From positions 1,426,001 to 1,490,000 of the forward strand of contig NC_013522.1 of assembly GCF_000024905.1 (NCBI RefSeq): a stretch of DNA of 64,000 bases, in the 5' to 3' direction. The DNA comes from Thermanaerovibrio acidaminovorans DSM 6589 (GTDB taxonomy: Bacteria > Synergistota > Synergistia > Synergistales > Synergistaceae). The position numbers were made by a program, and so were the translations under genes. The first letter of the stretch is position 1. Each line of letters opens with the position of its first letter. Shown piece by piece: positions 1-64,000 of the stretch. The notes under the pieces are model-generated. The model saw only the letters and a program-made list of their open reading frames with translations. It searched no databases and was not told the DNA's origin.

Positions 1-2208
1 GTGCTCCTGGCCAACCGGGCTGCCTCCCTACTCATCGGAGACGGCCCCATCTCCTGGAGTTTCAAGGACCTCTCCATCCTGGACCTGATGACCCAGGAAC
101 CCCTCTCCCCAATGGACATGCTCTCCCAAGCCCTCGGGGGGGATAACGTGGAGGCCAACTGCCTCATGGGGTCCCCGTGGAGGGAGGGGCAGGCGCCGGT
201 GAACCTTACCCTCTGGCGCCTTTCCTCTCCCACTGGGGGTCCCATGGGGGTCATGGGGATCATCACCGACCTGTCGGACCTGTGGGAGAAGCAGATGAAG
301 CTGGCGGAGAGCGAGAGGCGGCACCGGGAGCTCTCCACCCTACTCAGGAGCATGTGCGACAACGTGCCGGACATGATATGGGCCAAGGACCTGAACAAGC
401 GATACATATTCGCCAACCGGGCCCTGGCGGAGAAGCTCCTGAACGCCAGGGACACCGACGAGCCCATCGGAAAGACGGACATATTCTTCGCCCAGCGGGA
501 ACGGGACTCCCACCCGGAGGACCCCCAGTGGCACACCTTCGGTGAGATCTGCCAGGACTCGGACCTTCTGACCATCCAGGCCATGGCCCCCAGCCGGTTC
601 GATGAGTGGGGGAACGTGAAGGGCCAGTTCCTCTTCCTGGATGTTCACAAGGCCCCGTTCTTCGATCCCAACGGGGTCCTCATCGGCACCGTTGGTTGCG
701 GCCGGGACATCACCCGGGAGAAGGCCATGGAGATGGAGCTGACAGAGAGCCGCAAGAGGCTAAGGCTGGCCATGGAGTGCGGGGACATATACGCCTGGGA
801 CTGGGACGTCGATGGGGGGAAGATAACCCTAACCCCATCCCCCTGGGGGGACGGGAACGGGGACGAGGTGTCGATGGGAGAGGACGACATGCTTTTCTCC
901 CGGATCCACCCGGATGACCAGGAGGCGGTGCGGTCCAAGATCGCCCAGATTCTAGATGGCTCCAGGAGCGTGTTCGACCACGTGTTCCGCCGAAGAAACC
1001 GCCTGGGTGAGTGGGAGTGGATCTGGTGTAAGGGGGCGGTCACTCAGTGGGATCCGGAGGCGAGGCCCATCCGGGTCACCGGAGTGGCAAGGGACGTAAC
1101 CGACCGAATGGAGGCTACGGTAAGGCTGGAGAGGTCCGAGGCCCGATACCGGGGCCTCTTCGAGGGGTCCCTGGACGGCCTGCTGGTCCTGGGCTGGCGC
1201 AGCTCCGTGATAGTGGAGGCCAACGCGGAGGCCCGGCGGCTCCTGGGCAAGAACGACCCCATAGGGCACAAGGTGCTCCTCTACCCCATATCCGGCGAAG
1301 CGGCCCGGCCCATCTCACCCGATGAACTGGCCCAGAGGCCCACCGCCTCCCGGGTGGAGGTCTTCGCGTCAGTGCCAGGAGGGGCCCCCAGCCCGGTGGA
1401 GGCCTCCGCCAAGTGGATGGAGCTACCCGGGGGAGAGAGGGCCATCCTGGTAACCCTGAGGGACTTGGCCCCAATACTGAAGATGAAGACCCAGCTCCTT
1501 CAGTCCCACAAGATGAGGGCCCTTTCCACCCTGGCGGAGGGGATGGGACATGAGTTGAACAACATTCTTTCCCCTCTCCAGGGCTACGCGGAGATGGGAC
1601 TCTACGGAAACCTGCACCCCATACTGTGCTTCGAGAAGATCCTGGAAGGGGTCAAGAGGGCCAGGGAGCTGACAATGAAACTGATGATGGCAGCCCATCC
1701 ACCAAAGTCCACCGCGGACCTGCTGGACCTGAGGGAGTTCCTGCAAAGGCACCTGTCCATCCTGGCGGAGTCCGCCCCAGATGGGATAGAGCTCTCGTGG
1801 ACCCTTCCCGATGAGCCCGCATGGGCGGTGATCTCCATGGAGCACGCTCGGCAGATCTTGCTCCACCTCTGGTCCAACGCAATATGGGCGGTGGAAGACA
1901 AGGGGAAGGTGACCGTTACACTATCGCTGGAGGAGATCGACGCCACCCAGGCGGCCATGGATCCCAGCCTCTCCGAGGGCCCCTACTGTGTGATCCAGGT
2001 GACCGACGACGGGTGCGGCATGGACGAGACCACCAGGAACAGGGCCACGGAGCCCTTCTTCTCCTCCCGGGTACCTTTGGGGTCCGGCCTTGGACTATCG
2101 GTGGTGCACGGACTGGTGACCCACTACCGGGGATCGGTCATAATAGACTCCAAACCCAACCGGGGCACCACGGTCAGGATCCTGCTACCCCTGGCCAGGG
2201 GTCACTGA
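1..2208 (+). CDS. Multi-PAS sensor histidine kinase, 5' end outside the window
   Basis: The frame is open from base 1, so the N-terminus is missing; the GTG at 1 is probably not the real start. At least three PAS-like modules are visible (about residues 110-240, 250-370 and 375-495), preceded by the end of another. The dimerisation/phosphoacceptor H-box reads GMGHELNN with the predicted phosphorylated His near residue 517. The HATPase domain follows: N-box around LWSNAIWAVED (about 626), G1 DDGCGMD (about 670) and G2 GSGLGLSVVHG (about 695). No transmembrane segment or receiver domain lies in the visible part, which suggests a cytoplasmic ligand or redox sensor acting on a separate response regulator. 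No partner regulator is next to it. It converges with the acyltransferase, overlapping by 7 nt. The input signal cannot be told from the sequence. Confidence 0.9.
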   Translation: MLLANRAASLLIGDGPISWSFKDLSILDLMTQEPLSPMDMLSQALGGDNVEANCLMGSPWREGQAPVNLTLWRLSSPTGGPMGVMGIITDLSDLWEKQMKLAESERRHRELSTLLRSMCDNVPDMIWAKDLNKRYIFANRALAEKLLNARDTDEPIGKTDIFFAQRERDSHPEDPQWHTFGEICQDSDLLTIQAMAPSRFDEWGNVKGQFLFLDVHKAPFFDPNGVLIGTVGCGRDITREKAMEMELTESRKRLRLAMECGDIYAWDWDVDGGKITLTPSPWGDGNGDEVSMGEDDMLFSRIHPDDQEAVRSKIAQILDGSRSVFDHVFRRRNRLGEWEWIWCKGAVTQWDPEARPIRVTGVARDVTDRMEATVRLERSEARYRGLFEGSLDGLLVLGWRSSVIVEANAEARRLLGKNDPIGHKVLLYPISGEAARPISPDELAQRPTASRVEVFASVPGGAPSPVEASAKWMELPGGERAILVTLRDLAPILKMKTQLLQSHKMRALSTLAEGMGHELNNILSPLQGYAEMGLYGNLHPILCFEKILEGVKRARELTMKLMMAAHPPKSTADLLDLREFLQRHLSILAESAPDGIELSWTLPDEPAWAVISMEHARQILLHLWSNAIWAVEDKGKVTVTLSLEEIDATQAAMDPSLSEGPYCVIQVTDDGCGMDETTRNRATEPFFSSRVPLGSGLGLSVVHGLVTHYRGSVIIDSKPNRGTTVRILLPLARGH

Positions 2209-3296
2209 AAGGACCCGCCAAGCCAGGGGACCCGGGGCAGGACCCGGGCGGACGAAATCTCCCCCAACCATACGGTGAGGCCCACCACCAGGGAGAACTT
2301 GACGAGAGCCGGCAAGCCAAGCCCCCCTAGGGCCCAGGCTATGGGAACGAGGATCATCTGGTGCAACCAGTAGAGACCGTAGGAGGCCCTGGATGCCAAA
2401 TCCAGTCTACAGGACCCACCGGAACCCAACCGCCTCATGACCGCCACCAGGCCCAGTGGCATCAGAACCGCGGATCCCTGATTTAATGCCGCATAGACCA
2501 GGAGGTGGACCCCTTGGGGCTTGGGGGGAAGTTGAAGCCTCATGGCCACACTGGCCCCCAAAAGACAGATCCCCAGGATCGCCAGCCCCAGATCCGCCAG
2601 GGCGGACCGGTCCCCACCAAACCACCCACCCCGCCCGGCGGCGGCCCCCAGGAGGAACACCAACAGGTACCCTCCTATCCTCAAGGGCTGGAAGACCAGC
2701 ACGTACCCGGGGTGAACCCATCCGTCCAGGGGGAAGTGCCTCCCCATCACCACGAACCATCCCGCCGCCAGGGCCCAACAGGCAGCCACCCAACCACCCA
2801 TGGGGACCCGGTCCACCAGGGGACACAGCCACCTCCAGAGCAATGGGAAGATCAACGAGAAGGATATCAGCACCCCAAGGAACCAGAAATGGGCCTGCTG
2901 ATAGGCGGGACCCAGGAAGACCTTCCACACGAAGGTGCCCAGGGGCGGCACCGGATAGCCCAGGTTCACCAGGCTGGCCAGGGCGAAAAGGGGGGCGAAG
3001 AGGACAACCCCCAGAATCCAAGGCGGGCCAAGCCGGCGGAGCCTCTCCCGGACGAACCCCCCGCCCCCCCTCCTATCCAGGGAACCGGGGGCCAGGTACC
3101 CGGCCAGGAAGAACATGACGGGCATCAGGAACACGTCCAGCATCAGCACCAGCAGGGTGAAACCCCACCAGCGGCTCTGGTCCTGCACGTACCACCAACC
3201 GGGACACCCCTCCATGTAGGTCATGGCCCCGTGAAGGGCCACCACCCCGTAGACGCACCAGACCCTAAGCCTGTCAAGGTGATACAGTCTTTCCAC
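2202..3296 (-). CDS. Acyltransferase 3 family membrane protein
   Basis: About 364 aa. The N-terminus LYHLDRLRVWCVYGVVALHG is the first segment of acyltransferase-3 (OafA/NolL-like) proteins, which have about ten membrane spans and O-acylate cell-surface glycans or other extracytoplasmic substrates. Further hydrophobic spans follow along the whole length (for example FTLLVLMLDVFLMPVMFFLAG). The GTG at 3296 is chosen because a GGAGGG Shine-Dalgarno sits about 7 nt upstream. A longer TTG-started version from 3332 lacks such a site and would run into the opposing promoter. The gene is divergent from the DUF4139 gene and convergent with the kinase. The substrate is unknown. Confidence 0.82.
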   Translation of the reverse strand: MERLYHLDRLRVWCVYGVVALHGAMTYMEGCPGWWYVQDQSRWWGFTLLVLMLDVFLMPVMFFLAGYLAPGSLDRRGGGGFVRERLRRLGPPWILGVVLFAPLFALASLVNLGYPVPPLGTFVWKVFLGPAYQQAHFWFLGVLISFSLIFPLLWRWLCPLVDRVPMGGWVAACWALAAGWFVVMGRHFPLDGWVHPGYVLVFQPLRIGGYLLVFLLGAAAGRGGWFGGDRSALADLGLAILGICLLGASVAMRLQLPPKPQGVHLLVYAALNQGSAVLMPLGLVAVMRRLGSGGSCRLDLASRASYGLYWLHQMILVPIAWALGGLGLPALVKFSLVVGLTVWLGEISSARVLPRVPWLGGSFQ

Positions 3297-3316
3297 CCCA
3301 CATCCCTCCACCCAGT

Positions 3317-3346
3317 TTGTTAAAAGGCTCAAGACGGCTCTATAAT
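3317..3346 (+). promoter_or_regulatory. Sigma-70-type promoter of the DUF4139 gene
   Basis: TTGTTA at 3317-3322, an 18-nt spacer, and a perfect TATAAT at 3341-3346. This lies 31 nt before the chosen ATG at 3377, with GGAGGT at 3364-3369 as ribosome-binding site. Confidence 0.7.
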
Positions 3347-3376
3347 ACTGCCAACTTCAGATTGGAGGTACGTGAA

Positions 3377-4810
3377 ATGAGAAAGCTGATCCGCATCCTG
3401 GCCGTGGGGTCCTGCCTTCTGGCCCCGCAGCTCCCCGCCCTGGGAGAGGAGATGTCCACCGAGGCTCACGTCTACCCCTCCGGAGCGTCGGTGACCTTCC
3501 ACGTCAAGGTGGACCGCATGAGGGAGGTGCTCCTACCCTCCGCCTACGATCGGGACCATTTTGAGGTCCAGGCGGGGGAGGGAACGCTACGGGGCTTCGT
3601 GGTGAGGCCCGTCAAGCTTCCCGGCTGGGTCCCTCCGTCCCTGGAGGGGCAGGCCAAGGAGCTGAGGCGCCTGGAGGCGGAGATCCAGGATCTGTCCTCC
3701 GCGGTGGCGGCCCGGGCAGCCTCCCTCAAAGGGCTGGATGCCGCCTCCCCCAAGGACCCCAAGAGGATACCCGGGTGGGAGGCCCAGAGGAGAGAGCTAC
3801 ACCGGCAGATGATGGGCTGGTCCCAGCGACTCTCGGCCCTCAAGGACAAGGCCCAGGTGCTAAAGGACGAGATGGCCAGGCTCTCCCCCCCGGGGGGGGA
3901 CCTGCTCAACCGGGTGACCATCGACGGGACCGGCTCCATCAAGCTGTCCGCCTGGACGGATCACGCCTCCTGGCGGAACCGATACTCCATCAGGATAACC
4001 GGCCAGCGGGTCCAGCTGGACGAGGAGCTGTCCATATCCCAGCGGACCGGGGTTGACTGGAACGGGATCGTGACCTGCCACACCGCCTCCCCCAGGGACT
4101 TCAACCAGGACCAGCAGCTCTCCCCCTGGGTGGTGGACTTCCGGCGTCCAGCGGAGGCCTCCCCCCGGGCCCTGATGATGAAGGCGTCGGACTCCCTTCA
4201 GGCCTCCTTTGAGGCCTCCCAGGCGGACGTTACCTTCGCCGCCCATGGGAGAGTCCCCGGAACCGGCGAGGAGGTGGTGCTGAGGAGCGGATCCATGAGC
4301 CTATCGGGACAGGTGGAGCTGACCGCCATGCCCCTCCTCTCGCCGGTGGCGCTGCTAACCGTGTCCACCTCCCCCCTCCCCCGCACGGTCCTGGGGGGCG
4401 ATGCCAACATAACCCTGGACGGGGTCCCCACCGGCCGGGCCATGTTGCCTCCCACCCCCGCCGGCCAGTCTCTCCGCCTGACCGTGGGCCGGGCCAGCGC
4501 GGTCAGCGCCTCCCGGGAGGAGAGGCTAACCACCCGGGGCATCCAGGGGGACCGGGCCTTCGTCAAGGGGACCACGGTGATCCGGGTCTCCAATGGGCTG
4601 GAGAGGGACGTGCGGGTGACCCTCAAGGACCGGGTGCCGGTCCCCGCCGACGACTCCATAAGGGTCTCCCACAGGAGCTCCGTGCCGGAGGACCGGGCGG
4701 AGGACGGGATCCTTACCTGGCTCCTCACCGTCCCCGCCGGAGGATCCAGGGAGGTGACGGTGGAGTACACGGTAACCTACCCCAAGGGCAGGGAGGTCAA
4801 CCTGCCCTAG
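3377..4810 (+). CDS. Secreted DUF4139 (MuiA-like) protein
   Basis: 477 aa from the ATG at 3377. An in-frame upstream start at 3317 is rejected because it overlaps the promoter, and GGAGGT stands 8 nt before 3377. Residues 1-24 form a signal peptide (MRKLIRILAVGSCLLAPQLP, then ALGEE). The N-terminal part resembles DUF4140, followed by a coiled-coil-prone helical stretch (about residues 95-170, rich in L/E/R/Q). The rest is beta-rich and fits the DUF4139 domain found in 'mucoidy inhibitor A' proteins. The family's molecular function is not established; an envelope role is inferred from the signal peptide. It stands alone, ending 4 nt inside the convergent phosphatase gene. Confidence 0.75.
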   Translation: MRKLIRILAVGSCLLAPQLPALGEEMSTEAHVYPSGASVTFHVKVDRMREVLLPSAYDRDHFEVQAGEGTLRGFVVRPVKLPGWVPPSLEGQAKELRRLEAEIQDLSSAVAARAASLKGLDAASPKDPKRIPGWEAQRRELHRQMMGWSQRLSALKDKAQVLKDEMARLSPPGGDLLNRVTIDGTGSIKLSAWTDHASWRNRYSIRITGQRVQLDEELSISQRTGVDWNGIVTCHTASPRDFNQDQQLSPWVVDFRRPAEASPRALMMKASDSLQASFEASQADVTFAAHGRVPGTGEEVVLRSGSMSLSGQVELTAMPLLSPVALLTVSTSPLPRTVLGGDANITLDGVPTGRAMLPPTPAGQSLRLTVGRASAVSASREERLTTRGIQGDRAFVKGTTVIRVSNGLERDVRVTLKDRVPVPADDSIRVSHRSSVPEDRAEDGILTWLLTVPAGGSREVTVEYTVTYPKGREVNLP

Positions 4811-5400
4811 ACTCCGCTCCACCGGGGGGACAGGTTGGACCTCTCCAGGACGAACCTGCCCCCCCTTCTAACCAGCACGTGGACCCCGCAGTGGTCCTGC
4901 TCCACCGCCCCGTAGAGCCCCAGCGGGAAACCCAGAAGGCCGCACAGCACCGCCCAGCAGACCCCCCGGTGGGCCACCAACGCCAAGGTGCCCCCCAGCC
5001 CCTCCAGGGCCTGGATCCCCCCCATGACCCGCCCCAAGAGGTCCTGGAAACTCTCGCCCCCGGGAGGACGGACCCCCGCCAGGTCCTCCCCCCTAAGCTT
5101 GAACTCCATTGGCCACCGGGCCTGGACCTCCGCCTTGCTGAGCCCATCCCACAGACCCAGGTCCAGCTCCCTGAACGCCTCCTCCACCAGGAAATCGAGC
5201 CCCGCCAGGCGGGCGGTGGCGGTACAGCGGACCATTGGGCTGGAGACGGCGCTACCCGCCCCCAGGGACCTCAAGAGACCCCCCAGAGCCCGAGACATGC
5301 GTTCCCCCTCCTCCGAGAGGGGCACATCGGTCCTTCCCCCCAGCATGATCCCCCGCGGGGCACCAGTCTCACCGTGCCGGACCAGCAGTAGCCTATCCAC
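4807..5400 (-). CDS. Histidine phosphatase superfamily protein
   Basis: 197 aa. It opens with the catalytic RHG motif (LLLVRHGETGAPRG), and the second histidine lies in LALVAHRGVCWAVLC. This is the layout of small branch-2-like phosphatases such as alpha-ribazole phosphatase (CobC). It is not glycolytic: the real gpmA is at 52.9 kb. Its start overlaps the end of the upstream NTP transferase-HD gene by 8 nt, so the two are probably translationally coupled. That ties its job to the same cofactor or nucleotide pathway rather than to cobalamin, since no cob genes are visible. The substrate is not determined. Confidence 0.8.
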   Translation of the reverse strand: MDRLLLVRHGETGAPRGIMLGGRTDVPLSEEGERMSRALGGLLRSLGAGSAVSSPMVRCTATARLAGLDFLVEEAFRELDLGLWDGLSKAEVQARWPMEFKLRGEDLAGVRPPGGESFQDLLGRVMGGIQALEGLGGTLALVAHRGVCWAVLCGLLGFPLGLYGAVEQDHCGVHVLVRRGGRFVLERSNLSPRWSGV

Positions 5401-6496
5401 CCCGGATCACCTCCAGAAGCGCCCCCCCCGCCGCCTCCTCCACCAGGGCCCTCACCCCCATGGCGCGACGGATCCTGCGCCTGGCCGCCTCCAGGGCGGG
5501 CGGATCCCCGGCGAACCGGGCCTCCATGGCCTCCATCCTCTCCTCCAAGGCAACCAGCCGGGTGGACATGACCGACTTGTCCGCCAGGTACAGCACCTGG
5601 GCCTCCATCGACGCCCCTTCAGGCAGGTCCCTGTGGGAGGCTACCATCTCCCCAAGGCGAGTGAACCCCATTTCCGACAGGATCCGCCCCCCCTCCGCCT
5701 CGTGGTCCCGACCCCCCTTGGCCAGGTCGTGCAAAAGACAGCCGGATCGGATGGCCTCCACGTCAAGCTCATACCCCGCATCCGCCAGGACCCTTCCGAT
5801 CCGGAGCCCCACCTCCGCCACCTTCAGGGAGTGCTCCACCACCCCTGTAGGGGTCCCCATGATCCGTAGCAGCTCCAGGCACTCCTCCCGGTCCGGCACG
5901 TCCATATAGGGTAGCCGGTCCAGGACCCGACGGTAGTCCTCCGGGGAGTCCATGTCCATGAGCACGTGACGGTCGAGCACCGGGAGCTCCTCCACCTCCC
6001 AAAGGTCCATCAGGGACCGGAGGCCCCCCTGCCCCTGGAAGGCCAGGATCTCACCGAAGCGCCCCCTGGATATGACCGGCGGGTGCCCCCTCTTGCCCTT
6101 GAAGGCGGGCACCAGTGCGTCCTGCCCCCGGTAGGAGGCCACCAGGGAGCGGACGGTGCAGGGCCTCACCAGCGGCACGTCCACGGGGAGCATCACCAGC
6201 CCCCGGACCGGCAGGTCCGCCAGGGCCCCCACCCCCGCCTGGATGGAGGAGAACATGCCGGTGTGGTACCGGGGGTTCTCCACCACCGCCGCACCGGAGG
6301 ACCTGGCCAGGGGGGCCAGCTCCTCCATCCGGTGACCCAGCACCGCCACCACCGGATCGCAGACCCCGGATAGCAGCCGCACCGCCCGCTCCAGGACCGT
6401 CACGTCCCCAATAGGTAGCGCCGCCTTCAGGGTCCCCATCCGGCTCGAGTAGCCCGCGGACAGGATAAGCCCCGCCAGGGGGCCCGGGGAGCTCAT
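5393..6496 (-). CDS. MobA-like NTP transferase fused to an HD domain
   Basis: 367 aa from the ATG at 6496, 4 nt after the xdhC stop. A start at 6538 would overlap xdhC by 38 nt and has no advantage. Residues about 5-190 are a MobA/MocA-type nucleotidyltransferase: LAGLILSAGYSSRMG carries the nucleotide-binding loop, and MLPVDVPLVRP the metal/substrate region. Residues about 200-350 are an HD phosphohydrolase-like domain with GCLLHDLAKGG and later MVASHRDL. Molybdenum cofactor cytidylyl- or guanylyltransferases of this fold modify the cofactor for hydroxylases. The HD half is an extra module seen in some anaerobes. With XdhC upstream and the phosphatase downstream, a role in cofactor maturation is the best inference; the true substrate is open. 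Confidence 0.8.
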   Translation of the reverse strand: MSSPGPLAGLILSAGYSSRMGTLKAALPIGDVTVLERAVRLLSGVCDPVVAVLGHRMEELAPLARSSGAAVVENPRYHTGMFSSIQAGVGALADLPVRGLVMLPVDVPLVRPCTVRSLVASYRGQDALVPAFKGKRGHPPVISRGRFGEILAFQGQGGLRSLMDLWEVEELPVLDRHVLMDMDSPEDYRRVLDRLPYMDVPDREECLELLRIMGTPTGVVEHSLKVAEVGLRIGRVLADAGYELDVEAIRSGCLLHDLAKGGRDHEAEGGRILSEMGFTRLGEMVASHRDLPEGASMEAQVLYLADKSVMSTRLVALEERMEAMEARFAGDPPALEAARRRIRRAMGVRALVEEAAGGALLEVIRGG

Positions 6497-6500
6497 CCCC

Positions 6501-7292
6501 TCACCAGGGAGCCCGAAGGGCCCCCACGTCCGCCCCACGCTTGACCGCCACTATCTCCGCCATGACCGACAGGGCTATCTCCTCCGGGGTCTCCGCCTTT
6601 ATGGGCAGCCCTATGGGCTTGAAGATCCGGTCGAAGTGGGCCTCGCTGACCCCCTCCTTGAGCAGGTTGGCCTTCAGAACCCCCAGCTTGCTCCGGGAGC
6701 CTATGAGCCCTATGTAGGCCGCCTCGAGCCCGTCGGTGAGGCGCACCACCTCCCCGTCAAGGGCGTGCCCCCGGGTGCATATGACCACGTAGGTCCTGGA
6801 CCCACCGCTGAAGCGGGACATGAACTCCCCCAGGGACACCGGGTGAACCTCCCCGTAGGGGAACCGCTCGGGATTGGCGAACTCCTCCCGCTCGTCCCAG
6901 ACCACCACCGAGAAGCCCAGGAAGTGGGCCAGGTCCCCGATGGCCTTCCCCACGTGCCCGGCGCCGAAGATGACCAGCCGCTCCTCGTTGCCCAGCACCT
7001 CCAGGTAGACGGTCACCTCCCCGCCGCACACCATCCCGTCCGGGGCGTTCAGGTTCTTCTTGAAGGTGGCACACCCCTCCCCAGTCTTCAGCATCTCCAG
7101 GGCCCGCTGGATCACCTGGTGTTCCAGGAGCCCACCCCCCACGGTGCCCGCTATGGAGCCGTCGGGCCTGACCCACATGGAGGCCCCCCGGCTACGGGGG
7201 GACGAGCCCACCTCCTCCACCACCGTGCAGAGGACCCCCATGCGGCCCTCCGAGACCTCCCTGCTCACCAGACCCAGAAGCTTAGCGTCCAA
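6501..7292 (-). CDS. XdhC family molybdoenzyme maturation protein
   Basis: 263 aa from a TTG at 7292, chosen because GGAGGTGG lies 6 nt upstream and the protein then opens as family members do (short helix, then MGVLCTVVEEVGSSPR). The N-terminal XdhC_CoxI region contains the SSPRSRGASM loop and the CGG motif (DGMVCGGEV). The C-terminal part is a Rossmann fold (LVIFGAGHVGKAIGDLAHFLG) ending near residue 255. XdhC proteins bind molybdenum cofactor and help sulfurate and insert it into xanthine dehydrogenase-type hydroxylases. It is first in a three-gene minus-strand run with the NTP transferase-HD and phosphatase genes. No molybdenum hydroxylase structural gene lies in this window. Confidence 0.88.
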   Translation of the reverse strand: MDAKLLGLVSREVSEGRMGVLCTVVEEVGSSPRSRGASMWVRPDGSIAGTVGGGLLEHQVIQRALEMLKTGEGCATFKKNLNAPDGMVCGGEVTVYLEVLGNEERLVIFGAGHVGKAIGDLAHFLGFSVVVWDEREEFANPERFPYGEVHPVSLGEFMSRFSGGSRTYVVICTRGHALDGEVVRLTDGLEAAYIGLIGSRSKLGVLKANLLKEGVSEAHFDRIFKPIGLPIKAETPEEIALSVMAEIVAVKRGADVGALRAPW

Positions 7293-7371
7293 AATGCCCA
7301 CCTCCACGGTTGACTTTTCCAGCCGATTATAATCCATCGACCTGGCGGACAGGATAGGCAAACTTGACAGC

Positions 7372-7400
7372 TTGACGGTCACCGATGACCGGGCTAGACT
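7372..7400 (+). promoter_or_regulatory. Likely promoter of the tetR-RND operon
   Basis: TTGACG at 7372-7377, a 17-nt spacer and TAGACT at 7395-7400. The inverted repeat at 7416-7439 lies just downstream, where a bound repressor would block transcription. A second small inverted repeat, GGTC-N6-GACC at 7377-7390, falls in the spacer. Confidence 0.5.
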
Positions 7401-7415
7401 TCCCCCATTGATGAC

Positions 7416-7439
7416 CGCTGGTCTATTTTATGACCAGCG
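7416..7439. promoter_or_regulatory. Putative TetR-family operator
   Basis: A perfect inverted repeat: CGCTGGTC (7416-7423), an 8-nt AT-only spacer TATTTTAT, then GACCAGCG (7432-7439). It lies between the promoter and the ribosome-binding site of the TetR gene, the usual place for an autoregulatory operator of this family. Confidence 0.7.
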
Positions 7440-7461
7440 TAACAGGGAGGTAACCGACGGT

Positions 7462-8115
7462 TTGAAGCTCTCGGAGAGGAAGAGGAGTCTGATGGAGTCG
7501 GTGACCCGGGACGCCCTCTACGAGGCGGCGGTGGGACTGCTGAGGGAGGAGGGCTGGAAGGGGTTCACCATGGGGAAGCTGGCCGCCAGGGCCGGGGTGG
7601 CCAAGGGTACGGTCTACAACTACTTCGACGGCAAGGGGGACGTGCTCTTCTTCGTGATGGAGAGGAACGGCATGAGGACCGCCGAGGCCTTGAAGTCCCT
7701 GGCGGACCGAGTGGAGGCGGGGGAAGCGGACCCGGTGGAGGCCCTGGGGGAGGCGCTCCAGGTGGCCACCTCGGGGATGTACCGGAATCGGCACGTGATA
7801 GCCGCCATAGCGAGGGCCTTCGAGGACGACCCACGTCTCCTGGCCCGGAAGCGTAGCTGTCAGGACCCAAAGCACCCGCTGGTGACCATAAGGGATTCCA
7901 TGCTGCGGATCCTGGAGGCGGGGGTAAGGTCCGGTGGGCTGGTGGAGGTTGATCCCAGGGGGGCCGAGGCGGTGATCCACTGCACCATGATGGGCCTAGG
8001 CAGGCTCCTGGCCATGGAGGACCGGGACTCCCACGGGATGGGACAGGAGGACATATCGAGCCTGCTCACGAGGATAATCCTCCACGGGCTCAGGAGAAGG
8101 GGGGCTGAACTGTGA
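7462..8115 (+). CDS. TetR/AcrR family repressor of the RND operon
   Basis: 217 aa starting at a TTG (7462), with GGGAGGT at 7445-7451 as ribosome-binding site. Upstream in-frame starts would place the operator inside the gene. The N-terminal DNA-binding domain is typical: GFTMGKLAARAGVAKGTVYN carries the helix-turn-helix, followed by YFDGKGDVLFFVME. The C-terminal ligand-binding part is helical and not assignable to a ligand. Its stop overlaps the GTG start of the RND permease by 4 nt, so it is first in a four-gene operon (regulator, permease, outer-membrane channel, adaptor). It is inferred to repress its own operon through the palindrome at 7416-7439. Confidence 0.9.
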   Translation: MKLSERKRSLMESVTRDALYEAAVGLLREEGWKGFTMGKLAARAGVAKGTVYNYFDGKGDVLFFVMERNGMRTAEALKSLADRVEAGEADPVEALGEALQVATSGMYRNRHVIAAIARAFEDDPRLLARKRSCQDPKHPLVTIRDSMLRILEAGVRSGGLVEVDPRGAEAVIHCTMMGLGRLLAMEDRDSHGMGQEDISSLLTRIILHGLRRRGAEL

Positions 8116-11100
8116 AGCTTTGGGAGTTCTCGGTGAGGCGGCCGGTCACGGTGACCATGCTAACCGGGGCGATGGTGCTCTTCGGCCTCATGGCCCTTTC
8201 CGCCATGGGGCTTCAGCTGATACCGGACATAGATCTGCCGGTGGTGACGGTCTCCACCTCCATGACCGGCGCCAGCGCCAAGGTGATGGACAACGACGTG
8301 GCGGACGTGATCGAGGACAAGCTGTCCACCCTATCGGGGGTGGAGAGCATGTCCTCCAGCAGCTACCAGGGGGTGTCCATCACGGTGCTGGAGTTCCAGC
8401 TGGGGGTGGACGTGGACCGGGCGGCGGCGGACGTGCGGGACAAGGTCAACCTGGCGGCCCGGTCGCTGCCCAGCGAGGCGGACACCCCGGTGGTCCAGAA
8501 GTTCTCCATCGGGGACCGGGCGATCATAACCCTGGCGCTGGTGGGGGGATCGGACCCCAAGGGGCTGGCCACCTTCGCCGACAAGGTGCTGAAGCCCCGG
8601 ATCCAGGCCATCGAAGGGGTGGGCGAGGTGGGCACCCCGGGGCTGAGGACCCGGGAGATCCGGGTTTGGCTGGACCCGGTCAAGCTGGAGGCCAGGAACC
8701 TGATGGTTAAGGACGTGATCGACGCCTTCAAGGCCAAGCACGTGGAGCTACCGGCGGGGAGCGTCAAGAACAGCCGCCAGGAGATCCAGCTCCGGCTCAT
8801 CGGGGAGTACCAGACCGTGGAGGACCTGTCCTCCATGCCCATCAAGGTGGAGGGCAACGCCATGGTACGGCTCCGGGACGTGGCCCGGGTGGAGGACGGG
8901 CTGGAGGACAAGGGGAGCGCCGCCCTCTACAACGGCTCGGACACCATCTTCATAACCGTCAAGAAGCAGCGGGGGGCCAACGAGGTGGCGGTGTGCCGCC
9001 GGGTCCGGGAGGCGGTGCAGGAGATGAGACGCCAGGCCCCAGCAGGGGTGAACATCATGGTCATAGGGGACCAGTCGGACTACATCATGAGGTCCATCCG
9101 GGGGGTCTTCTCCAACGTCTTCCAGGCGGTGCTACTCTGCGCCCTGGTGATGTTCCTCTTCTTCAAGACCCTGAGGTCCACCTTCATAACCGTCATCTCC
9201 ATCCCGGTCTCCCTGATAGGGAGCTTTCTGGTCATGAGGGCATTGGGGCTCAGCATAAACAACCTGACCATGATGGGCATATCCCTGGCGGTGGGCATGG
9301 TGGTGGACGCCACCACGGTGGTTCTGGAGAACGTGCACCGCCAGGTGGAGGGGGGGCTTAAGCCCCTGGAGGCCTCCATCAAGGGCACCCAGGAGGTGGC
9401 CTTCTCGGTGGTGGCCGGGGCGGCCACCACCATGGCGGTCTTCGCCCCCATAGCCTTCATGGGAGGCATCGTGGGACGCTTCTTCTACCACTTCGGCATA
9501 ACCGTGGTGGTCACTGTGGGGCTGTCCCTGCTGGTCTCCCTTACCCTAACCCCCTTCCTCTGCTCCCTGGCGCTGAAGCACGAGCCGGAGCCGGGAAGGC
9601 TAGGGCGGGCCTTCGACAGGTTCTTTGCCCGCCTGGAGGCGGGATACCGCAGGTCCCTCTTCTGGGCGGTGGGGCATCGGAAGGCGGTGGTGCTGGCCGC
9701 CTTTGGGCTCTTCGTCCTGGGGCTGGGGCTGGCAGCCAACATAGGCAAGGGCTTCTTCCCCACCAGCGACAGGGGATCCTTCTCGGTGGACGTGGAGCTG
9801 CCACCGGGCTCGTCCCTGGAGCGGACCCAGGAGTTCATCGCTAAGCTGGACCATCGGATCCGCCGGAACCAATACGTGAAGTACACCTACGGTGACGCGG
9901 GGTCCGGCATTGGGGGGGAGGCCAACAAGGGGAGCATATCGGTAGAGCTGGTGCCCATAAAGGAGAGACCCCCCATAGACCAGGTGATCGACCAGGTGAG
10001 GAAGGACCTGTCGTCTTTCCGGGAGGGGAAGCTCACCTTCTCCCAGGAGGGCCGATCGGGGGTCACCATGATGCTGGTGGGGGCCACCACCGAGAGGCTC
10101 TACCAGATAGCGGAGCAGATGAGGCGGGACCTGGAGGCCACCGGCAAGGTGTCGGACTTCGACACCGACGTGCGACTCAACATCCCCCAGCTGGAGATCC
10201 TCATAAACCGCCCCATGGCGGACGCGCTGGACCTGAGCGTCAAGGACCTGGCCCAGGAGATCCAGGCCTACTTCGGGGGCACAAAGGTGGGGGTCTTCAA
10301 GGAGGGGGGCTTCCGGTACGACATAAGGATCATGGCGGACCAGATGGCCAGGACCTCCGCGGAGGACGTGAAGGACGTGGCGGTGAGGGCCAACGGGAGC
10401 TCCATCCGGATACCTGGGGTGGTTGACGTCCGCAAGGTGCTGGCCCCCAATGTGATAAACCGGTACTCCCGGAGGAACTCGGTGGAGATAAGCGTCAACG
10501 GAAGGGGGATCTCCACCGGCGAGCTGATGACCATGATGGAGGGGTCCTTCCGGAAGTTCGTCCGCCCCGGCGAGGGGGTCCAGATCATGCCCTCCGGCAG
10601 GTCCAAGAGCCAGCGGGACGACTTCAAGAGGCTCTTCACCGCCCTGGCCATAGCCATAGCCCTGGTGTACGTGGTGATGGCCATCCAGTTCGAGTCGTTC
10701 CTTCACCCCCTGACGGTCATGTTCTCCCTGCCGCTCCTGACCCCCGGGGCGTTCGGTCTCCTGTTCCTAATGGGGAACGAGCTGGACATGATGAGCTTCA
10801 TCGGCATAATCCTGCTGGTGGGCATCGTGGTGAACAACGGGATAATCCTGGTGGACTTCATAAACCAGGAGAGGGAGAAGGGGGCACCCAAGACGGCGGC
10901 GGTGCTCACCGCGGGGCCCTTGAGGCTGAGGCCGATCCTCATAACCGCGGTTAGCACCATGGTGGGGGCGATCCCCACGGCACTCAAGCTCTCCGAGGGG
11001 GCAGACTTCCGACAGTCCATGGCGGTGGCGGTGGTGGGGGGTCTCTCCACCTCCACGTTGCTAACCCTCTTCGTGGTGCCCACCGTGTACCTGATCCTGG

Positions 11101-11180
11101 ACGACATGAAGGACAGGGCCAGGGCCCTTTTGAGATACCTTCGGGGCGCCAAGGCCCCGAGGCTACGGGAGGGGAGCTGA
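8112..11180 (+). CDS. RND-family efflux permease (AcrB/MexB-like)
   Basis: 1022 aa, the normal size for a proton-driven HAE-1-like inner-membrane transporter. It starts with a GTG that overlaps the regulator stop. The first membrane helix follows FSVRRPVTVTMLTGAMV. The two large periplasmic loops and the duplicated 6-TM halves are evident. In TM4 the proton-relay region reads GMVVDATTVVLEN: the first Asp of the AcrB DD pair is kept and the second is Ala. The TM10 equivalent reads IVVNNGIILVDF, with Asn where AcrB has Lys. Both variants occur in RND proteins outside the AcrB group. With the next two genes it forms a tripartite pump, probably for hydrophobic toxicants or antibiotics. Its substrate is unknown. 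Confidence 0.93.
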   Translation: MKLWEFSVRRPVTVTMLTGAMVLFGLMALSAMGLQLIPDIDLPVVTVSTSMTGASAKVMDNDVADVIEDKLSTLSGVESMSSSSYQGVSITVLEFQLGVDVDRAAADVRDKVNLAARSLPSEADTPVVQKFSIGDRAIITLALVGGSDPKGLATFADKVLKPRIQAIEGVGEVGTPGLRTREIRVWLDPVKLEARNLMVKDVIDAFKAKHVELPAGSVKNSRQEIQLRLIGEYQTVEDLSSMPIKVEGNAMVRLRDVARVEDGLEDKGSAALYNGSDTIFITVKKQRGANEVAVCRRVREAVQEMRRQAPAGVNIMVIGDQSDYIMRSIRGVFSNVFQAVLLCALVMFLFFKTLRSTFITVISIPVSLIGSFLVMRALGLSINNLTMMGISLAVGMVVDATTVVLENVHRQVEGGLKPLEASIKGTQEVAFSVVAGAATTMAVFAPIAFMGGIVGRFFYHFGITVVVTVGLSLLVSLTLTPFLCSLALKHEPEPGRLGRAFDRFFARLEAGYRRSLFWAVGHRKAVVLAAFGLFVLGLGLAANIGKGFFPTSDRGSFSVDVELPPGSSLERTQEFIAKLDHRIRRNQYVKYTYGDAGSGIGGEANKGSISVELVPIKERPPIDQVIDQVRKDLSSFREGKLTFSQEGRSGVTMMLVGATTERLYQIAEQMRRDLEATGKVSDFDTDVRLNIPQLEILINRPMADALDLSVKDLAQEIQAYFGGTKVGVFKEGGFRYDIRIMADQMARTSAEDVKDVAVRANGSSIRIPGVVDVRKVLAPNVINRYSRRNSVEISVNGRGISTGELMTMMEGSFRKFVRPGEGVQIMPSGRSKSQRDDFKRLFTALAIAIALVYVVMAIQFESFLHPLTVMFSLPLLTPGAFGLLFLMGNELDMMSFIGIILLVGIVVNNGIILVDFINQEREKGAPKTAAVLTAGPLRLRPILITAVSTMVGAIPTALKLSEGADFRQSMAVAVVGGLSTSTLLTLFVVPTVYLILDDMKDRARALLRYLRGAKAPRLREGS

Positions 11181-11182
11181 AC

Positions 11183-12490
11183 ATGAGGATCTCTTTGGCT
11201 AGCATGGAGGGATTTCGCCGCCTCCTGGGCACCCTGGCGGTGGTGTCCTCCATCTTGGTCTTGAACCCAGCGCGTTCCGTGGCCCTGGATCTGACGCTGA
11301 AGGAGGCGGTCCAGACGGCGATCCAAAACAGCCAGGCGGTCCTGGCGGCGGAGCAGGACGTGAAGGCCGCTCAGGCCCTCCTCCAGCAGGCCAGATCGGC
11401 CATGATGCCCACTGTGAACCTTCAGGGGGGGGCCAGCCGGTCCAGCGAGGAGGGCTCGGAGCGGAACAACTACGGGGACATAAGCCTATCCCAGACGGTC
11501 TACGCCGGGGGGGCCATAACCGCGGGTCTCCATCAGGCAGAGGCCAACCTGAGGAAGGCCCAGCACAACCTGCAACGCGCCCGGGAGGAGGCGGCCTCCG
11601 TGGCATGGGACGCGTTCCTGGACGCGCTCCTTCAGAGGGAGAAGCTCCGCTCCGCGGAGCAGACCCGGGACTACTACGCAAGGGCGCTGGACATGGCCCG
11701 GAAGAGGCTTGAGGTGGGGCTTAACACCAAGCTGGAGGTATCCCGGATGGAGCAGAACCTGCGGGACGCGGTGGGATCGGTGGTCACCGCCCGGGGCAAC
11801 CTGGAGCGGTCGCTCGTCACCCTCTCCAGGGCCATGGGGCTGGACCCCTCCACCAGTCTATCGGTCAAGGGGGAGCTGAAACCGGTGGACCTGGATCTCG
11901 AGGAGGACCGGGCGCTGGCGGAGGCCTTGAGGAACCGGCGGGATCTGATGGCCCTCCGGGAGGACCTGGAAATCCAGCGTCAGGGGCTCATAATAGCCGG
12001 CGCGTCCATGAGACCCTCCGCGTCGCTCTCGGGCAGCTACCGGCTCTACCACGACAAGCCGGGGAGCACCAAGGAGGGGGAGTGGACCGCCTCCCTGAAC
12101 CTGACGGTGCCCCTCCTGGACTTCGGAAAGACGGACGCCAAGGTCTCCCAGGAGGCCGCAAAGCTGGAGAAGGCAAGGATCGGCCTTAGGGAACTGGAGG
12201 ACTCCATCCGGGAACAGGTGAGCAAGGGGATAATAGCCCTAAGGACCGCCCGGGAGAACCTGTCCGCCTACCGAGGCAGCTTGGAGGTGAGCCGGGAGAG
12301 CCTCGCCCTGGCGGAGGTGGGCTACCGGGAGGGGGTAAACACCCAGCTGGACCTCATATCCGCCCGCCGGGACCTGACCCAGGCGGAGGTGACCTACCTG
12401 GAGGCGGTGAGGTCCCTCCTGGGGGCCATGAAGAACCTGGCCTATCAGCGGGGTACCATCCTGGAGGATCTGGAGAAGATGACAAGGTGA
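11183..12490 (+). CDS. TolC family outer-membrane efflux channel
   Basis: 435 aa starting 3 nt after the permease stop. The N-terminus carries a signal peptide (about residues 1-34, ending near ARSVALDL), with an alternative start at Met8. The body has the two outer-membrane efflux repeats of long amphipathic helices; LTLKEAVQTAIQNSQAVLAA is the typical opening of repeat 1. The second repeat includes RRDLMALREDLEIQRQGLII and ends in TYLEAVRSLLGAMKNLAY. It forms the trimeric outer-membrane duct for the adjacent RND permease and adaptor. Its presence is direct evidence of an outer membrane. Confidence 0.9.
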   Translation: MRISLASMEGFRRLLGTLAVVSSILVLNPARSVALDLTLKEAVQTAIQNSQAVLAAEQDVKAAQALLQQARSAMMPTVNLQGGASRSSEEGSERNNYGDISLSQTVYAGGAITAGLHQAEANLRKAQHNLQRAREEAASVAWDAFLDALLQREKLRSAEQTRDYYARALDMARKRLEVGLNTKLEVSRMEQNLRDAVGSVVTARGNLERSLVTLSRAMGLDPSTSLSVKGELKPVDLDLEEDRALAEALRNRRDLMALREDLEIQRQGLIIAGASMRPSASLSGSYRLYHDKPGSTKEGEWTASLNLTVPLLDFGKTDAKVSQEAAKLEKARIGLRELEDSIREQVSKGIIALRTARENLSAYRGSLEVSRESLALAEVGYREGVNTQLDLISARRDLTQAEVTYLEAVRSLLGAMKNLAYQRGTILEDLEKMTR

Positions 12491-12511
12491 TGAACCGGGA
12501 GGTGCGATCCC

Positions 12512-13654
12512 ATGAACAAGCGTAACAGGACGATCCTCATACTAACCCTGGCGGCGGTGCTCATCGCCCTGGGGGTCACCCGGGGGCTCAAGGCCCCCAA
12601 GAAGGCCCAGCCCAGGGCCCAGGCACCAGCTCCGGCGGTGGCCACCGTGGCCCCAGAACCATGGGAGGTGCAGGTCACATTCGGCGGCGCCTCCACGCTG
12701 GAGGCCATGGAGGACGCGGTCCTCTACTCCAAGGTGACCGGCCGGGTAACCCGGGTGACTGCCCGCCCCGGGGAGCGGGTCCGGAAGGGACAGCTCTTGG
12801 CGGTGATCGACTACGACGCCCAGGAGGCCCAGGTGAGGGCCTCATCCGCCCAGGTGGAGTCCGCCCGGGCAAGCCTCCAGCAGGCCCGGGCGAGCCTGGA
12901 GGAGGCCCGGCGGGAGATGGAGCGCTACCGGAGGCTGTTCGAGCAGGGGTACGCCACCCGGCAGGAGATGGACAAGCGCTCCACCGCCCTTAGCCAGGCG
13001 GAGGCATCCTACCGGCAGGCGGAGGCCAACCTGGGATCCGCCTCCGCCTCCCTGAGCGCCCAGAGGGTCAACCGGCGGGACTACCAGATAACCTCCCCGG
13101 TGGACGGCACCGTGCTGGACGACTACGGCATAGCGCCGGGCACCATGGCGGGCCCCTCCACTCCCCTCTTCCGGGTGGCCAACGTGCGGATCCTCAAGGC
13201 CACGGTGAACCTGCCGGAGACGGAGCTCAAGGACCTGAAGGAGGGCATGGCCGCCACTGTGACCTGCGAGGCCCTGGGGGACGTGACCTTCCGGGGGACG
13301 CTGAAGACCATCTACCCCTACGTGGACACCTCCACCAGGACCGTCAAGGCCCAGGTGTGGATGGAGAACCCGGGAAACCTTAAACCCGGCATGCTCTCCC
13401 GGGTGACCTTCGTTAAGGGCACCCATAGGGGGCTCAAGATACCCGTTGAGGCCGCCATGAATGGAAAAGTCTTCGTCCTGGAGGACGGGAAGGCGCGGGA
13501 GAGGGCCGTCAAGCCGGGGGCCGAAAGGGACGGGATGCTGATGGTCCTTGAGGGGCTCTCCGCATCCGACCGGGTCATAACCCCCTTCCCGGAGGGCATG
13601 AGGGACGGGGACCCGGTCTCCCACAAGGCAACCCAAGAGGCCACCGAAGACTGA
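12512..13654 (+). CDS. RND/HlyD periplasmic adaptor (membrane fusion protein)
   Basis: 380 aa, with a GGGAGGTG ribosome-binding site before the ATG. The N-terminus is an uncleaved or signal-type hydrophobic segment (TILILTLAAVLIALGVT); no lipobox Cys is seen. The order is: barrel-sandwich/lipoyl half (VTRVTARPGERVRKGQLLAV), an alpha-hairpin (about residues 105-190, Ala/Gln/Glu/Arg-rich), the second lipoyl half (YQITSPVDGTVLDDYGIAPG), then the beta-barrel and membrane-proximal domains. It bridges the permease and the TolC channel. It is the last gene of the operon, and the order regulator-permease-channel-adaptor is less common than adaptor-permease-channel. A tRNA promoter follows within 25 nt. 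Confidence 0.9.
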   Translation: MNKRNRTILILTLAAVLIALGVTRGLKAPKKAQPRAQAPAPAVATVAPEPWEVQVTFGGASTLEAMEDAVLYSKVTGRVTRVTARPGERVRKGQLLAVIDYDAQEAQVRASSAQVESARASLQQARASLEEARREMERYRRLFEQGYATRQEMDKRSTALSQAEASYRQAEANLGSASASLSAQRVNRRDYQITSPVDGTVLDDYGIAPGTMAGPSTPLFRVANVRILKATVNLPETELKDLKEGMAATVTCEALGDVTFRGTLKTIYPYVDTSTRTVKAQVWMENPGNLKPGMLSRVTFVKGTHRGLKIPVEAAMNGKVFVLEDGKARERAVKPGAERDGMLMVLEGLSASDRVITPFPEGMRDGDPVSHKATQEATED

Positions 13655-13676
13655 ACCTTACACGCCCAGTAACCCC

Positions 13677-13705
13677 TTGCGCGTTCCCATGAGAGATGGT
13701 AGAAT
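13677..13705 (+). promoter_or_regulatory. Promoter of tRNA-Glu copy 1
   Basis: TTGCGC (13677-13682), 17 nt, TAGAAT (13700-13705). The same two hexamers and spacing precede copy 2, and each -10 box ends 19 nt before its tRNA. Confidence 0.75.
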
Positions 13706-13723
13706 GCGCCTTGTGTGATACGC

Positions 13724-13799
13724 GGTCCCATCGTCCAGAGGCCTAGGACGCCGGGTTCTCAGCCCGGAAACAGGGGTTCGAATCCCCTTGGGACTGCCA
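13724..13799 (+). tRNA. tRNA-Glu (CTC), copy 1
   Basis: 76 nt. The acceptor GGTCCCA pairs with TGGGACT (first pair G-U), the discriminator is G, and CCA is encoded. The anticodon stem CCGGG/CCCGG encloses loop TTCTCAG with anticodon CTC, which reads GAG codons; GAG is abundant in these GC-rich genes. The T-arm is CAGGGG-TTCGAAT-CCCCT. It is identical to copy 2 at 15277-15352. Confidence 0.95.
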
Positions 13800-13809
13800 A
13801 GAACGCGCC

Positions 13810-13850
13810 GCGGGGCCGGACACCGATCCGGCCCCGCTTTCTTATTTTTC
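13810..13850 (+). terminator. Rho-independent terminator of tRNA-Glu copy 1
   Basis: Stem GCGGGGCCGG (13810-13819), 8-nt loop, CCGGCCCCGC (13828-13837), then TTTCTTATTTTTC. The stem matches the terminator of copy 2. Confidence 0.85.
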
Positions 13851-13933
13851 TTATACTGCCCCGTAACCCCAGGGGCCAAGAAGGGCCGGAGGGACACGGG
13901 CGTCGCCGCATCCCCCCGGCTGCAGACCGCAGA

Positions 13934-15126
13934 TCAGAAGACCACCTGGGTCCGGAACCGAACCAGGTGGTCGTCCCCGGAGCGGAAATCGCTGTGGTTG
14001 CCGGTGCCGTAGTCGATCTTGTCGTACAGGAGCTCGAACCGGACCGCCGGATTGAGCTGGTAGGCCACACCGAAGGTGTAGTTTACCGTATCGTTCACGT
14101 TGCCCACTTGGGTGGTATCCCTGGCACCGGAGAAGTCCGCCCTCATGTAGCGCTGGAAGGTGGACCACTTGTCGTTCCAGTTCTGCTTGGCGTAGGCAAA
14201 GAACACGGTGGTATCGCCTTTGCCGGTACTTGCACCACGATTGGCCAGCGTCTTGGCGCCGTAGTTGCTGTAGGCGCTGCTGTTCCTGTCCCCCAAACCG
14301 TCATCCACGGTGTCCCCCACCATCCAGAACGCATCGTCAATCTTTGCGTACTCGAGCCACAGGCTGGTGAACCTGAGAAGGTCCTGCTTCACGTCCAGGA
14401 TGACCTTGTAGGCCACCGGGGAGTCGTTGGCCAGGGTGAGGAATGACTTATGCCACAGGTTCTGTCTGTAGTAGACCCCCTTCAGGGACACGGAGGGGTT
14501 GAACTTGAACTCCATGTCGGCCCCGTAGGTTTCGCTTACCCCCACGCCGTCGCTCCTTCGGGACTGCTCATAGTCGTAACTGTTCCACACGCCGCTGAGC
14601 CCCAGGCGGAACTGCTCGTTGAAGTTGAAGTCCATCCGGGCGCCGTACATGAAGAACTCGTCCACGGAAACGGCGTCATCGTCCCGGTGGCTCACGAAGG
14701 CATCGAAGTCCACCATCCCGAAGCCCTTCTGGAAACGGAAGCCCTTGAGGTCCCAGTCGCCCACGAAGGCCTCGTTGTCCACGTAGAGGCCCCTCTCGTC
14801 CTCCCAGTCGATGTTCTGCCGACCGACGGTCATGGTGATGTCGTAGGGCAACTTGGTGGTCACATAGTAGTAGTCCCACTTAACTAGATCGGTGGCGCCA
14901 TCAGCCTCGCTGCCCAGACGGGCGGTGAAGCTGGTGGCCTCGTTGATCCGCTTCTTGATCCAAATGCGGTAACGGTTAAGGTCGAAGTCCGCCTTGCCGT
15001 CCACACCGTAATAGCCATCGTCCTCGTTCTGGAACTTGGCATCGAAGCGGAACTCACCGGCGAGGCTCCAGCCCCCAGGTCCTTCTCGAGCACCGCCACC
15101 CGGCTGTCCAGCTTGTCAACCTTCAC
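13934..15126 (-). pseudogene. Decayed SLH/porin-type outer-membrane beta-barrel gene
   Basis: The 356-codon frame from 15004 down to 13934 encodes a porin-like barrel: alternating aromatic/charged beta strands (TFGVAYQLNPAVRFELLYDK) and a C-terminal Phe (RFRTQVVF), the outer-membrane assembly signature. Upstream, barrel coding continues to about 15075 (WSLAGEFRFDAKF). It then needs a one-base shift at a run of five C (15072-15076 on the plus strand) to join the coiled-coil linker VDKLDSRVAVLEKDL. Beyond 15126 there is only AT-rich non-coding sequence: the signal peptide and SLH domain expected in Synergistota-type porins are absent. I therefore read it as 5'-truncated and frameshifted. An internal GTG at 15004 could still be called as a gene by software. 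It lies between two identical tRNA-Glu units. Confidence 0.7.
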
Positions 15127-15229
15127 ACCATAAATATTACAAATCAACAAACAAATCAACCTGCGCGGCCAAGAAGATTCTCCCCCTGGCCCGGCGCGTT
15201 CCACCCACGGGGAAAACGCCCATCCCCCC

Positions 15230-15258
15230 TTGCGCGTTCCAATGGGGGGTGGTAGAAT
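15230..15258 (+). promoter_or_regulatory. Promoter of tRNA-Glu copy 2
   Basis: TTGCGC (15230-15235), 17 nt, TAGAAT (15253-15258). It is the same as the copy 1 promoter. Confidence 0.75.
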
Positions 15259-15276
15259 AACCCTTGCGCGATACGC

Positions 15277-15352
15277 GGTCCCATCGTCCAGAGGCCTAGG
15301 ACGCCGGGTTCTCAGCCCGGAAACAGGGGTTCGAATCCCCTTGGGACTGCCA
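15277..15352 (+). tRNA. tRNA-Glu (CTC), copy 2
   Basis: Every base matches copy 1 at 13724-13799, including the encoded CCA and the anticodon CTC. Confidence 0.95.
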
Positions 15353-15362
15353 AGAACGTACC

Positions 15363-15398
15363 GCGGGGCCGGGCACCTGTCCGGCCCCGCTTTCTTTT
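15363..15398 (+). terminator. Rho-independent terminator of tRNA-Glu copy 2
   Basis: GCGGGGCCGG (15363-15372), 8-nt loop, CCGGCCCCGC (15381-15390), then TTTCTTTT. The MATE gene converges on it from the other side. Confidence 0.85.
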
Positions 15399-15423
15399 AG
15401 CCCCCCTTAGATCCCCCGGCGGA

Positions 15424-16788
15424 TCACATGACCTTCCCATCCTCGATCCTGCCCAGGGCCCTAAGCTGGAGCGCCAGCATGACGCCGGTGATAATGGCGG
15501 AGATGAGATCCGACAGGGGGTAGACCAGCCAAACCCCCTTGAGCCCCATGGCGGGGGGCAGCACCAGAAGGAGCGGGATGAACAGGAGCACCTGCCTGGA
15601 GAGGGACAACACGAAGGATTTGAGCCCCTTGCCCATGGCCTGGAAGACCCCGGTGCCCGCCACCTGGAACCCCACCACCGGGAAGCCAAGCCCCATGGTC
15701 CTCAAGGTCCTCTCCCCGACCCCTATCAGGGCCTCCTCGGGGGTGAAGAGGGAGAAGATCTCCCTAGGGAAGATCATCATCAGGACGAAGGCCAGGGTGG
15801 ACAGGCCCGAGGCCATGAGAAGCGACAGCTTTATGGCCCTGATGGCCCGATCCATCTTCCCCGCCCCATAGTTGTACCCCAGGATGGGCTGCAGCCCCTG
15901 CCCGACCCCTATGATGGGCATGAAGGCCAGGGCGACCACTCGGTTCACCACCCCAAAGGCCGCCACCGCGTCACTGGACCCGTACCGCTGAAGGCTCCGG
16001 ACCACCAGGGCCACCACCACCGCCGAGGCCCCAAGCCGGACGAACTCCGACGACCCCACCCCGAGGATCTGCCTCAGCACCCCCCAACGGGGCACCAGGT
16101 GACGGACCCCTATGGAAAGCATCCTGCCCCCCGACAGGGCAAAGTGGACCATGAGCCAGACCACCATCACCCCCTGGGATATGACCGTGGCCAGCGCGGC
16201 CCCCCTGACCCCCATGCCCAATGGGAATATGAAGACATAGTCCAGCACCACGTTGGTCCCCGCGGAGACCAGCATGGTGGCCATGGCCAGCTTGGCCCGC
16301 CCCTGGGCCCTGACGGTGCTGTTCATCCCTATGCCCGCCATTATGAGGGGAAAGCCCCATATGATCACCTCAAGATAGGCCCTGCCGTGGGGCAGGACAT
16401 CCTCAGAGGCCCCCATGAGGCCCAGGATCTGCCCCAGGGCCAGGTGACAGCCCACCGCCATGATCAGACCGAACGTCCAGGCGAACCACATCAGGTTGCC
16501 AAAGGCGTAGCAGGCGGTCTCTCGATCCCCCGCCCCGATGCTCCGGGACACCAGGGACGACCCCCCGACTCCCCCCATGGTGGCGAAGGCCATGGCCAGG
16601 AACTGCACCGGAAAAGCCATGGCGGTCCCCGCCAAACCCAAGGGCCCAACTCCCCACCCTATGAAGAGGGCGTCCACCATGTTGTAGGTGGCCTGGACGA
16701 ACATGCCCACCATGGCGGGCAGGGACAGCCTCATGAGAAGCCGCCCCACCGGTTCGCTACCCAAAAACTCGCTTCCCCGAAAAGACAA
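15424..16788 (-). CDS. MATE family multidrug/Na+ antiporter
   Basis: 454 aa, the family's usual length, starting at a TTG (16788) with GGGGG about 8 nt upstream. Twelve hydrophobic segments fall in two similar halves. Half 1 opens LLMRLSLPAMVGMFVQATYN with VDALFIGWGVGPLGLAG. Half 2 repeats the pattern around VRLGASAVVVALVVRSL and FGVVNRVVALAFMPIIGVGQ. MATE exporters expel cationic drugs using Na+ or H+ gradients. The gene stands alone on the minus strand, with its own promoter region holding a GGTC-N8-GACC element like the operator of the tetR-RND operon. The substrate is unknown. Confidence 0.9.
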   Translation of the reverse strand: MSFRGSEFLGSEPVGRLLMRLSLPAMVGMFVQATYNMVDALFIGWGVGPLGLAGTAMAFPVQFLAMAFATMGGVGGSSLVSRSIGAGDRETACYAFGNLMWFAWTFGLIMAVGCHLALGQILGLMGASEDVLPHGRAYLEVIIWGFPLIMAGIGMNSTVRAQGRAKLAMATMLVSAGTNVVLDYVFIFPLGMGVRGAALATVISQGVMVVWLMVHFALSGGRMLSIGVRHLVPRWGVLRQILGVGSSEFVRLGASAVVVALVVRSLQRYGSSDAVAAFGVVNRVVALAFMPIIGVGQGLQPILGYNYGAGKMDRAIRAIKLSLLMASGLSTLAFVLMMIFPREIFSLFTPEEALIGVGERTLRTMGLGFPVVGFQVAGTGVFQAMGKGLKSFVLSLSRQVLLFIPLLLVLPPAMGLKGVWLVYPLSDLISAIITGVMLALQLRALGRIEDGKVM

Positions 16789-16838
16789 GAAGATACCCCC
16801 GCTTCACTCCAAGACTCACAACCTATAAACCAAGGCCC

Positions 16839-16869
16839 GGTCATTATACCACCGGTCTTTTAAATGACC
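16839..16869 (-). promoter_or_regulatory. MATE gene promoter with operator-like repeats
   Basis: On the minus strand an extended -10 box, TGGTATAAT, covers 16843-16851 (TATAAT is the complement of 16843-16848). GGTCATT (16839-16845) and AATGACC (16863-16869) form an inverted repeat around it. Inside, GGTC (16854-16857), TTTTAAAT and GACC (16866-16869) reproduce the core geometry of the operator at 7416-7439 (GGTC-N8 AT-rich-GACC). Confidence 0.5.
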
Positions 16870-16894
16870 CACGGTCACAAACCCCACCGCTAAA

Positions 16895-16915
16895 GGGGGC
16901 CCCGCTGGAGCCCCC
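16895..16915 (-). terminator. Weak hairpin after rlmN
   Basis: On the minus strand GGGGGC, a 9-nt loop, GCCCCC, then TTTAGCGG. The stem is short and the T-run poor, so termination here is only probable. Confidence 0.35.
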
Positions 16916-16919
16916 GGCC

Positions 16920-18308
16920 CTACCTCCCCTTGTTCCTGCCGGCCCCGCCGGGGCGCTTGCCCCTAGGACCGTTGCCCCTTGGCCCCCGGGGGCGCCCCGC
17001 GGGCCCCGGACCACTCCGGTCCCGCTTGCCCGGGCCCTCGCCCCGGGGCCGGTTCCCCTCCGGCGCGGACCTTCCCCCTGCGGCGGGCTTTTTATGTCCT
17101 CCCCTGCGGGATCCGCCGGAGTCGCCACCACTGGCCTTTCCGCCCTCCCCCTTGGAGGCCGAAGCCTGCCGGCGGCCCCCCTTGTTGGGGCCCCTGTCGG
17201 GCTTCGAATCCCCCGCAGGACCTGGGGCCTTGGGGGCCTGCTCGCCCCCCCTTTGGCCCCCCTGGGGGCTGGCCTCCTGGATCCCAGGGGACACCTGGCG
17301 CCGGAGCTGCCCGCAGGCGCCTCCCACGTCGGAGCCCTTGCTCTGCCTCATGGCCACCGGGTAGCCCATGGCGGTCAGCAGGTCCCCGAAGGCCCTGACC
17401 CGGAAGGGCGGCGAGGGCCTGAAGCGCTGGTCCCCCACGCAGCTGCCGGGGATCAGGTTTACGAAGGCGGAGAGCCCCTTCAGGTACTCCCCCAGCTGCC
17501 TGGCCATGGGCACCGAATCGTTCACCTGGTCGAACAGGGAGTACTCTATGGTTATCCTGTCACCGGTGATCTCCTGGTACTCCATGAGGGCCCTCTTGAG
17601 CTCCTTCAGGGGGTACTGGGCGTTTATGGGGACCAGCTGGTCCCTTAGCTCGTCGTTCGGGGCGTGCAGGGATACCGCCAACCTAACCCCCAGCCCCTCC
17701 CGGGCGAGGTTAAGTATCCCGGGGATGATCCCGCTGGTGGAGACGGTGATGTGTCTTATGCCCAGCCCCCTCATCTTGGGGTGGTTCAGGTTCCTTATGG
17801 CCCCGATCAGGTTGTGGTAGTTAAGCATGGGCTCCCCCATCCCCATGAAGACCAGGTTCTTTATCTCCCCAAGCCGGGCCTCCATGGCAAGAAACTGGCC
17901 CACCATCTCCCCCACGGTCATGTTCCTCTCGAACCCCGACTGACCGGTGGCGCAGAAGGGACAGCCCAAGGGGCAACCCACCTGGGTGGACACGCAGGCG
18001 GTGATCCGCCCCGGGTGCCATATGGCCACCGACTCCACCGAGGACCCGTCGAAGTCGAAGAGGAACTTCTTGGTCCCGTCCCTGCCGGAGGCCCTCATGC
18101 CCAGCATCTTGGGCAGCCCCACCCGGAATGCCCCGTCCAGCCTATTCCGCAACTCCAACGACAGGTCGCTCATCAGCTGGAACTCGAAGACGTGCCGTCG
18201 GTAGAACCACCCACAAACCTGATCCGCCCGGAAGCGCTTCTCCCCCAGGGCCTCCATCTCCCTGACCCAATCCTCGTAGGATAGGGACAGGGCATCCATC
18301 TTAGACAT
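16920..18308 (-). CDS. rlmN: Dual-specificity 23S rRNA/tRNA A2503 methyltransferase with a long basic low-complexity tail
   Basis: 462 aa against about 340-350 for typical RlmN. This radical-SAM enzyme methylates C2 of A2503 in 23S rRNA and A37 of some tRNAs. The 4Fe-4S motif is CPFCATGQSGFERN, preceded by STQVGCPLG. The SAM/GEP region is FMGMGEPMLNYHN. The resolving Cys is in SDVGGACGQLRRQ (about residue 332). After about residue 337 the protein continues for about 125 residues rich in Gly, Arg, Pro, Lys and Ser (for example GRPRGPRGNGPRGKRPGG), resembling RGG-type RNA-binding tails. The start at 18308 has GGAGGA 7 nt upstream. It lies 32 nt after glyA and is probably co-transcribed with it. 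Confidence 0.93.
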   Translation of the reverse strand: MSKMDALSLSYEDWVREMEALGEKRFRADQVCGWFYRRHVFEFQLMSDLSLELRNRLDGAFRVGLPKMLGMRASGRDGTKKFLFDFDGSSVESVAIWHPGRITACVSTQVGCPLGCPFCATGQSGFERNMTVGEMVGQFLAMEARLGEIKNLVFMGMGEPMLNYHNLIGAIRNLNHPKMRGLGIRHITVSTSGIIPGILNLAREGLGVRLAVSLHAPNDELRDQLVPINAQYPLKELKRALMEYQEITGDRITIEYSLFDQVNDSVPMARQLGEYLKGLSAFVNLIPGSCVGDQRFRPSPPFRVRAFGDLLTAMGYPVAMRQSKGSDVGGACGQLRRQVSPGIQEASPQGGQRGGEQAPKAPGPAGDSKPDRGPNKGGRRQASASKGEGGKASGGDSGGSRRGGHKKPAAGGRSAPEGNRPRGEGPGKRDRSGPGPAGRPRGPRGNGPRGKRPGGAGRNKGR

Positions 18309-18340
18309 CTCTCATCCTCCAAACTGCTCGATATGAGCCA

Positions 18341-19624
18341 TCACCGGGCCTCCACCCAGGGCTCCCTCATGGAGGTGTAGAGGGGGAAGGCCAGGCTCAT
18401 CTCCCGCACCTGGCCAGCCAGCCTCTCCAGCTCCTGATGGTTGTCCCTCAAGGCGATGGCCCGGTCTATGATCTCCGCTATGGTCCTCATCTCCACCGGA
18501 CCCAAGCCCCGGGTGGTCAGCGCGGCGGTGCCCAGCCTTATGCCGCTGGCAACCATGGGCTTCTCCGGGTCGAAGGGGATCATGTTCTTGTTGCAGGCTA
18601 TGCCGATCCGATCCAGGAGGACCTCCGCCTCCTTGCCGGTGATCCCCTTGGAGCGGAGGTCCACTAGTAACAGATGGTTGTCGGTCCCGCCACTCACCAG
18701 CCGGAAGCCCCGATCCATCAGGGCCTCCGCCAGGGCCTTGGCGTTAAGGACCACGTTCCGGGCGTACTCCTTGAAGTCCTCCCTCATGGCCAGGTGGAAG
18801 CAGACCGCCTTGCCCGCCATCACGTGGACCAGGGGCCCACCCTGGATGCCCGGGAAGACCGTCCTGTCCAGCTGAGCGGCGTACTGGGACCTGCACAGCA
18901 CCAAAGCCCCCCTGGGCCCCCGCAGGGTCTTATGGGTGGTGGTGGTCACGAAGTCCGCGTGGGGAACCGGGCTTGGGTGGACTCCCCCCGCCACCAGCCC
19001 CGCTATGTGGGCCATGTCCACCATGAGGACCGCCCCCACCTCCTGGGCGATCCGGGCGAAGGCCTCGAAGTCTATGAACCGGGGATAGGCGCTGGCCCCC
19101 GCCACGATGACCCGGGGACGATGCTCCAGGGCCAGCTGGCGTACCTGGTCGTAGTCGATGGTCTCCGTGTCGGGCCTGACCCCGTAGCCCACCACGTTGT
19201 ATATGAGCCCCGTGAAGTTGAGCGGATGCCCGTGGGACAGGTGCCCCCCCTGGTCCAGCTTCATGGCCAACATGGTGTCCCCGGGCTTCATGACCGCGAA
19301 GTAGACCGCCATGTTGGCGGTGGTCCCCGAGTGGGGCTGCACGTTGGCATGCTCCGCTCCGAAGAGCTCCTTGGCCCGGCGGATCGCCAGGTCCTCTATC
19401 TCCTCCACGAACTCGCAGCCCCCGTAATACTTCTTGTGAGGGTAACCCTCCGCGTACTTGTTGGTGAGAATGGACCCCTGGGCCTCCAGGATGGCCCGGG
19501 GAACGAAGTTCTCCGACGCGATCATCTCCAGGCCAGCCCTCTGCCTGCCCTGCTCCCGAACCATCAGACCGTAAAGGTCCCCGTCCACCTTCCCTATGGA
19601 AGCCTCGAAGTCCGCCCCACTCAT
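18341..19624 (-). CDS. glyA: Serine hydroxymethyltransferase
   Basis: 427 aa, full length. It interconverts serine and glycine with tetrahydrofolate as one-carbon carrier, using PLP. The PLP lysine is in [31 protein letters not shown] is the conserved cofactor-aspartate region, and [14 protein letters not shown] the substrate/cofactor binding segment. It is transcribed toward rlmN. The upstream divergent region holds a 22-bp perfect palindrome (19661-19682). In an amino-acid fermenter it links serine/glycine breakdown to the folate pool. Confidence 0.97.
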
Positions 19625-19660
19625 CTCTGATCACCCCCATGGTCTTGTACATCTGGAGAT

Positions 19661-19682
19661 AGGATTATAATATAATAATCCT
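19661..19682. promoter_or_regulatory. 22-bp perfect palindrome in the glyA / DUF4412-like divergent region
   Basis: AGGATTAT (19661-19668), AATATA, ATAATCCT (19675-19682). It contains TATAAT-like -10 sequences in both directions. On the minus strand TTCACC-N17-TATTAT is a plausible glyA promoter. It may be an operator or simply overlapping -10 elements. Confidence 0.5.
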
Positions 19683-19714
19683 AATTTGCGGTGAAAAAGG
19701 AGGAGCACTAAAAG

Positions 19715-20296
19715 ATGATCCACCGGAGATCCTTCAGCTTCCCCTGGGGCCCGTTGACCCTGGGGATCCTGCTTCTGCTCGCCCCCCTGGGGGGGCTGCC
19801 CGCCATGGGGGTGGCTTTCCTGCCCTCGGACCACCAGGGCTACATGATATACAAAGGCCCCAACGGCGCCCAGAGCTACCGGATATACGTGAGCTCCAAG
19901 GGGGTAAGGATCGATGCCCAGGGGGCGGTGGACATATACAGGCCGGACCTGGGGGTGGTGTGGCGCCTCAATGGGGGGGACAAGACCTACCAGGAGCTAA
20001 GGTACCAGGACCACCCGGGCTACTTCTCCCTGGACGGGGTGCCGGGCACCACCGGGGAGTCGTACCTGGGGGAGGAGCTGGTGGGGGACGTCCGGTGCTC
20101 CAAGTTCCTGGTGAGCAGGACCGTGGGAGGGATCCGGGAGAACCTGGTCAAGTGGGTCAGCTCCAAGACGGGGCTCCTGGTAAAGGTGGCGGACCGGTAC
20201 AACCGGTGGAGCATGGAGATAAGGGACATCAAGGAGGGGCCCCTGCCGGAGGGGCTCTTCCAGCTGCCCAAGGGGTACGTGAAGGCGGAGGGGTGA
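19715..20296 (+). CDS. Secreted LolA/DUF4412-like protein
   Basis: 193 aa with AAGGAGGAG ahead of the ATG. Residues about 1-36 form a signal peptide (GPLTLGILLLLAPLGGLPAM). The mature part has repeated beta strands: RIYVSSKGVRIDAQ, VVWRLNGGDKTYQEL and NLVKWVSSKTGLLVKVAD. This is the pattern of LolA/LolB-fold and DUF4412 proteins, where a chain of strands wraps a hydrophobic cavity. It probably lies in the periplasm or outer membrane and may bind lipid; the fold assignment is by pattern only. It has no operon partners and ends at a strong bidirectional terminator. Confidence 0.6.
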   Translation: MIHRRSFSFPWGPLTLGILLLLAPLGGLPAMGVAFLPSDHQGYMIYKGPNGAQSYRIYVSSKGVRIDAQGAVDIYRPDLGVVWRLNGGDKTYQELRYQDHPGYFSLDGVPGTTGESYLGEELVGDVRCSKFLVSRTVGGIRENLVKWVSSKTGLLVKVADRYNRWSMEIRDIKEGPLPEGLFQLPKGYVKAEG

Positions 20297-20298
20297 GG

Positions 20299-20326
20299 AA
20301 GCGGGGGGCCCACTGGCCCCCCGCTT
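20299..20326. terminator. Bidirectional terminator hairpin
   Basis: AAGCGGGGGGCC (20299-20310), loop CACT, GGCCCCCCGCTT (20315-20326). It is a 12-bp perfect stem between two convergent genes; read from the minus strand it also begins with AAGC, so it can serve both. Confidence 0.75.
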
Positions 20327-20336
20327 AGCTTACAGC

Positions 20337-21647
20337 CTAGAAGCCCCCCACCAGTATGCCCAGCACCAGCACCGCCACGGAGGTCAGGACGAAGACGTAC
20401 TTGGCGTGGAAGGACCACCAGGCCCCCAGCTTCCTGGCCGCCCCCCGGTTAACCTGCTCCCGAGCCCGGTCCGCCCCGTAGAACCAGAAGAACACCACCG
20501 CGGAGAGCACCGCCCCCAGGGGTACCACGTAGGTGGTGACCAGATCGGCGAAGGTGCCGAAGAGATTAAGGTTCACGTCCATGGGCATCCCCAGCAGGAA
20601 GCCCAGAGCGGCCACCAGAAGGGAGCTCCTCATGCGGCTCAGCTTAAAGCGGTCCATCACCGCCTCCACCGGCACCTCCATCAGGTTTATGGCGGAGGAC
20701 ACGGCGGCGAAGAGCACGCAAAGGAAGAACAGCACCCCGAAGACGTAGCCCCCCCGCATGGAGCCGAAGATGTGGGGCACCGTTATGAAGAGCAGCGACG
20801 GGCCGGCCCCAACGTCCAGCTTGAAGGCGAAGGCGGCGGGGATGGTCACCAGGGCGGAGAGGATGGACGCCACCGTGGTCCAGAAGGCGGCGTTCACCGC
20901 CGAGGAGGGGATGTCCTCCCCGTCACCCAGGTAGCTGCCGTACACCAGCATGGCGGCCCCACCTAGGCAGACGGTGAAGAACGCCATCCCCAGCGCCATG
21001 ACCCAGGTCTTGGCCTCCAGAAGGTGATGCCACTTGGGGACGAAAAGGAACCGTACCCCCTCCATGGCCCCGGGCAGGGTCAGGGACCTTACCGCCAGGG
21101 CCAGCAGGATCAGGAACAGGGCGGGCATCATCACCTTGTTGGACTTCTCGATGCCCCCCTGGACCCCCCTCACGATGATGGCCATGGTGATGATCATGGC
21201 CAGCAGGTGCCACAGGACGCTTTCCCAGCTGCCCGCAAAGGCCTGGAAGTAGGGACCTGGGTCCATCCGCCCGAAGGCCCCAAGGACCGAGAGGACCAGG
21301 TACTTCAGCACCCAGCCGCAGACTATGAGGTAGAAGACGAAGACCCCGCTGACGCCCAGCACCGGGATGAGGCCCAGGGCACCCCCGAAGCCCACCCCCT
21401 GCTCCTTGAGCACGTTGCCGAAGGCCCTGATGGCCCCCGCCCTCTGGCTCCGACCGAAGGCGAACTCCCCCATGAGGCCCGTTACCGCCAAGCCGAAGGT
21501 GAAGGCCAGGTAGGGGATCAGAAAGGCCGCCCCGCCGAAGGCCCCCAGCCTCCAGGGGAAGAGCCATATGCTACCGAGCCCCATGGCGGCCCCCACGCAG
21601 GCCAAAACGAAACCTATCTTGCCCGAAAAAGTCTCCCTTCCCTCCAC
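20337..21647 (-). CDS. Neurotransmitter:sodium symporter (NSS/LeuT family)
   Basis: 436 aa from the GTG at 21647, chosen because AAGGAGG stands 7 nt upstream; the ATG at 21665 overlaps that site. The signature of TM1 is clear: IGFVLACVGAAMGLGSIWLFPWRLGAFGG, an unwound helix that binds Na+ and substrate. Eleven or so hydrophobic spans follow, fitting the shorter bacterial NSS members. These use the Na+ gradient to import amino acids such as tryptophan, tyrosine or leucine. It is a single gene with its own promoter, consistent with an amino-acid-fermenting lifestyle. The substrate is not assignable. Confidence 0.92.
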   Translation of the reverse strand: MEGRETFSGKIGFVLACVGAAMGLGSIWLFPWRLGAFGGAAFLIPYLAFTFGLAVTGLMGEFAFGRSQRAGAIRAFGNVLKEQGVGFGGALGLIPVLGVSGVFVFYLIVCGWVLKYLVLSVLGAFGRMDPGPYFQAFAGSWESVLWHLLAMIITMAIIVRGVQGGIEKSNKVMMPALFLILLALAVRSLTLPGAMEGVRFLFVPKWHHLLEAKTWVMALGMAFFTVCLGGAAMLVYGSYLGDGEDIPSSAVNAAFWTTVASILSALVTIPAAFAFKLDVGAGPSLLFITVPHIFGSMRGGYVFGVLFFLCVLFAAVSSAINLMEVPVEAVMDRFKLSRMRSSLLVAALGFLLGMPMDVNLNLFGTFADLVTTYVVPLGAVLSAVVFFWFYGADRAREQVNRGAARKLGAWWSFHAKYVFVLTSVAVLVLGILVGGF

Positions 21648-21699
21648 GAAACATCCTCCTTCCAAAATTCACGACAAAAACGCGAACGACCCGAAGCAA

Positions 21700-21727
21700 A
21701 TACTACATTGCCGGACAAAACCTTCAA
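21700..21727 (-). promoter_or_regulatory. Likely promoter of the NSS symporter gene
   Basis: On the minus strand TTGAAG (complement of 21722-21727), 16 nt, TAGTAT (complement of 21700-21705). The surrounding 21.65-21.86 kb is unusually AT-rich and shows no gene. Confidence 0.45.
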
Positions 21728-21860
21728 GTATGAAAGTTAAATCCGAAATGTCTCTTGGGTATTGAACGCAAATTCCGACGTATGGGGTCGGGACTTACCG
21801 ACGGGAAGGCCCCCGGTATTCGGATCTGAAGATTGGGAGGAATTGGTGGAAAAATCGAAA

Positions 21861-21882
21861 GGGGCCGTCCGAAGACGGCCCC
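21861..21882 (-). terminator. Rho-independent terminator of tRNA-Ala
   Basis: On the minus strand GGGGCCGTC, loop TTCG, GACGGCCCC, then TTTCGATTTTT. It lies 9 nt past the tRNA end. Confidence 0.9.
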
Positions 21883-21890
21883 GTGAGTCC

Positions 21891-21965
21891 TGGTGGAGCT
21901 GGGGGGAGTTGAACCCCCGACCTCTTCCATGCCAAGGAAGCGCGCTCCCGCTGCGCCACAGCCCC
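21891..21965 (-). tRNA. tRNA-Ala (GGC)
   Basis: 75 nt with encoded CCA. The acceptor GGGGCTG pairs with CAGCTCC and the discriminator is A. The anticodon stem CTTCC/GGAAG holds loop TTGGCAT, anticodon GGC. The T-arm is GGGGG-TTCAACT-CCCCC. It has its own consensus promoter and terminator. Confidence 0.95.
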
Positions 21966-21981
21966 AGTCACAACGGAGAGA

Positions 21982-22010
21982 ATTATATTAGCCCTCGGGC
22001 CCCCTGTCAA
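21982..22010 (-). promoter_or_regulatory. Consensus sigma-70 promoter of tRNA-Ala
   Basis: On the minus strand TTGACA (complement of 22005-22010), 17-nt spacer, TATAAT (complement of 21982-21987). It is a perfect match to the vegetative consensus and the best anchored promoter in the window. Confidence 0.9.
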
Positions 22011-22025
22011 CAGCCCGGATCCCCA

Positions 22026-23174
22026 TCAGGGGGTTATTATGTCCGGGTTGTCGATCATGCCGAAGTGGCGGAACTTGCCGTTCCTCACGATCTGCACCTG
22101 AACGGGCTTTATGACCTCCCCGCGGCTGTCGAAGCCCCGGATTATGCCCGTGAGGCCGTTGTAGGCGGACGTCTTGGCGATGGCGTCCCGGATGGCCTTC
22201 CGGTCCGCGCTCCCCGCCCTCCTGATGGCCTCCACGATTATCATGAAGGCGTCGTAGGCGGAGGCCCCCACCATGTCGGGCTCGACCTTGTAGCGCGCCC
22301 GGTACTCCTTAAGGAACTTCTGCACCACCGGCCGGGGGTCGTCCCGGTTCAGGTTGGTGACGATCACGAACCCCTCCGCCGCCTTGCCGGCGATCTCGAT
22401 GGTCTTGGGGGAGTCCGCCCCCTCCTCGCCTATTATCTGGGCTATTATCCCCATCTCCCGGGCCTGCTTGAGCATGGGGCCCGTCTGAAAGTAGTAGCCG
22501 CTGGCGAAGATCACGTCCGGGTCCGCCTCCTTGATCTTGGCCAGGTACGCCTTGAAGTCCTTCTCGCTGGCGGGATAGGTGAGGGAAGCCACCAGCGGGA
22601 CGTTGGGGGCGTACTTGTTCAGGTAGGTCTTGAACCCCTCCGCCAGGGTGCGGCCGAAGTCATTGTCGCTGGTCAGCATGGCCAGCCTCTTGCCCCTCAA
22701 GAGCTTCACCGCCGTGTAGGCCGCCGCCTGCCCCTCCACCTTGCCCAGGAACCCGTTGCGGAACGTGTAGTCCCCCTTGGTCACGTCCGGGTGAATCGCA
22801 TAGGCGGCAACGAAGGGGATCTCCTCGTCATCAAATACGGGGGCCACCGCCCGGGAGGGCATGCTGTAGGACCCCCCCACCACCGCCACCACCCGGTCCT
22901 GATTGATCAGCTTCTGGGCCAGTGGGACCGCCTGCTTGGGATCCGCCGCGTCGTCGTAGTAGACCAGCTGGACCTTGCGGCCCAGGACGCCACCGGAGGC
23001 GTTCACGTGCTCCACCGCCAGCTTCACCGAGTTGAGGGCACTCTCCCCATCAGCGGCGGCGAAACCGGTCATCGGGACCAGGAGCCCTATCTTTATGGGC
23101 TCCGCCCCAAAAGCCCAGGCCCCCACCGACAGGACCATCACCGCCGCCAGGAACAGCACTCCAAACCTCCTCAT
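22026..23174 (-). CDS. Liv system 1 substrate-binding protein
   Basis: 382 aa from the ATG at 23174, with GGAGGTGG 9 nt upstream; an in-frame start at 23231 would overlap livF. The signal peptide is RRFGVLFLAAVMVLSVGAWA, cleaved near AFGAEP. The mature protein opens EPIKIGLLVPMTGFAAADG, the type I periplasmic-binding fold of branched-chain amino-acid receptors. VAVVGGSYSMPSRAVAPVF contains the ligand Ser/Thr loop. It is the last gene of livH-M-G-F-K. The ligand may be Leu/Ile/Val, another amino acid, a short amide or urea; the sequence does not decide. Confidence 0.9.
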   Translation of the reverse strand: MRRFGVLFLAAVMVLSVGAWAFGAEPIKIGLLVPMTGFAAADGESALNSVKLAVEHVNASGGVLGRKVQLVYYDDAADPKQAVPLAQKLINQDRVVAVVGGSYSMPSRAVAPVFDDEEIPFVAAYAIHPDVTKGDYTFRNGFLGKVEGQAAAYTAVKLLRGKRLAMLTSDNDFGRTLAEGFKTYLNKYAPNVPLVASLTYPASEKDFKAYLAKIKEADPDVIFASGYYFQTGPMLKQAREMGIIAQIIGEEGADSPKTIEIAGKAAEGFVIVTNLNRDDPRPVVQKFLKEYRARYKVEPDMVGASAYDAFMIIVEAIRRAGSADRKAIRDAIAKTSAYNGLTGIIRGFDSRGEVIKPVQVQIVRNGKFRHFGMIDNPDIITP

Positions 23175-23220
23175 GCGCACCCACCTCCTCCATGTAGATA
23201 AGGGGACATCCCCCCGAAAC

Positions 23221-23931
23221 CTATATGCCAAGGTAAGCCTCCCGGACCCTGGGATCCGCCATCAGTTCCTGGCTGCTGCCGGATATCTCGATCCGCCCGG
23301 TCTGAAGGATGTAGCCCCGGTGGGATATTCCAAGGGACGCCAGGGCGTTCTGCTCCACCAGGAGTATGGTCATCCCCTCCGATATGTTGAGATCCCTCAG
23401 CACCTGGAACACCTGATCCACCAGCTTGGGCATGAGCCCCATGGACACCTCGTCCACCAGGAGCAGCTTGGGATCCGACACCAACGCCCTGCCTATGGCC
23501 AGCTGCTGCTGCTCACCCCCCGAGAGGGTCACCGCCAGCTGACCTTCCCTCTCCTCAAGCACCGGGAAGAGGCGGTATATCCACTCCAGCCTCTCTTTGA
23601 GCCCCCGATCCTTGGGGATCCCGTAGGCCCCCATCAGGAGGTTCTCCCTCACGGTGAGCTCCGGGAAGACCCGGGCCCTCTCGGGCACCATCCGGATCCC
23701 CAGCCGCGCCCTCTCGTGGGGCTCCATCCGGGTCACGTCCCGGCCCATGAAGGATATCCTGCCCCCCTTGGGCATGGTGAGCCCCATGAGGGCCCTGAGC
23801 ACCGTGGTCTTGCCCGCCCCGTTGGCCCCTATCACCGAGACCAGCTCCCCCTCCTCTACCCCGAGGCTCACCCCGTGGACCGCCTCGAAGTCCCCGTAGG
23901 AGACCTTCAGGTCCTCCACCTCAAGGAGCAA
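23221..23931 (-). CDS. livF: Liv system 1 ATPase F
   Basis: 236 aa if the TTG at 23931 is used. There a GGGGGG run lies 8 nt upstream and the protein begins LLEVEDLKVSYG as LivF proteins do; a GTG at 23940 is the alternative. Walker A is GANGAGKTT, the signature LSGGEQQQLAIGRAL, and Walker B LLLVDEVSMGL. It powers the two-permease importer together with LivG, whose gene end it overlaps. Confidence 0.93.
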   Translation of the reverse strand: MLLEVEDLKVSYGDFEAVHGVSLGVEEGELVSVIGANGAGKTTVLRALMGLTMPKGGRISFMGRDVTRMEPHERARLGIRMVPERARVFPELTVRENLLMGAYGIPKDRGLKERLEWIYRLFPVLEEREGQLAVTLSGGEQQQLAIGRALVSDPKLLLVDEVSMGLMPKLVDQVFQVLRDLNISEGMTILLVEQNALASLGISHRGYILQTGRIEISGSSQELMADPRVREAYLGI

Positions 23932-24697
23932 CCGCCACACCCCCCTTGCCCAGGTAGGCCTCCACCACCGCCGGATCGGAGGCCACCTGCTGGGGCAGCC
24001 CCTCCGCCAGCTTGCGGCCGTGGTCCAGCACCACCACCCGGTGGCTAAGCCCCATGGCCACCCTCATGTTGTGCTCTATGAGGAGCACCGACACGCCGGA
24101 GTCCCTTATGGACCTCACCAGCTCCTCTATCATTACGATCTCCTCGTGCCTCAGCCCGGAGAAGCACTCGTCCAGCAACAGCAGCTTGGGCTCCAGCGCC
24201 AGGGCCCGGCCTATCTCGAGTCGCCTGAGGTTACCTATGGGCAGCGAGGAGGCCCTGGCGTCCTTGAGATCCAGAAGCCCCACCTTGGCGAGGATCTCCT
24301 CCCCCCTCTCCAGGGTGGCCCTGGTACGCCAAAATCCGGACGCCCTCAAGGGGGATCCCCGGTACCGGAAGCCCCCCAGGGCGACGCACACGTTCTCCAA
24401 CACCGTGAGGGCCCCAAAGGGGCGCACTATCTGGAACGTCCTGCCCACCCCGAGCTCCGCCATCCGATGGGGCGGGAGACCGTCGGTCCTCCGGCCATCG
24501 AAGACGATGGTGCCCCCGGTGGGCTTAAGCACCCCGGATATCATGTTGAAGCAGGTGGTCTTCCCCGCCCCGTTGGGGCCCAGCAGCCCCAGTATCTCCC
24601 CTCGAGCCATGGAGAAGCTCACCGAGTCCACCGCCTTGAGCCCACCGAAGCTGATCGAAAGGTCCCTTACCTCCAAGATCGGGTCCAACTCAGTCAC
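23921..24697 (-). CDS. livG: Liv system 1 ATPase G
   Basis: 258 aa. Walker A is GPNGAGKTT and Walker B KLLLLDECFSGL. The ABC signature region reads SSLPIGNLRRLEIGRALAL, lacking the canonical LSGGQ form, as is common for LivG (usually SYGQQRRLEIARAL); here the first residues are further changed to PIGNLRR. It overlaps livM by 8 nt and livF by about 10 nt, so the genes are tightly coupled. It is the second ATPase of the heterodimer. Confidence 0.93.
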   Translation of the reverse strand: MTELDPILEVRDLSISFGGLKAVDSVSFSMARGEILGLLGPNGAGKTTCFNMISGVLKPTGGTIVFDGRRTDGLPPHRMAELGVGRTFQIVRPFGALTVLENVCVALGGFRYRGSPLRASGFWRTRATLERGEEILAKVGLLDLKDARASSLPIGNLRRLEIGRALALEPKLLLLDECFSGLRHEEIVMIEELVRSIRDSGVSVLLIEHNMRVAMGLSHRVVVLDHGRKLAEGLPQQVASDPAVVEAYLGKGGVAVAP

Positions 24698-25571
24698 CTC
24701 CCCGGGGCCTAAGCCTTCTGAAGACCCTCATGGCAAGGCTTTGATCCCCCAAAAGGCCCCCAGGCTGGAACCGGATCATCCCCAGGAGCAGGGCCCCGTA
24801 GAGGAGCATCCTGTACTCCATTATGGGCCGGAACACCTCCGGCAGGATCCCCAGCACCACCGCCCCCACCACCGGGCCCCAGAGGGTCCCCATGCCACCC
24901 AGGACCACCATGGACAGGAACATGACCGACACGGGGAAGCCGAAGTCCCCGGGGCTTATGAACCTCATGTAGTGGGCGTAGAGGGCCCCGGACAGGGCCG
25001 CCAGCTTCGCCCCCACCACGAAGGCGCTAAGCTTGAACTTCATGGGCCAGATGCCCATGCTGGCCGCGGCGGTCTCGTCCTCCCGGATGGCAAAGCACCC
25101 AAGCCCCAGCCAGGATCGCCGGAACCACAGACAGCCCAGGACGGATGCCCCAAGGAAGGCCAGGCAGAGCCACAGGAACCCCACCCCCTTGAGCTTCTCC
25201 CCCAGGAAGACCACCCGGGGTATGCCCCCTATCCCCAGGGCACCGCCGAAGAAGGGGGTGTAGAGGAATATGGCCTCCACGATGAAGTTGATCCCTATGG
25301 TGGTTATGGCCAGGAAGTCCTCCTTCAGCCTTATGCTGGGAAGCCCCAGCAGGGCCCCCACGGAACCCGATATGGCAAGCACCACCGGCAGCGCCAGCCA
25401 GAAGGACAGGCCATTGGTGGTCAACATGGCGCAGGCGTAGGCCCCTATTCCGAAGAAGGCCGCATGACCCAGGGATATCTGCCCCGCATAACCCACTATC
25501 ACGTTCAATCCCAGGGCCCCTATGGCCTGGATGGCTATTATGGTGGCCACGCTCACCGCGTAATCGTTCAC
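24690..25571 (-). CDS. livM: Liv system 1 permease M
   Basis: 293 aa with about 8-10 hydrophobic segments. NVIVGYAGQISLGHAAFFGI is the conserved LivM motif near residues 24-43. AIREDETAAASMGIWPMKFK is the cytoplasmic coupling helix (EAA-like loop) that contacts the ATPase. It is followed by livG with an 8-nt overlap and preceded by livH with a 15-nt gap. Confidence 0.93.
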   Translation of the reverse strand: MNDYAVSVATIIAIQAIGALGLNVIVGYAGQISLGHAAFFGIGAYACAMLTTNGLSFWLALPVVLAISGSVGALLGLPSIRLKEDFLAITTIGINFIVEAIFLYTPFFGGALGIGGIPRVVFLGEKLKGVGFLWLCLAFLGASVLGCLWFRRSWLGLGCFAIREDETAAASMGIWPMKFKLSAFVVGAKLAALSGALYAHYMRFISPGDFGFPVSVMFLSMVVLGGMGTLWGPVVGAVVLGILPEVFRPIMEYRMLLYGALLLGMIRFQPGGLLGDQSLAMRVFRRLRPRGGD

Positions 25572-25586
25572 GGGATCACCTCCAGA

Positions 25587-26456
25587 CTACCGGGGCCGGC
25601 GGGCGAATAGCCCCTTGGGCCTGACCAGGAGAACCAGTATCATGGCGATGAACGCCAGGGCGTCCCTCGGAAGGGGAACGTTGGCGTAGCCGATGAGCAA
25701 AGTCTCCGCCACCCCCAAAAGCAGGGAGGCCATCACCGCCCCAGGCACGGACCCCATGCCTCCCACCACGATGAGCGCCAACGTCTTGTAGGCCGGGACC
25801 GCCCCCATGGAGGGGTAGACCTGATTGTAGTAGACCCCCACCAACACCCCCGCCAGGGCGGCGGTGAAGGAGCCTATGACGAAGGTGAGGCTCACCACCC
25901 GGTGGCTGTTCACCCCCAGGGAGGAGGCCACCTCCATGTCCTGGGAGGCGGCCCTCATGGCAAGGCCGAACTCGGTCCGGGTTGTGACGAACCAGAGGGA
26001 GAGGAGCACCAGGCCGGTGGTGAGGTAGACCGCGAGCAACGGCGGCGACACGGTGACCACCCCCAGCTTCAGGGCCGGCAGCGGGATCTCCGCCGGGAAG
26101 GACCGGATCTCCGGCCCCGCCACCAGCCGGATCAGCTCCTCCAGGGATATGAACACCGCTATGCTGCCTATGAGGGGCACGTAGGGAGGGTACTTGAGGA
26201 GCGGGAAGTAGAACAGCCTCTCGATGGCCACCCCCAGCAGGGAGCTCACCGCCCCCGCCAGCAGGACCCCCATCAGCAGGCTGCCGGTCCACTGGGCGGC
26301 GAAGAGCCCCACGTAGGCCCCCACCGCGTAGACCCCCGCATGGGCCACGTGCAGGATCCTCAAGATCCCGTACACCAGCGCAAGCCCCAGGGTGGTGAGG
26401 CCGTATATGGCCCCGATGGCGAGACCGTTCAAAAGCTGCTCCAGGAATAGCTGCAA
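25587..26456 (-). CDS. livH: Liv system 1 permease H
   Basis: 289 aa from a TTG at 26456. TTGGAGGTGG lies just upstream and the resulting start (Q)LFLEQLLNGLAIGAIYGLTT is the standard LivH opening; a longer frame reaches 26513 without a ribosome-binding site. The coupling loop is AMRAASQDMEVASSLGVNSH. It is the first gene of Liv operon 1, with a promoter about 75 nt upstream. Confidence 0.92.
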   Translation of the reverse strand: MQLFLEQLLNGLAIGAIYGLTTLGLALVYGILRILHVAHAGVYAVGAYVGLFAAQWTGSLLMGVLLAGAVSSLLGVAIERLFYFPLLKYPPYVPLIGSIAVFISLEELIRLVAGPEIRSFPAEIPLPALKLGVVTVSPPLLAVYLTTGLVLLSLWFVTTRTEFGLAMRAASQDMEVASSLGVNSHRVVSLTFVIGSFTAALAGVLVGVYYNQVYPSMGAVPAYKTLALIVVGGMGSVPGAVMASLLLGVAETLLIGYANVPLPRDALAFIAMILVLLVRPKGLFARRPR

Positions 26457-26529
26457 CGGATCCACCTCCAAGGCGCAAGGTTGAAAAACCGTTAAAGTAG
26501 CTCTGATCTCCACTGCCGGAGCAGTTCTT

Positions 26530-26559
26530 AATATACAGAACCTTGCCCAGGTTGTCCAA
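26530..26559 (-). promoter_or_regulatory. Likely promoter of Liv operon 1
   Basis: On the minus strand TTGGAC (complement of 26554-26559), 18 nt, TATATT (complement of 26530-26535). It gives a leader of about 70 nt before livH. Confidence 0.5.
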
Positions 26560-26620
26560 TACCCGTCTCCATGGAGGATAATGGGTTAAAAAAGCCATAA
26601 ACTAGGATCGGAGGTTCCCC

Positions 26621-28081
26621 ATGACCGGCTATAAATGGCCCCTGCGGCCCCTCTTCATCACCTTCCTGGCGCTCATGGTCCTAACAAGCCCCGCCCTGGC
26701 GGAGGACTTAGCATCCGACGCCGCCCATCAGGTTCAGGGGCAGGAGGCCTCATCCGGTGTCCTGGAGGAGCGCCTCAAGTCCGCGGGCTTCGGCGCCGCC
26801 ATGCGGCTCGTGGCATCCCTGAGGGGCGCGGGGGCGGATCCCCAGGTGACGCTGAACGGTCAGGCGGAAGCGAACCTGCCCCAGGGGGAGGCCATATCCC
26901 GGGTGGAGGTGCTGGACCGGATGGAGGGGATGAGCCTCAAGGTGGTCCAGGTGGGCAGGCAGACCACCGCAAGGGGCCCCTTCTTCCTCCAGTCCGACCG
27001 GTCGGACCTCTTCGCCCCCATGGCCCTCTGGGCAATGGGACAGGGGAAGGCGGCCACGGCGCTCCCGGACGGCAGCGTCCAGGTGGGGCCCTTCGAGACC
27101 TCCGAGGAGGCGCTCAGGGCATCGGAGGAGAACCCGGACTGGAACGCCTCCTGCGTGGCCTCCCAGGAGGAGTCCGGGGGCCCCAAGCTCTACTACGCGG
27201 TGCTCCGGGTGGACACCTCCAAGGTGCAGGTGGACCCGGTCTTCGCCGGCTCCTACGGCATGGGCAGGGCCCCCATGTCGTTCCTGAGCCAGATGTCCAA
27301 GGCCGTCGCCATGGTGAACGGGGGCTACTACTACTCCGCCTACCCCATAGGCACCATGGTGCACCGGGGCATCCCCCTGGGCAGGCCCATCATGGGCCGG
27401 TCGGCGGTGGGGATCACCCAGGACGGATCGGTCTTCTTCGGCGACGGCTCAGCCAGCTTCGGGGTCTCCAACGGGGAGTGGACCCTTCCCATCGGGGACT
27501 TCAACGTGCCCCCCAAGAACGGGAACCTGTCCATCTTCTACGGCGGGGCCTACAGGCCGGGGAACCAGGCGCTGCTCTCCTTGTCCGTCAAGGACGGGAT
27601 CGTCCAGGATGAGCCCCAGGGGGCGGACTTCACCCTGCTGGCCAACGGAAGGGCGGCGGAGGCGTTGGGATCCCTGAACATCGGCGATACCCTGCAACTG
27701 GTCCGGCGGTTCGCCTTCCCCGCCTTCGAGGCCTGCCGGCTGGTGATCCAGGGGGGGCCCATGATCGTCGAGAACCGCCGGTACGTGAACCGATCCGAGG
27801 GGCTCTCCAGGTCCATACGGGAGAGGCGGCATCCCCGGACCCTGGTGGGGATAGACGAGCAGGGGCTGGTCTTCATGGTGATAGACGGCAGGAACGGCCA
27901 CAGCTCCGGGGTCACCCTGGAGGAGGCCGCCAACCTGGCCCTGGAAGAGGGGCTCGTGGCGGCGCTCAACCTGGACGGAGGGGGATCCAGTCAGATGATC
28001 TGGCGGGGGGTGACGGTCAACATCCCCTCGGACGGGAAGGAGAGGCCTCTTCCCTACGGCATAGGGCTCTTCCCCCGCTGA
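26621..28081 (+). CDS. Secreted phosphodiester glycosidase-like (NAGPA/DUF2233) protein
   Basis: 486 aa, with GGAGG 6 nt before the ATG. The signal peptide is about residues 1-28 (LRPLFITFLALMVLTSPALA). The C-terminal half carries the NAGPA-domain hallmarks: AVAMVNGGYYYSAYPIGTMV, RTLVGIDEQGLVFMVIDGRN and NLDGGGSSQMIWRG. The family includes the mammalian 'uncovering enzyme' that removes GlcNAc from phosphodiesters. Bacterial members are envelope proteins thought to cut sugar-phosphodiester bonds in wall or capsule polymers. The N-terminal about 190 residues are unassigned, although ALPDGSVQVGPFETSEEALR looks like a SPOR-like repeat. It is transcribed alone and divergently from Liv operon 1. 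Confidence 0.82.
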   Translation: MTGYKWPLRPLFITFLALMVLTSPALAEDLASDAAHQVQGQEASSGVLEERLKSAGFGAAMRLVASLRGAGADPQVTLNGQAEANLPQGEAISRVEVLDRMEGMSLKVVQVGRQTTARGPFFLQSDRSDLFAPMALWAMGQGKAATALPDGSVQVGPFETSEEALRASEENPDWNASCVASQEESGGPKLYYAVLRVDTSKVQVDPVFAGSYGMGRAPMSFLSQMSKAVAMVNGGYYYSAYPIGTMVHRGIPLGRPIMGRSAVGITQDGSVFFGDGSASFGVSNGEWTLPIGDFNVPPKNGNLSIFYGGAYRPGNQALLSLSVKDGIVQDEPQGADFTLLANGRAAEALGSLNIGDTLQLVRRFAFPAFEACRLVIQGGPMIVENRRYVNRSEGLSRSIRERRHPRTLVGIDEQGLVFMVIDGRNGHSSGVTLEEAANLALEEGLVAALNLDGGGSSQMIWRGVTVNIPSDGKERPLPYGIGLFPR

Positions 28082-28920
28082 GGATCCAGGAGGGACACGT
28101 CCAGGTGAGGGTAGGCAAACTGGATGCCCCTGGAGTCGAAGGCCTCCTTGAGCAGCATCCGGTAGCGCCTGCCCACCTCCCACTGGCTGCCCGGGACGGT
28201 CTTTATGAGGGCCCTCAGGACCATCCAGCTGTCCTTGAAGTCCACGATCCCCTGGATCACCGGGGGCTCGATCACAACGTCCCCCATCTCTCCCATCAGG
28301 GCCGCCGCGCAGTCCTCCATGGCGGCCATGGCCCCCTTGGGGTCCTCCTCGTAGGGGATGTTCACCTCCACGTTGGCCACCGACCAGCCCCTGGTGTGGT
28401 TCACCACCCTGGATATCTGGCTGTTGGGGATTATGATTAGCTCCCCGTTCAGGCTTCTGAGGCGGGTGCACCGGAGGCTGAATGCCTCCACCGTCCCGGC
28501 GAGCCCGTCGATGACAACCACCTCACCCACGTTGAACTGGTTCTCCATCAGGATTAGGAAACCGCAGAGGAAGTCCCGGATTATGCTCTGGGCCGCCAGG
28601 GAGATGCCCAGCCCCGCCACCCCCACCCCCGCCATCAGGGCCTTGACGTTGATCCCCAGGGTGTCCATCACCGACAGCCCCATGGGTATCCCCAATCCCA
28701 CCCGGGCCACCCAAACCCCCATCCTCTCAAGGGTGTCGACCCGGTTCTGATCCCCCGGCGCGGCCGCCCTGGACCTGGCCAAGGCGGCGGCCCGGCGGAT
28801 AAGGTGCGCCAACACACGGTTAAACCCAAACCAAAGCAAAAGCTCCAACCCCAACTGACCAAGCTCCCCAATAGGCCAAGGGATAGACGGGGACGCAAAC
28901 GACAACAAGGGATGAATCAC
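28054..28920 (-). CDS. Small-conductance mechanosensitive channel (MscS family)
   Basis: About 288 aa. Two or three membrane helices precede the pore helix and beta domain. GVAGLGISLAAQSIIRDFL (the Gly/Ala-packed TM3) and MENQFNVGEVVVIDGLAGTV are diagnostic. It opens under membrane tension to release solutes after osmotic downshift. The start is uncertain: a GTG at 28920 has GAGG upstream, while a TTG at 28953 has no ribosome-binding site. Its 3' end overlaps the opposing NAGPA gene by 28 nt. Confidence 0.9.
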   Translation of the reverse strand: MIHPLLSFASPSIPWPIGELGQLGLELLLWFGFNRVLAHLIRRAAALARSRAAAPGDQNRVDTLERMGVWVARVGLGIPMGLSVMDTLGINVKALMAGVGVAGLGISLAAQSIIRDFLCGFLILMENQFNVGEVVVIDGLAGTVEAFSLRCTRLRSLNGELIIIPNSQISRVVNHTRGWSVANVEVNIPYEEDPKGAMAAMEDCAAALMGEMGDVVIEPPVIQGIVDFKDSWMVLRALIKTVPGSQWEVGRRYRMLLKEAFDSRGIQFAYPHLDVSLLDPQRGKSPMP

Positions 28921-28961
28921 TCCTATCCTCTGCCTGCAAAGTACTGAACCCAAATCGAAAA

Positions 28962-28986
28962 CGGGCGGGGGGCATCCCCCCGCCCG
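28962..28986 (-). terminator. Rho-independent terminator after the PH-like gene
   Basis: CGGGCGGGGGG (28962-28972), 3-nt loop, CCCCCCGCCCG (28976-28986). Read on the minus strand it is followed by TTTTCGATTT. Confidence 0.85.
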
Positions 28987-29014
28987 AGAAGCTTACCTTT
29001 GGTGCGCCAAGACA

Positions 29015-29461
29015 TCAACCCCGCACACGATCCACCTGAACGCCGGGAGCTCGCCGGGCTATCAGCTCCTGCACCTTTGGCTCATCGGAGGCGTTCAGCG
29101 GCACCTTCCAACCCGACTGATCCCGCTCGAAAAAAGCCAGGGTGGTATTCCCCCGGGTGGCCAGCGTTACGAACTTAACCTCCTCCCAAGGGAAGACTTC
29201 GGTCCTCGCGCCAAGCCACGTCCTGGTCTCTCGAACGATCCCCTCCTCGGATAGATAGAGCTTCCTGCTAATTCCGGTGGCGTACAGGCACGCAGCTCCC
29301 ACTATGAACTTGGCGCTCAGATTAGACCCGGAGCCGAACAGAAACCCCCTCATGGCATCTCCCATGAGCAGAACCCCCGCTAAGGCCGCTAGGACCTTCC
29401 CCCAGTTTGGGAGGGAGAGGTGGTGAGGGGACTCTATCTTGAGACGATCCACCGAAGACAT
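29015..29461 (-). CDS. Small membrane protein with a possible bacterial PH-like domain
   Basis: 148 aa. It has two hydrophobic segments near residues 20-42 (VLAALAGVLLMGDAM) and 50-63 (AKFIVGAACLYATG). A beta-rich soluble part follows (KLYLSEEGIVRETRTWLGAR, VFPWEEVKFVTLA) that looks like the PH-like domains found after paired membrane helices in DUF304-type proteins. I do not recognise a named family. The ATG begins one base after the nhaC stop, so the two are almost certainly co-translated; a role linked to the antiporter or the membrane is inferred only from that. A strong terminator follows. Confidence 0.65.
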   Translation of the reverse strand: MSSVDRLKIESPHHLSLPNWGKVLAALAGVLLMGDAMRGFLFGSGSNLSAKFIVGAACLYATGISRKLYLSEEGIVRETRTWLGARTEVFPWEEVKFVTLATRGNTTLAFFERDQSGWKVPLNASDEPKVQELIARRAPGVQVDRVRG

Positions 29462-29462
29462 C

Positions 29463-30992
29463 TCACGCCAGTTCCGCGGGCCTCTCCTTCGCTATGACCG
29501 GCTCCCCGTCCTTGCCCTTCCAGGCCACCCCTATGCCAAGGTAGGTGATGGTGATGGCCATTATGGGGTTGAGCCAGTTGAGGATGGCGAAGGGGGCGTA
29601 CTGGACGGTTGGAACCCCCAGAACACCCGAGTTGTAGGCCCCACAGGTGTTCCACGGGATCAGAACCGATGTCAGAGTCCCGCTGTCCTCTAGACTCCGG
29701 GAGAGCATCCTCGGATGCAGCCCCTTCCACTCGAAGGCGGGCTTGAAGATTCGGCCCGGCATCGCGATGGACAGGTACTGGTCACCCAGGAAGAGGTTCG
29801 ATATGAAGCTAGCCACTATGACGGAGGTGGCAAGCCCCCCCACCGAGCGGACAACCCTAAGGACGTTATCCAGGATGACCTCCAGGAAGCCGCACCGCTC
29901 CATGATGCCTCCGAAAGCCAAGGCGCAGGTTATGAGGGCGATGGTGTTGGCCATGGACATCATACCGCCCCTGGTCAGAAGGTCGCTTAGAAGCGTTCCA
30001 ACCTCCTTGGCCATCTCGGGCGTTACACCAGAGATGCCCGCCTCTTGCATAAGCTTGGCCACCGTCGCCATGTCTCCCGCGTTGGCTAGATCCGCCGCTA
30101 GCTTGGCGGAGTAACCATCCAGGGTTACGCTGAGGATGTCCCCAACGCCGTAACCGTTGAACAGGGCCAGAACACCGCCGGCCACCACACCGGCGAAGAG
30201 GCCAGGTATCGCGGGAATCTTCATGACACACATGAGTATGACCAGGATCGGAGGGATGAGCCCCATCAGGCTTATGTTGAACTCCCCGGCAAGCACCGCC
30301 TGAATGGCCTTTATCTTGGCCACATCAAGGGTTCCCCCGGCATACTTCATCCCCAGGAAGACCGCCGCCACGCAGACTATGGCATAGGTAGGAAGGGTTG
30401 TCCACATCATGGCCCTTATGTGCTGGAAAAGGTCGGTGCCCGCCACCGCAGGAGCAAGGTTGGTGGTGTCCGACAGAGGCGACATCTTGTCCCCCACGTA
30501 AGCGCCGGAGATTATAAAGCCCGCCGTTATCGGGGCCGGTATGCCAAGCCCCGCACCTATTCCCATTAGGGCGATGCCCACCGTGCCGCTGGTCCCCCAG
30601 GAGGTGCCGGTGGCGAAGGAGACTATGGAGCATATTATCAGGGCGGTGAGGAGGAAGGCCGCAGGATTGAGTATGGACAGACCATAGTAGATCATGCTGG
30701 GAACCACTCCGCCGGGGATCCAGGTGCCAACCAACATCCCTATAATGTAGAGGATGAGCATGGCCTGCATGCCAACCATGATGCCGTTAACCATCCCCTC
30801 CTCTATGTCCCTCCAGGGACGACCAAGGACGAACCTTCCAACCAAAGAGGCCACCGTGGCGGCCACCACTATGGGAATGTGAACCGAGACCTCCCAATAA
30901 AGGACCCCAGCTCCTATGAAGGCGGCACTGAACAGGAGGACCAAAACGGCCTCCATCAGGCTAGGCTTGCGATACTTCCTCTCTTCCGTCAT
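29463..30992 (-). CDS. nhaC: NhaC family Na+/H+ antiporter
   Basis: 509 aa from the ATG at 30992, with AAGGAGGAG 9 nt upstream; the open frame extends to 31142 through promoter sequence and is not used. There are about a dozen membrane spans, with the family features TGTSWGTSGTVGIALMGIGA, SGAYVGDKMSPLSDTTNLAP and LIPWNTCGAYNSGVLGVPT. It exchanges cytoplasmic Na+ for H+ (some relatives exchange malate/lactate or Met). In a Na+-cycling fermenter it would set the Na+ gradient used by the NSS and SSS symporters encoded nearby. It is followed directly by the PH-like gene. Confidence 0.9.
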   Translation of the reverse strand: MTEERKYRKPSLMEAVLVLLFSAAFIGAGVLYWEVSVHIPIVVAATVASLVGRFVLGRPWRDIEEGMVNGIMVGMQAMLILYIIGMLVGTWIPGGVVPSMIYYGLSILNPAAFLLTALIICSIVSFATGTSWGTSGTVGIALMGIGAGLGIPAPITAGFIISGAYVGDKMSPLSDTTNLAPAVAGTDLFQHIRAMMWTTLPTYAIVCVAAVFLGMKYAGGTLDVAKIKAIQAVLAGEFNISLMGLIPPILVILMCVMKIPAIPGLFAGVVAGGVLALFNGYGVGDILSVTLDGYSAKLAADLANAGDMATVAKLMQEAGISGVTPEMAKEVGTLLSDLLTRGGMMSMANTIALITCALAFGGIMERCGFLEVILDNVLRVVRSVGGLATSVIVASFISNLFLGDQYLSIAMPGRIFKPAFEWKGLHPRMLSRSLEDSGTLTSVLIPWNTCGAYNSGVLGVPTVQYAPFAILNWLNPIMAITITYLGIGVAWKGKDGEPVIAKERPAELA

Positions 30993-31086
30993 AGCCCAGA
31001 TCTCCTCCTTTTTTAAAAAATTTTTAAGACATCCCGTTCCTAAACTTTCCCCCCTACACCCCCTTACCCGAGAGATTCTTTTCGTA

Positions 31087-31114
31087 ATTATAGCCCCAAC
31101 GGGGGGCATGTCCA
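31087..31114 (-). promoter_or_regulatory. Likely nhaC promoter
   Basis: On the minus strand TGGACA (complement of 31109-31114), 16 nt, TATAAT (complement of 31087-31092). The spacer is itself a small hairpin, GCCCC-AAC-GGGG. The transcript would have a leader of about 85-90 nt with purine-rich and A/T-run segments before the ribosome-binding site. Confidence 0.6.
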
Positions 31115-31156
31115 GAAGGAATAGTCTAAAATATCTGTCCAACGATAAACAAAATT

Positions 31157-31180
31157 AAAGGGTGCCCCGGGGCACCCTTT
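31157..31180 (-). terminator. Terminator after the clpC-protease operon
   Basis: AAAGGGTGCCCC (31157-31168) and GGGGCACCCTTT (31169-31180) form a perfect 24-nt palindrome. On the minus strand it is followed by AATTTTGTTTATC. Confidence 0.8.
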
Positions 31181-31196
31181 GCAATCGAATCAAGGT

Positions 31197-32030
31197 TTAC
31201 ATGCTGGCCTTGGCGCCCACCCCGTGCTCGAAGGGCAAAGGCACATACTGGACCGACGGACGACCCTGGCCCGATTGGGGGTAGAGCCTCATGAGGGCGC
31301 AGATCTCGTCGGGCATCTGGTCCGTCACCGGCAGCCCCAAGGACCTGGCCTCGTCTATGTTTATGGGGTAGTCGTGGGTCCACCGACCGTCGGTGAGCGC
31401 CTTGGCCAACGCATCCGCCCTCTCCTCCTCCATGCCGTTGGACTTGAGAAGGCGCCGCACGAAATCCTCGGTCTGCCTCATGGCCTTCCGGGCCACGTCC
31501 GCCATGATGAGGGTATGGTCGTCCACCTCCTCCACCGGCTTCTGCTCCACCGCCTTGATTATGGAGGCAGCGGGCCACTGACCCAGCTGAGGATCCACGG
31601 GCCCCAACACCGCATGTCGGTCCATCACTATCTCGTCCGCCGCCAGGGCTATGAGGGTGCCCCCCGACATGGCGTAGTGGGGGACGAAGACCGTCACCTT
31701 GGAGGGATGCTTCCTCAGCGCCTCGGCTATCTGCTCCGCCGCCAACAGAAGACCCCCAGGAGTGTGGATCACCATATCTATGGGCACGTGGTCGGGGGTC
31801 ATCCGGATGAACCGGAGAACCTCCTCGGAGTCCTCGATGTTTATGAAGTTGCGCTGGAACATGCCGAAGAACCCCATGGTCTCCTGCCGGTGGATGAGGG
31901 AGATGACCCGGCTCCCCCTCCTCTTCTCCAGGCTCCTCATGGCAGAGAGCCTTAGCTGGTTTATCCTCCACTGCTTCAGCGTGGGCGTAACCACCATGAA
32001 TAGGAAGAGAATCAGAAAGAGTCCGTCCAC
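31197..32030 (-). CDS. SDH-type membrane-anchored Clp-fold serine protease
   Basis: 277 aa from a GTG at 32030, where GGAGG lies 8 nt upstream; an ATG at 32036 and a GTG at 32039 are too close to that site. One N-terminal membrane helix (LFLILFLFMVVTP) is followed by a ClpP/SppA-like fold. IDMVIHTPGGLLLAAEQIAE and VFVPHYAMSGGTLIALAADE hold the catalytic Ser (SGG), and DRHAVLGPVDPQLG matches the serine dehydrogenase proteinase family (PF01972). Such proteins are probable membrane peptidases. It begins 23 nt after clpC and no promoter is seen between them, so it may be the last gene of the CtsR operon. Confidence 0.85.
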   Translation of the reverse strand: MDGLFLILFLFMVVTPTLKQWRINQLRLSAMRSLEKRRGSRVISLIHRQETMGFFGMFQRNFINIEDSEEVLRFIRMTPDHVPIDMVIHTPGGLLLAAEQIAEALRKHPSKVTVFVPHYAMSGGTLIALAADEIVMDRHAVLGPVDPQLGQWPAASIIKAVEQKPVEEVDDHTLIMADVARKAMRQTEDFVRRLLKSNGMEEERADALAKALTDGRWTHDYPINIDEARSLGLPVTDQMPDEICALMRLYPQSGQGRPSVQYVPLPFEHGVGAKASM

Positions 32031-32052
32031 CCCCATCACCTCCGTTTAAATT

Positions 32053-34512
32053 TTAGTGTTCCACCCGGAAGGAGACCCGGCCATCCTCCATCACCGCCTC
32101 CACCCGGGCACCCTGGGGCACCTTGCCCTCCAGCATCATATCAGAGAGCGGATCCTCTGTCATCCGCTGGATGGTGCGCCTCAATGGCCTGGCGCCGAAC
32201 TTGGGGTCGAACCCCTCGTCCAGGACCCTCTCCACCACCTGGGGGTCCACCGCAAGGGATATCCCCCGCTCGCCGCACCGGGCCACCACCTCGTCCAGCA
32301 TCATGGCGGCTATCTGGCGAAGCTCCTCCCTCTTAAGGGGCCGGAAGACCACCATCTCGTCCACCCGGTTCAGGAACTCCGGCCGGAAGGTGCGCTTCAC
32401 CGCGTCCATTATGGCCCCCCTGGTCCTGTCCCAACCCGCCATGGCCTGATCCTCATCACCGGAGGAGAAACCCAGGTGGGACCTGGTCCCCTCCGAGGCC
32501 CCAACGTTGCTGGTCATTATTATCACCGTGTTCCTGAAGTTCACCAAGTGCCCCTGTCCATCGGTGAGCCGTCCATCCTCCAGCAGCTGCAGCAGGATGT
32601 TGAACACGTCCGGGTGGGCCTTCTCTATCTCGTCGAAAAGGATCACCGAGTAGGGCCTGCGGCGCACCGCCTCGGTGAGCTTCCCCCCCTCCTCGTGACC
32701 CACATAACCCGGAGGTGCCCCTATCAGCTTGGCCACCTCGTGGCGCTCCATGAACTCGCTCATGTCGAACCGGATCATGGCATCCTCGCTGCCGAAGAGG
32801 AACCACGCAAGCCGACGGGCCAGCTCCGTCTTGCCCACCCCAGTGGGCCCCAGGAACAGGAAGCTCCCCACCGGACGACGGGGATCCTTGAGACCGCTCC
32901 GGCCCCGCCGTATCGCCCGGGCCACGGCGTTCACCGCCTCCTCCTGCCCCACCAGCCGGGAATGGATCTCCTCCTCCATCCGAAGAAGCCGCTTGGCCTC
33001 CTCCTCAGTGAGCTGAACCACCGGTACCCCGGTCCACTCGGAGACTATGGTGGCCACGTCCTCACCGGTCACCACCGGCTCCTCCTGGTTGCGGCGAGAC
33101 TGCCAATCCCGGCGGAGCTGCTCGATCTCCTCGTACATCCGCCGCTCCTCGTCCCTAAGAGCGGCGGCCTTCTCAAACTCCTGGGCCATCACCGCTGACT
33201 CCTTCTCCTTCCGGACCTCCTCAAGCCTCCGCTCCAGCTCCTTCAGGTCCTCCGGGGCCTCCATGGTCTTGAGCCTGGCCCGGGCCCCCGCCTCGTCTAT
33301 CAGGTCTATGGCCTTGTCGGGCAGGAACCGCTCGGTGATGAACCGCTTGGACAGCCTGGCAGCCGCCACCAGGGCGTCGTCGGATATCTTGACCCTATGA
33401 TGGGCCTCGTAGCGATCCCTGAGACCCTCCAGTATCTTAACCGTGTCCTCCTCCGAAGGCTCCTCCACCTGGATGGGCTGGAAACGACGCTCCAACGCCG
33501 CATCCTTCTCTATGTACTTCCGGTACTCTTCCATGGTGGTGGCCCCTATCACCTGAAACTCGCCCCTGGCAAGACTTGGCTTCAGGATGTTGGCCGCGTC
33601 CACCGCCCCCTCGGCGCCCCCGGCGCCCACTATGGTGTGGATCTCGTCTATGAAGAGGATCACCGATCGGCTCTCCTTCAGCTCCTTGACCAGCTTCCTC
33701 ATCCTCTCCTCAAACTCGCCTCGATACTTAGTTCCCGCCACCAGGTTCCCCACGTTCAGCTGCACCACCCGCTTGCCCTTCAACACCTCCGGGATGTCCC
33801 CGGAGGCTATCCGCTGAGCAAGGCCCTCAACTATGGCGGTCTTGCCGACCCCAGGATCTCCGATGAGCACCGGGTTGTTCTTGGTTCGGCGGGAGAGGAC
33901 CTGGACAAGCCTTTGGATCTCCTTGGCCCGGCCTATCACCGGGTCCAGCTCCCCACTCTTGGCCATCTCGGACAGATCCATTCCAAGCTGGTCCAACGTG
34001 GGGGTCTTGCTGGCCTGAGCACCCTTCCGATCCTGCTCATCAGAGCCCCTGCGGGGATCCTGGATGTCCGAAGATGTGCCGGACAGGTACGACTGGACCT
34101 CCTGCCTAACCTTCACCGGGTCTAACCCCATACGGATCAGGATCTGGAACGCAACCCCCTCTCCCTCCGCCAGGAGCCCCAAAAGGATGTGTTCGGTGCC
34201 CACATAGTTCACCGCCATGTTCCTGGCCTCTCGCATGGCCAGATCCAGAGCCCTCTTGGCCCGGGGACTCAGCGGCAGGTCCACCGCCTTCTCCTTGGGC
34301 TCCCCAACTCCCACAACCCGCTCCACCTGCTCCCTTATCTCGTCCAGGTCCAGCCCGGCCATCTTCAGCACCTGAGCAGCCACCCCCTCGCCCTCCGCCA
34401 AGAGACCCAGCAGAAGGTGCTCGGTGCCTATCACCTCATGACCCAGCCTCAAGGCCTCCCTATGGGCCAGCTGGATAACCTTCTTGCCCCGTTCAGTGAA
34501 AAACTGCCACAC
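32053..34512 (-). CDS. clpC: ATP-dependent Clp protease ATPase subunit ClpC
   Basis: 819 aa from the GTG at 34512, 7 nt after AGAGGGGG, giving the usual opening [20 protein letters not shown]. The N-terminal double Clp repeat (residues 1-145) binds adaptors and phosphoarginine. AAA1 has Walker [11 protein letters not shown] middle coiled coil contains a UVR motif ([17 protein letters not shown]), as in ClpC. AAA2 has GPTGVGKTE and the LGF tripeptide (SHLGFSSGD), the expected ClpP docking loop. It unfolds damaged or McsB-marked proteins. It is fourth in ctsR-mcsA-mcsB-clpC. clpP is not in this window. Confidence 0.97.
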
Positions 34513-34578
34513 GGAAATACCCCCTCTCAAACACCCAGCGGGAACCAACGCCAAGGGCGGGAAAGCTCCGGGTTGCTG

Positions 34579-35637
34579 TCACGCCGCCATCTCCGCCAGC
34601 CTCTCCCTAACCAGGGCGGCACGGGCCCTCCTGCGACCCGATGGATCCGTATCGTCCGGGCACCGGAGGGCCTGAACTCTGCCGGGCTGGACATCCATAA
34701 CCAGCCGGTTCCAGAACCCCGCCGGCATTGGCCGCAACATCCCAAGAGAGCTACCTAGCCGTAGTGTGGACAGCAGCTCCATGGCCTCCCGGCTGGACAG
34801 GAGCCTGGCGTTGGTCAGTATGCCATAGGCCCTGAATATGCTGTCCTCCAAGTTCTCGCCTCCAACCCGAAGCAGCTCCTGACGGGCCCTCATCTCCTCT
34901 TCGAACAGCCGACGGGCCACCGCGGAGGTCTTCTCCTCCAGTTCCTCCTCGGTAGGCCCCAAGGTCACCTGGTTGGATATCTGAAATATGGCCCCCTGGG
35001 AAGGGGTCCCCTCCCCGAAAGCACCCCTAACCACCAAACCCAGCTTTTGACACTCCAGGGACACCGCCTCCATCCGACCCAACCGCTGGAGCCCAGGCAG
35101 GTGCAGCATCACCGACGCCCGAAGGCCGGTCCCCACGTTGGTGGGACAGCTGGAGAGGAACCCAAGGGACCTGTGAAAGGCGAACCGGGACTCGTCCACC
35201 CGCTCAAGGATGGAGCTGGCAACGCTCAGGGCCTCCCTCAGGTTAAGCCCCCCCAGCAGCACCTGAAGACGAAGGTGGTCCTCCTCGTTGACCATGGCGG
35301 ACACCACCCCCCTGGAGTCGGTAACCACCGACCTGCCTGGCCCTCCCCGGGCCAGCGCGGGGCTTATCTGCCGGTTCTCAAGCAACACCTGCCTCGACAG
35401 GGAATCCAGCTGGTCGATGTGATACACCGCGCTGTCCCTTAGGTGCTCCACCGACAGGAGAAGGGACATGACCTCCTCCTGGGCGGACGTGAGGTCCTCC
35501 GGAGAAGCGAAGGTGGGGAAGGGCCGGTCCTTCAGGTTCCGGGCGAACCGAATCCGGCTGGACATGACCACCTCCGCCAGGTCTCCCCGGGCGGAGAACC
35601 ACTCCAGGGGCCGGGACGCCAGCTCAGCGGCAAGCAT
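34579..35637 (-). CDS. mcsB: Protein arginine kinase McsB
   Basis: 352 aa, full length. It is an ATP:guanido phosphotransferase-fold enzyme that phosphorylates protein arginines, marking clients for ClpC and inactivating CtsR. VVMSSRIRFARNLKDRPFP is the nucleotide-binding opening, and LGFLSSCPTNVGTGLRASVM contains the catalytic Cys loop. The gene overlaps the end of mcsA by 14 nt, matching the known need for the McsA activator. Confidence 0.96.
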   Translation of the reverse strand: MLAAELASRPLEWFSARGDLAEVVMSSRIRFARNLKDRPFPTFASPEDLTSAQEEVMSLLLSVEHLRDSAVYHIDQLDSLSRQVLLENRQISPALARGGPGRSVVTDSRGVVSAMVNEEDHLRLQVLLGGLNLREALSVASSILERVDESRFAFHRSLGFLSSCPTNVGTGLRASVMLHLPGLQRLGRMEAVSLECQKLGLVVRGAFGEGTPSQGAIFQISNQVTLGPTEEELEEKTSAVARRLFEEEMRARQELLRVGGENLEDSIFRAYGILTNARLLSSREAMELLSTLRLGSSLGMLRPMPAGFWNRLVMDVQPGRVQALRCPDDTDPSGRRRARAALVRERLAEMAA

Positions 35638-36103
35638 CCCGATCTCCCCCCTCTATCTCCCTTATCCGGTCCCGGATCACCGCCGCCCTCTCGTAGGCCT
35701 CCTCCTCCAGGGCCCGCCTCAGCTCCTCCTTGAGCCTCTCCACCTCCTGCCGGTCCTCCGCGGGACGGCGGCCCCGGTGGAACTCCCCCGCCTGGACCCG
35801 CCTTATTATGTGGGTGAGCCGCCTGGCGAAGGCGTCGTAACAGCCCCCGCAACCCAGGAGCCCGGTCTTGGCGAACCTGGACCAGGTGAGACCGCAGGAC
35901 GGGCAGGTGAGCTCCTCCTCCCCGCAGGTGGACGACGCCAGGGAGGGCAACAGGTCCTTGAGGGATATGGAGATGGAGAAGGGCCCCGCATGGAGCCCCA
36001 CCTGGGCGGCGCACTGGGGACAGAGCCAGTGCTCCTCCGACACGCCGCCGGAGATGGACCTTATGTTTATGGACGCCTCCCCTCCGCACCGCTCACATTT
36101 CAT
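35624..36103 (-). CDS. mcsA: McsA, zinc-finger activator of McsB
   Basis: 159 aa. Two pairs of zinc-binding CxxC motifs (CERCGG and CPQC; CPSC and CGGC) span residues 3-75. The C-terminus has a UVR motif (RLKEELRRALEEEAYERAAV). In Firmicutes McsA binds zinc and activates McsB kinase. It starts 18 nt after the ctsR stop. Confidence 0.94.
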   Translation of the reverse strand: MKCERCGGEASINIRSISGGVSEEHWLCPQCAAQVGLHAGPFSISISLKDLLPSLASSTCGEEELTCPSCGLTWSRFAKTGLLGCGGCYDAFARRLTHIIRRVQAGEFHRGRRPAEDRQEVERLKEELRRALEEEAYERAAVIRDRIREIEGGDRDACR

Positions 36104-36121
36104 CGACCCATACCGGCGGGG

Positions 36122-36601
36122 CTACATGAGGGCCAGGCTGGTTATGAGGCGCTTGAGCAGGTCCGCCCTCATGGTGTCCCGGCGAAAGACCGGCACGTCG
36201 AACAGGTTCCGGAACTGCTCATCCTGGTTCCTCAGCGCCACCTCTATGATCAGCCTCTCCCTCGGGGTTATGAGCCCCCGCTTCTCCAGGTTCGACAGGA
36301 GCCGCTTGCTCTCCTGCTCAGTTATGGACCGGCCTATGAGCTTCTCCAGGTGCTCCACCCTCTCGTTGGGGTCCCGGAGCCTCAGCCGGACTATCCTTAT
36401 GTAACCATGCCCTCCCCTCTGGCTCTCCACCACAAAGCCCTGCTCCGGGGCAAACCGGCTCCGGAGCACGTAGTTTATCTGGCTCGGAACGCAACCGAAC
36501 CTCTCCGCCAGCTCCTTGCGCCTCAAGGAGATCTGGTGGGAACCCGCCTCATTGAAGAGCTGGGTTATGTACTCCTCGATGGCCTTGGTCAGACTGGACA
36601 C
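36122..36601 (-). CDS. ctsR: Transcriptional repressor CtsR
   Basis: 159 aa. The winged helix-turn-helix is at residues 23-50 (SLRRKELAERFGCVPSQINY), and the wing carries SQRGGHGYIRIVRL. In Bacillus the wing loop is RGGGG, the intrinsic heat sensor; here the third Gly is replaced by His. The C-terminal helical domain (NLEKRGLITPRERLIIEVAL) mediates dimerisation and McsB contact. It is the first gene of the class III heat-shock operon and is autorepressed through the box at 36647-36663. Confidence 0.96.
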   Translation of the reverse strand: MSSLTKAIEEYITQLFNEAGSHQISLRRKELAERFGCVPSQINYVLRSRFAPEQGFVVESQRGGHGYIRIVRLRLRDPNERVEHLEKLIGRSITEQESKRLLSNLEKRGLITPRERLIIEVALRNQDEQFRNLFDVPVFRRDTMRADLLKRLITSLALM

Positions 36602-36633
36602 GATTACCCCTCCCTAAACTGCTTCTGGGGGTA

Positions 36634-36663
36634 ATTTTATACATATGGTCAATATAAGTCAAC
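36634..36663 (-). promoter_or_regulatory. ctsR operon promoter overlapped by a CtsR box
   Basis: On the minus strand the -35 TTGACT (complement of 36657-36662), a 17-nt spacer and the -10 TAAAAT (complement of 36634-36639). On the plus strand 36647-36663 reads GGTCAAT-ATA-AGTCAAC, the CtsR heptad direct repeat (RGTCAAA-N3-RGTCAAA), covering the -35 and half the spacer. Repression by steric block is expected. Confidence 0.88.
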
Positions 36664-36669
36664 CAAGCG

Positions 36670-37272
36670 TCAGACCCTCTTCTGCCCCACCCGGTTCTCG
36701 GTACCCGCCAGCAGCCGGCGGATGTTGTCCTTGTGCCTGACGGTGGACAGCAGAGCCAGAGCGAACGAGGCGGCCACGTAGGGGGATGGGGCCCGGAAGA
36801 GCCCCATGGCCAGGGCGCAGGCGTAAAGCCCCACCAGGGAGGCCAGGGATACGTAACGGGTCACCTTCATCACCAGGTACCAGAGGGCCCCGCCGATCAG
36901 GGCGGGCCAGGGGCAGAACCAGTTGTAGAAGAACATGACCCCAAAGGAGGTGGCCACCCCCTTGCCCCCCTTGAACCGGAGCCACACCGGGAAGTTGTGC
37001 CCCAGGATCCCGAAGAGCCCCGTCATGGCCAGCAGCCCGTGGTCCCTAAGCCCCATGGCCATGGCCAGGGCCACCACCGCCCCCCCCTTGAGCATGTCGA
37101 TGAGGGCCACGGTTATGGCCCACCGGCGGCCCATAACCCTCCCCACGTTGGTGGCTCCTATGTTCCCGGAGCCGTAGTTGCGGATGTCCTCCCCCCGCAT
37201 CAGCTTGACCACCAGGTAGCCGGTGGGACAGGAACCCGCCAGGTAACCTATCAGAGGCCATAACCAGCTCAT
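36670..37272 (-). CDS. plsY: Acyl-phosphate:glycerol-3-phosphate acyltransferase
   Basis: 200 aa integral membrane enzyme that makes lysophosphatidate from acyl-phosphate. All three PlsY motifs are present: GSGNIGATNVGRVMG, GHNFPVWLRFKGGKGVATSFG (phosphate-binding glycines) and a C-terminal region with STVRHKDNIRRLLAGTE. It starts 4 nt after the acyl-CoA synthetase stop and is probably read from the same transcript. It ends 7 nt before the CtsR box. Confidence 0.95.
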   Translation of the reverse strand: MSWLWPLIGYLAGSCPTGYLVVKLMRGEDIRNYGSGNIGATNVGRVMGRRWAITVALIDMLKGGAVVALAMAMGLRDHGLLAMTGLFGILGHNFPVWLRFKGGKGVATSFGVMFFYNWFCPWPALIGGALWYLVMKVTRYVSLASLVGLYACALAMGLFRAPSPYVAASFALALLSTVRHKDNIRRLLAGTENRVGQKRV

Positions 37273-37276
37273 CCCA

Positions 37277-39382
37277 TCACTCCCCCTTGACGTTCATAAG
37301 CGCGTCGGCGCAGACAACCCCTTGTCCCTCCTCCATCACGAAGAGGGGGTTCACGTCCAGCTCCAGCAGCCTGGGATCCATCGCCAAGATGGACACCCGG
37401 GAGATGACCTCCGCCACCGCCCCCTGATCCAGGGGTCCCCTGCCCCGGAAGGGGCCGAAGATCGGGTATCCCCTGAGGGACCGGATCATCTCCAGGGCCT
37501 CCTCCGGGCTCACCGGGGCCCTGCGAACCGCCACGTCCTTCAGGACCTCCACCAGAACCCCTCCTAGGCCGAAGACCACCACGGGGCCGAAGACCGGATC
37601 CCGCTTGACCCCCACGATGCACTCCACCCCACTAGCCATCCGCTGAACCAGGACCCCGTCCAACCGGGCCCCCTGGACCCGGCGGGCGGCGTCCATCACC
37701 CGATCGAAGGCCTCCTTAAGCTCCCCGGGGCCCTTCACGTTGAGGGCCACCACCCCCGCGTCGGTCTTGTGGGGTATCTGGCGGGACATGACCTTGAGGG
37801 CCACCGGGTAGCCGATCCTCTCCGCCGCCACCCGGGCCTCATCCGGGTCCCTCACCATCTCCTCCATGGTGACCGGCACGCCCCAGGCCTTTAGGACCTG
37901 CTTGGCCTGGTGCTCGGTGAGCAGCCCCTCCAGCCCACGAAGGGGATCGTCACAAGGCAAACCGGGGAGGTCACCGCTTAAGAAGCTGCCCCTCGGCCTG
38001 CTTATGGCCCCCAGCGTCCACGCCGCCTGCCTGAGGCTGCCGATCACCGGAACTCCCCGCTCCGAAAGGTAGGAGGTCAGATCCCCCCCGTGCTCTCGGT
38101 CGATGAGCCAGGAGCACACCAGGGGCTTCCGGGAAGAAGCGGCGAAGTCCGCCACCTGCCTGGCGGTGCTCTCCCCCGCCTGACCGGTGATCATGGAGAT
38201 CACCACGCTCATCATGTCCACGTTGGGGTCCGCCTCCAGGGCGGACAGGCACTCGGTCATTCCCTGGGGATCGTTTATCACCTGGGCGGTCACGTCCACC
38301 GGGTTGGCGGGGGAGCCGAAGGGGGGTATCACCCTCCGGATCCTCTCCTGGGTCCCCTCGTCCAGGAGGGGCACCTGAAGCCCCTGGTCGGAGCACAGGT
38401 CCGCCATCATTATCCCCGCACCACCGGAGGTGGTGATTATACCCACCCGTCTGCCCCTGGGACGAGGGAGCCCGCAGGCGAGCCCCAGGGATATCATGTC
38501 CTCCATGTCACCCAGCATTACCGCCCCGTACTGCTCCATCACCGCCCCCCACACCCGCTGATCTCCCGCCACCGAGGCGGTGTGGCTCTGGGCGGCCCTG
38601 GAGCCAGTCTCGCTTCGGCCCGCCTTTATCAACCCAACGGTCACGTCCCTCTCCCGGGCCCTGATCAGCAGCTCCACCAACCGATCCCCGTCCCTGACCC
38701 CCTCCAGGTACAGGAGCAGCATCCTGACCTCCGGGTCCTCCAGCAGGCACCCAGCCACCTCCACCGTGTCCAGGTCCGCCTGGTTGCCGGTGGTTACCAC
38801 GTGGCGGAACCGGACCCCCCGGTCCACCGCGCAGGCGAAGGAGGCGAAGCCGAAGGCGCCGCTCTGGGACACGTAGGCGATACCCCCCGGAGTGGCCCCC
38901 ACAAGCCGGTCCGTGTCCAGGGAGGCGGAGAAGCTCAAGGGGATGCCACCCGCCAGGTTCACAAGCCCCTGGCAGTTGGGGCCCAATATCCGGACCCCCC
39001 AGCGGTCCGCCGCCTCCAGCAGCTCCCTCTGCAGGTCCTCCCGCCCCGCCTCGGCGAAGCCGGAGGAGAAGACCACCGCAAAGCGGATCCCCCTCCTGCC
39101 GCATCCCTCGATCACCGACGGCACCAGGGGAGCCCGGACCGCCACCAGCGCCACGTCCACGTCCCCGTCTATGGAGCCCACGTCCGGGTAGCACCTAAGG
39201 CCCCCTATGGAGTCGTACTTGGGGTTCACCGGATATACCCCGCCCCCATAGCCGTACTTGAGCAGCAGCTTCAGCGGCCGGCCGGATATGCTCTCCAGGT
39301 TAGAGGAGGCCCCAACCACCGCCACCCCCCGGGGGGACATAAGCCCCCACAGGTCCCTTCCACCCTCCACCTTCAACGGCAA
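37277..39382 (-). CDS. ADP-forming acetyl/acyl-CoA synthetase (fused alpha-beta)
   Basis: 701 aa. It makes ATP from acyl-CoA plus ADP and phosphate, the energy-yielding last step of amino-acid fermentation in many anaerobes. The order is: CoA-binding Rossmann domain (GVAVVGASSNLESISGRPL), ligase-CoA domain with the phosphorylated His in AAQSHTASVAGDQ, then a C-terminal ATP-grasp domain (LTEHQAKQVLKAWGVPVT, YPVALKVMSRQIPHKTDAG). This is the single-chain form; acyltransferase-like readings (Pat) are less likely because no GNAT domain follows. The start is a TTG at 39382 or the next TTG, 39376, both near a weak GGGGG site. Confidence 0.88.
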   Translation of the reverse strand: MPLKVEGGRDLWGLMSPRGVAVVGASSNLESISGRPLKLLLKYGYGGGVYPVNPKYDSIGGLRCYPDVGSIDGDVDVALVAVRAPLVPSVIEGCGRRGIRFAVVFSSGFAEAGREDLQRELLEAADRWGVRILGPNCQGLVNLAGGIPLSFSASLDTDRLVGATPGGIAYVSQSGAFGFASFACAVDRGVRFRHVVTTGNQADLDTVEVAGCLLEDPEVRMLLLYLEGVRDGDRLVELLIRARERDVTVGLIKAGRSETGSRAAQSHTASVAGDQRVWGAVMEQYGAVMLGDMEDMISLGLACGLPRPRGRRVGIITTSGGAGIMMADLCSDQGLQVPLLDEGTQERIRRVIPPFGSPANPVDVTAQVINDPQGMTECLSALEADPNVDMMSVVISMITGQAGESTARQVADFAASSRKPLVCSWLIDREHGGDLTSYLSERGVPVIGSLRQAAWTLGAISRPRGSFLSGDLPGLPCDDPLRGLEGLLTEHQAKQVLKAWGVPVTMEEMVRDPDEARVAAERIGYPVALKVMSRQIPHKTDAGVVALNVKGPGELKEAFDRVMDAARRVQGARLDGVLVQRMASGVECIVGVKRDPVFGPVVVFGLGGVLVEVLKDVAVRRAPVSPEEALEMIRSLRGYPIFGPFRGRGPLDQGAVAEVISRVSILAMDPRLLELDVNPLFVMEEGQGVVCADALMNVKGE

Positions 39383-39627
39383 ACACCCCCAGGGGGCACT
39401 GGGCCCCGCGCTTTGGTATCGAATGTAACACGAATAATATACCGGATACCGGGCCTCGGCCGATAGCTCCGCCGGCTGGGATCTGCCAGCCGGGAGACCC
39501 CATCTGGGCCCCGGGTCCCGGATACCTCATACCCACGGCCACAGATCTCATCCACACCGGGGAAACACTTTTGAGCCCTGGGGAGTAAAATAGGTGGGTT
39601 GATACGAGAAACTTAGGAGGTCTTTCC

Positions 39628-40791
39628 ATGTCCATGAGGGAGGAGATAGCGAACCTGCGGGTGGACGAGAACCTTACGCTAACGTTCCACCTGACCGATG
39701 GTTCGCCGGTGGTGAACATAATAAACAACGGCACCGGCAAGCGGAAGCCCACGTACCTGTCCTGGTTCCTGAACGAGGGACGGGAGCTTCACATGAAGAC
39801 CGGCCCCAAGAGCAGCGTCACCTACACGGTGGCCCAGCTGGACGAGACGTTGTGGCAGCTGATGAACCAGGCAATGGCGCACCCGGTGGTGAAGCCCATG
39901 ATATGGCAGACCTTCAGGGCCCTGACGGACATCCTTCACCAGCCCAAGGTGATCACTCGGGAGAACGAGTTCAACATGCTTCCGGAGGAGAAGAGGTACT
40001 CCCTCTGGCTTGCCTGGTCCATGCCGGGTGCCCCCATGGGCAGGCTCATACCCTGCTTCCCCATGAACGACCAGGAGGCGCAGATCTTCCTCTCCGCTGC
40101 GGAAGGGGACCTGGAGGAGGGGCTCAAGCTGCCGGCGGAGGACATGGGGGTCCAGGGGCTGCAGCGGAGGGGGCTCATAACCAAGTTCATGAGGTCAAAC
40201 CCCCAGAGGTGGTACACCCCCCTCATGATCTCCTCCGCCGCGTCTGTGCTGGGGATGGTGGAGCCCCAGAACCCGGCGGTGGACGATACCTCCATAGCCC
40301 ACAAGATCTGGTCCCAGCGGGGCACCGTCCAGGTTCTGGGCTCCCTGGATAGGTCCGAGATAGCCCCCCACGCCACGGACCTCATCCGCCGGATCGTGGC
40401 GTACGTGAGGCACTTCTACGACCTGACCCTGATAGAGGTGGAGCGGATCATCGACGGGCACGAGCAGCTCCTGAAGGAGGGCTTCGGCCGCCGGGACCGG
40501 GTGGAGTTCCCCGCCGGAACACTGGGCAAGCAGGCCTTCATGGTCACCGTGTACATCCACAAGGAGGGGGGGCTGGGGGCCATCGTCTACCACCCCACCG
40601 GCAACTCGGTCCTCAAGGATTGGGTCCTCCGGTATCCGGTGGAGGTGTACGCCACGGCGCTCAAGAACGACTCCTGCAGCAGCATGGCGGACCCCAACGT
40701 AACGCTGCTCAACCTGCTAAGGGCGGTCCGCTTCCAGTCCTGGATGGACCGGATACTCAGGATAACCAGGAACAACCTGCCCACCATGTAG
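39628..40791 (+). CDS. Unrecognised 387-aa soluble protein
   Basis: A long frame with strong coding character, an AGGAGG site (39616-39621) 6 nt before the ATG and clean flanks. There is no signal peptide or membrane helix, so it is probably cytoplasmic. The N-terminus is beta-rich (LTLTFHLTDGSPVVNIINNG). The middle is mixed, with several Trp/Met-rich helices (YSLWLAWSMPGAPMGRLIPC). Near residue 245 is APHATDLIRRIVAYVRHFYD, and the C-terminal third ends in RFQSWMDRILRITRNNLPTM. I recognise no catalytic motif or family. It is a single gene, divergent from the acyl-CoA synthetase and convergent with ygiQ, so neighbours give no functional hint. Confidence 0.8.
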   Translation: MSMREEIANLRVDENLTLTFHLTDGSPVVNIINNGTGKRKPTYLSWFLNEGRELHMKTGPKSSVTYTVAQLDETLWQLMNQAMAHPVVKPMIWQTFRALTDILHQPKVITRENEFNMLPEEKRYSLWLAWSMPGAPMGRLIPCFPMNDQEAQIFLSAAEGDLEEGLKLPAEDMGVQGLQRRGLITKFMRSNPQRWYTPLMISSAASVLGMVEPQNPAVDDTSIAHKIWSQRGTVQVLGSLDRSEIAPHATDLIRRIVAYVRHFYDLTLIEVERIIDGHEQLLKEGFGRRDRVEFPAGTLGKQAFMVTVYIHKEGGLGAIVYHPTGNSVLKDWVLRYPVEVYATALKNDSCSSMADPNVTLLNLLRAVRFQSWMDRILRITRNNLPTM

Positions 40792-40808
40792 CGGGCCGGG
40801 GGAGGGGG

Positions 40809-42653
40809 TCAAGCCCCTTTCCCCCGTCCACGCCTCCCCCTCGGCCCGATCCCCTTGGGGCGCCCGCCCTTCGATCCCCCCGGGGAACCGGGGATGAGAC
40901 ATTGGGGCCCATCCCCGATCAGGTCCGTCCTCCCCACCAGCCGGAGGGCCTCCTCCACCAGGGGCCGGTTCTCCTCCACCCAGTACTGGGCCAGGGCCCG
41001 CTGGAGCCGCCTCTCCCGGCCCTTGGGCACGTGAACCCGCCTGCCGGTCATGGGGTCCATCCCGGTGGCGTACATGCAGGTGGACCGGGTCATGGGGGTG
41101 GGGGTGAAGTCCTGCACCTCCCGGGGCCTTATCCGCAGCCGTTTTAGCCAGACCGCCATCTCCACCGCGTCCTCCAGGGTGCAACCCGGGTGGGAGGTCA
41201 TTATGTAGTGCACCAGGAAGAGCCTCCCGCCGGAACAGCCCCGGAAGCGGTCCATGAACTGGAGCAACACCTCCCGGGGGGGCTTGTTCATCACCTCCGT
41301 CACCCGGTCGCTGAGGTGCTCCGGCGCCACCCTCATCTGGCCGCTCACGTGGTGTTCGCACAGCTCCCGAAGGTAAGATGGGTGGTCCATCATGAGGTAG
41401 TCATACCGGACGCCGGAGCGGACGAAGACCCGCTTGACCCCCGGGATGGACCTGACCGCCCTCAGCATCTCGAAGTACTCCCGGTGCCTCGCCTCCAGGT
41501 TTGGACAGGGGTTGGGCCTCAGGCAACTTCGCCCCTGGCAGACCCCTAAGCGGTCCGCCTTGGAGCACGGCATCTGATGGAAGTTGGCGGAGGGGCCCCC
41601 CACGTCGCTAACCACCCCCTTGAAGTCCTTGGACTGGAGGAACCGCTGGACCTCCCGAACCACCGACCGGATGCTCCGGGGCTGGATGTTCTTACCCTGG
41701 TGAACCCCGATGGCACAGAAGGAACAGTCCCCTATGCAGCCCCGGTGGGCGGTGACGCTGAACCGGACCTCCTCCAGGGCCGGTATGGGCTGTCGGTACC
41801 TGGGGTGGGGAAGTCCCACGAAGGGGAGCTGGTAGATCCGGTCCAGCTCCCGGGTGGACAGGGGCTCGGGGGGCGGGTTGTGGAGCACCAGCCCCGGGTC
41901 CTGGTCCTGGACCATGGGCCTTCCGCCGAAGGGGTCACTGTTCAGATACGCCAGGCGGAAGGCCTCGCAGTGGGCCTCGGGATCCGAGGACACCTGGTCG
42001 TAGGACGGGAGGCGTATCGCCCCCTCCGGGACCTGGTGGTCCCTCACCCTGACGCAGGTTCCTCTGACGTCCAGGATGGTCCTTACCTCCTGACCCTGGG
42101 CCAGCCGCTGGGCCACCTCCATAAGGGATCGCTCCCCCATGCCGTATATTAGAAGGTCCGCCTTGGAGTCCACCAGGATGGACCTCCGGACCTTGTCGGA
42201 CCAGTAGTCGTAATGGGCCAGGCGCCTAAGGCTGGCCTCTATGCCCCCTATTATCACCGGGAGGCCCTTGAAGGCCCGGCGGGCCAGGTTCACGTAGGCC
42301 ATAACCGCCCTGTCGGGCCTGAGCCCCGGCTGTCCCCCGGGGGAGAACAGGTCCCTGGACCTCCTGTGTCTCTCGGAGGTGTAGTTGGCCACCATGGAGT
42401 CCACGTTCCCGCCGCTCACCAGCACCGCCAACCGGGGGACCCCGTAGGCCTCGAGTGATCCCGGGTCGTTCCAGTCCGGCTGGGGGGCCAGAACCACCTT
42501 GAAGCCCAAGGACTCCAGGTACCGGCCCACCAGGGCGTTGGCGAAGGTTGGGTGATCCACGTAGGCATCCCCGGTGATCAGGAGGAAGTCGAAGCCCCCC
42601 GGGAGGGACCGGGCCTCCTCCGGGGTGGCGGGAAGGAAGCGGGGAGCCCGCAT
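40809..42653 (-). CDS. YgiQ family radical SAM protein
   Basis: 614 aa from the ATG at 42653; an ATG at 42683 would overlap galE by 14 nt and both have weak ribosome-binding sites. YgiQ N-terminal features are FLPATPEEARSLPGGFDFLL and ITGDAYVDHPTFANALVGRY. The radical-SAM cluster is RGCIGDCSFCAIGVHQGK (CxxxCxxC). CRGRSC-like Cys pairs (KADRLGVCQGRSCLRPNPCP) may bind a second cluster. The C-terminus is basic and Gly-rich (GPRGRRGRGKGA). The family is widespread in anaerobes but its reaction is unknown. It follows galE directly. Confidence 0.9.
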   Translation of the reverse strand: MRAPRFLPATPEEARSLPGGFDFLLITGDAYVDHPTFANALVGRYLESLGFKVVLAPQPDWNDPGSLEAYGVPRLAVLVSGGNVDSMVANYTSERHRRSRDLFSPGGQPGLRPDRAVMAYVNLARRAFKGLPVIIGGIEASLRRLAHYDYWSDKVRRSILVDSKADLLIYGMGERSLMEVAQRLAQGQEVRTILDVRGTCVRVRDHQVPEGAIRLPSYDQVSSDPEAHCEAFRLAYLNSDPFGGRPMVQDQDPGLVLHNPPPEPLSTRELDRIYQLPFVGLPHPRYRQPIPALEEVRFSVTAHRGCIGDCSFCAIGVHQGKNIQPRSIRSVVREVQRFLQSKDFKGVVSDVGGPSANFHQMPCSKADRLGVCQGRSCLRPNPCPNLEARHREYFEMLRAVRSIPGVKRVFVRSGVRYDYLMMDHPSYLRELCEHHVSGQMRVAPEHLSDRVTEVMNKPPREVLLQFMDRFRGCSGGRLFLVHYIMTSHPGCTLEDAVEMAVWLKRLRIRPREVQDFTPTPMTRSTCMYATGMDPMTGRRVHVPKGRERRLQRALAQYWVEENRPLVEEALRLVGRTDLIGDGPQCLIPGSPGGSKGGRPKGIGPRGRRGRGKGA

Positions 42654-42669
42654 CGCCCCCCCGCGGTGA

Positions 42670-43689
42670 TCAGTCCTGGTCATCGTACCCCATGGGGTTC
42701 ATGGTCTGCCAACGCCAGGAATCCCTGCACATGTCCTCCAGGGTGCGCTCCGCCCGCCAGCCCAGCTCCCGGAGGGCCTTGGAGGGATCCGCGTAGCATA
42801 CCGGCACGTCTCCGGGGCGGCGGTCCACTATCCGGTAGGGGATCCTTACCCCCGTGGCGGCCTCGAAGGCGCGTATCACCTCCAGGACGCTGTAGCCCCT
42901 GCCGGTGCCCAGGTTGTAGACGAAGGTGCCGGCGGAGGAGGTGGCCTTGTCCAGCGCCTTGAGGTGCCCCTTGACCAGGTCCACCACGTGGATGTAGTCC
43001 CGTATGGGGGTCCCATCGGGGGTATCGTAGTCCCCTCCGAAGACGTTGAGCGTCTCGAGCCTTCCGGAGGCCACCTGGGTTATGTAGGGCATCAGGTTGT
43101 TGGGTATTCCGTTGGGGTCCTCCCCCATGAGGCCGCTCTCGTGGGCCCCTATTGGGTTGAAGTAGCGCAGTATGACCAGCGAGAAGTCCCGGTTGGAGCT
43201 GGCCAGGTCCCCCAGGATCTGCTCTATCATCAGCTTCGTCCTTCCGTAGGGGCTCTTGGCCTCCAGGGGGAAGTCCTCGGATATGGGGCACCTCTCGGGC
43301 TCCCCGTAGACCGTGGCGGAGGAGCTGAAGACCATCCGTTTGATCTGGTGCCTCTCCATGGCCTCGCACAGGGCCACGGTTCCGCACACGTTGTTCCGGT
43401 AGTACTTTAGGGGCACCTGCACCGACTCCCCCACCGCCTTGAGCCCCGCGAAGTGGATCACCGCGTCTATCCGGTTCTCGGAGAAGACCCGCTCCAGCAG
43501 CTCCCGGTCCCCCACATCCCCCCGGTAGAACTCGAGATCCCGGCCGGTTATCCTGCGGATCCTCCGAAGTGCCTCGGGCTTGCTGTTCACCAGGCTATCT
43601 ACCACCACCAGCTGATACCCCTCCGAGAGGAGCTCCACGCAACAGTGGCTCCCTATGTACCCGGCCCCGCCGGTCACAAGTATTCGCAT
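42670..43689 (-). CDS. galE: UDP-glucose 4-epimerase
   Basis: 339 aa from the ATG at 43689, with GGGGGTAG upstream; the frame stays open to 43875 but only from 43689 does it match GalE. It is an extended short-chain dehydrogenase. NAD binding is at ILVTGGAGYIGSHCCVELL, the catalytic triad at SSSATVYGEP and SPYGRTKLMIEQ (YxxxK), and the substrate region at NPIGAHESGLMGEDP. It supplies UDP-galactose for surface glycans or metabolises galactose. It lies downstream of tRNA-Leu and upstream of ygiQ on the same strand. Confidence 0.96.
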   Translation of the reverse strand: MRILVTGGAGYIGSHCCVELLSEGYQLVVVDSLVNSKPEALRRIRRITGRDLEFYRGDVGDRELLERVFSENRIDAVIHFAGLKAVGESVQVPLKYYRNNVCGTVALCEAMERHQIKRMVFSSSATVYGEPERCPISEDFPLEAKSPYGRTKLMIEQILGDLASSNRDFSLVILRYFNPIGAHESGLMGEDPNGIPNNLMPYITQVASGRLETLNVFGGDYDTPDGTPIRDYIHVVDLVKGHLKALDKATSSAGTFVYNLGTGRGYSVLEVIRAFEAATGVRIPYRIVDRRPGDVPVCYADPSKALRELGWRAERTLEDMCRDSWRWQTMNPMGYDDQD

Positions 43690-43785
43690 GAATTCTACCC
43701 CCACGATCGAAATGAGGTTCGATGGGCCATCCCAGGAGATTATGCCACAGGCGCGGGAGGATTTCTCGAGAAAAGTGGATAGGCG

Positions 43786-43806
43786 GTGAGGGTGTGGATC
43801 CCTCAC
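43786..43806 (-). terminator. Hairpin after tRNA-Leu
   Basis: GTGAGGG (43786-43792), 7-nt loop, CCCTCAC (43800-43806). No clear T-run follows on the minus strand, so it may be a weak terminator or processing signal. Confidence 0.4.
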
Positions 43807-43833
43807 AGGTCCGCCGGCGGAAGGGTAAAAGAA

Positions 43834-43918
43834 TGGTGCCGGGGACGAGACTCGAACTCGTACGGGTTTCCCCACACGCCCCTCAAACGTGCGTGTCTAC
43901 CAGTTCCACCACCCCGGC
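43834..43918 (-). tRNA. tRNA-Leu (GAG)
   Basis: 85 nt class II tRNA with encoded CCA. The acceptor GCCGGGG pairs with CCCCGGC. The anticodon stem CACGT/GCGTG holds loop TTGAGGG, anticodon GAG. The long variable arm (TGGGG-AAA-CCCGT) precedes the T-arm ACGAG-TTCGAGT-CTCGT. Confidence 0.94.
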
Positions 43919-43931
43919 ACTGACAGGGGCT

Positions 43932-43960
43932 ATTCTACTAGCCAAACGGGGGCAAGTCAA
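43932..43960 (-). promoter_or_regulatory. Promoter of tRNA-Leu
   Basis: On the minus strand TTGACT (complement of 43955-43960), 17 nt, TAGAAT (complement of 43932-43937). The same TAGAAT box precedes both tRNA-Glu genes. Confidence 0.8.
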
Positions 43961-44068
43961 GGGATCCGGCCAGCTGGGGTGACAAGGCCTGGGGATCCAT
44001 GGGGGGACACGGACACGAGCCTTGCGGTATAATTGGGAAAATTTCGTTCATACCAGGGGGAGATCGGC

Positions 44069-45262
44069 ATGACGAGGGCTCTTAGACATCTGGTTTCGCT
44101 AACGGCGCTGATTGGCGCCCTGTGGTCTTGGAGTCCGGCGCTGGGGGCGGTGGAGTACTGGCACGTGCCCACCTTCTACGCCACCGCCCAGGAGGCGGAG
44201 GGGGCCATCCGGAACATGCAGGACCGGTTCGTGGGCTGGGAGGGGCTTCCATTAAGGAGGATCGAGGTGGACCCCATGGGTTTCAGGACCTTCGGGGCGG
44301 TGGACTACACGGAGACCCGGCAGCAGTGGGTTTACACGGGGCTCGGGATACTGGGGGGACACAACCAGACGGTGGTGGAACCCATCCATGAGGAGGAGGT
44401 CACGGTGGTCCCCTTAAGGAAGGTAAGGGGGCTGCGATTGATGAACTATCCGGAACTGAACAAGAACTACAAGTGGGGTGTCAGCCTCAGAGTGGAGGGG
44501 GCCAGCGGCTACGAGATCAAGACCTTCAGGACCCCGACAAGGGAGTCGGCGGAGACCCTTTTCAATGGGCTCATATCCCTGGCGGTGGCGGCGGGGGCGG
44601 ACGTGATACTGCCGAGGCTTGGGTTCACCTTCGAGGACGTGGCCGAGAAGGACCTGAAGGGCCCCCTTAAGGATCTGGGGCTCAAGGAGCCCAAGGGGGT
44701 CAAGGTCACCTGGGTCATTCAGGAGGGTCCCGCGCACCTGGGGGGCCTAAGGGTGGGGGACGTGCTGGTGGAGTGCAACGGGGTGCCGGTGGAGAGCGTT
44801 GAGCAGTGGAACCGGGACATCCGGGGCAAGTTCCCCTCCTACGAGATCCGGGTGTTGCGGAAGGAGGGCCCCGCTTCGGTGACGCTGACCCCCTTACCGG
44901 AGGATCGTTTCCCCAAGGCTCCGCCCACGCTCACCTTCGCCCAGCCACTTCAGTCCACAGTTCAGCCTCAACAGGACTCCAAGGCTCCAGTTAGACTCGG
45001 TCTCTCGCTGAGGCTCCCTAACCAGACGGAGCTTCAGGCACTGAATGGACACAAGGGGGCGGTGATATCCTCCCTGACCCCAGGGGGAGTGGCGGAGGCG
45101 GCGGGACTCAAGGTAGGGGACGTGCTGGTGGAGTGCAACGGAAGTCCGGTTACAAGCCCCGAGGCACTAGGGGAGCTTTTGGTTAACGGGGAGAACCAAC
45201 TAAAGGTGCTCAGGGGCGGGAACCTATTGACCTTCAAAGTCGCGCCGGAGGTGAGCTACTAG
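44069..45262 (+). CDS. Secreted protein with two PDZ domains and no protease domain
   Basis: 397 aa from the ATG at 44069, with AGGGGGAG 7 nt upstream and TATAAT at 44028-44033. The signal peptide is about residues 1-26 (RHLVSLTALIGALWSWSPAL). Residues about 30-200 are unassigned, with a central AADVILPRLGFTFED-like segment. PDZ 1 (about 215-285) and PDZ 2 (about 300-395) share the string RVGDVLVECNG/KVGDVLVECNG, so one arose from the other. No Ser-protease (GNSGG) or site-2 (HExxH) motif is present. It is probably a periplasmic scaffold or protease adaptor; the partner is unknown. Confidence 0.75.
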   Translation: MTRALRHLVSLTALIGALWSWSPALGAVEYWHVPTFYATAQEAEGAIRNMQDRFVGWEGLPLRRIEVDPMGFRTFGAVDYTETRQQWVYTGLGILGGHNQTVVEPIHEEEVTVVPLRKVRGLRLMNYPELNKNYKWGVSLRVEGASGYEIKTFRTPTRESAETLFNGLISLAVAAGADVILPRLGFTFEDVAEKDLKGPLKDLGLKEPKGVKVTWVIQEGPAHLGGLRVGDVLVECNGVPVESVEQWNRDIRGKFPSYEIRVLRKEGPASVTLTPLPEDRFPKAPPTLTFAQPLQSTVQPQQDSKAPVRLGLSLRLPNQTELQALNGHKGAVISSLTPGGVAEAAGLKVGDVLVECNGSPVTSPEALGELLVNGENQLKVLRGGNLLTFKVAPEVSY

Positions 45263-45266
45263 CAGA

Positions 45267-45292
45267 CCGGGGGCGGTAAGTCCCGCCCCCGG
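45267..45292 (+). terminator. Hairpin after the PDZ gene
   Basis: CCGGGGGCGG (45267-45276), loop TAAGTC, CCGCCCCCGG (45283-45292). The stem is strong but no T-run follows. Confidence 0.5.
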
Positions 45293-45307
45293 CCGCTACC
45301 GCCGAGG

Positions 45308-45457
45308 TTACATGAACATTCCGACCCCGGGCCCCAGGGGTAGGTTCAAGACGTACCATACGGCCAGCTGGATGGAGAAGCAGACCAGGTAAGCGAGCGC
45401 ATAGGGTAGCTCCAGGGATAGGACCGTGCCTATCCCAACCGGGGAGTCCCCGTGTCT
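45308..45457 (-). pseudogene. Possible remnant of a small membrane-protein gene
   Basis: On the minus strand a stop-bounded frame of 49 codons ends in a convincing membrane segment (ELPYALAYLVCFSIQLAVWY, then VLNLPLGPGVGMFM and a stop). It has no ATG, GTG or TTG before that segment. A neighbouring frame upstream (DGPPIDGDQLEVNARQLTGD) could be its hydrophilic N-terminus, joined by a frameshift near 45440. Together they would make a protein of about 70 aa. This is the only content I see in the gap of about 320 nt apart from the two hairpins. It could be chance. Confidence 0.25.
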
Positions 45458-45526
45458 TCATCCCCCGTCAGCTGCCGGGCATTGACCTCCAGCTGGTCTC
45501 CATCAATTGGCGGGCCATCGCATGAG

Positions 45527-45560
45527 GGAGGGCCGACCCCCCTGCGGGGGTCGGCCCTCC
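45527..45560 (-). terminator. Hairpin after rplS
   Basis: GGAGGGCCGACCCCC (45527-45541), loop CTGC, GGGGGTCGGCCCTCC (45546-45560): a 15-bp perfect stem 24 nt past the rplS stop. There is no T-run, but position and strength suggest the operon's terminator. Confidence 0.65.
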
Positions 45561-45583
45561 AAATGGAACCCTTGGGATACGGA

Positions 45584-45943
45584 CTAGTTGAAGTCCCTTC
45601 TCTCCTTTATCCTGGCCGCCTTGCCGGAGAGCTTCCTCAGGTAGTACAGCTTGGCCCTCCGGACCCGGCCCCGGCGGACCAGCTCGATCTTCTCCACCGT
45701 GGGGCAGTGGACGGGGAAGATCCTCTCCACCCCAACGCCGTTGGAGACCTTCCGGACCACGAAGTTCTCGTTGATCCCCCCGTGCTGCCGGGCGATCACC
45801 ACGCCCTCGAAGATCTGAATCCTCTCCCGGTTACCCTCCTTGACCTTCACGTGCACCTTCACGGTGTCACCCGCCCGGAAGGGAGGCACGGGATCGGCCT
45901 TGGAATACCTCTTCTCCACCAAGGCGATGCGCGGATCTATCAT
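45584..45943 (-). CDS. rplS: 50S ribosomal protein L19
   Basis: 119 aa, full length. [40 protein letters not shown] and [20 protein letters not shown] are the L19 signature. The N-terminus begins [20 protein letters not shown]. It is the last gene of the ylxM-ffh-rpsP-khpA-rimM-trmD-rplS run. Confidence 0.98.
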
Positions 45944-45969
45944 CTACTTTCCCTCCTCTTTGAGTCTCG

Positions 45970-47085
45970 TCAATTATCGCTCACCAAGGCTCCCCGATCC
46001 AGGTCGAAGAGCCTACCCAACCAGTAACCCAGCACCTCCGGATGTCCCCACTTCCCCGTGGGACCCTCGGGATGCCCCAGTTCCAGGTCCCCCTGGAAGG
46101 CTCCGCCCAGGGCCAACACCACTGGCCCCCGGTACTCCAACACCCGACGCTTCACCCCGAGCCATTCAAACCCACCCCGGGGCGATACGGAGAGCACCAT
46201 GGGCTTCGCCCTGTCGCGCTGGGCCACCCACCTCAAGGCACCACCGAAGGAGGGGAAGAACTTCACCCCCTGGGGCTCATGGCCCCTGAGGGACCTGTGG
46301 GCCAGCATCCTGACGGCCCCGAAGGCGCCGCTCACCGCGGCGCAGCGATCCAACTCCAACCCCTCCTCCCCCAGGTAGACGTAGAAACGCCCCCAGAGGT
46401 AACCCATTATCCCGCACCGGGCCAACAGGTCCGGCCGCCTCTCCAGCGTGCGGCGGACCGCCAGGTCCCGCCGGAACTCCTCTATGGCCCCGTGGTCACC
46501 GCCCAGCAGCACCTCCGGAGCCCGGATTCCCCGCCACACCGCGGGCCTGGTGTAGTGGGGATGGTCAAGGAAACCCCGATAGAAGGAGTCGTTGCGGACC
46601 GCCTCCATCCTGCCCACCACCCCGGGGACCAGCCGGGCCACCGAGTCCAACACCGCCAGGGCGGGCAGCTCCCCTCCGGTTAGGACGAAGTCCCCCAGGG
46701 AGACCTCCAGGTCCACATGCTCCTCCACGAACCGCTCGTCCATCCCCTCGTAGTGGCCGCAGACCAGCACCAGATGATCCTTCCGGGCCAGCTCCTCCAC
46801 CAGCTCCTGGTGAAGGTGAACCCCCTGAGGGGTAGGACATACCACGTACGCCTCACCCTGATCATCCAGGGACTCCACCGCCCTGGCCAGGGGCTCCGCC
46901 ATGAGGACCATCCCGCCGCCGCCGAAGCTGTAATCGTCCACCTGACGATACTGCCCCTCGGCGAAGTCCCGAAGGTCCAGCACCCGGACGTCCAGCGCCC
47001 CGGAGGAGACCCCCCGGCCCACCACGCTGAAGCCCAGGTAACTCCGGATCAGATCCGGAAAGGCGGTCACGATGGTGATCCGCAT
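45970..47085 (-). CDS. trmD: tRNA (guanine37-N1)-methyltransferase fused to a degenerate RNA-methyltransferase-like domain
   Basis: 371 aa against about 230-250 for ordinary TrmD. Residues 1-240 are complete TrmD, a SPOUT enzyme making m1G37: QVDDYSFGGGGMVLMAEPLA, LVLVCGHYEGMDERFVE, SLGDFVLTGGELPALAVLDS and the C-terminal ERRPDLLARCG. After a short linker, residues 250-371 (SGAFGAVRMLAHRSLRGHEP, KPMVLSVSPRGGFEWLGVKR, GPVVLALGGAFQGDLELGHP) match the outline of the SAM-dependent RNA methyltransferase domain PF09936, often encoded next to trmD. The start of that domain (usually a VHYPV...TNLDIHD stretch) is missing or worn. The trmD start overlaps the rimM stop by one base. Confidence 0.92.
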   Translation of the reverse strand: MRITIVTAFPDLIRSYLGFSVVGRGVSSGALDVRVLDLRDFAEGQYRQVDDYSFGGGGMVLMAEPLARAVESLDDQGEAYVVCPTPQGVHLHQELVEELARKDHLVLVCGHYEGMDERFVEEHVDLEVSLGDFVLTGGELPALAVLDSVARLVPGVVGRMEAVRNDSFYRGFLDHPHYTRPAVWRGIRAPEVLLGGDHGAIEEFRRDLAVRRTLERRPDLLARCGIMGYLWGRFYVYLGEEGLELDRCAAVSGAFGAVRMLAHRSLRGHEPQGVKFFPSFGGALRWVAQRDRAKPMVLSVSPRGGFEWLGVKRRVLEYRGPVVLALGGAFQGDLELGHPEGPTGKWGHPEVLGYWLGRLFDLDRGALVSDN

Positions 47086-47630
47086 CAGTCCCAGAGGCCC
47101 TCCAACAGGTGAACCCTGATCTGCCGGGCTTCCAGGTCCACCTTGCGGATCACTTCCCCAGTGGCGGGTATCATCTTGAGGACCCCATCGGGGGTGCGGA
47201 CCTCGTAGACGTCGTTGCTGCCCGTGGGCATCACGTCCTCCACCACACCCAGGACCGCATCGGTCTCGTCCTCCACCACCTCAAGGCCTATTATGTCGTC
47301 GATCCAGTAGACCCCTTCCTCCAGGGGCACCCGATCCTCCGGGGCCACCGTGATCAGGGCTCCCTTCAGGTCCTCCGCCATCTCGATGGTGTCGATCCCC
47401 TCCAGGGTCACGATGAAGAGGTCCTTCCCGTCCTGGAAGCGCACGTCCAGGATCTTGAGCTCCCTGGGGGGGCGATGACGCCCCTTGACCTGGGGCAACT
47501 CCAGGTAGAGGGTCTCCATGTGCAGGAAGCGCTCGGGATAGTCCGTCAGGGGCTTAAGCTTCAAGCTCCCCTTGATCCCGTGGGTGCCCACTATGCACCC
47601 CACCGTCACCCGAGACCTATCGCTCCCCAT
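47085..47630 (-). CDS. rimM: 16S rRNA processing factor RimM
   Basis: 181 aa. The N-terminal RimM barrel begins VTVGCIVGTHGIKGSLKLKP; the PRC-barrel half contains VYWIDDIIGLEVVEDETDAV and ends in LEARQIRVHLLEGLWD. It assists 30S maturation by binding S19. Its ATG lies within khpA (14-nt overlap). Confidence 0.96.
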   Translation of the reverse strand: MGSDRSRVTVGCIVGTHGIKGSLKLKPLTDYPERFLHMETLYLELPQVKGRHRPPRELKILDVRFQDGKDLFIVTLEGIDTIEMAEDLKGALITVAPEDRVPLEEGVYWIDDIIGLEVVEDETDAVLGVVEDVMPTGSNDVYEVRTPDGVLKMIPATGEVIRKVDLEARQIRVHLLEGLWD

Positions 47631-47883
47631 CTGGCTCCTCTTCCTCCTGGACCTCCACGTCCACCCGCTCCTTGGCCTTCACGGCCGCCGCCTTGGCTAT
47701 GAGCCTTATGGCGTTTATGGTGGATCCCTTCTTGCCTATGACCCTCCCCATGTCCTGATCCGCCACCTTGATGGTCACCAGGACCGCCCCGGAGGAACCC
47801 CTGTCCTCCGTGACCTCCACCTGGTCGGGAAGGTCCACCAGGCCCTTGACTATCCATTCCACCAGAGCGGCATAGTTAGGCAT
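47617..47883 (-). CDS. khpA: KH-domain RNA-binding protein KhpA
   Basis: 88 aa: a single KH domain with the GxxG loop in MGRVIGKKGSTINAIRLIAK and an acidic tail (QEEEEPDGER). It lies between rpsP and rimM, the conserved place for this gene (YlqC family). It binds small or messenger RNA with KhpB in other bacteria. Confidence 0.94.
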   Translation of the reverse strand: MPNYAALVEWIVKGLVDLPDQVEVTEDRGSSGAVLVTIKVADQDMGRVIGKKGSTINAIRLIAKAAAVKAKERVDVEVQEEEEPDGER

Positions 47884-47897
47884 GGCTACCGGGCCCT

Positions 47898-48164
47898 TTA
47901 GGCCTTCTCAGCCTCGAACTTTTCCCAGACGCCGGTCTTCTTCAGCACCGCCCGGGCGGTGTCAGAGGGGGTGGCTCCCTGCTTAAGCCAGTAGAGGGCC
48001 CTCTCCTCGTTCACCTTCAGCTCCGCCGGATCGGTCATCGGATTGTAGGTGCCGATGAGCTCGATGAACTTGCCGTCCCTGGGGGAGCGGGAATCCGCCA
48101 CCACCAAACGATAAAAGGGACTCTTCTTCCTCCCGTGACGGGCAAAACGAATGCGAACCGCCAT
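47898..48164 (-). CDS. rpsP: 30S ribosomal protein S16
   Basis: 88 aa. [20 protein letters not shown] and [20 protein letters not shown] are diagnostic of S16. The C-terminus ends [14 protein letters not shown]. Confidence 0.98.
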
Positions 48165-48212
48165 GGACTCACACCTCCTGTTTTAATTGGTCTACGTCCC
48201 GGTGGGACGAAC

Positions 48213-49556
48213 CTATCTGAAAAGACCCTTCAGCCCCGGCGGCACCTTGAAGCCCCTCTTGGGCCCCTTGCCGAAGGCCTTCATAAGGTCCTTCATCTGC
48301 TCGTACTGATGCAGAAGCTGGTTCACCATCTGAACCGACGTGCCAGACCCCTGGGCTATCCGCCTCCGGCGGGAGCCCTTTATTATCTCCGGGTTCCGCC
48401 TCTCCCGGGGGGTCATGGACAGGATTATGGCCTCCATGTGCTTGATCCTCTTGGGGTCCACGTTGGCGTCCTTCAAGGCCTTGCTGACCCCGGGGATCGG
48501 GAGCATCTCTATCACCTTCTCCAACGGGCCCATCTTCTGTACCTGCCGGAGCTGGATCAACATGTCCTCCAAGGTGAACCGGTTCCTCTTTATGCTCTCC
48601 GAGAGCCGCTCCACGTCCTCCTCGGACGTGGCCTGCTGGACCCGCTCGAGAAGCCCCATCACGTCCCCCATGCCCAGGATCCGCTGGGCCATCTTGTTGG
48701 GGTCGAAGACCTCCAGGTCGTCCACCTTCTCGCCCAACCCGGCGAGCCGGACCGGAGTCCCGGTCACCGCCCGGATGGCAAGGGCGGCGCCACCCCTGGC
48801 GTCCCCATCCAGCTTGGTGAGCACCACCCCGGTGAGCCCCAGCCGATCGTTGAAGGCGCTGGCAACCGACACCGCCTCCTGACCGGTCATGGAGTCCACC
48901 ACCAGCAACACCTCGTGGGGGTTAACCGCCCCCTTGAGGTCCTGGACCTCCTGCATCAGCTCCTGGTCTATCTGGAACCGACCGGCGGTGTCCACTATCA
49001 CCAGGTCCACCAGGGTCTCGGAGCACCTCTCCAGGGCCCGCCGGGCCACCCTTATGGGATCCGTCTCCCCCTCCTCGGGTCCCACGAAGGGGACTCCCAC
49101 CGTGGAGGCCAGGACCCGTAGCTGCTCCACCGCGGCGGGACGCCTCAGGTCGCAGGCCACCAGCATGGGCCGGTGAGACCTCTTCATCTTGAGGGCTATC
49201 TTGGCGGCGGTGGTGGTCTTACCGGACCCCTGAAGGCCCACCATCATGTAGACCGTGGGCGGCTTGGGCGATATGGACAGGGGCTTGACCTCCCTGCCCA
49301 TCAGGTCCAGTAGCTCCTCGAACACGATGGCGTAGACCTGCTGGGCGGGGGTTATGGACGAGAGGACCTCCTGGCCGGTGGCCCGCTGACGAACCCGCTC
49401 AACGAAGTCCTTGACCACCTTGTAGTTCACGTCCGCCTCAAGGAGGGCCAGGCGGACCTCCCTAAGGGCCAGCTTGACGTCCTCCTCGGTCAGCTTGCCC
49501 TTGCCCCTAAGGGAGGTGAAGACCTTCTCGAACCTATCCTTCAGGGAGTCAAACAT
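48213..49556 (-). CDS. ffh: Signal recognition particle protein Ffh
   Basis: 447 aa, full length. It is the SRP54-type GTPase that delivers signal sequences to the membrane. The N domain comes first, then the G domain with G1 GLQGSGKTTTAAKIALKMKR, G3 VDTAGRFQID and G4 TKLDGDARGG. The Met-rich M domain follows (RILGMGDVMGLLERV, GSRRRRIAQGSGTSVQMVNQ). It overlaps ylxM by 8 nt. Its 4.5S RNA partner is not seen in this window. Confidence 0.98.
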   Translation of the reverse strand: MFDSLKDRFEKVFTSLRGKGKLTEEDVKLALREVRLALLEADVNYKVVKDFVERVRQRATGQEVLSSITPAQQVYAIVFEELLDLMGREVKPLSISPKPPTVYMMVGLQGSGKTTTAAKIALKMKRSHRPMLVACDLRRPAAVEQLRVLASTVGVPFVGPEEGETDPIRVARRALERCSETLVDLVIVDTAGRFQIDQELMQEVQDLKGAVNPHEVLLVVDSMTGQEAVSVASAFNDRLGLTGVVLTKLDGDARGGAALAIRAVTGTPVRLAGLGEKVDDLEVFDPNKMAQRILGMGDVMGLLERVQQATSEEDVERLSESIKRNRFTLEDMLIQLRQVQKMGPLEKVIEMLPIPGVSKALKDANVDPKRIKHMEAIILSMTPRERRNPEIIKGSRRRRIAQGSGTSVQMVNQLLHQYEQMKDLMKAFGKGPKRGFKVPPGLKGLFR

Positions 49557-49899
49557 CCCGCCCCTCCTCTCCGCCTATGAGCTTGGAAAGCTCTTCCACG
49601 AAATCCCCCGGGAGCCTTGACCCGTAGCGGTCCAGCAACCGCTTAAGCTCTCCCCGGAGCCGCTCCCGATCCTCCAGGACCCCAAGGGCCCTCTCCGCCT
49701 CCACCAGGTGCTCCCTGGACCGCTGAACCAGGTCGTGGGCCCCCTGTCGGCTCACCCCCAGCTCCACCGCCGCCTCCGAGAGACTGCAGTCCTCCAGGAC
49801 CACCAGCTCGAAGGCCCTCCGCTGCTTCTCGGTCAGAAGACCACCGTAGAGGTCGTACAGCTCGCAGAGCCTAAGACGCTCATCCAACAGGTCTTCCAT
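49549..49899 (-). CDS. ylxM: SRP-associated helix-turn-helix protein YlxM
   Basis: 116 aa. Sigma-region-4-like helix-turn-helix: LYDLYGGLLTEKQRRAFELV and DCSLSEAAVELGVSRQGAHD. This UPF0122 protein is nearly always encoded before ffh and stimulates the SRP GTPase in some species. It is the first gene of the operon, with a 5' region of about 45 nt after the -10 box. Confidence 0.95.
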   Translation of the reverse strand: MEDLLDERLRLCELYDLYGGLLTEKQRRAFELVVLEDCSLSEAAVELGVSRQGAHDLVQRSREHLVEAERALGVLEDRERLRGELKRLLDRYGSRLPGDFVEELSKLIGGEEGRDV

Positions 49900-49944
49900 G
49901 GAGAACCCCCCAACGCCGCGCTAAACCCAAACGCAGGCCAAGGT

Positions 49945-50003
49945 AATTTAACACCCCCCGGGACGGCTGTCAAGCTCTTTTCCTTGACAGCCGTCCCGGG
50001 GGG
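49945..50003 (-). promoter_or_regulatory. ylxM-operon promoter embedded in a perfect 21-bp inverted repeat
   Basis: Left arm 49954-49974 (begins CCCCCCGGGACGG, ends TGTCAAG), 8-nt loop CTCTTTTC, right arm 49983-50003. On the minus strand the left arm supplies the -35 TTGACA (complement of 49968-49973) and most of the 17-nt spacer; the -10 TAAATT (complement of 49945-49950) is just outside. An upstream transcript from 50.3 kb would fold the whole repeat into an RNA hairpin. Confidence 0.75.
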
Positions 50004-50052
50004 CGCACAAACCAAGCCACCCCCCCAGGGGAGATGACCCGTCAACCTGGAT

Positions 50053-50310
50053 CTAAAGCCTGCCGCAGTCGCACTCGGGGGTTCCGGAGAAGATCCCCTC
50101 CTCCACCTCCTGAAGGGCGGTCCACAGTTCGAAGAGGGCCTGGCGCTTGCACGAGAGGGCGTGGGCCACGGCGAACCGCACGCCGGGCTCCCCAGAGGAC
50201 GCCCAGGCGTTGAGGAGCGAGTCTATTGACTTAAGCTCCTCCATCACCGCCCCCCTCAGGACGGAGGAGGCCCTTATGAGATCCATCACGTCGCCGGAAG
50301 GGCCGGACAC
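50053..50310 (-). CDS. Small helical protein with a C-terminal CxC
   Basis: 85 aa from a GTG at 50310; CAGGAGGAC lies 10 nt upstream, while the in-frame start at 50337 precedes that site. Two amphipathic helices dominate (LRGAVMEELKSIDSLLNAWA, LFELWTALQEVEEGIF) and the protein ends PECDCGRL. I recognise no family. It follows the 142-aa gene by 5 nt and both proteins end in a CxC-containing tail. Confidence 0.65.
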   Translation of the reverse strand: MSGPSGDVMDLIRASSVLRGAVMEELKSIDSLLNAWASSGEPGVRFAVAHALSCKRQALFELWTALQEVEEGIFSGTPECDCGRL

Positions 50311-50315
50311 CTGAA

Positions 50316-50744
50316 TCAGTCCTCCTGGCAGCGGCACTGGGTCTCCAGGTAGTCCTTAAGCTCGTCCAGGAGGAACTCCTTGAGGATGTTCTGGGCCTCC
50401 CTGCGGACCTCCTCCCCCTTCTCCTTGAAGAACTTCTCCTTGATCTCCTCGGGGGCCGCCTCAATGCCCTCCCAGTCTATCTCCTCCATGAGGCCCTCCA
50501 CGAAAGTTTCGTTTATGTCCGGCACCTGGACCCCCCAGTGGCCGTCGTCGTGCTTGACCTCCTGCCGATCCACCAGCACCGTCTCCACGATCTTCACATC
50601 CGGGCAGCAGCCGGAGCAGGCGCAGATCCCCTCGCCCCCCAGCCTCTCGTTGGCGTAGTGCTCCGCGTCGCTCCGGTTCCTGAAGACGTGGGCATCGTAA
50701 CGCTCCCCATCCGCCTCTATGACAACCCATACCTTGTCGCCCAT
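50316..50744 (-). CDS. Unrecognised 142-aa protein with Cys cluster
   Basis: An opening beta-rich module (VWVVIEADGERYDAHVFRNR) is followed by ICACSGCCPDVKIVETVLVD, a CxCxxCC cluster that could bind a metal. Then come acidic helical segments (INETFVEGLMEEIDWEGIE, EVRREAQNILKEFLLDELKD) and a C-terminal QCRCQED. There is no signal peptide. It has its own promoter (50814-50842) and is first of a two-gene unit ahead of the SRP operon. Function unknown. Confidence 0.7.
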   Translation of the reverse strand: MGDKVWVVIEADGERYDAHVFRNRSDAEHYANERLGGEGICACSGCCPDVKIVETVLVDRQEVKHDDGHWGVQVPDINETFVEGLMEEIDWEGIEAAPEEIKEKFFKEKGEEVRREAQNILKEFLLDELKDYLETQCRCQED

Positions 50745-50813
50745 TCAAATCCCCTCCTCAACTCAGCGGATCAGGCCCCTAAGGACCTGCACTGGAACCA
50801 ACCTGACGATCAG

Positions 50814-50842
50814 ATATTACCCCTTAACAGGGCGGCCTTCAA
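50814..50842 (-). promoter_or_regulatory. Likely promoter of the two small Cys-protein genes
   Basis: On the minus strand TTGAAG (complement of 50837-50842), 17 nt, TAATAT (complement of 50814-50819), about 70 nt before the ATG at 50744. Confidence 0.5.
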
Positions 50843-50846
50843 CGGG

Positions 50847-51623
50847 TTACAAATCCGCCTCGCAGGGGTTCGAAAGGCACCCGACCCCTCCTATCTCCAC
50901 TTCCACCCGGTCGCCGGGGGACAAGGGGCCCACCCCAGCGGGGGTGCCGGTGGCTATCACGTCCCCGGGCATCAGGGTGGCGAATCGGCTCACGTGGGCT
51001 ATGATCCTCTCCACCGGGAACGCCATCCGGCGGAACTGCCCCAGCTGTACCTGCCTTCCGTTCAGGCGGGTGACCAGGTCCCCCAGCTCCCGCCAGTCTC
51101 TCACCAGCCTCAAGCAGGGCCCCAGGGGACCGAAGGTGTCGAACCCCTTGGCCCGGGTCCACTGACCGTCGGACCGCTGGAGGTCCCGGGCGGTCACATC
51201 GTTGAAACCGGTGTACCCCAGGACGAAGTCCAGCGCCTCCTCCTCCGACACGTTCCGGCACCTCCGGCGGATCACCACCGCCAGCTCCCCCTCGTAGTCC
51301 ACCCGGCCGACCCAAGGGGGGATCCGGACCGGATCCTGGGGGCCCACCACACACGTGCCGGGCTTCATGAAGATCAGCGGCTCCTCCGGCACCCGGTTGC
51401 CCAGCTCCTCCGCGTGCTCCACGTAGTTCCTGCCAACGCAGTAGACGTAAGGGGGAGTCACGGGGGGCAGGAGCCTCACTTCCTCCAATGGGACCCTAAG
51501 ACCCGTCTCCTCCATGGGACCGAAGGGGTCCGACGAAACCTGGTGAACCACCTGTCCCCGGATGAGACCGAACCGGGGCGTGCGGTCCTCCATCATGAAC
51601 CTGCAGAACCTAAGATCCTCCAT
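50847..51623 (-). CDS. Fumarylacetoacetate hydrolase family protein
   Basis: 258 aa from the ATG at 51623, with GAGGAGGGA 9 nt upstream; the frame open to 51860 overlaps the C-S lyase and is not used. The FAH fold is clear: YVYCVGRNYVEHAEELGN, EPLIFMKPGTCVVGP, VDYEGELAVVIRRRCRN (metal-binding acidic residues), FDTFGPLGPC and PGDVIATGTPAGVGPLSPGD. Members hydrolyse or decarboxylate 2,4-dioxo acids, or tautomerise oxaloacetate. The exact substrate is undetermined. It is co-directional with and 14 nt after the MalY-type gene. Confidence 0.9.
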   Translation of the reverse strand: MEDLRFCRFMMEDRTPRFGLIRGQVVHQVSSDPFGPMEETGLRVPLEEVRLLPPVTPPYVYCVGRNYVEHAEELGNRVPEEPLIFMKPGTCVVGPQDPVRIPPWVGRVDYEGELAVVIRRRCRNVSEEEALDFVLGYTGFNDVTARDLQRSDGQWTRAKGFDTFGPLGPCLRLVRDWRELGDLVTRLNGRQVQLGQFRRMAFPVERIIAHVSRFATLMPGDVIATGTPAGVGPLSPGDRVEVEIGGVGCLSNPCEADL

Positions 51624-51637
51624 CGGCCAATCCCTCC

Positions 51638-52843
51638 TCAAGCAGACCCCCTGGGGCCCAATATGACCGCCCGGGCACCCTCCTCGATCCGGCCCAATGC
51701 CTCCTCCAGCATCGCCCTGGGACAGCCGAAGTTGAGCCGGGCGAAGGCCTGATGCCCCTCCGCGAAGGACTCCCCCTTGTTCAGCGCAAGCCCCAGGCAC
51801 TTCAGGAACCCCGCGGCGGTAAGGCCCGTGTCCCGAAGGAGGCCTCCGAAGTCTATCCACATGAGGAACGTCCCCTCCGGCACCGTGGGGATCACCCCGG
51901 GTATGGAGCCGAGGCGCCGGACCGCCAGGTCCCGGTTGGCCTTAAGGTACGAGAGCAACCCCTCGAGCCAGGCCTCCCCGGCGGAGTAGGCGGCCCCCAT
52001 GGCCCGCTGGCCAAGCTCGTTACCCTGGTCCATGAACAGGTTGTTCAGCTCCGTCTCGTAGGCCCGCCTCATGGCCCCGTTGGGGATTATCCCGTAGGCG
52101 GTGTAGAACCCCGCCAGGTTGAAGGTCTTGCTGGGGGACGAGAAGAGAATGGAGCCCTCCCGGGCCCAGGGACTCACCGACGGGAAGGGCACGTGCCCGG
52201 GGGATCCATCGTAGACCAGGTCACAGTGGATCTCGTCGGATATGACCAGAACCCCATACCTCTCCGCCAGGGCCGCCAGGGCCTCGAGCTCCCCACGGGT
52301 CCAGACCCGCCCGGTGGGGTTGTGGGGGCTACAGAACAGAAGCGCCCTCGCGCCGGAGGCGAAGATCTCCTCCAGCCCGTTCAGGTCCATATGGTACCTC
52401 CCGTCCCGCATGACCAGGGGGTTCTCCACCAGGACCCGGCGGTTGTTCTCCACCACCCAGCGGAAGGGGGGGTATATGGGGGTCTGGACCGCCACCCGGT
52501 CCCCCTCCCGGGTGAAGAGCCGGATGGCCAGCGCCACTCCCCCCATGACCCCGTGGCTGTGGCATATCCAGCCCGGGTCCACCTCCCAGCGGTGCCTCCT
52601 GCCCCACCAGCGGGCCACAGCCTCCACCGCCCGCTGGTCCCTAACCGGGTACCCGAAGATCCCGTGATCCACCCGGCGGCGAAGCTCCTCCACCACCTCC
52701 TCCGGGACCCGGAACTCCGTGTCGGCGATCCAGAAGGGCAGCATACCCCTGGGGTGCTCACCGAAGATCCGATCCAGGAGGTCCCACTTCTTGCACCCGG
52801 TCCCCGCCCTGGGCACCGGCTCGTGGAAATCGAACAACCCCAT
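51638..52843 (-). CDS. MalY/PatB family C-S lyase (cystathionine beta-lyase type aminotransferase)
   Basis: 401 aa PLP fold-type I enzyme. The opening AGTGCKKWDLLDRIFGEHPR and MLPFWIADTEFRVPEEVVEE is the MalY hallmark. The PLP lysine is in SSPSKTFNLAGFYTAYG, and cofactor contacts lie in FCSPHNPTGRVWT and VISDEIHCDLVYDG. It breaks cysteine or cystathionine to pyruvate, ammonia and a thiol or H2S. It forms a two-gene unit with the FAH-family enzyme. Confidence 0.92.
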   Translation of the reverse strand: MGLFDFHEPVPRAGTGCKKWDLLDRIFGEHPRGMLPFWIADTEFRVPEEVVEELRRRVDHGIFGYPVRDQRAVEAVARWWGRRHRWEVDPGWICHSHGVMGGVALAIRLFTREGDRVAVQTPIYPPFRWVVENNRRVLVENPLVMRDGRYHMDLNGLEEIFASGARALLFCSPHNPTGRVWTRGELEALAALAERYGVLVISDEIHCDLVYDGSPGHVPFPSVSPWAREGSILFSSPSKTFNLAGFYTAYGIIPNGAMRRAYETELNNLFMDQGNELGQRAMGAAYSAGEAWLEGLLSYLKANRDLAVRRLGSIPGVIPTVPEGTFLMWIDFGGLLRDTGLTAAGFLKCLGLALNKGESFAEGHQAFARLNFGCPRAMLEEALGRIEEGARAVILGPRGSA

Positions 52844-52937
52844 CCCCCCCGTGGGAAGCTTGCATCCCTTATCTTATGAGAATATCATTTGTCCGAGATC
52901 GGAGAGATGATCACTCCAACCTAGGAAGGTGATTAGA

Positions 52938-53687
52938 TTGTACAAGATAGTTCTGGTGCGACACGGGGAGAGTCAGTGGAACCAGGAGAACCGGTTCACC
53001 GGCTGGACCGACGTGGACCTGTCCCCCAAGGGGATAGAGGAGGCCCGGAAGGCGGGCAGGACCCTCAAGGAGGAGGGCTTCACCTTCGACCTGGCCTACA
53101 CTTCGGTGCTCAAGCGGGCCATCCGGACCCTGTGGCTCATCCAGGAGGAGATGGATCTCATGTGGATCCCCGTCAAGCCCTCCTGGAGACTGAACGAGCG
53201 TCACTATGGAGCGCTGCAGGGGCTCAACAAGGCGGAGACCGCGGAGAAGTACGGGGAGGAGCAGGTAAAGATCTGGCGCAGGAGCTACGACGTGCGGCCC
53301 CCCATGCTGAACCAGGGGGACGAGAGGGACCCCATCCTGGACCCCCGCTACAGGGACCTTCCCAGGGAGCTGGTGCCCCTGGGGGAGTGCCTCAAGGACA
53401 CGGTGGCCCGGGTGCTCCCCTACTGGAACGACGAGATCGTCCCTTCCCTCAAGGAGGGGCGCAAGGTCCTGCTGGTGGCCCACGGGAACAGCATAAGGGC
53501 CCTGGTCAAGTACCTGGACAACGTGTCCGACCAGGACATCCTGGAGCTCAACATCCCCACCGGCATACCCCTCCTCTACGAGCTGGACGAGAACTTCAAG
53601 CCCATATCCAGCCGCTACCTGGGGGACCCGGAGGAGATCGCCAAGGCCCAGCAGGCGGTGGCCAACCAGGGGAAGGCCAAGAAGTAA
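52938..53687 (+). CDS. gpmA: 2,3-bisphosphoglycerate-dependent phosphoglycerate mutase
   Basis: 249 aa from a TTG at 52938, with AGGAAGG 8 nt upstream; this gives the standard start [19 protein letters not shown], whereas the GTG at 52929 abuts the ribosome-binding site. The phosphorylated His is in RHGE, the second catalytic His in [16 protein letters not shown], and the substrate Arg/Glu in [15 protein letters not shown]. It interconverts 2- and 3-phosphoglycerate in glycolysis and gluconeogenesis. It is a single gene, divergent from the MalY-type gene. Confidence 0.97.
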
Positions 53688-53706
53688 GGCACCAACTCAG
53701 ACTCAA

Positions 53707-53731
53707 AGGGGGGAGGCCTGGCCTCCCCCCT
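53707..53731. terminator. Bidirectional terminator between gpmA and livF-2
   Basis: AGGGGGGAGGCC (53707-53718), one base, GGCCTCCCCCCT (53720-53731). It sits between two convergent genes. Short T tracts follow on both strands (TCTAC and TTTGAGT). Confidence 0.65.
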
Positions 53732-53750
53732 CTACAGGTCCCGTCGGCGG

Positions 53751-54470
53751 CTAGTCGGATGGGATGCCAACCCCATCCCCCAGGTAGGCCCTTCTCACCG
53801 CCGGATTCGACGCCACCTGACGGGACGGACCCTCCAGCACCACCGATCCCCCCTCCAGCACGTAGGCCCGCTGGGATATCTCCAGTGCCAGCTCCGCGTT
53901 CTGCTCCACCAGGAGGACCGAAACGCCCCTTCGGTTGACCTCCAGTATGGCGTCCATCACCCGGTCCACCATGAGGGGCGAGAGCCCCAGGGTGGGCTCG
54001 TCCAGTAGCATCAGGGACGGGCTGGACATGATGGCCCTCCCTATGGCCACCATCTGCTGCTCCCCCCCGGAAAGGGAGCCCGCCAGGGTATCCATCTTGT
54101 CCGACAGGGGGGGGAATATCTGCAACACTTCCTCGATGGTCCCCGGGGCCTCGTCCCTGGGGCGGGTGAAGGCCCCCATTAGCAGGTTTTCCCGGACCGT
54201 GAGCTCCGGGAAGAGGCGCCGCCGCTCGGGCACCAGGGCCATGCCCATCCGGGCCACCCGGGAGGGATTGGGGGGCAGGGGGGATCCGTTGAAGGTCACC
54301 CCGCCCGCCATGGGCCTTAGGACCCCCGCCAGGGTCCACATTAGGGTGGACTTCCCCGCCCCGTTGGACCCCACCAGCGCCACCAGCTCCCCGGCTAAGA
54401 CCTCAAGGCTGACCCCCTTCAGGGCCTCGATCTTGCCGTAGCTGACCCGGAGGGACTCCACCTTAAGCAC
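53751..54470 (-). CDS. livF: Liv system 2 ATPase F
   Basis: 239 aa. Walker A is GSNGAGKST, the signature LSGGEQQMVAIGRAIM, Walker B LMLLDEPTLGLSPLM. It begins LKVESLRVSYGKIEALKGVS. It is the last gene of operon 2 and overlaps livG by 8 nt. It differs clearly from the system 1 copy, so the two operons are not a recent duplication. Confidence 0.93.
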   Translation of the reverse strand: MLKVESLRVSYGKIEALKGVSLEVLAGELVALVGSNGAGKSTLMWTLAGVLRPMAGGVTFNGSPLPPNPSRVARMGMALVPERRRLFPELTVRENLLMGAFTRPRDEAPGTIEEVLQIFPPLSDKMDTLAGSLSGGEQQMVAIGRAIMSSPSLMLLDEPTLGLSPLMVDRVMDAILEVNRRGVSVLLVEQNAELALEISQRAYVLEGGSVVLEGPSRQVASNPAVRRAYLGDGVGIPSD

Positions 54471-55224
54471 CTACCGCCCACCTCCTCCGGCCCATGTAGG
54501 CCTCCATCACGTCCCGGGACCCCAGCACCTCCGACGGGGTCCCCTGGAAGAGGATGGAGCCGAAGTTCATCACCGTCACCCGGTGGCATATCCGCATGAT
54601 CACGTCCATGTGATGTTCTATGAGGATCACCGTGAGGCCGAAGGCCTGACGCACCTGGGTGATAAAGTCCCCCAGGCGGCGGGACTCCTCGGGGTTCATC
54701 CCCGCCGCGGGCTCATCCAGGAGGAGTAGCCTGGGCCCCGACGCCAGCGCCCGGGCGATCTCCAGCTTCCGCTGGAGCCCGTAGGGCAGGGTGCCCGCCC
54801 CCCGGTCCCACATGTCCGCCAGCCCCACCCGGTCCAGCAGGTCCATGGCCTTTCGACGGACGTCCCGGCCCCCGAAGCCCAGGAGGGACCTCAAGGGTCC
54901 CTCGGCCTGGAGCATGGGGATGCACACGTTCTCAAGACACGACAGGTTATGGAAGAGCCTTATGTTCTGGAAGGTCCTCGCCATGCCCAGCTTGACTATC
55001 CTGTGGGGGGCCAGGGCGGTTATATCCCGGCCCCGGAAGATCACCCGGCCCCCGTCGGGGCGCACCGCGCCGGACACCAGGTTGAAGACCGTGGTCTTTC
55101 CCGCCCCGTTGGGGCCTATGAGGCCCCATATGAGCCCCTCCTCCACCTCCATGGAGAGGGACCTCACCGCCGCCACGCCCCCGAAGCTCTTGGAAAGGCT
55201 CTCCAGCCTAAGCACGCCCGTCAC
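54463..55224 (-). CDS. livG: Liv system 2 ATPase G
   Basis: 253 aa. Walker A is GPNGAGKTT. The signature region is TLPYGLQRKLEIARAL (LivG-type, with PYG replacing LSGG), and Walker B is LLLLDEPAAGMNPEE. The C-terminal helix YMGRRRWAVGA is typical. It is encoded between livM (17-nt overlap) and livF. Confidence 0.94.
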   Translation of the reverse strand: MTGVLRLESLSKSFGGVAAVRSLSMEVEEGLIWGLIGPNGAGKTTVFNLVSGAVRPDGGRVIFRGRDITALAPHRIVKLGMARTFQNIRLFHNLSCLENVCIPMLQAEGPLRSLLGFGGRDVRRKAMDLLDRVGLADMWDRGAGTLPYGLQRKLEIARALASGPRLLLLDEPAAGMNPEESRRLGDFITQVRQAFGLTVILIEHHMDVIMRICHRVTVMNFGSILFQGTPSEVLGSRDVMEAYMGRRRWAVGA

Positions 55225-56068
55225 CTCTCCCCCTGAAGGCGGGCAGTAGCTGCCACACCTCCCGATACCCCATTAGGCCCTTGGGCCTCAAAACCATCAT
55301 GGCCACCAGGATCAGCCCGTAGGCCGCAAGGCGCCACATCTGGGCCATGCGGAGAGCCTCCGGCAGGGCCACGAAGATGAAGGCCGCCAGCAAGGGGCCC
55401 GTGAGGCTCCCCATGCCCCCCGCTATGACCGCCGCCAGCAACATGGTGGACTGGGTCAGGGTGAACATGGAGGGCTGGACGAAGGAAAGGTAATGGGCCA
55501 TGAGGCCACCGGAGAGGCCACACAGGGCGGCGCTGAACGCCAGGGAACAGAGCCTCACGGTGAACAGGCTCACCCCCGCCATCTGGGCCGCCACCGGATC
55601 CTCCCGGACCGCGGCGCAGCTCCGGCCCAGGGGGGACCGGACGAAGTTGAAGGCCAGAGCCAGCGCCAGGGCGAGGCACCCGAAGATCCAGGCCGGGGTG
55701 GAGAAGGGTTCCAGCCCGGGGAGCCCCCTGGCGCCATTGGTGAGGTCCAGGTTCTCCACCAGCACCCGGAACGCCTCCCCGAAGCCCAGGATGGCGATGG
55801 CGAAGTAGTCGCTCCTAAGGTCCGCCTTCAGAGCCGGGGCACCCACCAGGAGGCCGACCAGGGCGGCCATCAGGGAGCCCGCCAGCAGGGCCAGGGGGAA
55901 GGGAACGAAGTAGTAGTAGGTCAGGATGGCGGACCCGTAGGCCCCAATGCCCACAAAGGCGGAGTGCCCCAGGGAGAACATGCCGGTGAAGCCGGTGAAG
56001 ATGGCGAGCCCCAGGACCGCTATTCCGTTTATGGCCCCCAGGGACAGGATGGACAGCACGTAGTCCAT
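55208..56068 (-). CDS. livM: Liv system 2 permease M
   Basis: 286 aa from the ATG at 56068, with GAGAGGA 9 nt upstream; the longer open frame to 56518 is a shadow of livH. The LivM motif is AIFTGFTGMFSLGHSAFVGI and the coupling loop CAAVREDPVAAQMAGVSLFT. It has about ten membrane spans. The livH stop lies 2 nt upstream of its start. Confidence 0.93.
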   Translation of the reverse strand: MDYVLSILSLGAINGIAVLGLAIFTGFTGMFSLGHSAFVGIGAYGSAILTYYYFVPFPLALLAGSLMAALVGLLVGAPALKADLRSDYFAIAILGFGEAFRVLVENLDLTNGARGLPGLEPFSTPAWIFGCLALALALAFNFVRSPLGRSCAAVREDPVAAQMAGVSLFTVRLCSLAFSAALCGLSGGLMAHYLSFVQPSMFTLTQSTMLLAAVIAGGMGSLTGPLLAAFIFVALPEALRMAQMWRLAAYGLILVAMMVLRPKGLMGYREVWQLLPAFRGRGDGRA

Positions 56069-56070
56069 GG

Positions 56071-56943
56071 CTATATCCTCTCCGCGGACCTGCGGCCCAT
56101 GAGGCCGTTTGGCCGGACCAGGAGCAGCACCACCAGGAGGCCGAAGCTGAACACGTCCCGCATGACGCTGGAGACGTAGGTGGAGACAAAGGTCTCCAGG
56201 AGCCCCAGGAGGATCCCCCCCACCAGGGCCCCCGGCAGGCTCCCCAGGCCCCCTATGACCGCCGCTATGTAGGCCTTGTTGGTAACCCAGCCCATGGTGG
56301 GGTAGACCAGGTACTTTATGCCCAGGAAGACCCCCGATATGCCCCCAAAGAGCCCCGCCAGGAAGAAGACCACCGAGATGAGCCGGTCCACGTTGACCCC
56401 CATGACGGCACACATGGTCATGTCCTGCACCGCCGCCCTTATGGCCATACCGGTCCTGGACCGGGTGAGGAACAGGTTGAGCCCCCAGATGGCCAGGAGG
56501 GAGAACCCGAAGGCCCAAAGGTCCATGAGGCTTATCGAGGCCCCAAGGAGGTGGACCGAGGTGCGCGGGAAGAACTCCGGGAAGGAGTAGAACCGGGACC
56601 CTATGGTGGCGTAGACCAGGTTCTCCAGCAGGACCGCACAGCCCATGGCGGATATCATGAGGTAAAGGGAGGGGGATCCCTTCCGGCGGATGGCCGAGTA
56701 GGCCAGCTTCTCGTTCAGGATCCCGATCACCCCCGCCCCCACGGCGCTCAGGGCCACCACCAGGCCCAGCCCCAGGTTGAGCCTCATGGCGAGCCCCAGG
56801 CCCATGTAGGCCCCGAGCATTATCACCGCCCCGTGGGCGAAGTTGCTGAAGTTGAGCACGCTGAACACCAACGAGTACCCCAGGGCCATGAGGGCGTACA
56901 CACCCCCCACCGAGAGGCCGGTTATCAAGGTCTGCAAGAACAA
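56071..56943 (-). CDS. livH: Liv system 2 permease H
   Basis: 290 aa. The opening FLQTLITGLSVGGVYALMAL, then YSLVFSVLNFSNFAHGAVIM is characteristic. The coupling loop is AIRAAVQDMTMCAVMGVNVD. It lies 35 nt after the binding-protein gene. Confidence 0.93.
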   Translation of the reverse strand: MFLQTLITGLSVGGVYALMALGYSLVFSVLNFSNFAHGAVIMLGAYMGLGLAMRLNLGLGLVVALSAVGAGVIGILNEKLAYSAIRRKGSPSLYLMISAMGCAVLLENLVYATIGSRFYSFPEFFPRTSVHLLGASISLMDLWAFGFSLLAIWGLNLFLTRSRTGMAIRAAVQDMTMCAVMGVNVDRLISVVFFLAGLFGGISGVFLGIKYLVYPTMGWVTNKAYIAAVIGGLGSLPGALVGGILLGLLETFVSTYVSSVMRDVFSFGLLVVLLLVRPNGLMGRRSAERI

Positions 56944-56978
56944 CGGGATCTACGCCTCCTGCCTGGATCGGACGCCGC

Positions 56979-58139
56979 CTAGCGCCCCTTTGGATCGAAC
57001 TTCTTGACGAACTGGAACGAACGGGCCTTCACGTCCACCCTCTGGATCACCGCCGGCTTGTCGAGCGGGTCGTGGGTCTTGGGGTCAATGGTCAGGGTGC
57101 CGCTGGTGACCTTGAGGTTCCGGGTGTTCTCCATGGCCCGGGCCATCCTCTCCCCGTCGGTGCCCTTGGAGACCTTTATGGCGTTCACGATCAGCAGCAG
57201 GGCATCCTGGGCCATGACCGGGTTGGGCAACACCGGATCCGCCCCGTAGGCCCTCCTGTACTCCGCCACGAAGCCCTTTATGTCCGGATCCGAGAGGTCC
57301 GTCAGGTTCACGAAGTAGCTGCCGTGCACCGCGTTGCCCCCCAGGTCGATTATATCCGGGCTCCCCCAGTTGTCGGTGCCCAGCAGGGTGGAGCGGATGC
57401 CCATGTCCCTAGCCTGCTTGGCCGCCATGGCGGCCTCCTTCTGGCTGGTGGGGATGAAGATCACGTCGGGCTTGACGGAGCGGATCTTGCCCATCTGGGC
57501 CCGGTAGTCCAGCTCGTCGGTCCGGAAGGCCTCCTTGGCCACCACCTTGCCCCCCTCCTTTGCGAAGGCCTCCTCGAAGTAGCGGGCCAGCCACTGGCCG
57601 TAATCGGAGCCCACATCGTAGAGGATGGCGGCGGTCCTGGCCTTGAGGTCCCGGTAGGCGAACCGGGCCGCCACGGTGCCCTGGAAGGGGTCGATGAAGC
57701 AGGGGCGGAAGACGAAGGCCCGGGTCTTGCCGGTCCTCTTGTCGATGGTGACGTAGGGGTTGGTGGCGGTGGTGACCACCATGGGGATCCTGGCCCTCTC
57801 CACCACCGGGGCGGTGGCTATGGCGTTGCCGCTCTGGGCGGGGCCTATTATGGCCACCACCCGGTCGTCGATGAGCCGACGGGCCACGTTCACCGACTCC
57901 ACCGGATCGTTACGGTTGTCGTAGCTTATGAGCCTTATCTTTCGCCCAAGTACGCCCCCCTGGGCGTTTATCCTCTTCACCAAAAGATCCAACGCCAGCT
58001 TCTCCGACTGGCCCCACATGGAGGCCCCGCCGGTGAGCGACACCGAGTGACCTATCTTTATCTCCTCCGCCGCCGGAGCCCCGGAGACCAAAGCCATGAC
58101 CAGCAGCATCGCCCCCCCCAGCCACGCAAAGAACCTCAT
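56979..58139 (-). CDS. Liv system 2 substrate-binding protein
   Basis: 386 aa. The signal peptide is RFFAWLGGAMLLVMALVSGA with cleavage near APAAEEI. The type I binding fold has EIKIGHSVSLTGGASMWGQS, VVAIIGPAQSGNAIATAPVV and AILYDVGSDYGQWLARYFEE. It is placed first after the regulator, before livH, unlike system 1 where the receptor gene is last. Its sequence is well diverged from the system 1 receptor, so a different ligand is likely. Confidence 0.9.
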   Translation of the reverse strand: MRFFAWLGGAMLLVMALVSGAPAAEEIKIGHSVSLTGGASMWGQSEKLALDLLVKRINAQGGVLGRKIRLISYDNRNDPVESVNVARRLIDDRVVAIIGPAQSGNAIATAPVVERARIPMVVTTATNPYVTIDKRTGKTRAFVFRPCFIDPFQGTVAARFAYRDLKARTAAILYDVGSDYGQWLARYFEEAFAKEGGKVVAKEAFRTDELDYRAQMGKIRSVKPDVIFIPTSQKEAAMAAKQARDMGIRSTLLGTDNWGSPDIIDLGGNAVHGSYFVNLTDLSDPDIKGFVAEYRRAYGADPVLPNPVMAQDALLLIVNAIKVSKGTDGERMARAMENTRNLKVTSGTLTIDPKTHDPLDKPAVIQRVDVKARSFQFVKKFDPKGR

Positions 58140-58153
58140 CGATACCCCTCCCT

Positions 58154-58888
58154 CTAAGGTAGTTTAGCTTCCTCCAAGCCGGACGAAAGGCGCCGGCAGT
58201 CCTCAACCAGGTTGTCTATGTGCCGCCTCATGGCCATCTCCGCCCCATGGGGGTCCCGGCGTTCCACCGCCTCCATGATGGACCGGTGGTCCGAGTTGGC
58301 CAGCCGTCCCGAGAGGCGGCGCACCATCTCAAGCCCCCGGGCGTCGAAGGGGTTCTGGCGAAGGAGCTCCACCACCGCCACCAGTAGCCGGTTGCCGGAG
58401 GCCATGGCCAGCATGCGGTGAAAGCGGCCATCCTCCTCCCAGACCGGGTTTCCCCGCCGGACCGCCTCCTCCATGCACTCCACCGATGCCCACAGGGCCC
58501 TTATCTGGTCCTCAGTGGCCCGTTGGGCCGACAGGCGGGCCACCTCCTGCTCCACCGCCCTTCTAGCCTCCAGCAGGTCCATGATCCGGTCCCTCTCGTC
58601 GGAGAGGATTGAGTCCACCAGATTGCTGGCCATGGACCTGCTGACGCTGTCCCGCTCCAGCAACTCCAGCCGTTTCAGCCCCAGGTCGGTTATCTTGCGG
58701 CCCTTGTTCCGGTCCTTCCTGAGCATTCCGAGGATCTCCAGGTCCACCAGGAGGCGACCCACCGTCGCCTCGGAGACGAAGATGCCCCGCCTCTCCAGCT
58801 CCCTCCTTATGGCCCCGGCCCCCATGGGGACCATCGAGTCCCTTATGATCATGAGGACGTTAAGCTCCAGCTCCGCTCCCCTGTCCAA
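58154..58888 (-). CDS. FCD-domain transcriptional regulator with an unusual N-terminal winged helix
   Basis: 244 aa, starting at a TTG (58888); no good ribosome-binding site is visible, so the start is uncertain. Residues about 100-230 are an FadR-type FCD domain (LLEARRAVEQEVARLSAQRA, EEDGRFHRMLAMASGNRLLV, DHRSIMEAVERRDPHGAEMA), with the metal-binding Asp/His pattern. The N-terminus is not the usual GntR helix-turn-helix. LNVLMIIRDSMVPMGAGAIR and VSEATVGRLLVDLEILGMLR, followed by GRKITDLG, look like the HTH_12/NrpR-type winged helix. It is the first gene of Liv operon 2 and presumably controls it in response to a small carboxylate or amino acid. Confidence 0.85.
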   Translation of the reverse strand: MDRGAELELNVLMIIRDSMVPMGAGAIRRELERRGIFVSEATVGRLLVDLEILGMLRKDRNKGRKITDLGLKRLELLERDSVSRSMASNLVDSILSDERDRIMDLLEARRAVEQEVARLSAQRATEDQIRALWASVECMEEAVRRGNPVWEEDGRFHRMLAMASGNRLLVAVVELLRQNPFDARGLEMVRRLSGRLANSDHRSIMEAVERRDPHGAEMAMRRHIDNLVEDCRRLSSGLEEAKLP

Positions 58889-58952
58889 GTTGGAAGGACA
58901 CCCCCATTCCCCCTGCTGTTGATGAGTGATGAGTGGTGATCGAATGGGTTAG

Positions 58953-58981
58953 AGGGTACACCAGGGGGCCGGGGGTGTCAA
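58953..58981 (-). promoter_or_regulatory. Promoter of the FCD-regulator/Liv operon 2
   Basis: On the minus strand TTGACA (complement of 58976-58981), 17 nt, TACCCT (complement of 58953-58958). Downstream, in the leader, 58918-58940 holds tandem GATGAGT-like repeats (TGATGAGTGATGAGTGGTGA), a possible regulator site. Confidence 0.55.
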
Positions 58982-59009
58982 CGGGAAATGGCGAAAAGTG
59001 GAATGAAAA

Positions 59010-59040
59010 GCCTGGACCGGGCCCAAGGCCGGGTCCAGGC
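59010..59040 (-). terminator. Rho-independent terminator after the M20 hydrolase gene
   Basis: GCCTGGACC (59010-59018) and GGTCCAGGC (59032-59040) with further inner GC pairs. On the minus strand it is followed by TTTTCATTCC. Confidence 0.85.
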
Positions 59041-59059
59041 GGTCGCTGCTTAGCCTGTC

Positions 59060-60250
59060 TCAGCTGAGCTTGGACAGGAAGCGGAGGGCCAGGACGGCCA
59101 GGAGGGCGCTGCCCCGGGGGAGGACCTGGTCGTCCACGTCGTACTCCGGATGGTGCTGGGGATGCACGACCCCCTTGGCCTCGTTCATTATACCCAGGAA
59201 CAGGAACGTGCCCGGCACCTTCTCCAGGTACAGCCCCATGTCCTCCGCTCCCATGGTGGGGGGGATCTCCTGAACCTCGGTGGGACCGAACATCTCCCGG
59301 GCCACCTGGGCCGCCTCCAGCGTCAGCTCCGGATGGTTCACCGTGGGGGGCAGCACCCGGTTGTACCTCACCTCCGCCCTGCAGTTCATGGCGGAACAGA
59401 TCCCCTCGCATATTCGCCTCAACCTGCCCGGCATTGACTCCCACACACCCCGGCCGAAGGTCCTGACCGTGCCCCTCAAAAGCGCCCGGTCGGGTATCAC
59501 GTTGAACGTGGTGCCCGCCTCCATGTGGCCGCAGGTGACCACCGCAGGCTCCAGGGGGTCCACCTCCCGGCTAACGATGGTCTGAAGGGAGGTTATCACC
59601 GCCCCGGCGGCCACGATGGGGTCCGCCGCAAGGTGAGGCACCGCCCCATGTCCCCCCTTGCCCAATATGAGGCACTCCCACTCGTCTGCGGAGGCCATGA
59701 AGGGACCCACCCGGTACCCCACCAGCCCGGAGGGCATGGTGCCCCACACGTGGAGCCCCGCTATGGCCCCAACCCCATCCAGGACCCCCTCCTCTATCAT
59801 GGCCCTGGCGCCGCTGCTGTGAGGGGACTCCTCCGAGGGCTGGAAGATGAGCCTAACCCTGCCGGGCAGCCGATCCCCCATGTCAATCAGCACCTTGGCG
59901 GCCCCCAGCAGCATGGTAACGTGGGCATCGTGGCCGCAGGCGTGCATGACCCCGTCACGGCGGGACCTGTAGGGGGCACTGCCCCTCTCCTGGATGGGGA
60001 GCGCGTCCATGTCCGCCCTAAGGGCCACGCAGGGTCCCGGACGTCCGGGGTCGATGTCCGCCACCACCCCCGTGTCGGTCCCCTTCACCCCCACCCGGAC
60101 GGAGGTACAGCCGAAGGACCTCAGTATCTCCGCCACCCTCCGGGATGTCTCCACCTCCTGGAATGAGAGCTCCGGGTTTGCGTGAAACCAGCGCCGCCAC
60201 TCGGTCAGCTGGGGCCCCATGGCCTCCGCCGCCTCGAGAATCCAGTCCAT
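59060..60250 (-). CDS. M20 family amidohydrolase (amino-acylase/hippurate hydrolase-like)
   Basis: 396 aa from the ATG at 60250, with GGGGAGGTGG upstream. Metal ligands are at GVMHACGHDAHVTMLLGAAK, the general base at IFQPSEESPHSSGARAMIEE and the later His at GKGGHGAVPHLAADPIVAAG. The lid domain carries VEAGTTFNVIP-like features (HMEAGTTFNVIPDRALLRGT). Members of this group cleave N-acyl amino acids, indole-acetyl or hippuryl amides, or aminobenzoyl-glutamate. It directly follows an SSS symporter, so the pair may import and hydrolyse the same compound. Confidence 0.92.
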   Translation of the reverse strand: MDWILEAAEAMGPQLTEWRRWFHANPELSFQEVETSRRVAEILRSFGCTSVRVGVKGTDTGVVADIDPGRPGPCVALRADMDALPIQERGSAPYRSRRDGVMHACGHDAHVTMLLGAAKVLIDMGDRLPGRVRLIFQPSEESPHSSGARAMIEEGVLDGVGAIAGLHVWGTMPSGLVGYRVGPFMASADEWECLILGKGGHGAVPHLAADPIVAAGAVITSLQTIVSREVDPLEPAVVTCGHMEAGTTFNVIPDRALLRGTVRTFGRGVWESMPGRLRRICEGICSAMNCRAEVRYNRVLPPTVNHPELTLEAAQVAREMFGPTEVQEIPPTMGAEDMGLYLEKVPGTFLFLGIMNEAKGVVHPQHHPEYDVDDQVLPRGSALLAVLALRFLSKLS

Positions 60251-60254
60251 CACC

Positions 60255-61742
60255 CTACGCCACCTCCCCATCGGACAGGGCCGACTTGAATCGGTTCAGC
60301 CTGGCGTCATCCACCGGCTCGGTGAACGCGCTCACAACCCAAACGGTTGCGAAGTTAAGGATCAGCCCCACGAACCCGGGCTGCAGATCGAACGGGGCCT
60401 TTATCCCCCCGAACTGGAACATGAACAGGGCGGACAGACCAACCACAAGGCCGCTGATCACCCCCCACTTGGTGGGTCTTTCGGAGAAGACCCCCAACAC
60501 CACCCCGGGGAAGAACTGGGTTATGCCCGAGTAGCCAACGATCAGAAGGTTAACCAGCATCGACGGGGCCAGGAAGGCGAAGACCAGCGCCACCACGGTG
60601 TAAAGCACCACCAGCCCCCTCCCCGCCCTCGCCACCTGCATGTCCGTCATCCGGGGGAGCAGGCCCTTCTGCATTATGTTCCGGGCGGTCAGGTTGGCGG
60701 CGGTAAGGATCAATCCCGATGAGGTGGATATGGAGGCCGCAAGGCCCCCGGCTCCCAGTAGCCCAACCACCCAAGGGGGCGTGCTGTCAAGAAGCGCCAC
60801 GAACATGGCGTGGTCCGGCTTGGCTATCTTGAGCCCGAAGGAGGGATCCACCGCCCCCTTGGCGGCCACCGCGAAGCCAACTATTATCACCGGCACCATG
60901 GCCAGCTGATACAGGGGCAGTATCACCGCGTTGCGCCTAACCACGTTCTCGTCCTTGGCGCTGTAGGTGGCGGCGAAAAGATGGGGCCACATCCAAAAGC
61001 CCAGCCCGGAAAGCAGGGCGGTGGAGGCGTACCAGAACATCCCGTTGCCCGATGTGTCCGGCAGCACCAGGTGCGTGGGCCTGAGCTCCGCCAAGGTCTC
61101 AAACATCCTACCAACCCCTCCGAAGTAGTTCCTGGACACCAGGAAGCCAACGGAGGCCATGCCGACCAGCATGATTATGGCCTGCATGAAGTTGGTCCAC
61201 CCTATACCCCTTAGGCCCGATACGTAGACGAAGATGACCGCCGCAACGAAGCTGATTAGAACCGCCCACTGCCAGCTTATGGCCCCCCCGGAGGCGAGCT
61301 GCACTATCATGCCGCTGCCCATTATCTGAAGCTGCAGGTAGGGGATTATGAACACCACCCCTATGATCGCCGCCAACACACCAAGCCCCTTGCTTCCGTA
61401 CCTGTCTTCCAGGTAGTCCGGCTGACTTATGTAGTTCATCCTCTTGCCCAGCCGGTTTATGCGTGGACCCAGGAGGAAGTATATGGCGTAGGCTATGGAA
61501 CCGTAGGCCAAGGCGTAGGTGATGCTCATACCCTTGCTGTAGGCCCACCCGGCCAGGCCCAGGAAGGCGAAGGAGCTGTATATCTCCGCCGCCGCGGTGG
61601 TGTAGAAGAGGATCAGGCCAAAGGACCTACCCGCCACGAAGTACTCCTCCATGCTGAAGGCCCTGTTACGCCCCGCCATTATCCCGACCACCGTGGTGGC
61701 CAGAAGCCAGCCGAATATGATCACAAGGGCAACGTTGATCAA
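60255..61742 (-). CDS. Sodium:solute symporter (SSS family, PanF-like)
   Basis: 495 aa from a TTG at 61742 that overlaps the DUF3311 stop as TTGA, with GGAGAGGGGGG upstream. Thirteen or so membrane spans. AEIYSSFAFLGLAGWAYSKG and ISQPDYLEDRYGSKGLGVLA are typical SSS motifs; GLRGIGWTNFMQAIIMLVGM carries the Na+-binding helix. Together with the DUF3311 protein it resembles pantothenate or monocarboxylate/amino-acid symporters. It is followed 4 nt later by the M20 hydrolase. Confidence 0.93.
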   Translation of the reverse strand: MINVALVIIFGWLLATTVVGIMAGRNRAFSMEEYFVAGRSFGLILFYTTAAAEIYSSFAFLGLAGWAYSKGMSITYALAYGSIAYAIYFLLGPRINRLGKRMNYISQPDYLEDRYGSKGLGVLAAIIGVVFIIPYLQLQIMGSGMIVQLASGGAISWQWAVLISFVAAVIFVYVSGLRGIGWTNFMQAIIMLVGMASVGFLVSRNYFGGVGRMFETLAELRPTHLVLPDTSGNGMFWYASTALLSGLGFWMWPHLFAATYSAKDENVVRRNAVILPLYQLAMVPVIIVGFAVAAKGAVDPSFGLKIAKPDHAMFVALLDSTPPWVVGLLGAGGLAASISTSSGLILTAANLTARNIMQKGLLPRMTDMQVARAGRGLVVLYTVVALVFAFLAPSMLVNLLIVGYSGITQFFPGVVLGVFSERPTKWGVISGLVVGLSALFMFQFGGIKAPFDLQPGFVGLILNFATVWVVSAFTEPVDDARLNRFKSALSDGEVA

Positions 61743-61966
61743 CGTCCATCCCCCCTCTCCTTGGTCCAATAGGCCATGGCTATCCATAGGGATGTGAAAA
61801 GGATCATCAGAGACTGCCAGAAGAGGAGGAACGGCATCCCCAAAACCATGGGCGTCAACCGATTAGCCAACCATGTCACCGGTGGCATGAACCCCAATAC
61901 GGCCAACACGAGAAAGACCAGGCCTCGTCTCTCGCCCCTCGTCAAACCCAATATTTTCACCCCCAT
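61739..61966 (-). CDS. DUF3311-type small subunit of the SSS symporter
   Basis: 75 aa with two membrane helices: LVFLVLAVLGFMPPVTWLAN and FLLFWQSLMILFTSLWIAMA, then a short basic/acidic tail. Such small proteins are regularly encoded right before SSS symporters. The ATG at 61966 has no ribosome-binding site; GGGGGTG followed 6 nt later by a TTG at 61951 is an alternative start that shortens it by five residues. Confidence 0.85.
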   Translation of the reverse strand: MGVKILGLTRGERRGLVFLVLAVLGFMPPVTWLANRLTPMVLGMPFLLFWQSLMILFTSLWIAMAYWTKERGDGR

Positions 61967-61989
61967 AAAATATATTTAAGATACCATGT

Positions 61990-62021
61990 TATGATATATC
62001 ATAGAGCCATTCCGGGGTCAA
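61990..62021 (-). promoter_or_regulatory. Promoter of the DUF3311-SSS-M20 operon with a 14-bp palindrome at the -10
   Basis: On the minus strand TTGACC (complement of 62016-62021), 17 nt, TATATC (complement of 61993-61998). TATGATATATCATA (61990-62003) is a perfect palindrome covering the -10 box and could be an operator. Confidence 0.5.
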
Positions 62022-62061
62022 TGGATAAAATGAGCCGGAAAATTAAGGCTTCTGCGCTCCA

Positions 62062-62094
62062 ATAAAAAACTCGAGGGCCGCCCAAGCGGCCCTC
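62062..62094 (-). terminator. Rho-independent terminator after the 57-aa gene
   Basis: GAGGGCCGC (62073-62081), loop CCAA, GCGGCCCTC (62086-62094). On the minus strand it is followed by GAGTTTTTTATT. Confidence 0.9.
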
Positions 62095-62155
62095 AGGAAA
62101 CCTCCGGCGTATTCAACTTTTCAGCTCTCCCTTGACCGATCCAAGGCATACCGCC

Positions 62156-62329
62156 CTATATGGAGAGGGGGGCCATCACTATGAAGGACACGCAGAGGCT
62201 CACCGCCCCAAAGAAGGCGTGGCGAACCCTGGAGGGCACCAGCATGTGAAGCCCCATGCCCACCACGTCCAATAGCTCCAGAAGCCCGAAGACCGAGAGA
62301 CAGAACGCCGCCAAAGCCAGGTACGTCAT
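62156..62329 (-). CDS. 57-aa small membrane protein
   Basis: An ATG at 62329 with a strong GGAGGT 10 nt upstream opens a frame of 57 codons to a TAG at 62156. The protein starts MTYLALAAFCLSVFGLLELL and ends VSLCVSFIVMAPLSI: two hydrophobic helices joined by a short loop (HMLVPSRVRHAFFG). A clean terminator 62 nt downstream supports a real short transcript. I recognise no family. It could be a subunit of a membrane complex, for example of the carboxyltransferase-linked sodium pump or of the neighbouring symporter, but nothing in it proves that. Confidence 0.7.
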   Translation of the reverse strand: MTYLALAAFCLSVFGLLELLDVVGMGLHMLVPSRVRHAFFGAVSLCVSFIVMAPLSI

Positions 62330-62479
62330 ACCAACCTACCTCCTCTCATGGTCTCACACCTAACTGGTCCTCTCTTACCATCCCCAGCTTGCCCATATGC
62401 TACAAAAACCCGTCCTTAATGTGAAGCTTTTCTCCACTTAACGTCAATAAATGCCATAAAAACCGCCGGGACCCGGCTT

Positions 62480-62531
62480 GACAAAATAAAATCCACCGCC
62501 TCGGGCCCCAGATGGGACCTGGACGGTGGAT
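62480..62531 (-). terminator. Rho-independent terminator after the carboxyltransferase gene
   Basis: ATCCACCG (62491-62498) pairs with CGGTGGAT (62524-62531), with further partial pairing inside. On the minus strand it is followed by TTTATTTTG. The rest of 62.33-62.58 kb is AT-rich and holds no gene that I can see. Confidence 0.75.
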
Positions 62532-62586
62532 CCTAAAAATGTAAAACCTTTGCTGGTTTAAAAGCCTTTCTACTTGCCCGGCCCCG

Positions 62587-64000
62587 CTACACCGGGTAGG
62601 CGGCCCCCTCCCGGAGCTCCTCGAAGCCCACGTCCCTCAGGGTGGACCGGGCGTACTTCCGGGGCAGGAAGTCCTTGGCCACCTGGGGGAACAGCACGTA
62701 GGACAGCACATCCTCGGGCTGAAGCACCCAGGGCTCCACCTCCCGGTAGGCCCTCTCCAGCTCGGGCTCCAGGAGCTCCCCGGGACGGCAGGTGATGGGC
62801 TCCTCGTCCCCAAGCACCTTCCGCTGGATCTCCGGGTCCACCGGCGCAGGGGTGCGGCCGTAGTAGCCCTGAAAGACCTGGCGGACCTCCTTGGGTACCA
62901 CCTTCCACCTCTCCCCCACCAGCACGTTGGCCGCCGCCTGGCTACCCACTATCTGGCTCGTGGGGGTCACCAGAGGAGGATAGCCCATCTCCTTCCTGAC
63001 CCGGGGCACCTCCTCCAGCACCTCCCTCAGCTTGTGAAGCGCCCCCTGCTCCTTGAGCTGGCTCTGCAGGTTGGAGTACATGCCACCGGGCACCTGGTAG
63101 ATCAGGATGTTTATATCTACCCCCTGAACCCCCATGATGAGCTTCGAGTACTTCTCCCTGAGACGCGAGAAGTGCTCCGCCACCGGCAACAGCTTCTCCA
63201 ACGATAGCCCGGTGTCGAAGGCCCCTCCCGCCAGGGCGGCCACCATGGTCTCCGTGGCGGGCTGGCTGGTCCCCATGGAGAAGGGGGATATGGCACAGTC
63301 CACCACGTCCGCCCCGGCCATTATGGACGCCAGGTACGTCATGGCGGCGAAGCCGCTGGTGTAGTGGCTATGGACCTGCAGGGGCACCCTGCCTATCCGG
63401 GACTTTATGGCGGACACCAGCTTCCCCGCCTCGGTGGGGGACAGAAGCCCCGCCATGTCCTTTATGCATATGGAGTCCGCCCCCATGGAGACCATATCCT
63501 CCGCCTGCTTCACGAAGGACTCCAGGGTGTGCACCGGCGATATGGTGTAGGAGATGGCCAGCTGCAGGTGAGCCCCCTCCCGCTTGACCTGGTCCGCCGC
63601 CACCTCCATGTTCCTAAGGTCGTTAAGGGCGTCGAAGATCCTTATGATGTCTATCCCGTTACCCACCGCCCTCTTCACGAACTCCCTGACCACGTCGTCC
63701 GCATAGTGCCGGTACCCCACCAGGTTCTGGCCCCTCAGAAGCATCTGGAGCTTGGTGTTGGGCATCCTGCGGCGGAGCTCCCGCAGCCTCTCCCAGGGAT
63801 CCTCGTCCAGGAACCGCATGCAGGCATCGAAGGTGGCGCCCCCCCAAACCTCCATGGAGTGGTACCCCACCTGGTCCATGGCCTCCGCTATGGGGATCAT
63901 GTCCTCGGTCCTGAGACGGGTGGCCATTATGGACTGATGGGCATCCCGGAAGGCGGTCTCGGTTATACCAATCCTGCGGGGACCGACCGCAAAGGGATCC
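62587..64000 (-). CDS. Carboxyltransferase subunit (oxaloacetate decarboxylase alpha / PycB-like), 5' end outside the window
   Basis: The frame stays open through 64000; the residues at the edge read DPFAVGPRRIGITETAFRDA, so the true start lies just beyond. The HMGL-like catalytic barrel has GITETAFRDAHQSIMATRLR (metal Asp) and YHSMEVWGGATFDACMRFLD. ADSICIKDMAGLLSPTEAGK holds the catalytic Lys, and VPLQVHSHYTSGFAAMTYLA the two metal His. The PYC/OADA domain follows (VPGGMYSNLQSQLKEQGALH). The protein ends FEELREGAAYPV without a biotinyl MKM domain, so biotin must be on a separate carrier. It acts in oxaloacetate or pyruvate carboxylation/decarboxylation. Confidence 0.92.
   Translation of the reverse strand, partial: DPFAVGPRRIGITETAFRDAHQSIMATRLRTEDMIPIAEAMDQVGYHSMEVWGGATFDACMRFLDEDPWERLRELRRRMPNTKLQMLLRGQNLVGYRHYADDVVREFVKRAVGNGIDIIRIFDALNDLRNMEVAADQVKREGAHLQLAISYTISPVHTLESFVKQAEDMVSMGADSICIKDMAGLLSPTEAGKLVSAIKSRIGRVPLQVHSHYTSGFAAMTYLASIMAGADVVDCAISPFSMGTSQPATETMVAALAGGAFDTGLSLEKLLPVAEHFSRLREKYSKLIMGVQGVDINILIYQVPGGMYSNLQSQLKEQGALHKLREVLEEVPRVRKEMGYPPLVTPTSQIVGSQAAANVLVGERWKVVPKEVRQVFQGYYGRTPAPVDPEIQRKVLGDEEPITCRPGELLEPELERAYREVEPWVLQPEDVLSYVLFPQVAKDFLPRKYARSTLRDVGFEELREGAAYPV

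Follow-up and report, generated by a model that had tools for sequence, protein, structure and literature searches.

A long basic C-terminal tail on RlmN of Thermanaerovibrio acidaminovorans and its family, and its possible role as an RNA tether

Results

The rlmN locus and the catalytic core

The window analyzed here is a stretch of 64,000 nucleotides (positions 1426001–1490000) from the single-contig, 1,848,474-base genome of Thermanaerovibrio acidaminovorans DSM 6589. It carries an rlmN gene with a C-terminal extension; the features at the locus, in window coordinates, are the following.

18341..19624, minus strand: glyA-like ORF, by inspection a serine hydroxymethyltransferase gene, located 32 bp upstream of rlmN
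16920..18308, minus strand: rlmN, dual-specificity RNA methyltransferase with a C-terminal extension, 462 aa
17304..18308, minus strand: RlmN catalytic core, residues 1–335 (N-terminal domain, radical-SAM barrel, and methyl-carrying Cys loop), by TIGR00048 and Pfam RlmN_N/Radical_SAM
17994..17996, minus strand: Cys105, equivalent to E. coli Cys118, invariant in 33 sequences and aligned to 3rf9
17952..17975, minus strand: CX3CX2C radical-SAM cluster motif, residues 112–119 (CPLGCPFC), by invariant columns
17313..17315, minus strand: Cys332, the methyl-carrying Cys (E. coli Cys355), in ACGQL, invariant in 33 sequences and aligned to 3rf9
16923..17303, minus strand: basic Gly/Arg/Pro/Lys/Ser-rich tail of 127 residues, predicted to be disordered, by composition, codon usage, pLDDT, and tails in relatives
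16895..16915, minus strand: G+C-rich, terminator-like hairpin of 9 bp directly 3' of the rlmN stop, followed by 3 U

The glyA-like ORF and rlmN are probably co-transcribed, and the same gene order is found in a member of the same genus (G175). The hairpin, with a z of -1.1 against shuffles, agrees with rlmN ending at 16920, weakly on its own. Elsewhere in the window, two tRNA-Glu(CTC) genes lie on the plus strand at 13724–13799 and 15277–15352 with 1.5 kb between them, an apparent local duplication.

Residues 1–335 score 325.6 bits against TIGR00048, above its curated cut-off of 290, and match Pfam RlmN_N and Radical_SAM. In the alignment of 33 sequences, the cluster cysteines C112, C116, and C119 are invariant. 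The AlphaFold model gives the core a pLDDT of about 95, and its best Foldseek matches in the PDB are the RlmN structures 6fz6, 5hr7, and 3rfa, with a TM-score by target of 0.94 for 6fz6 and 0.88 for 5hr7. The protein therefore has the core domains, the CX3CX2C motif, both catalytic cysteines, and the fold of known RlmN enzymes (TIGR00048; E. coli 3RFA/5HR7 and Sphaerobacter 6FZ6). Since the core retains every invariant catalytic residue, the enzyme is plausibly active. Cfr is related to it in fold and mechanism (9p0p was also matched), but the window protein is not Cfr: it reaches 204.8 bits against TIGR04432, whose cut-off is 550, and the Cfr models score far under their cut-offs. The RlmN core of this genus forms a long branch (0.52) and scores below most relatives with TIGR00048, which may reflect unusually fast evolution.

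A basic tail follows the core in frame

The core ends at C332-GQL, and 127 in-frame residues follow before the stop codon at 16920–16922. The sequence-only reading, which had described a complete core up to the ACGQL Cys and then a basic Gly/Arg/Pro/Lys tail at 16920–17303, is confirmed, and its interval, the tail plus the stop, is exact. The tail contains 24% K+R and 7% D+E (net +21), 2% hydrophobic residues, and no aromatic residue. Nearly all of it has a pLDDT under 50 in the AlphaFold model and lacks secondary structure, so that it is predicted to be intrinsically disordered.

Could the tail be an artefact, with an indel or a lost stop having joined rlmN to a G+C-rich spacer? Local G+C does peak there, at 0.74, and the tail can be read without a stop in other frames too. 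When its bases are shuffled, the frame stays open in 25% of cases, so that its length alone is unremarkable in this genome; the net charge of the tail, too, lies within the base-shuffle range. The hydrophobic depletion is of another kind, as 0 of 500 base shuffles are as low. Synonymous codons drawn according to the base composition of the tail match the codon usage of 34 long ORFs of the window less well than the codons actually present do (P 0.0005). Among relatives, eleven pairs allowed dS to be measured and offered 163 or more aligned tail codons; their tail dN/dS is 0.13–0.49. Two further pairs, among them one from the window's own genus, have tails that align over a shorter length and give 0.40 and 0.51. 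Some pairs have a member in common, so not all are independent. Length differences between paired tails are in-frame indels. The cores of the compared pairs give 0.03–0.23, and evolution is much faster in the tail than in the core.

Taking together the hydrophobic depletion, the codon usage, the dN/dS values, and the conservation across the family, we conclude on sequence grounds that the window tail is real, translated, and under purifying selection. An artefact is hardly credible for a single-contig genome in which the tail's codon usage fits, when the two other members of the genus and relatives throughout the family also have tails, under purifying selection and at loci of 37–68% G+C. The sequence-only reading had itself raised a spacer fused by a sequencing indel, and an absence of the tail from close relatives, as dangers to its proposal, and neither was found.

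Distribution of the tail

We searched 188 Synergistota genomes, found RlmN in 161, and read the tails from extracted loci, calling a tail long when at least 30 aa follow CGQL. All three members of the window's genus encode a tail, of 163 aa in G174 and 169 aa in G175. In the latter, the tail frame is open and a frameshift at a C homopolymer interrupts the rlmN core (locus L113, single contig, about 2375–2385), which is either a sequencing error or a recent loss. Long tails, which measure 30–338 aa over the three families that have them, are present in 41 of the 45 genomes examined in the same family (f1); since the other four (G125, G147, G152, and G159) have short ones, the tail is dispensable within this family. 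Two further families have long tails in 3 of 4 (f4) and 4 of 4 genomes (f5), and 4–17 aa follow CGQL in 32 genomes of the other Synergistota families. The tailed state changes 6 times on the tree of cores. For family f10 (G178–G182), an RlmN match was obtained in 0 of 5 listed genomes, one of which is 99% complete in 2 contigs.

In a separate collection, 79 of the 80 closest RlmN loci come from other phyla and have 4–56 aa past CGQL; the remaining one (L032) is a Synergistaceae genome with a tail identical to that of G140. The earlier statement that RlmN ordinarily ends some ten residues beyond the Cys is right for many lineages, including the other Synergistota families, and wrong for many proteobacterial RlmN, which extend 20–33 residues past CGQL. 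Known RlmN structures have a C-terminal helix (PMC13001441) and many relatives end 4–33 residues past CGQL, whereas the window enzyme carries its 127 basic, predicted disordered residues. One Chloroflexota RlmN (L246, genome G329) likewise has a long basic Gly/Arg/Pro-rich tail after CGQL, judged by eye and apparently of independent origin. RlmN was present in 142 Chloroflexota genomes, and this was the only clear case noted among them; individual reading took in the longest frames, the 30 best-scoring loci, and few other frames under about 435 aa. In several of these Chloroflexota sequences the automatic CGQL search matched inside the core and misplaced the tail start.

Properties shared by the tails

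Net charge is positive in all 48 long tails, and the Arg share rises with genome G+C, Arg taking the place of Lys (rho 0.67); such an interchange is as expected if charge is the trait that is kept. Taken singly, only 5 of 46 tails exceed base shuffles in net charge at P<0.05. The clearest departure from chance is the loss of hydrophobic residues, which goes beyond shuffles at P<0.01 in 26 of 46 tails. The RGG-like character emphasized by the sequence-only reading does not hold as a defining feature, because several family tails contain no RG dipeptide at all. The window tail does share RG and GR dipeptides (7 and 5) with eukaryotic RGG/RG-rich RNA-binding tails; those, however, have clustered RGG, typically with aromatic residues, whereas it has only 2 RGG and no F, W, or Y. 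What the tails have in common is disorder together with positive charge, not RGG.

Some tails contain more specific sequence. A linear motif, RYRSGKMK...[EA]RPxYR, is found in the otherwise divergent tails of 19 genomes from 9 genera (L118–L132 and L143–L146), and a search of the carrier genomes returned no copy outside rlmN. SGGF[VI] and a C-terminal aFxxFY recur in the RlmN tails of some genera. None of RYRSGKMK...[EA]RPxYR, SGGFV, and aFxxFY occurs in the window tail or its genus. The f5 tails contain 11-residue repeats, confined to RlmN in our search. Two near-identical genomes with identical cores (G021 and G022) have tails of 327 and 338 aa that differ in tandem-repeat number. Searching the window's own genome with its tail returned RlmN only; its DEAD-box protein, which ends in about 20 polar residues, its other helicase-domain proteins, and its pseudouridine synthases carry no long basic tails. 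In the searches made, the tail is thus confined to RlmN.

Discussion

Bacterial rRNA-modifying enzymes are usually pictured as compact domains. Here, a fast-evolving, family-wide, basic and predicted disordered tail is attached to an enzyme that is well studied and whose complexes with RNA have been solved, and the presence of tailed and tail-less RlmN orthologues in one phylum offers a clean natural experiment on such tails of RNA enzymes. Our literature searches on RlmN tails, RluB tails, and disorder in Synergistetes returned no account of this tail, and those on related bacterial tails nothing relevant, so the Synergistaceae tail is apparently undescribed in the literature searched. The design itself is familiar: the DEAD-box protein CYT-19 has a 50-aa basic, unstructured C-tail that is thought to tether the protein to structured RNA (PMC4211656). 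The window tail, net +21 and predicted to be disordered, is of the same sort, extending the C-terminus of an enzyme that acts on RNA, and the mode proposed below is the same. The likeness is one of composition and predicted disorder, on a methyltransferase in our case, and implies no common ancestry.

We propose, as a reading somewhat better than even, that the tail is a loose electrostatic tether holding RlmN on RNA. In the Cfr–rRNA complex the C-terminal stretch touches A2503, and the substrate of both Cfr and RlmN is naked 23S rRNA (PMC13001441); for this reason we place the root of the tail at the RNA interface. The tail exits the enzyme four residues after Cys332, beside the surface that receives the substrate adenosine, and a long basic chain starting there could reach neighbouring rRNA, which is why a loose tether is favoured. 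Such a tether may raise the on-rate or the residence time on naked pre-23S rRNA around A2503, and perhaps on tRNA, to the benefit of modification. Selection would then retain charge and disorder rather than sequence, and sequence and length would drift fast. The near-universal long tails in the family, their uniformly positive charge, dN/dS below 1, and predicted disorder favour this scheme; caution comes from the shuffles, which the charge of most single tails does not exceed, from the four family members with short tails, and from the fact that most RlmN work without a tail. The suggestion of the sequence-only reading that the tail holds the enzyme on RNA is therefore kept as the most plausible mechanism, with RNA binding itself inferred from a basic, predicted disordered chain rooted at the RNA interface.

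The main rival to the tether sees in the tail a low-complexity end under weak constraint, tolerated because it is soluble and basic, lengthened and shortened by repeat slippage, and of little function. This is possible, though we consider it clearly the less probable reading. It would fit the change of repeat number between near-identical genomes, the rapid divergence of the tails, their several losses or gains on the tree, and net charges near those of composition shuffles. Against it stand dN/dS below 1 in all measurable pairs, retention by 41 of 45 genomes in the family, a motif conserved in nine genera, and the finding of repeats and motif only in RlmN.

That same motif, kept inside otherwise divergent tails and found in rlmN only, could instead mean that the tail is a docking platform, in which short linear motifs (RYRSGKMK...[EA]RPxYR, SGGFV, and aFxxFY) bind a protein partner or a pre-50S feature and the basic spacers serve as linkers. 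The motif would have to be lost or unrecognised in the window's genus, and the window tail is left unexplained; we regard docking as unlikely in general, and where it exists it is likely restricted to species with the motif, not including the window's. A bolder version, which we hold to be a little less probable still, is that the tail, with its nine-genus motif, makes RlmN of this family an RNA chaperone or assembly factor for pre-50S particles; if this is true, methylation would be coupled to 50S assembly.

Thermal adaptation of RlmN, the other suggestion of the sequence-only reading, would suit the window's genus, which we take to be moderately thermophilic, but it is very improbable, and we reject it on 16S G+C: long tails occur at low values (G138, 0.555, tail 182; G137, 0.562, tail 204), tailed genomes span 0.555–0.597, and the genome with the highest value, G176 at 0.609, has a tail of 6 residues.
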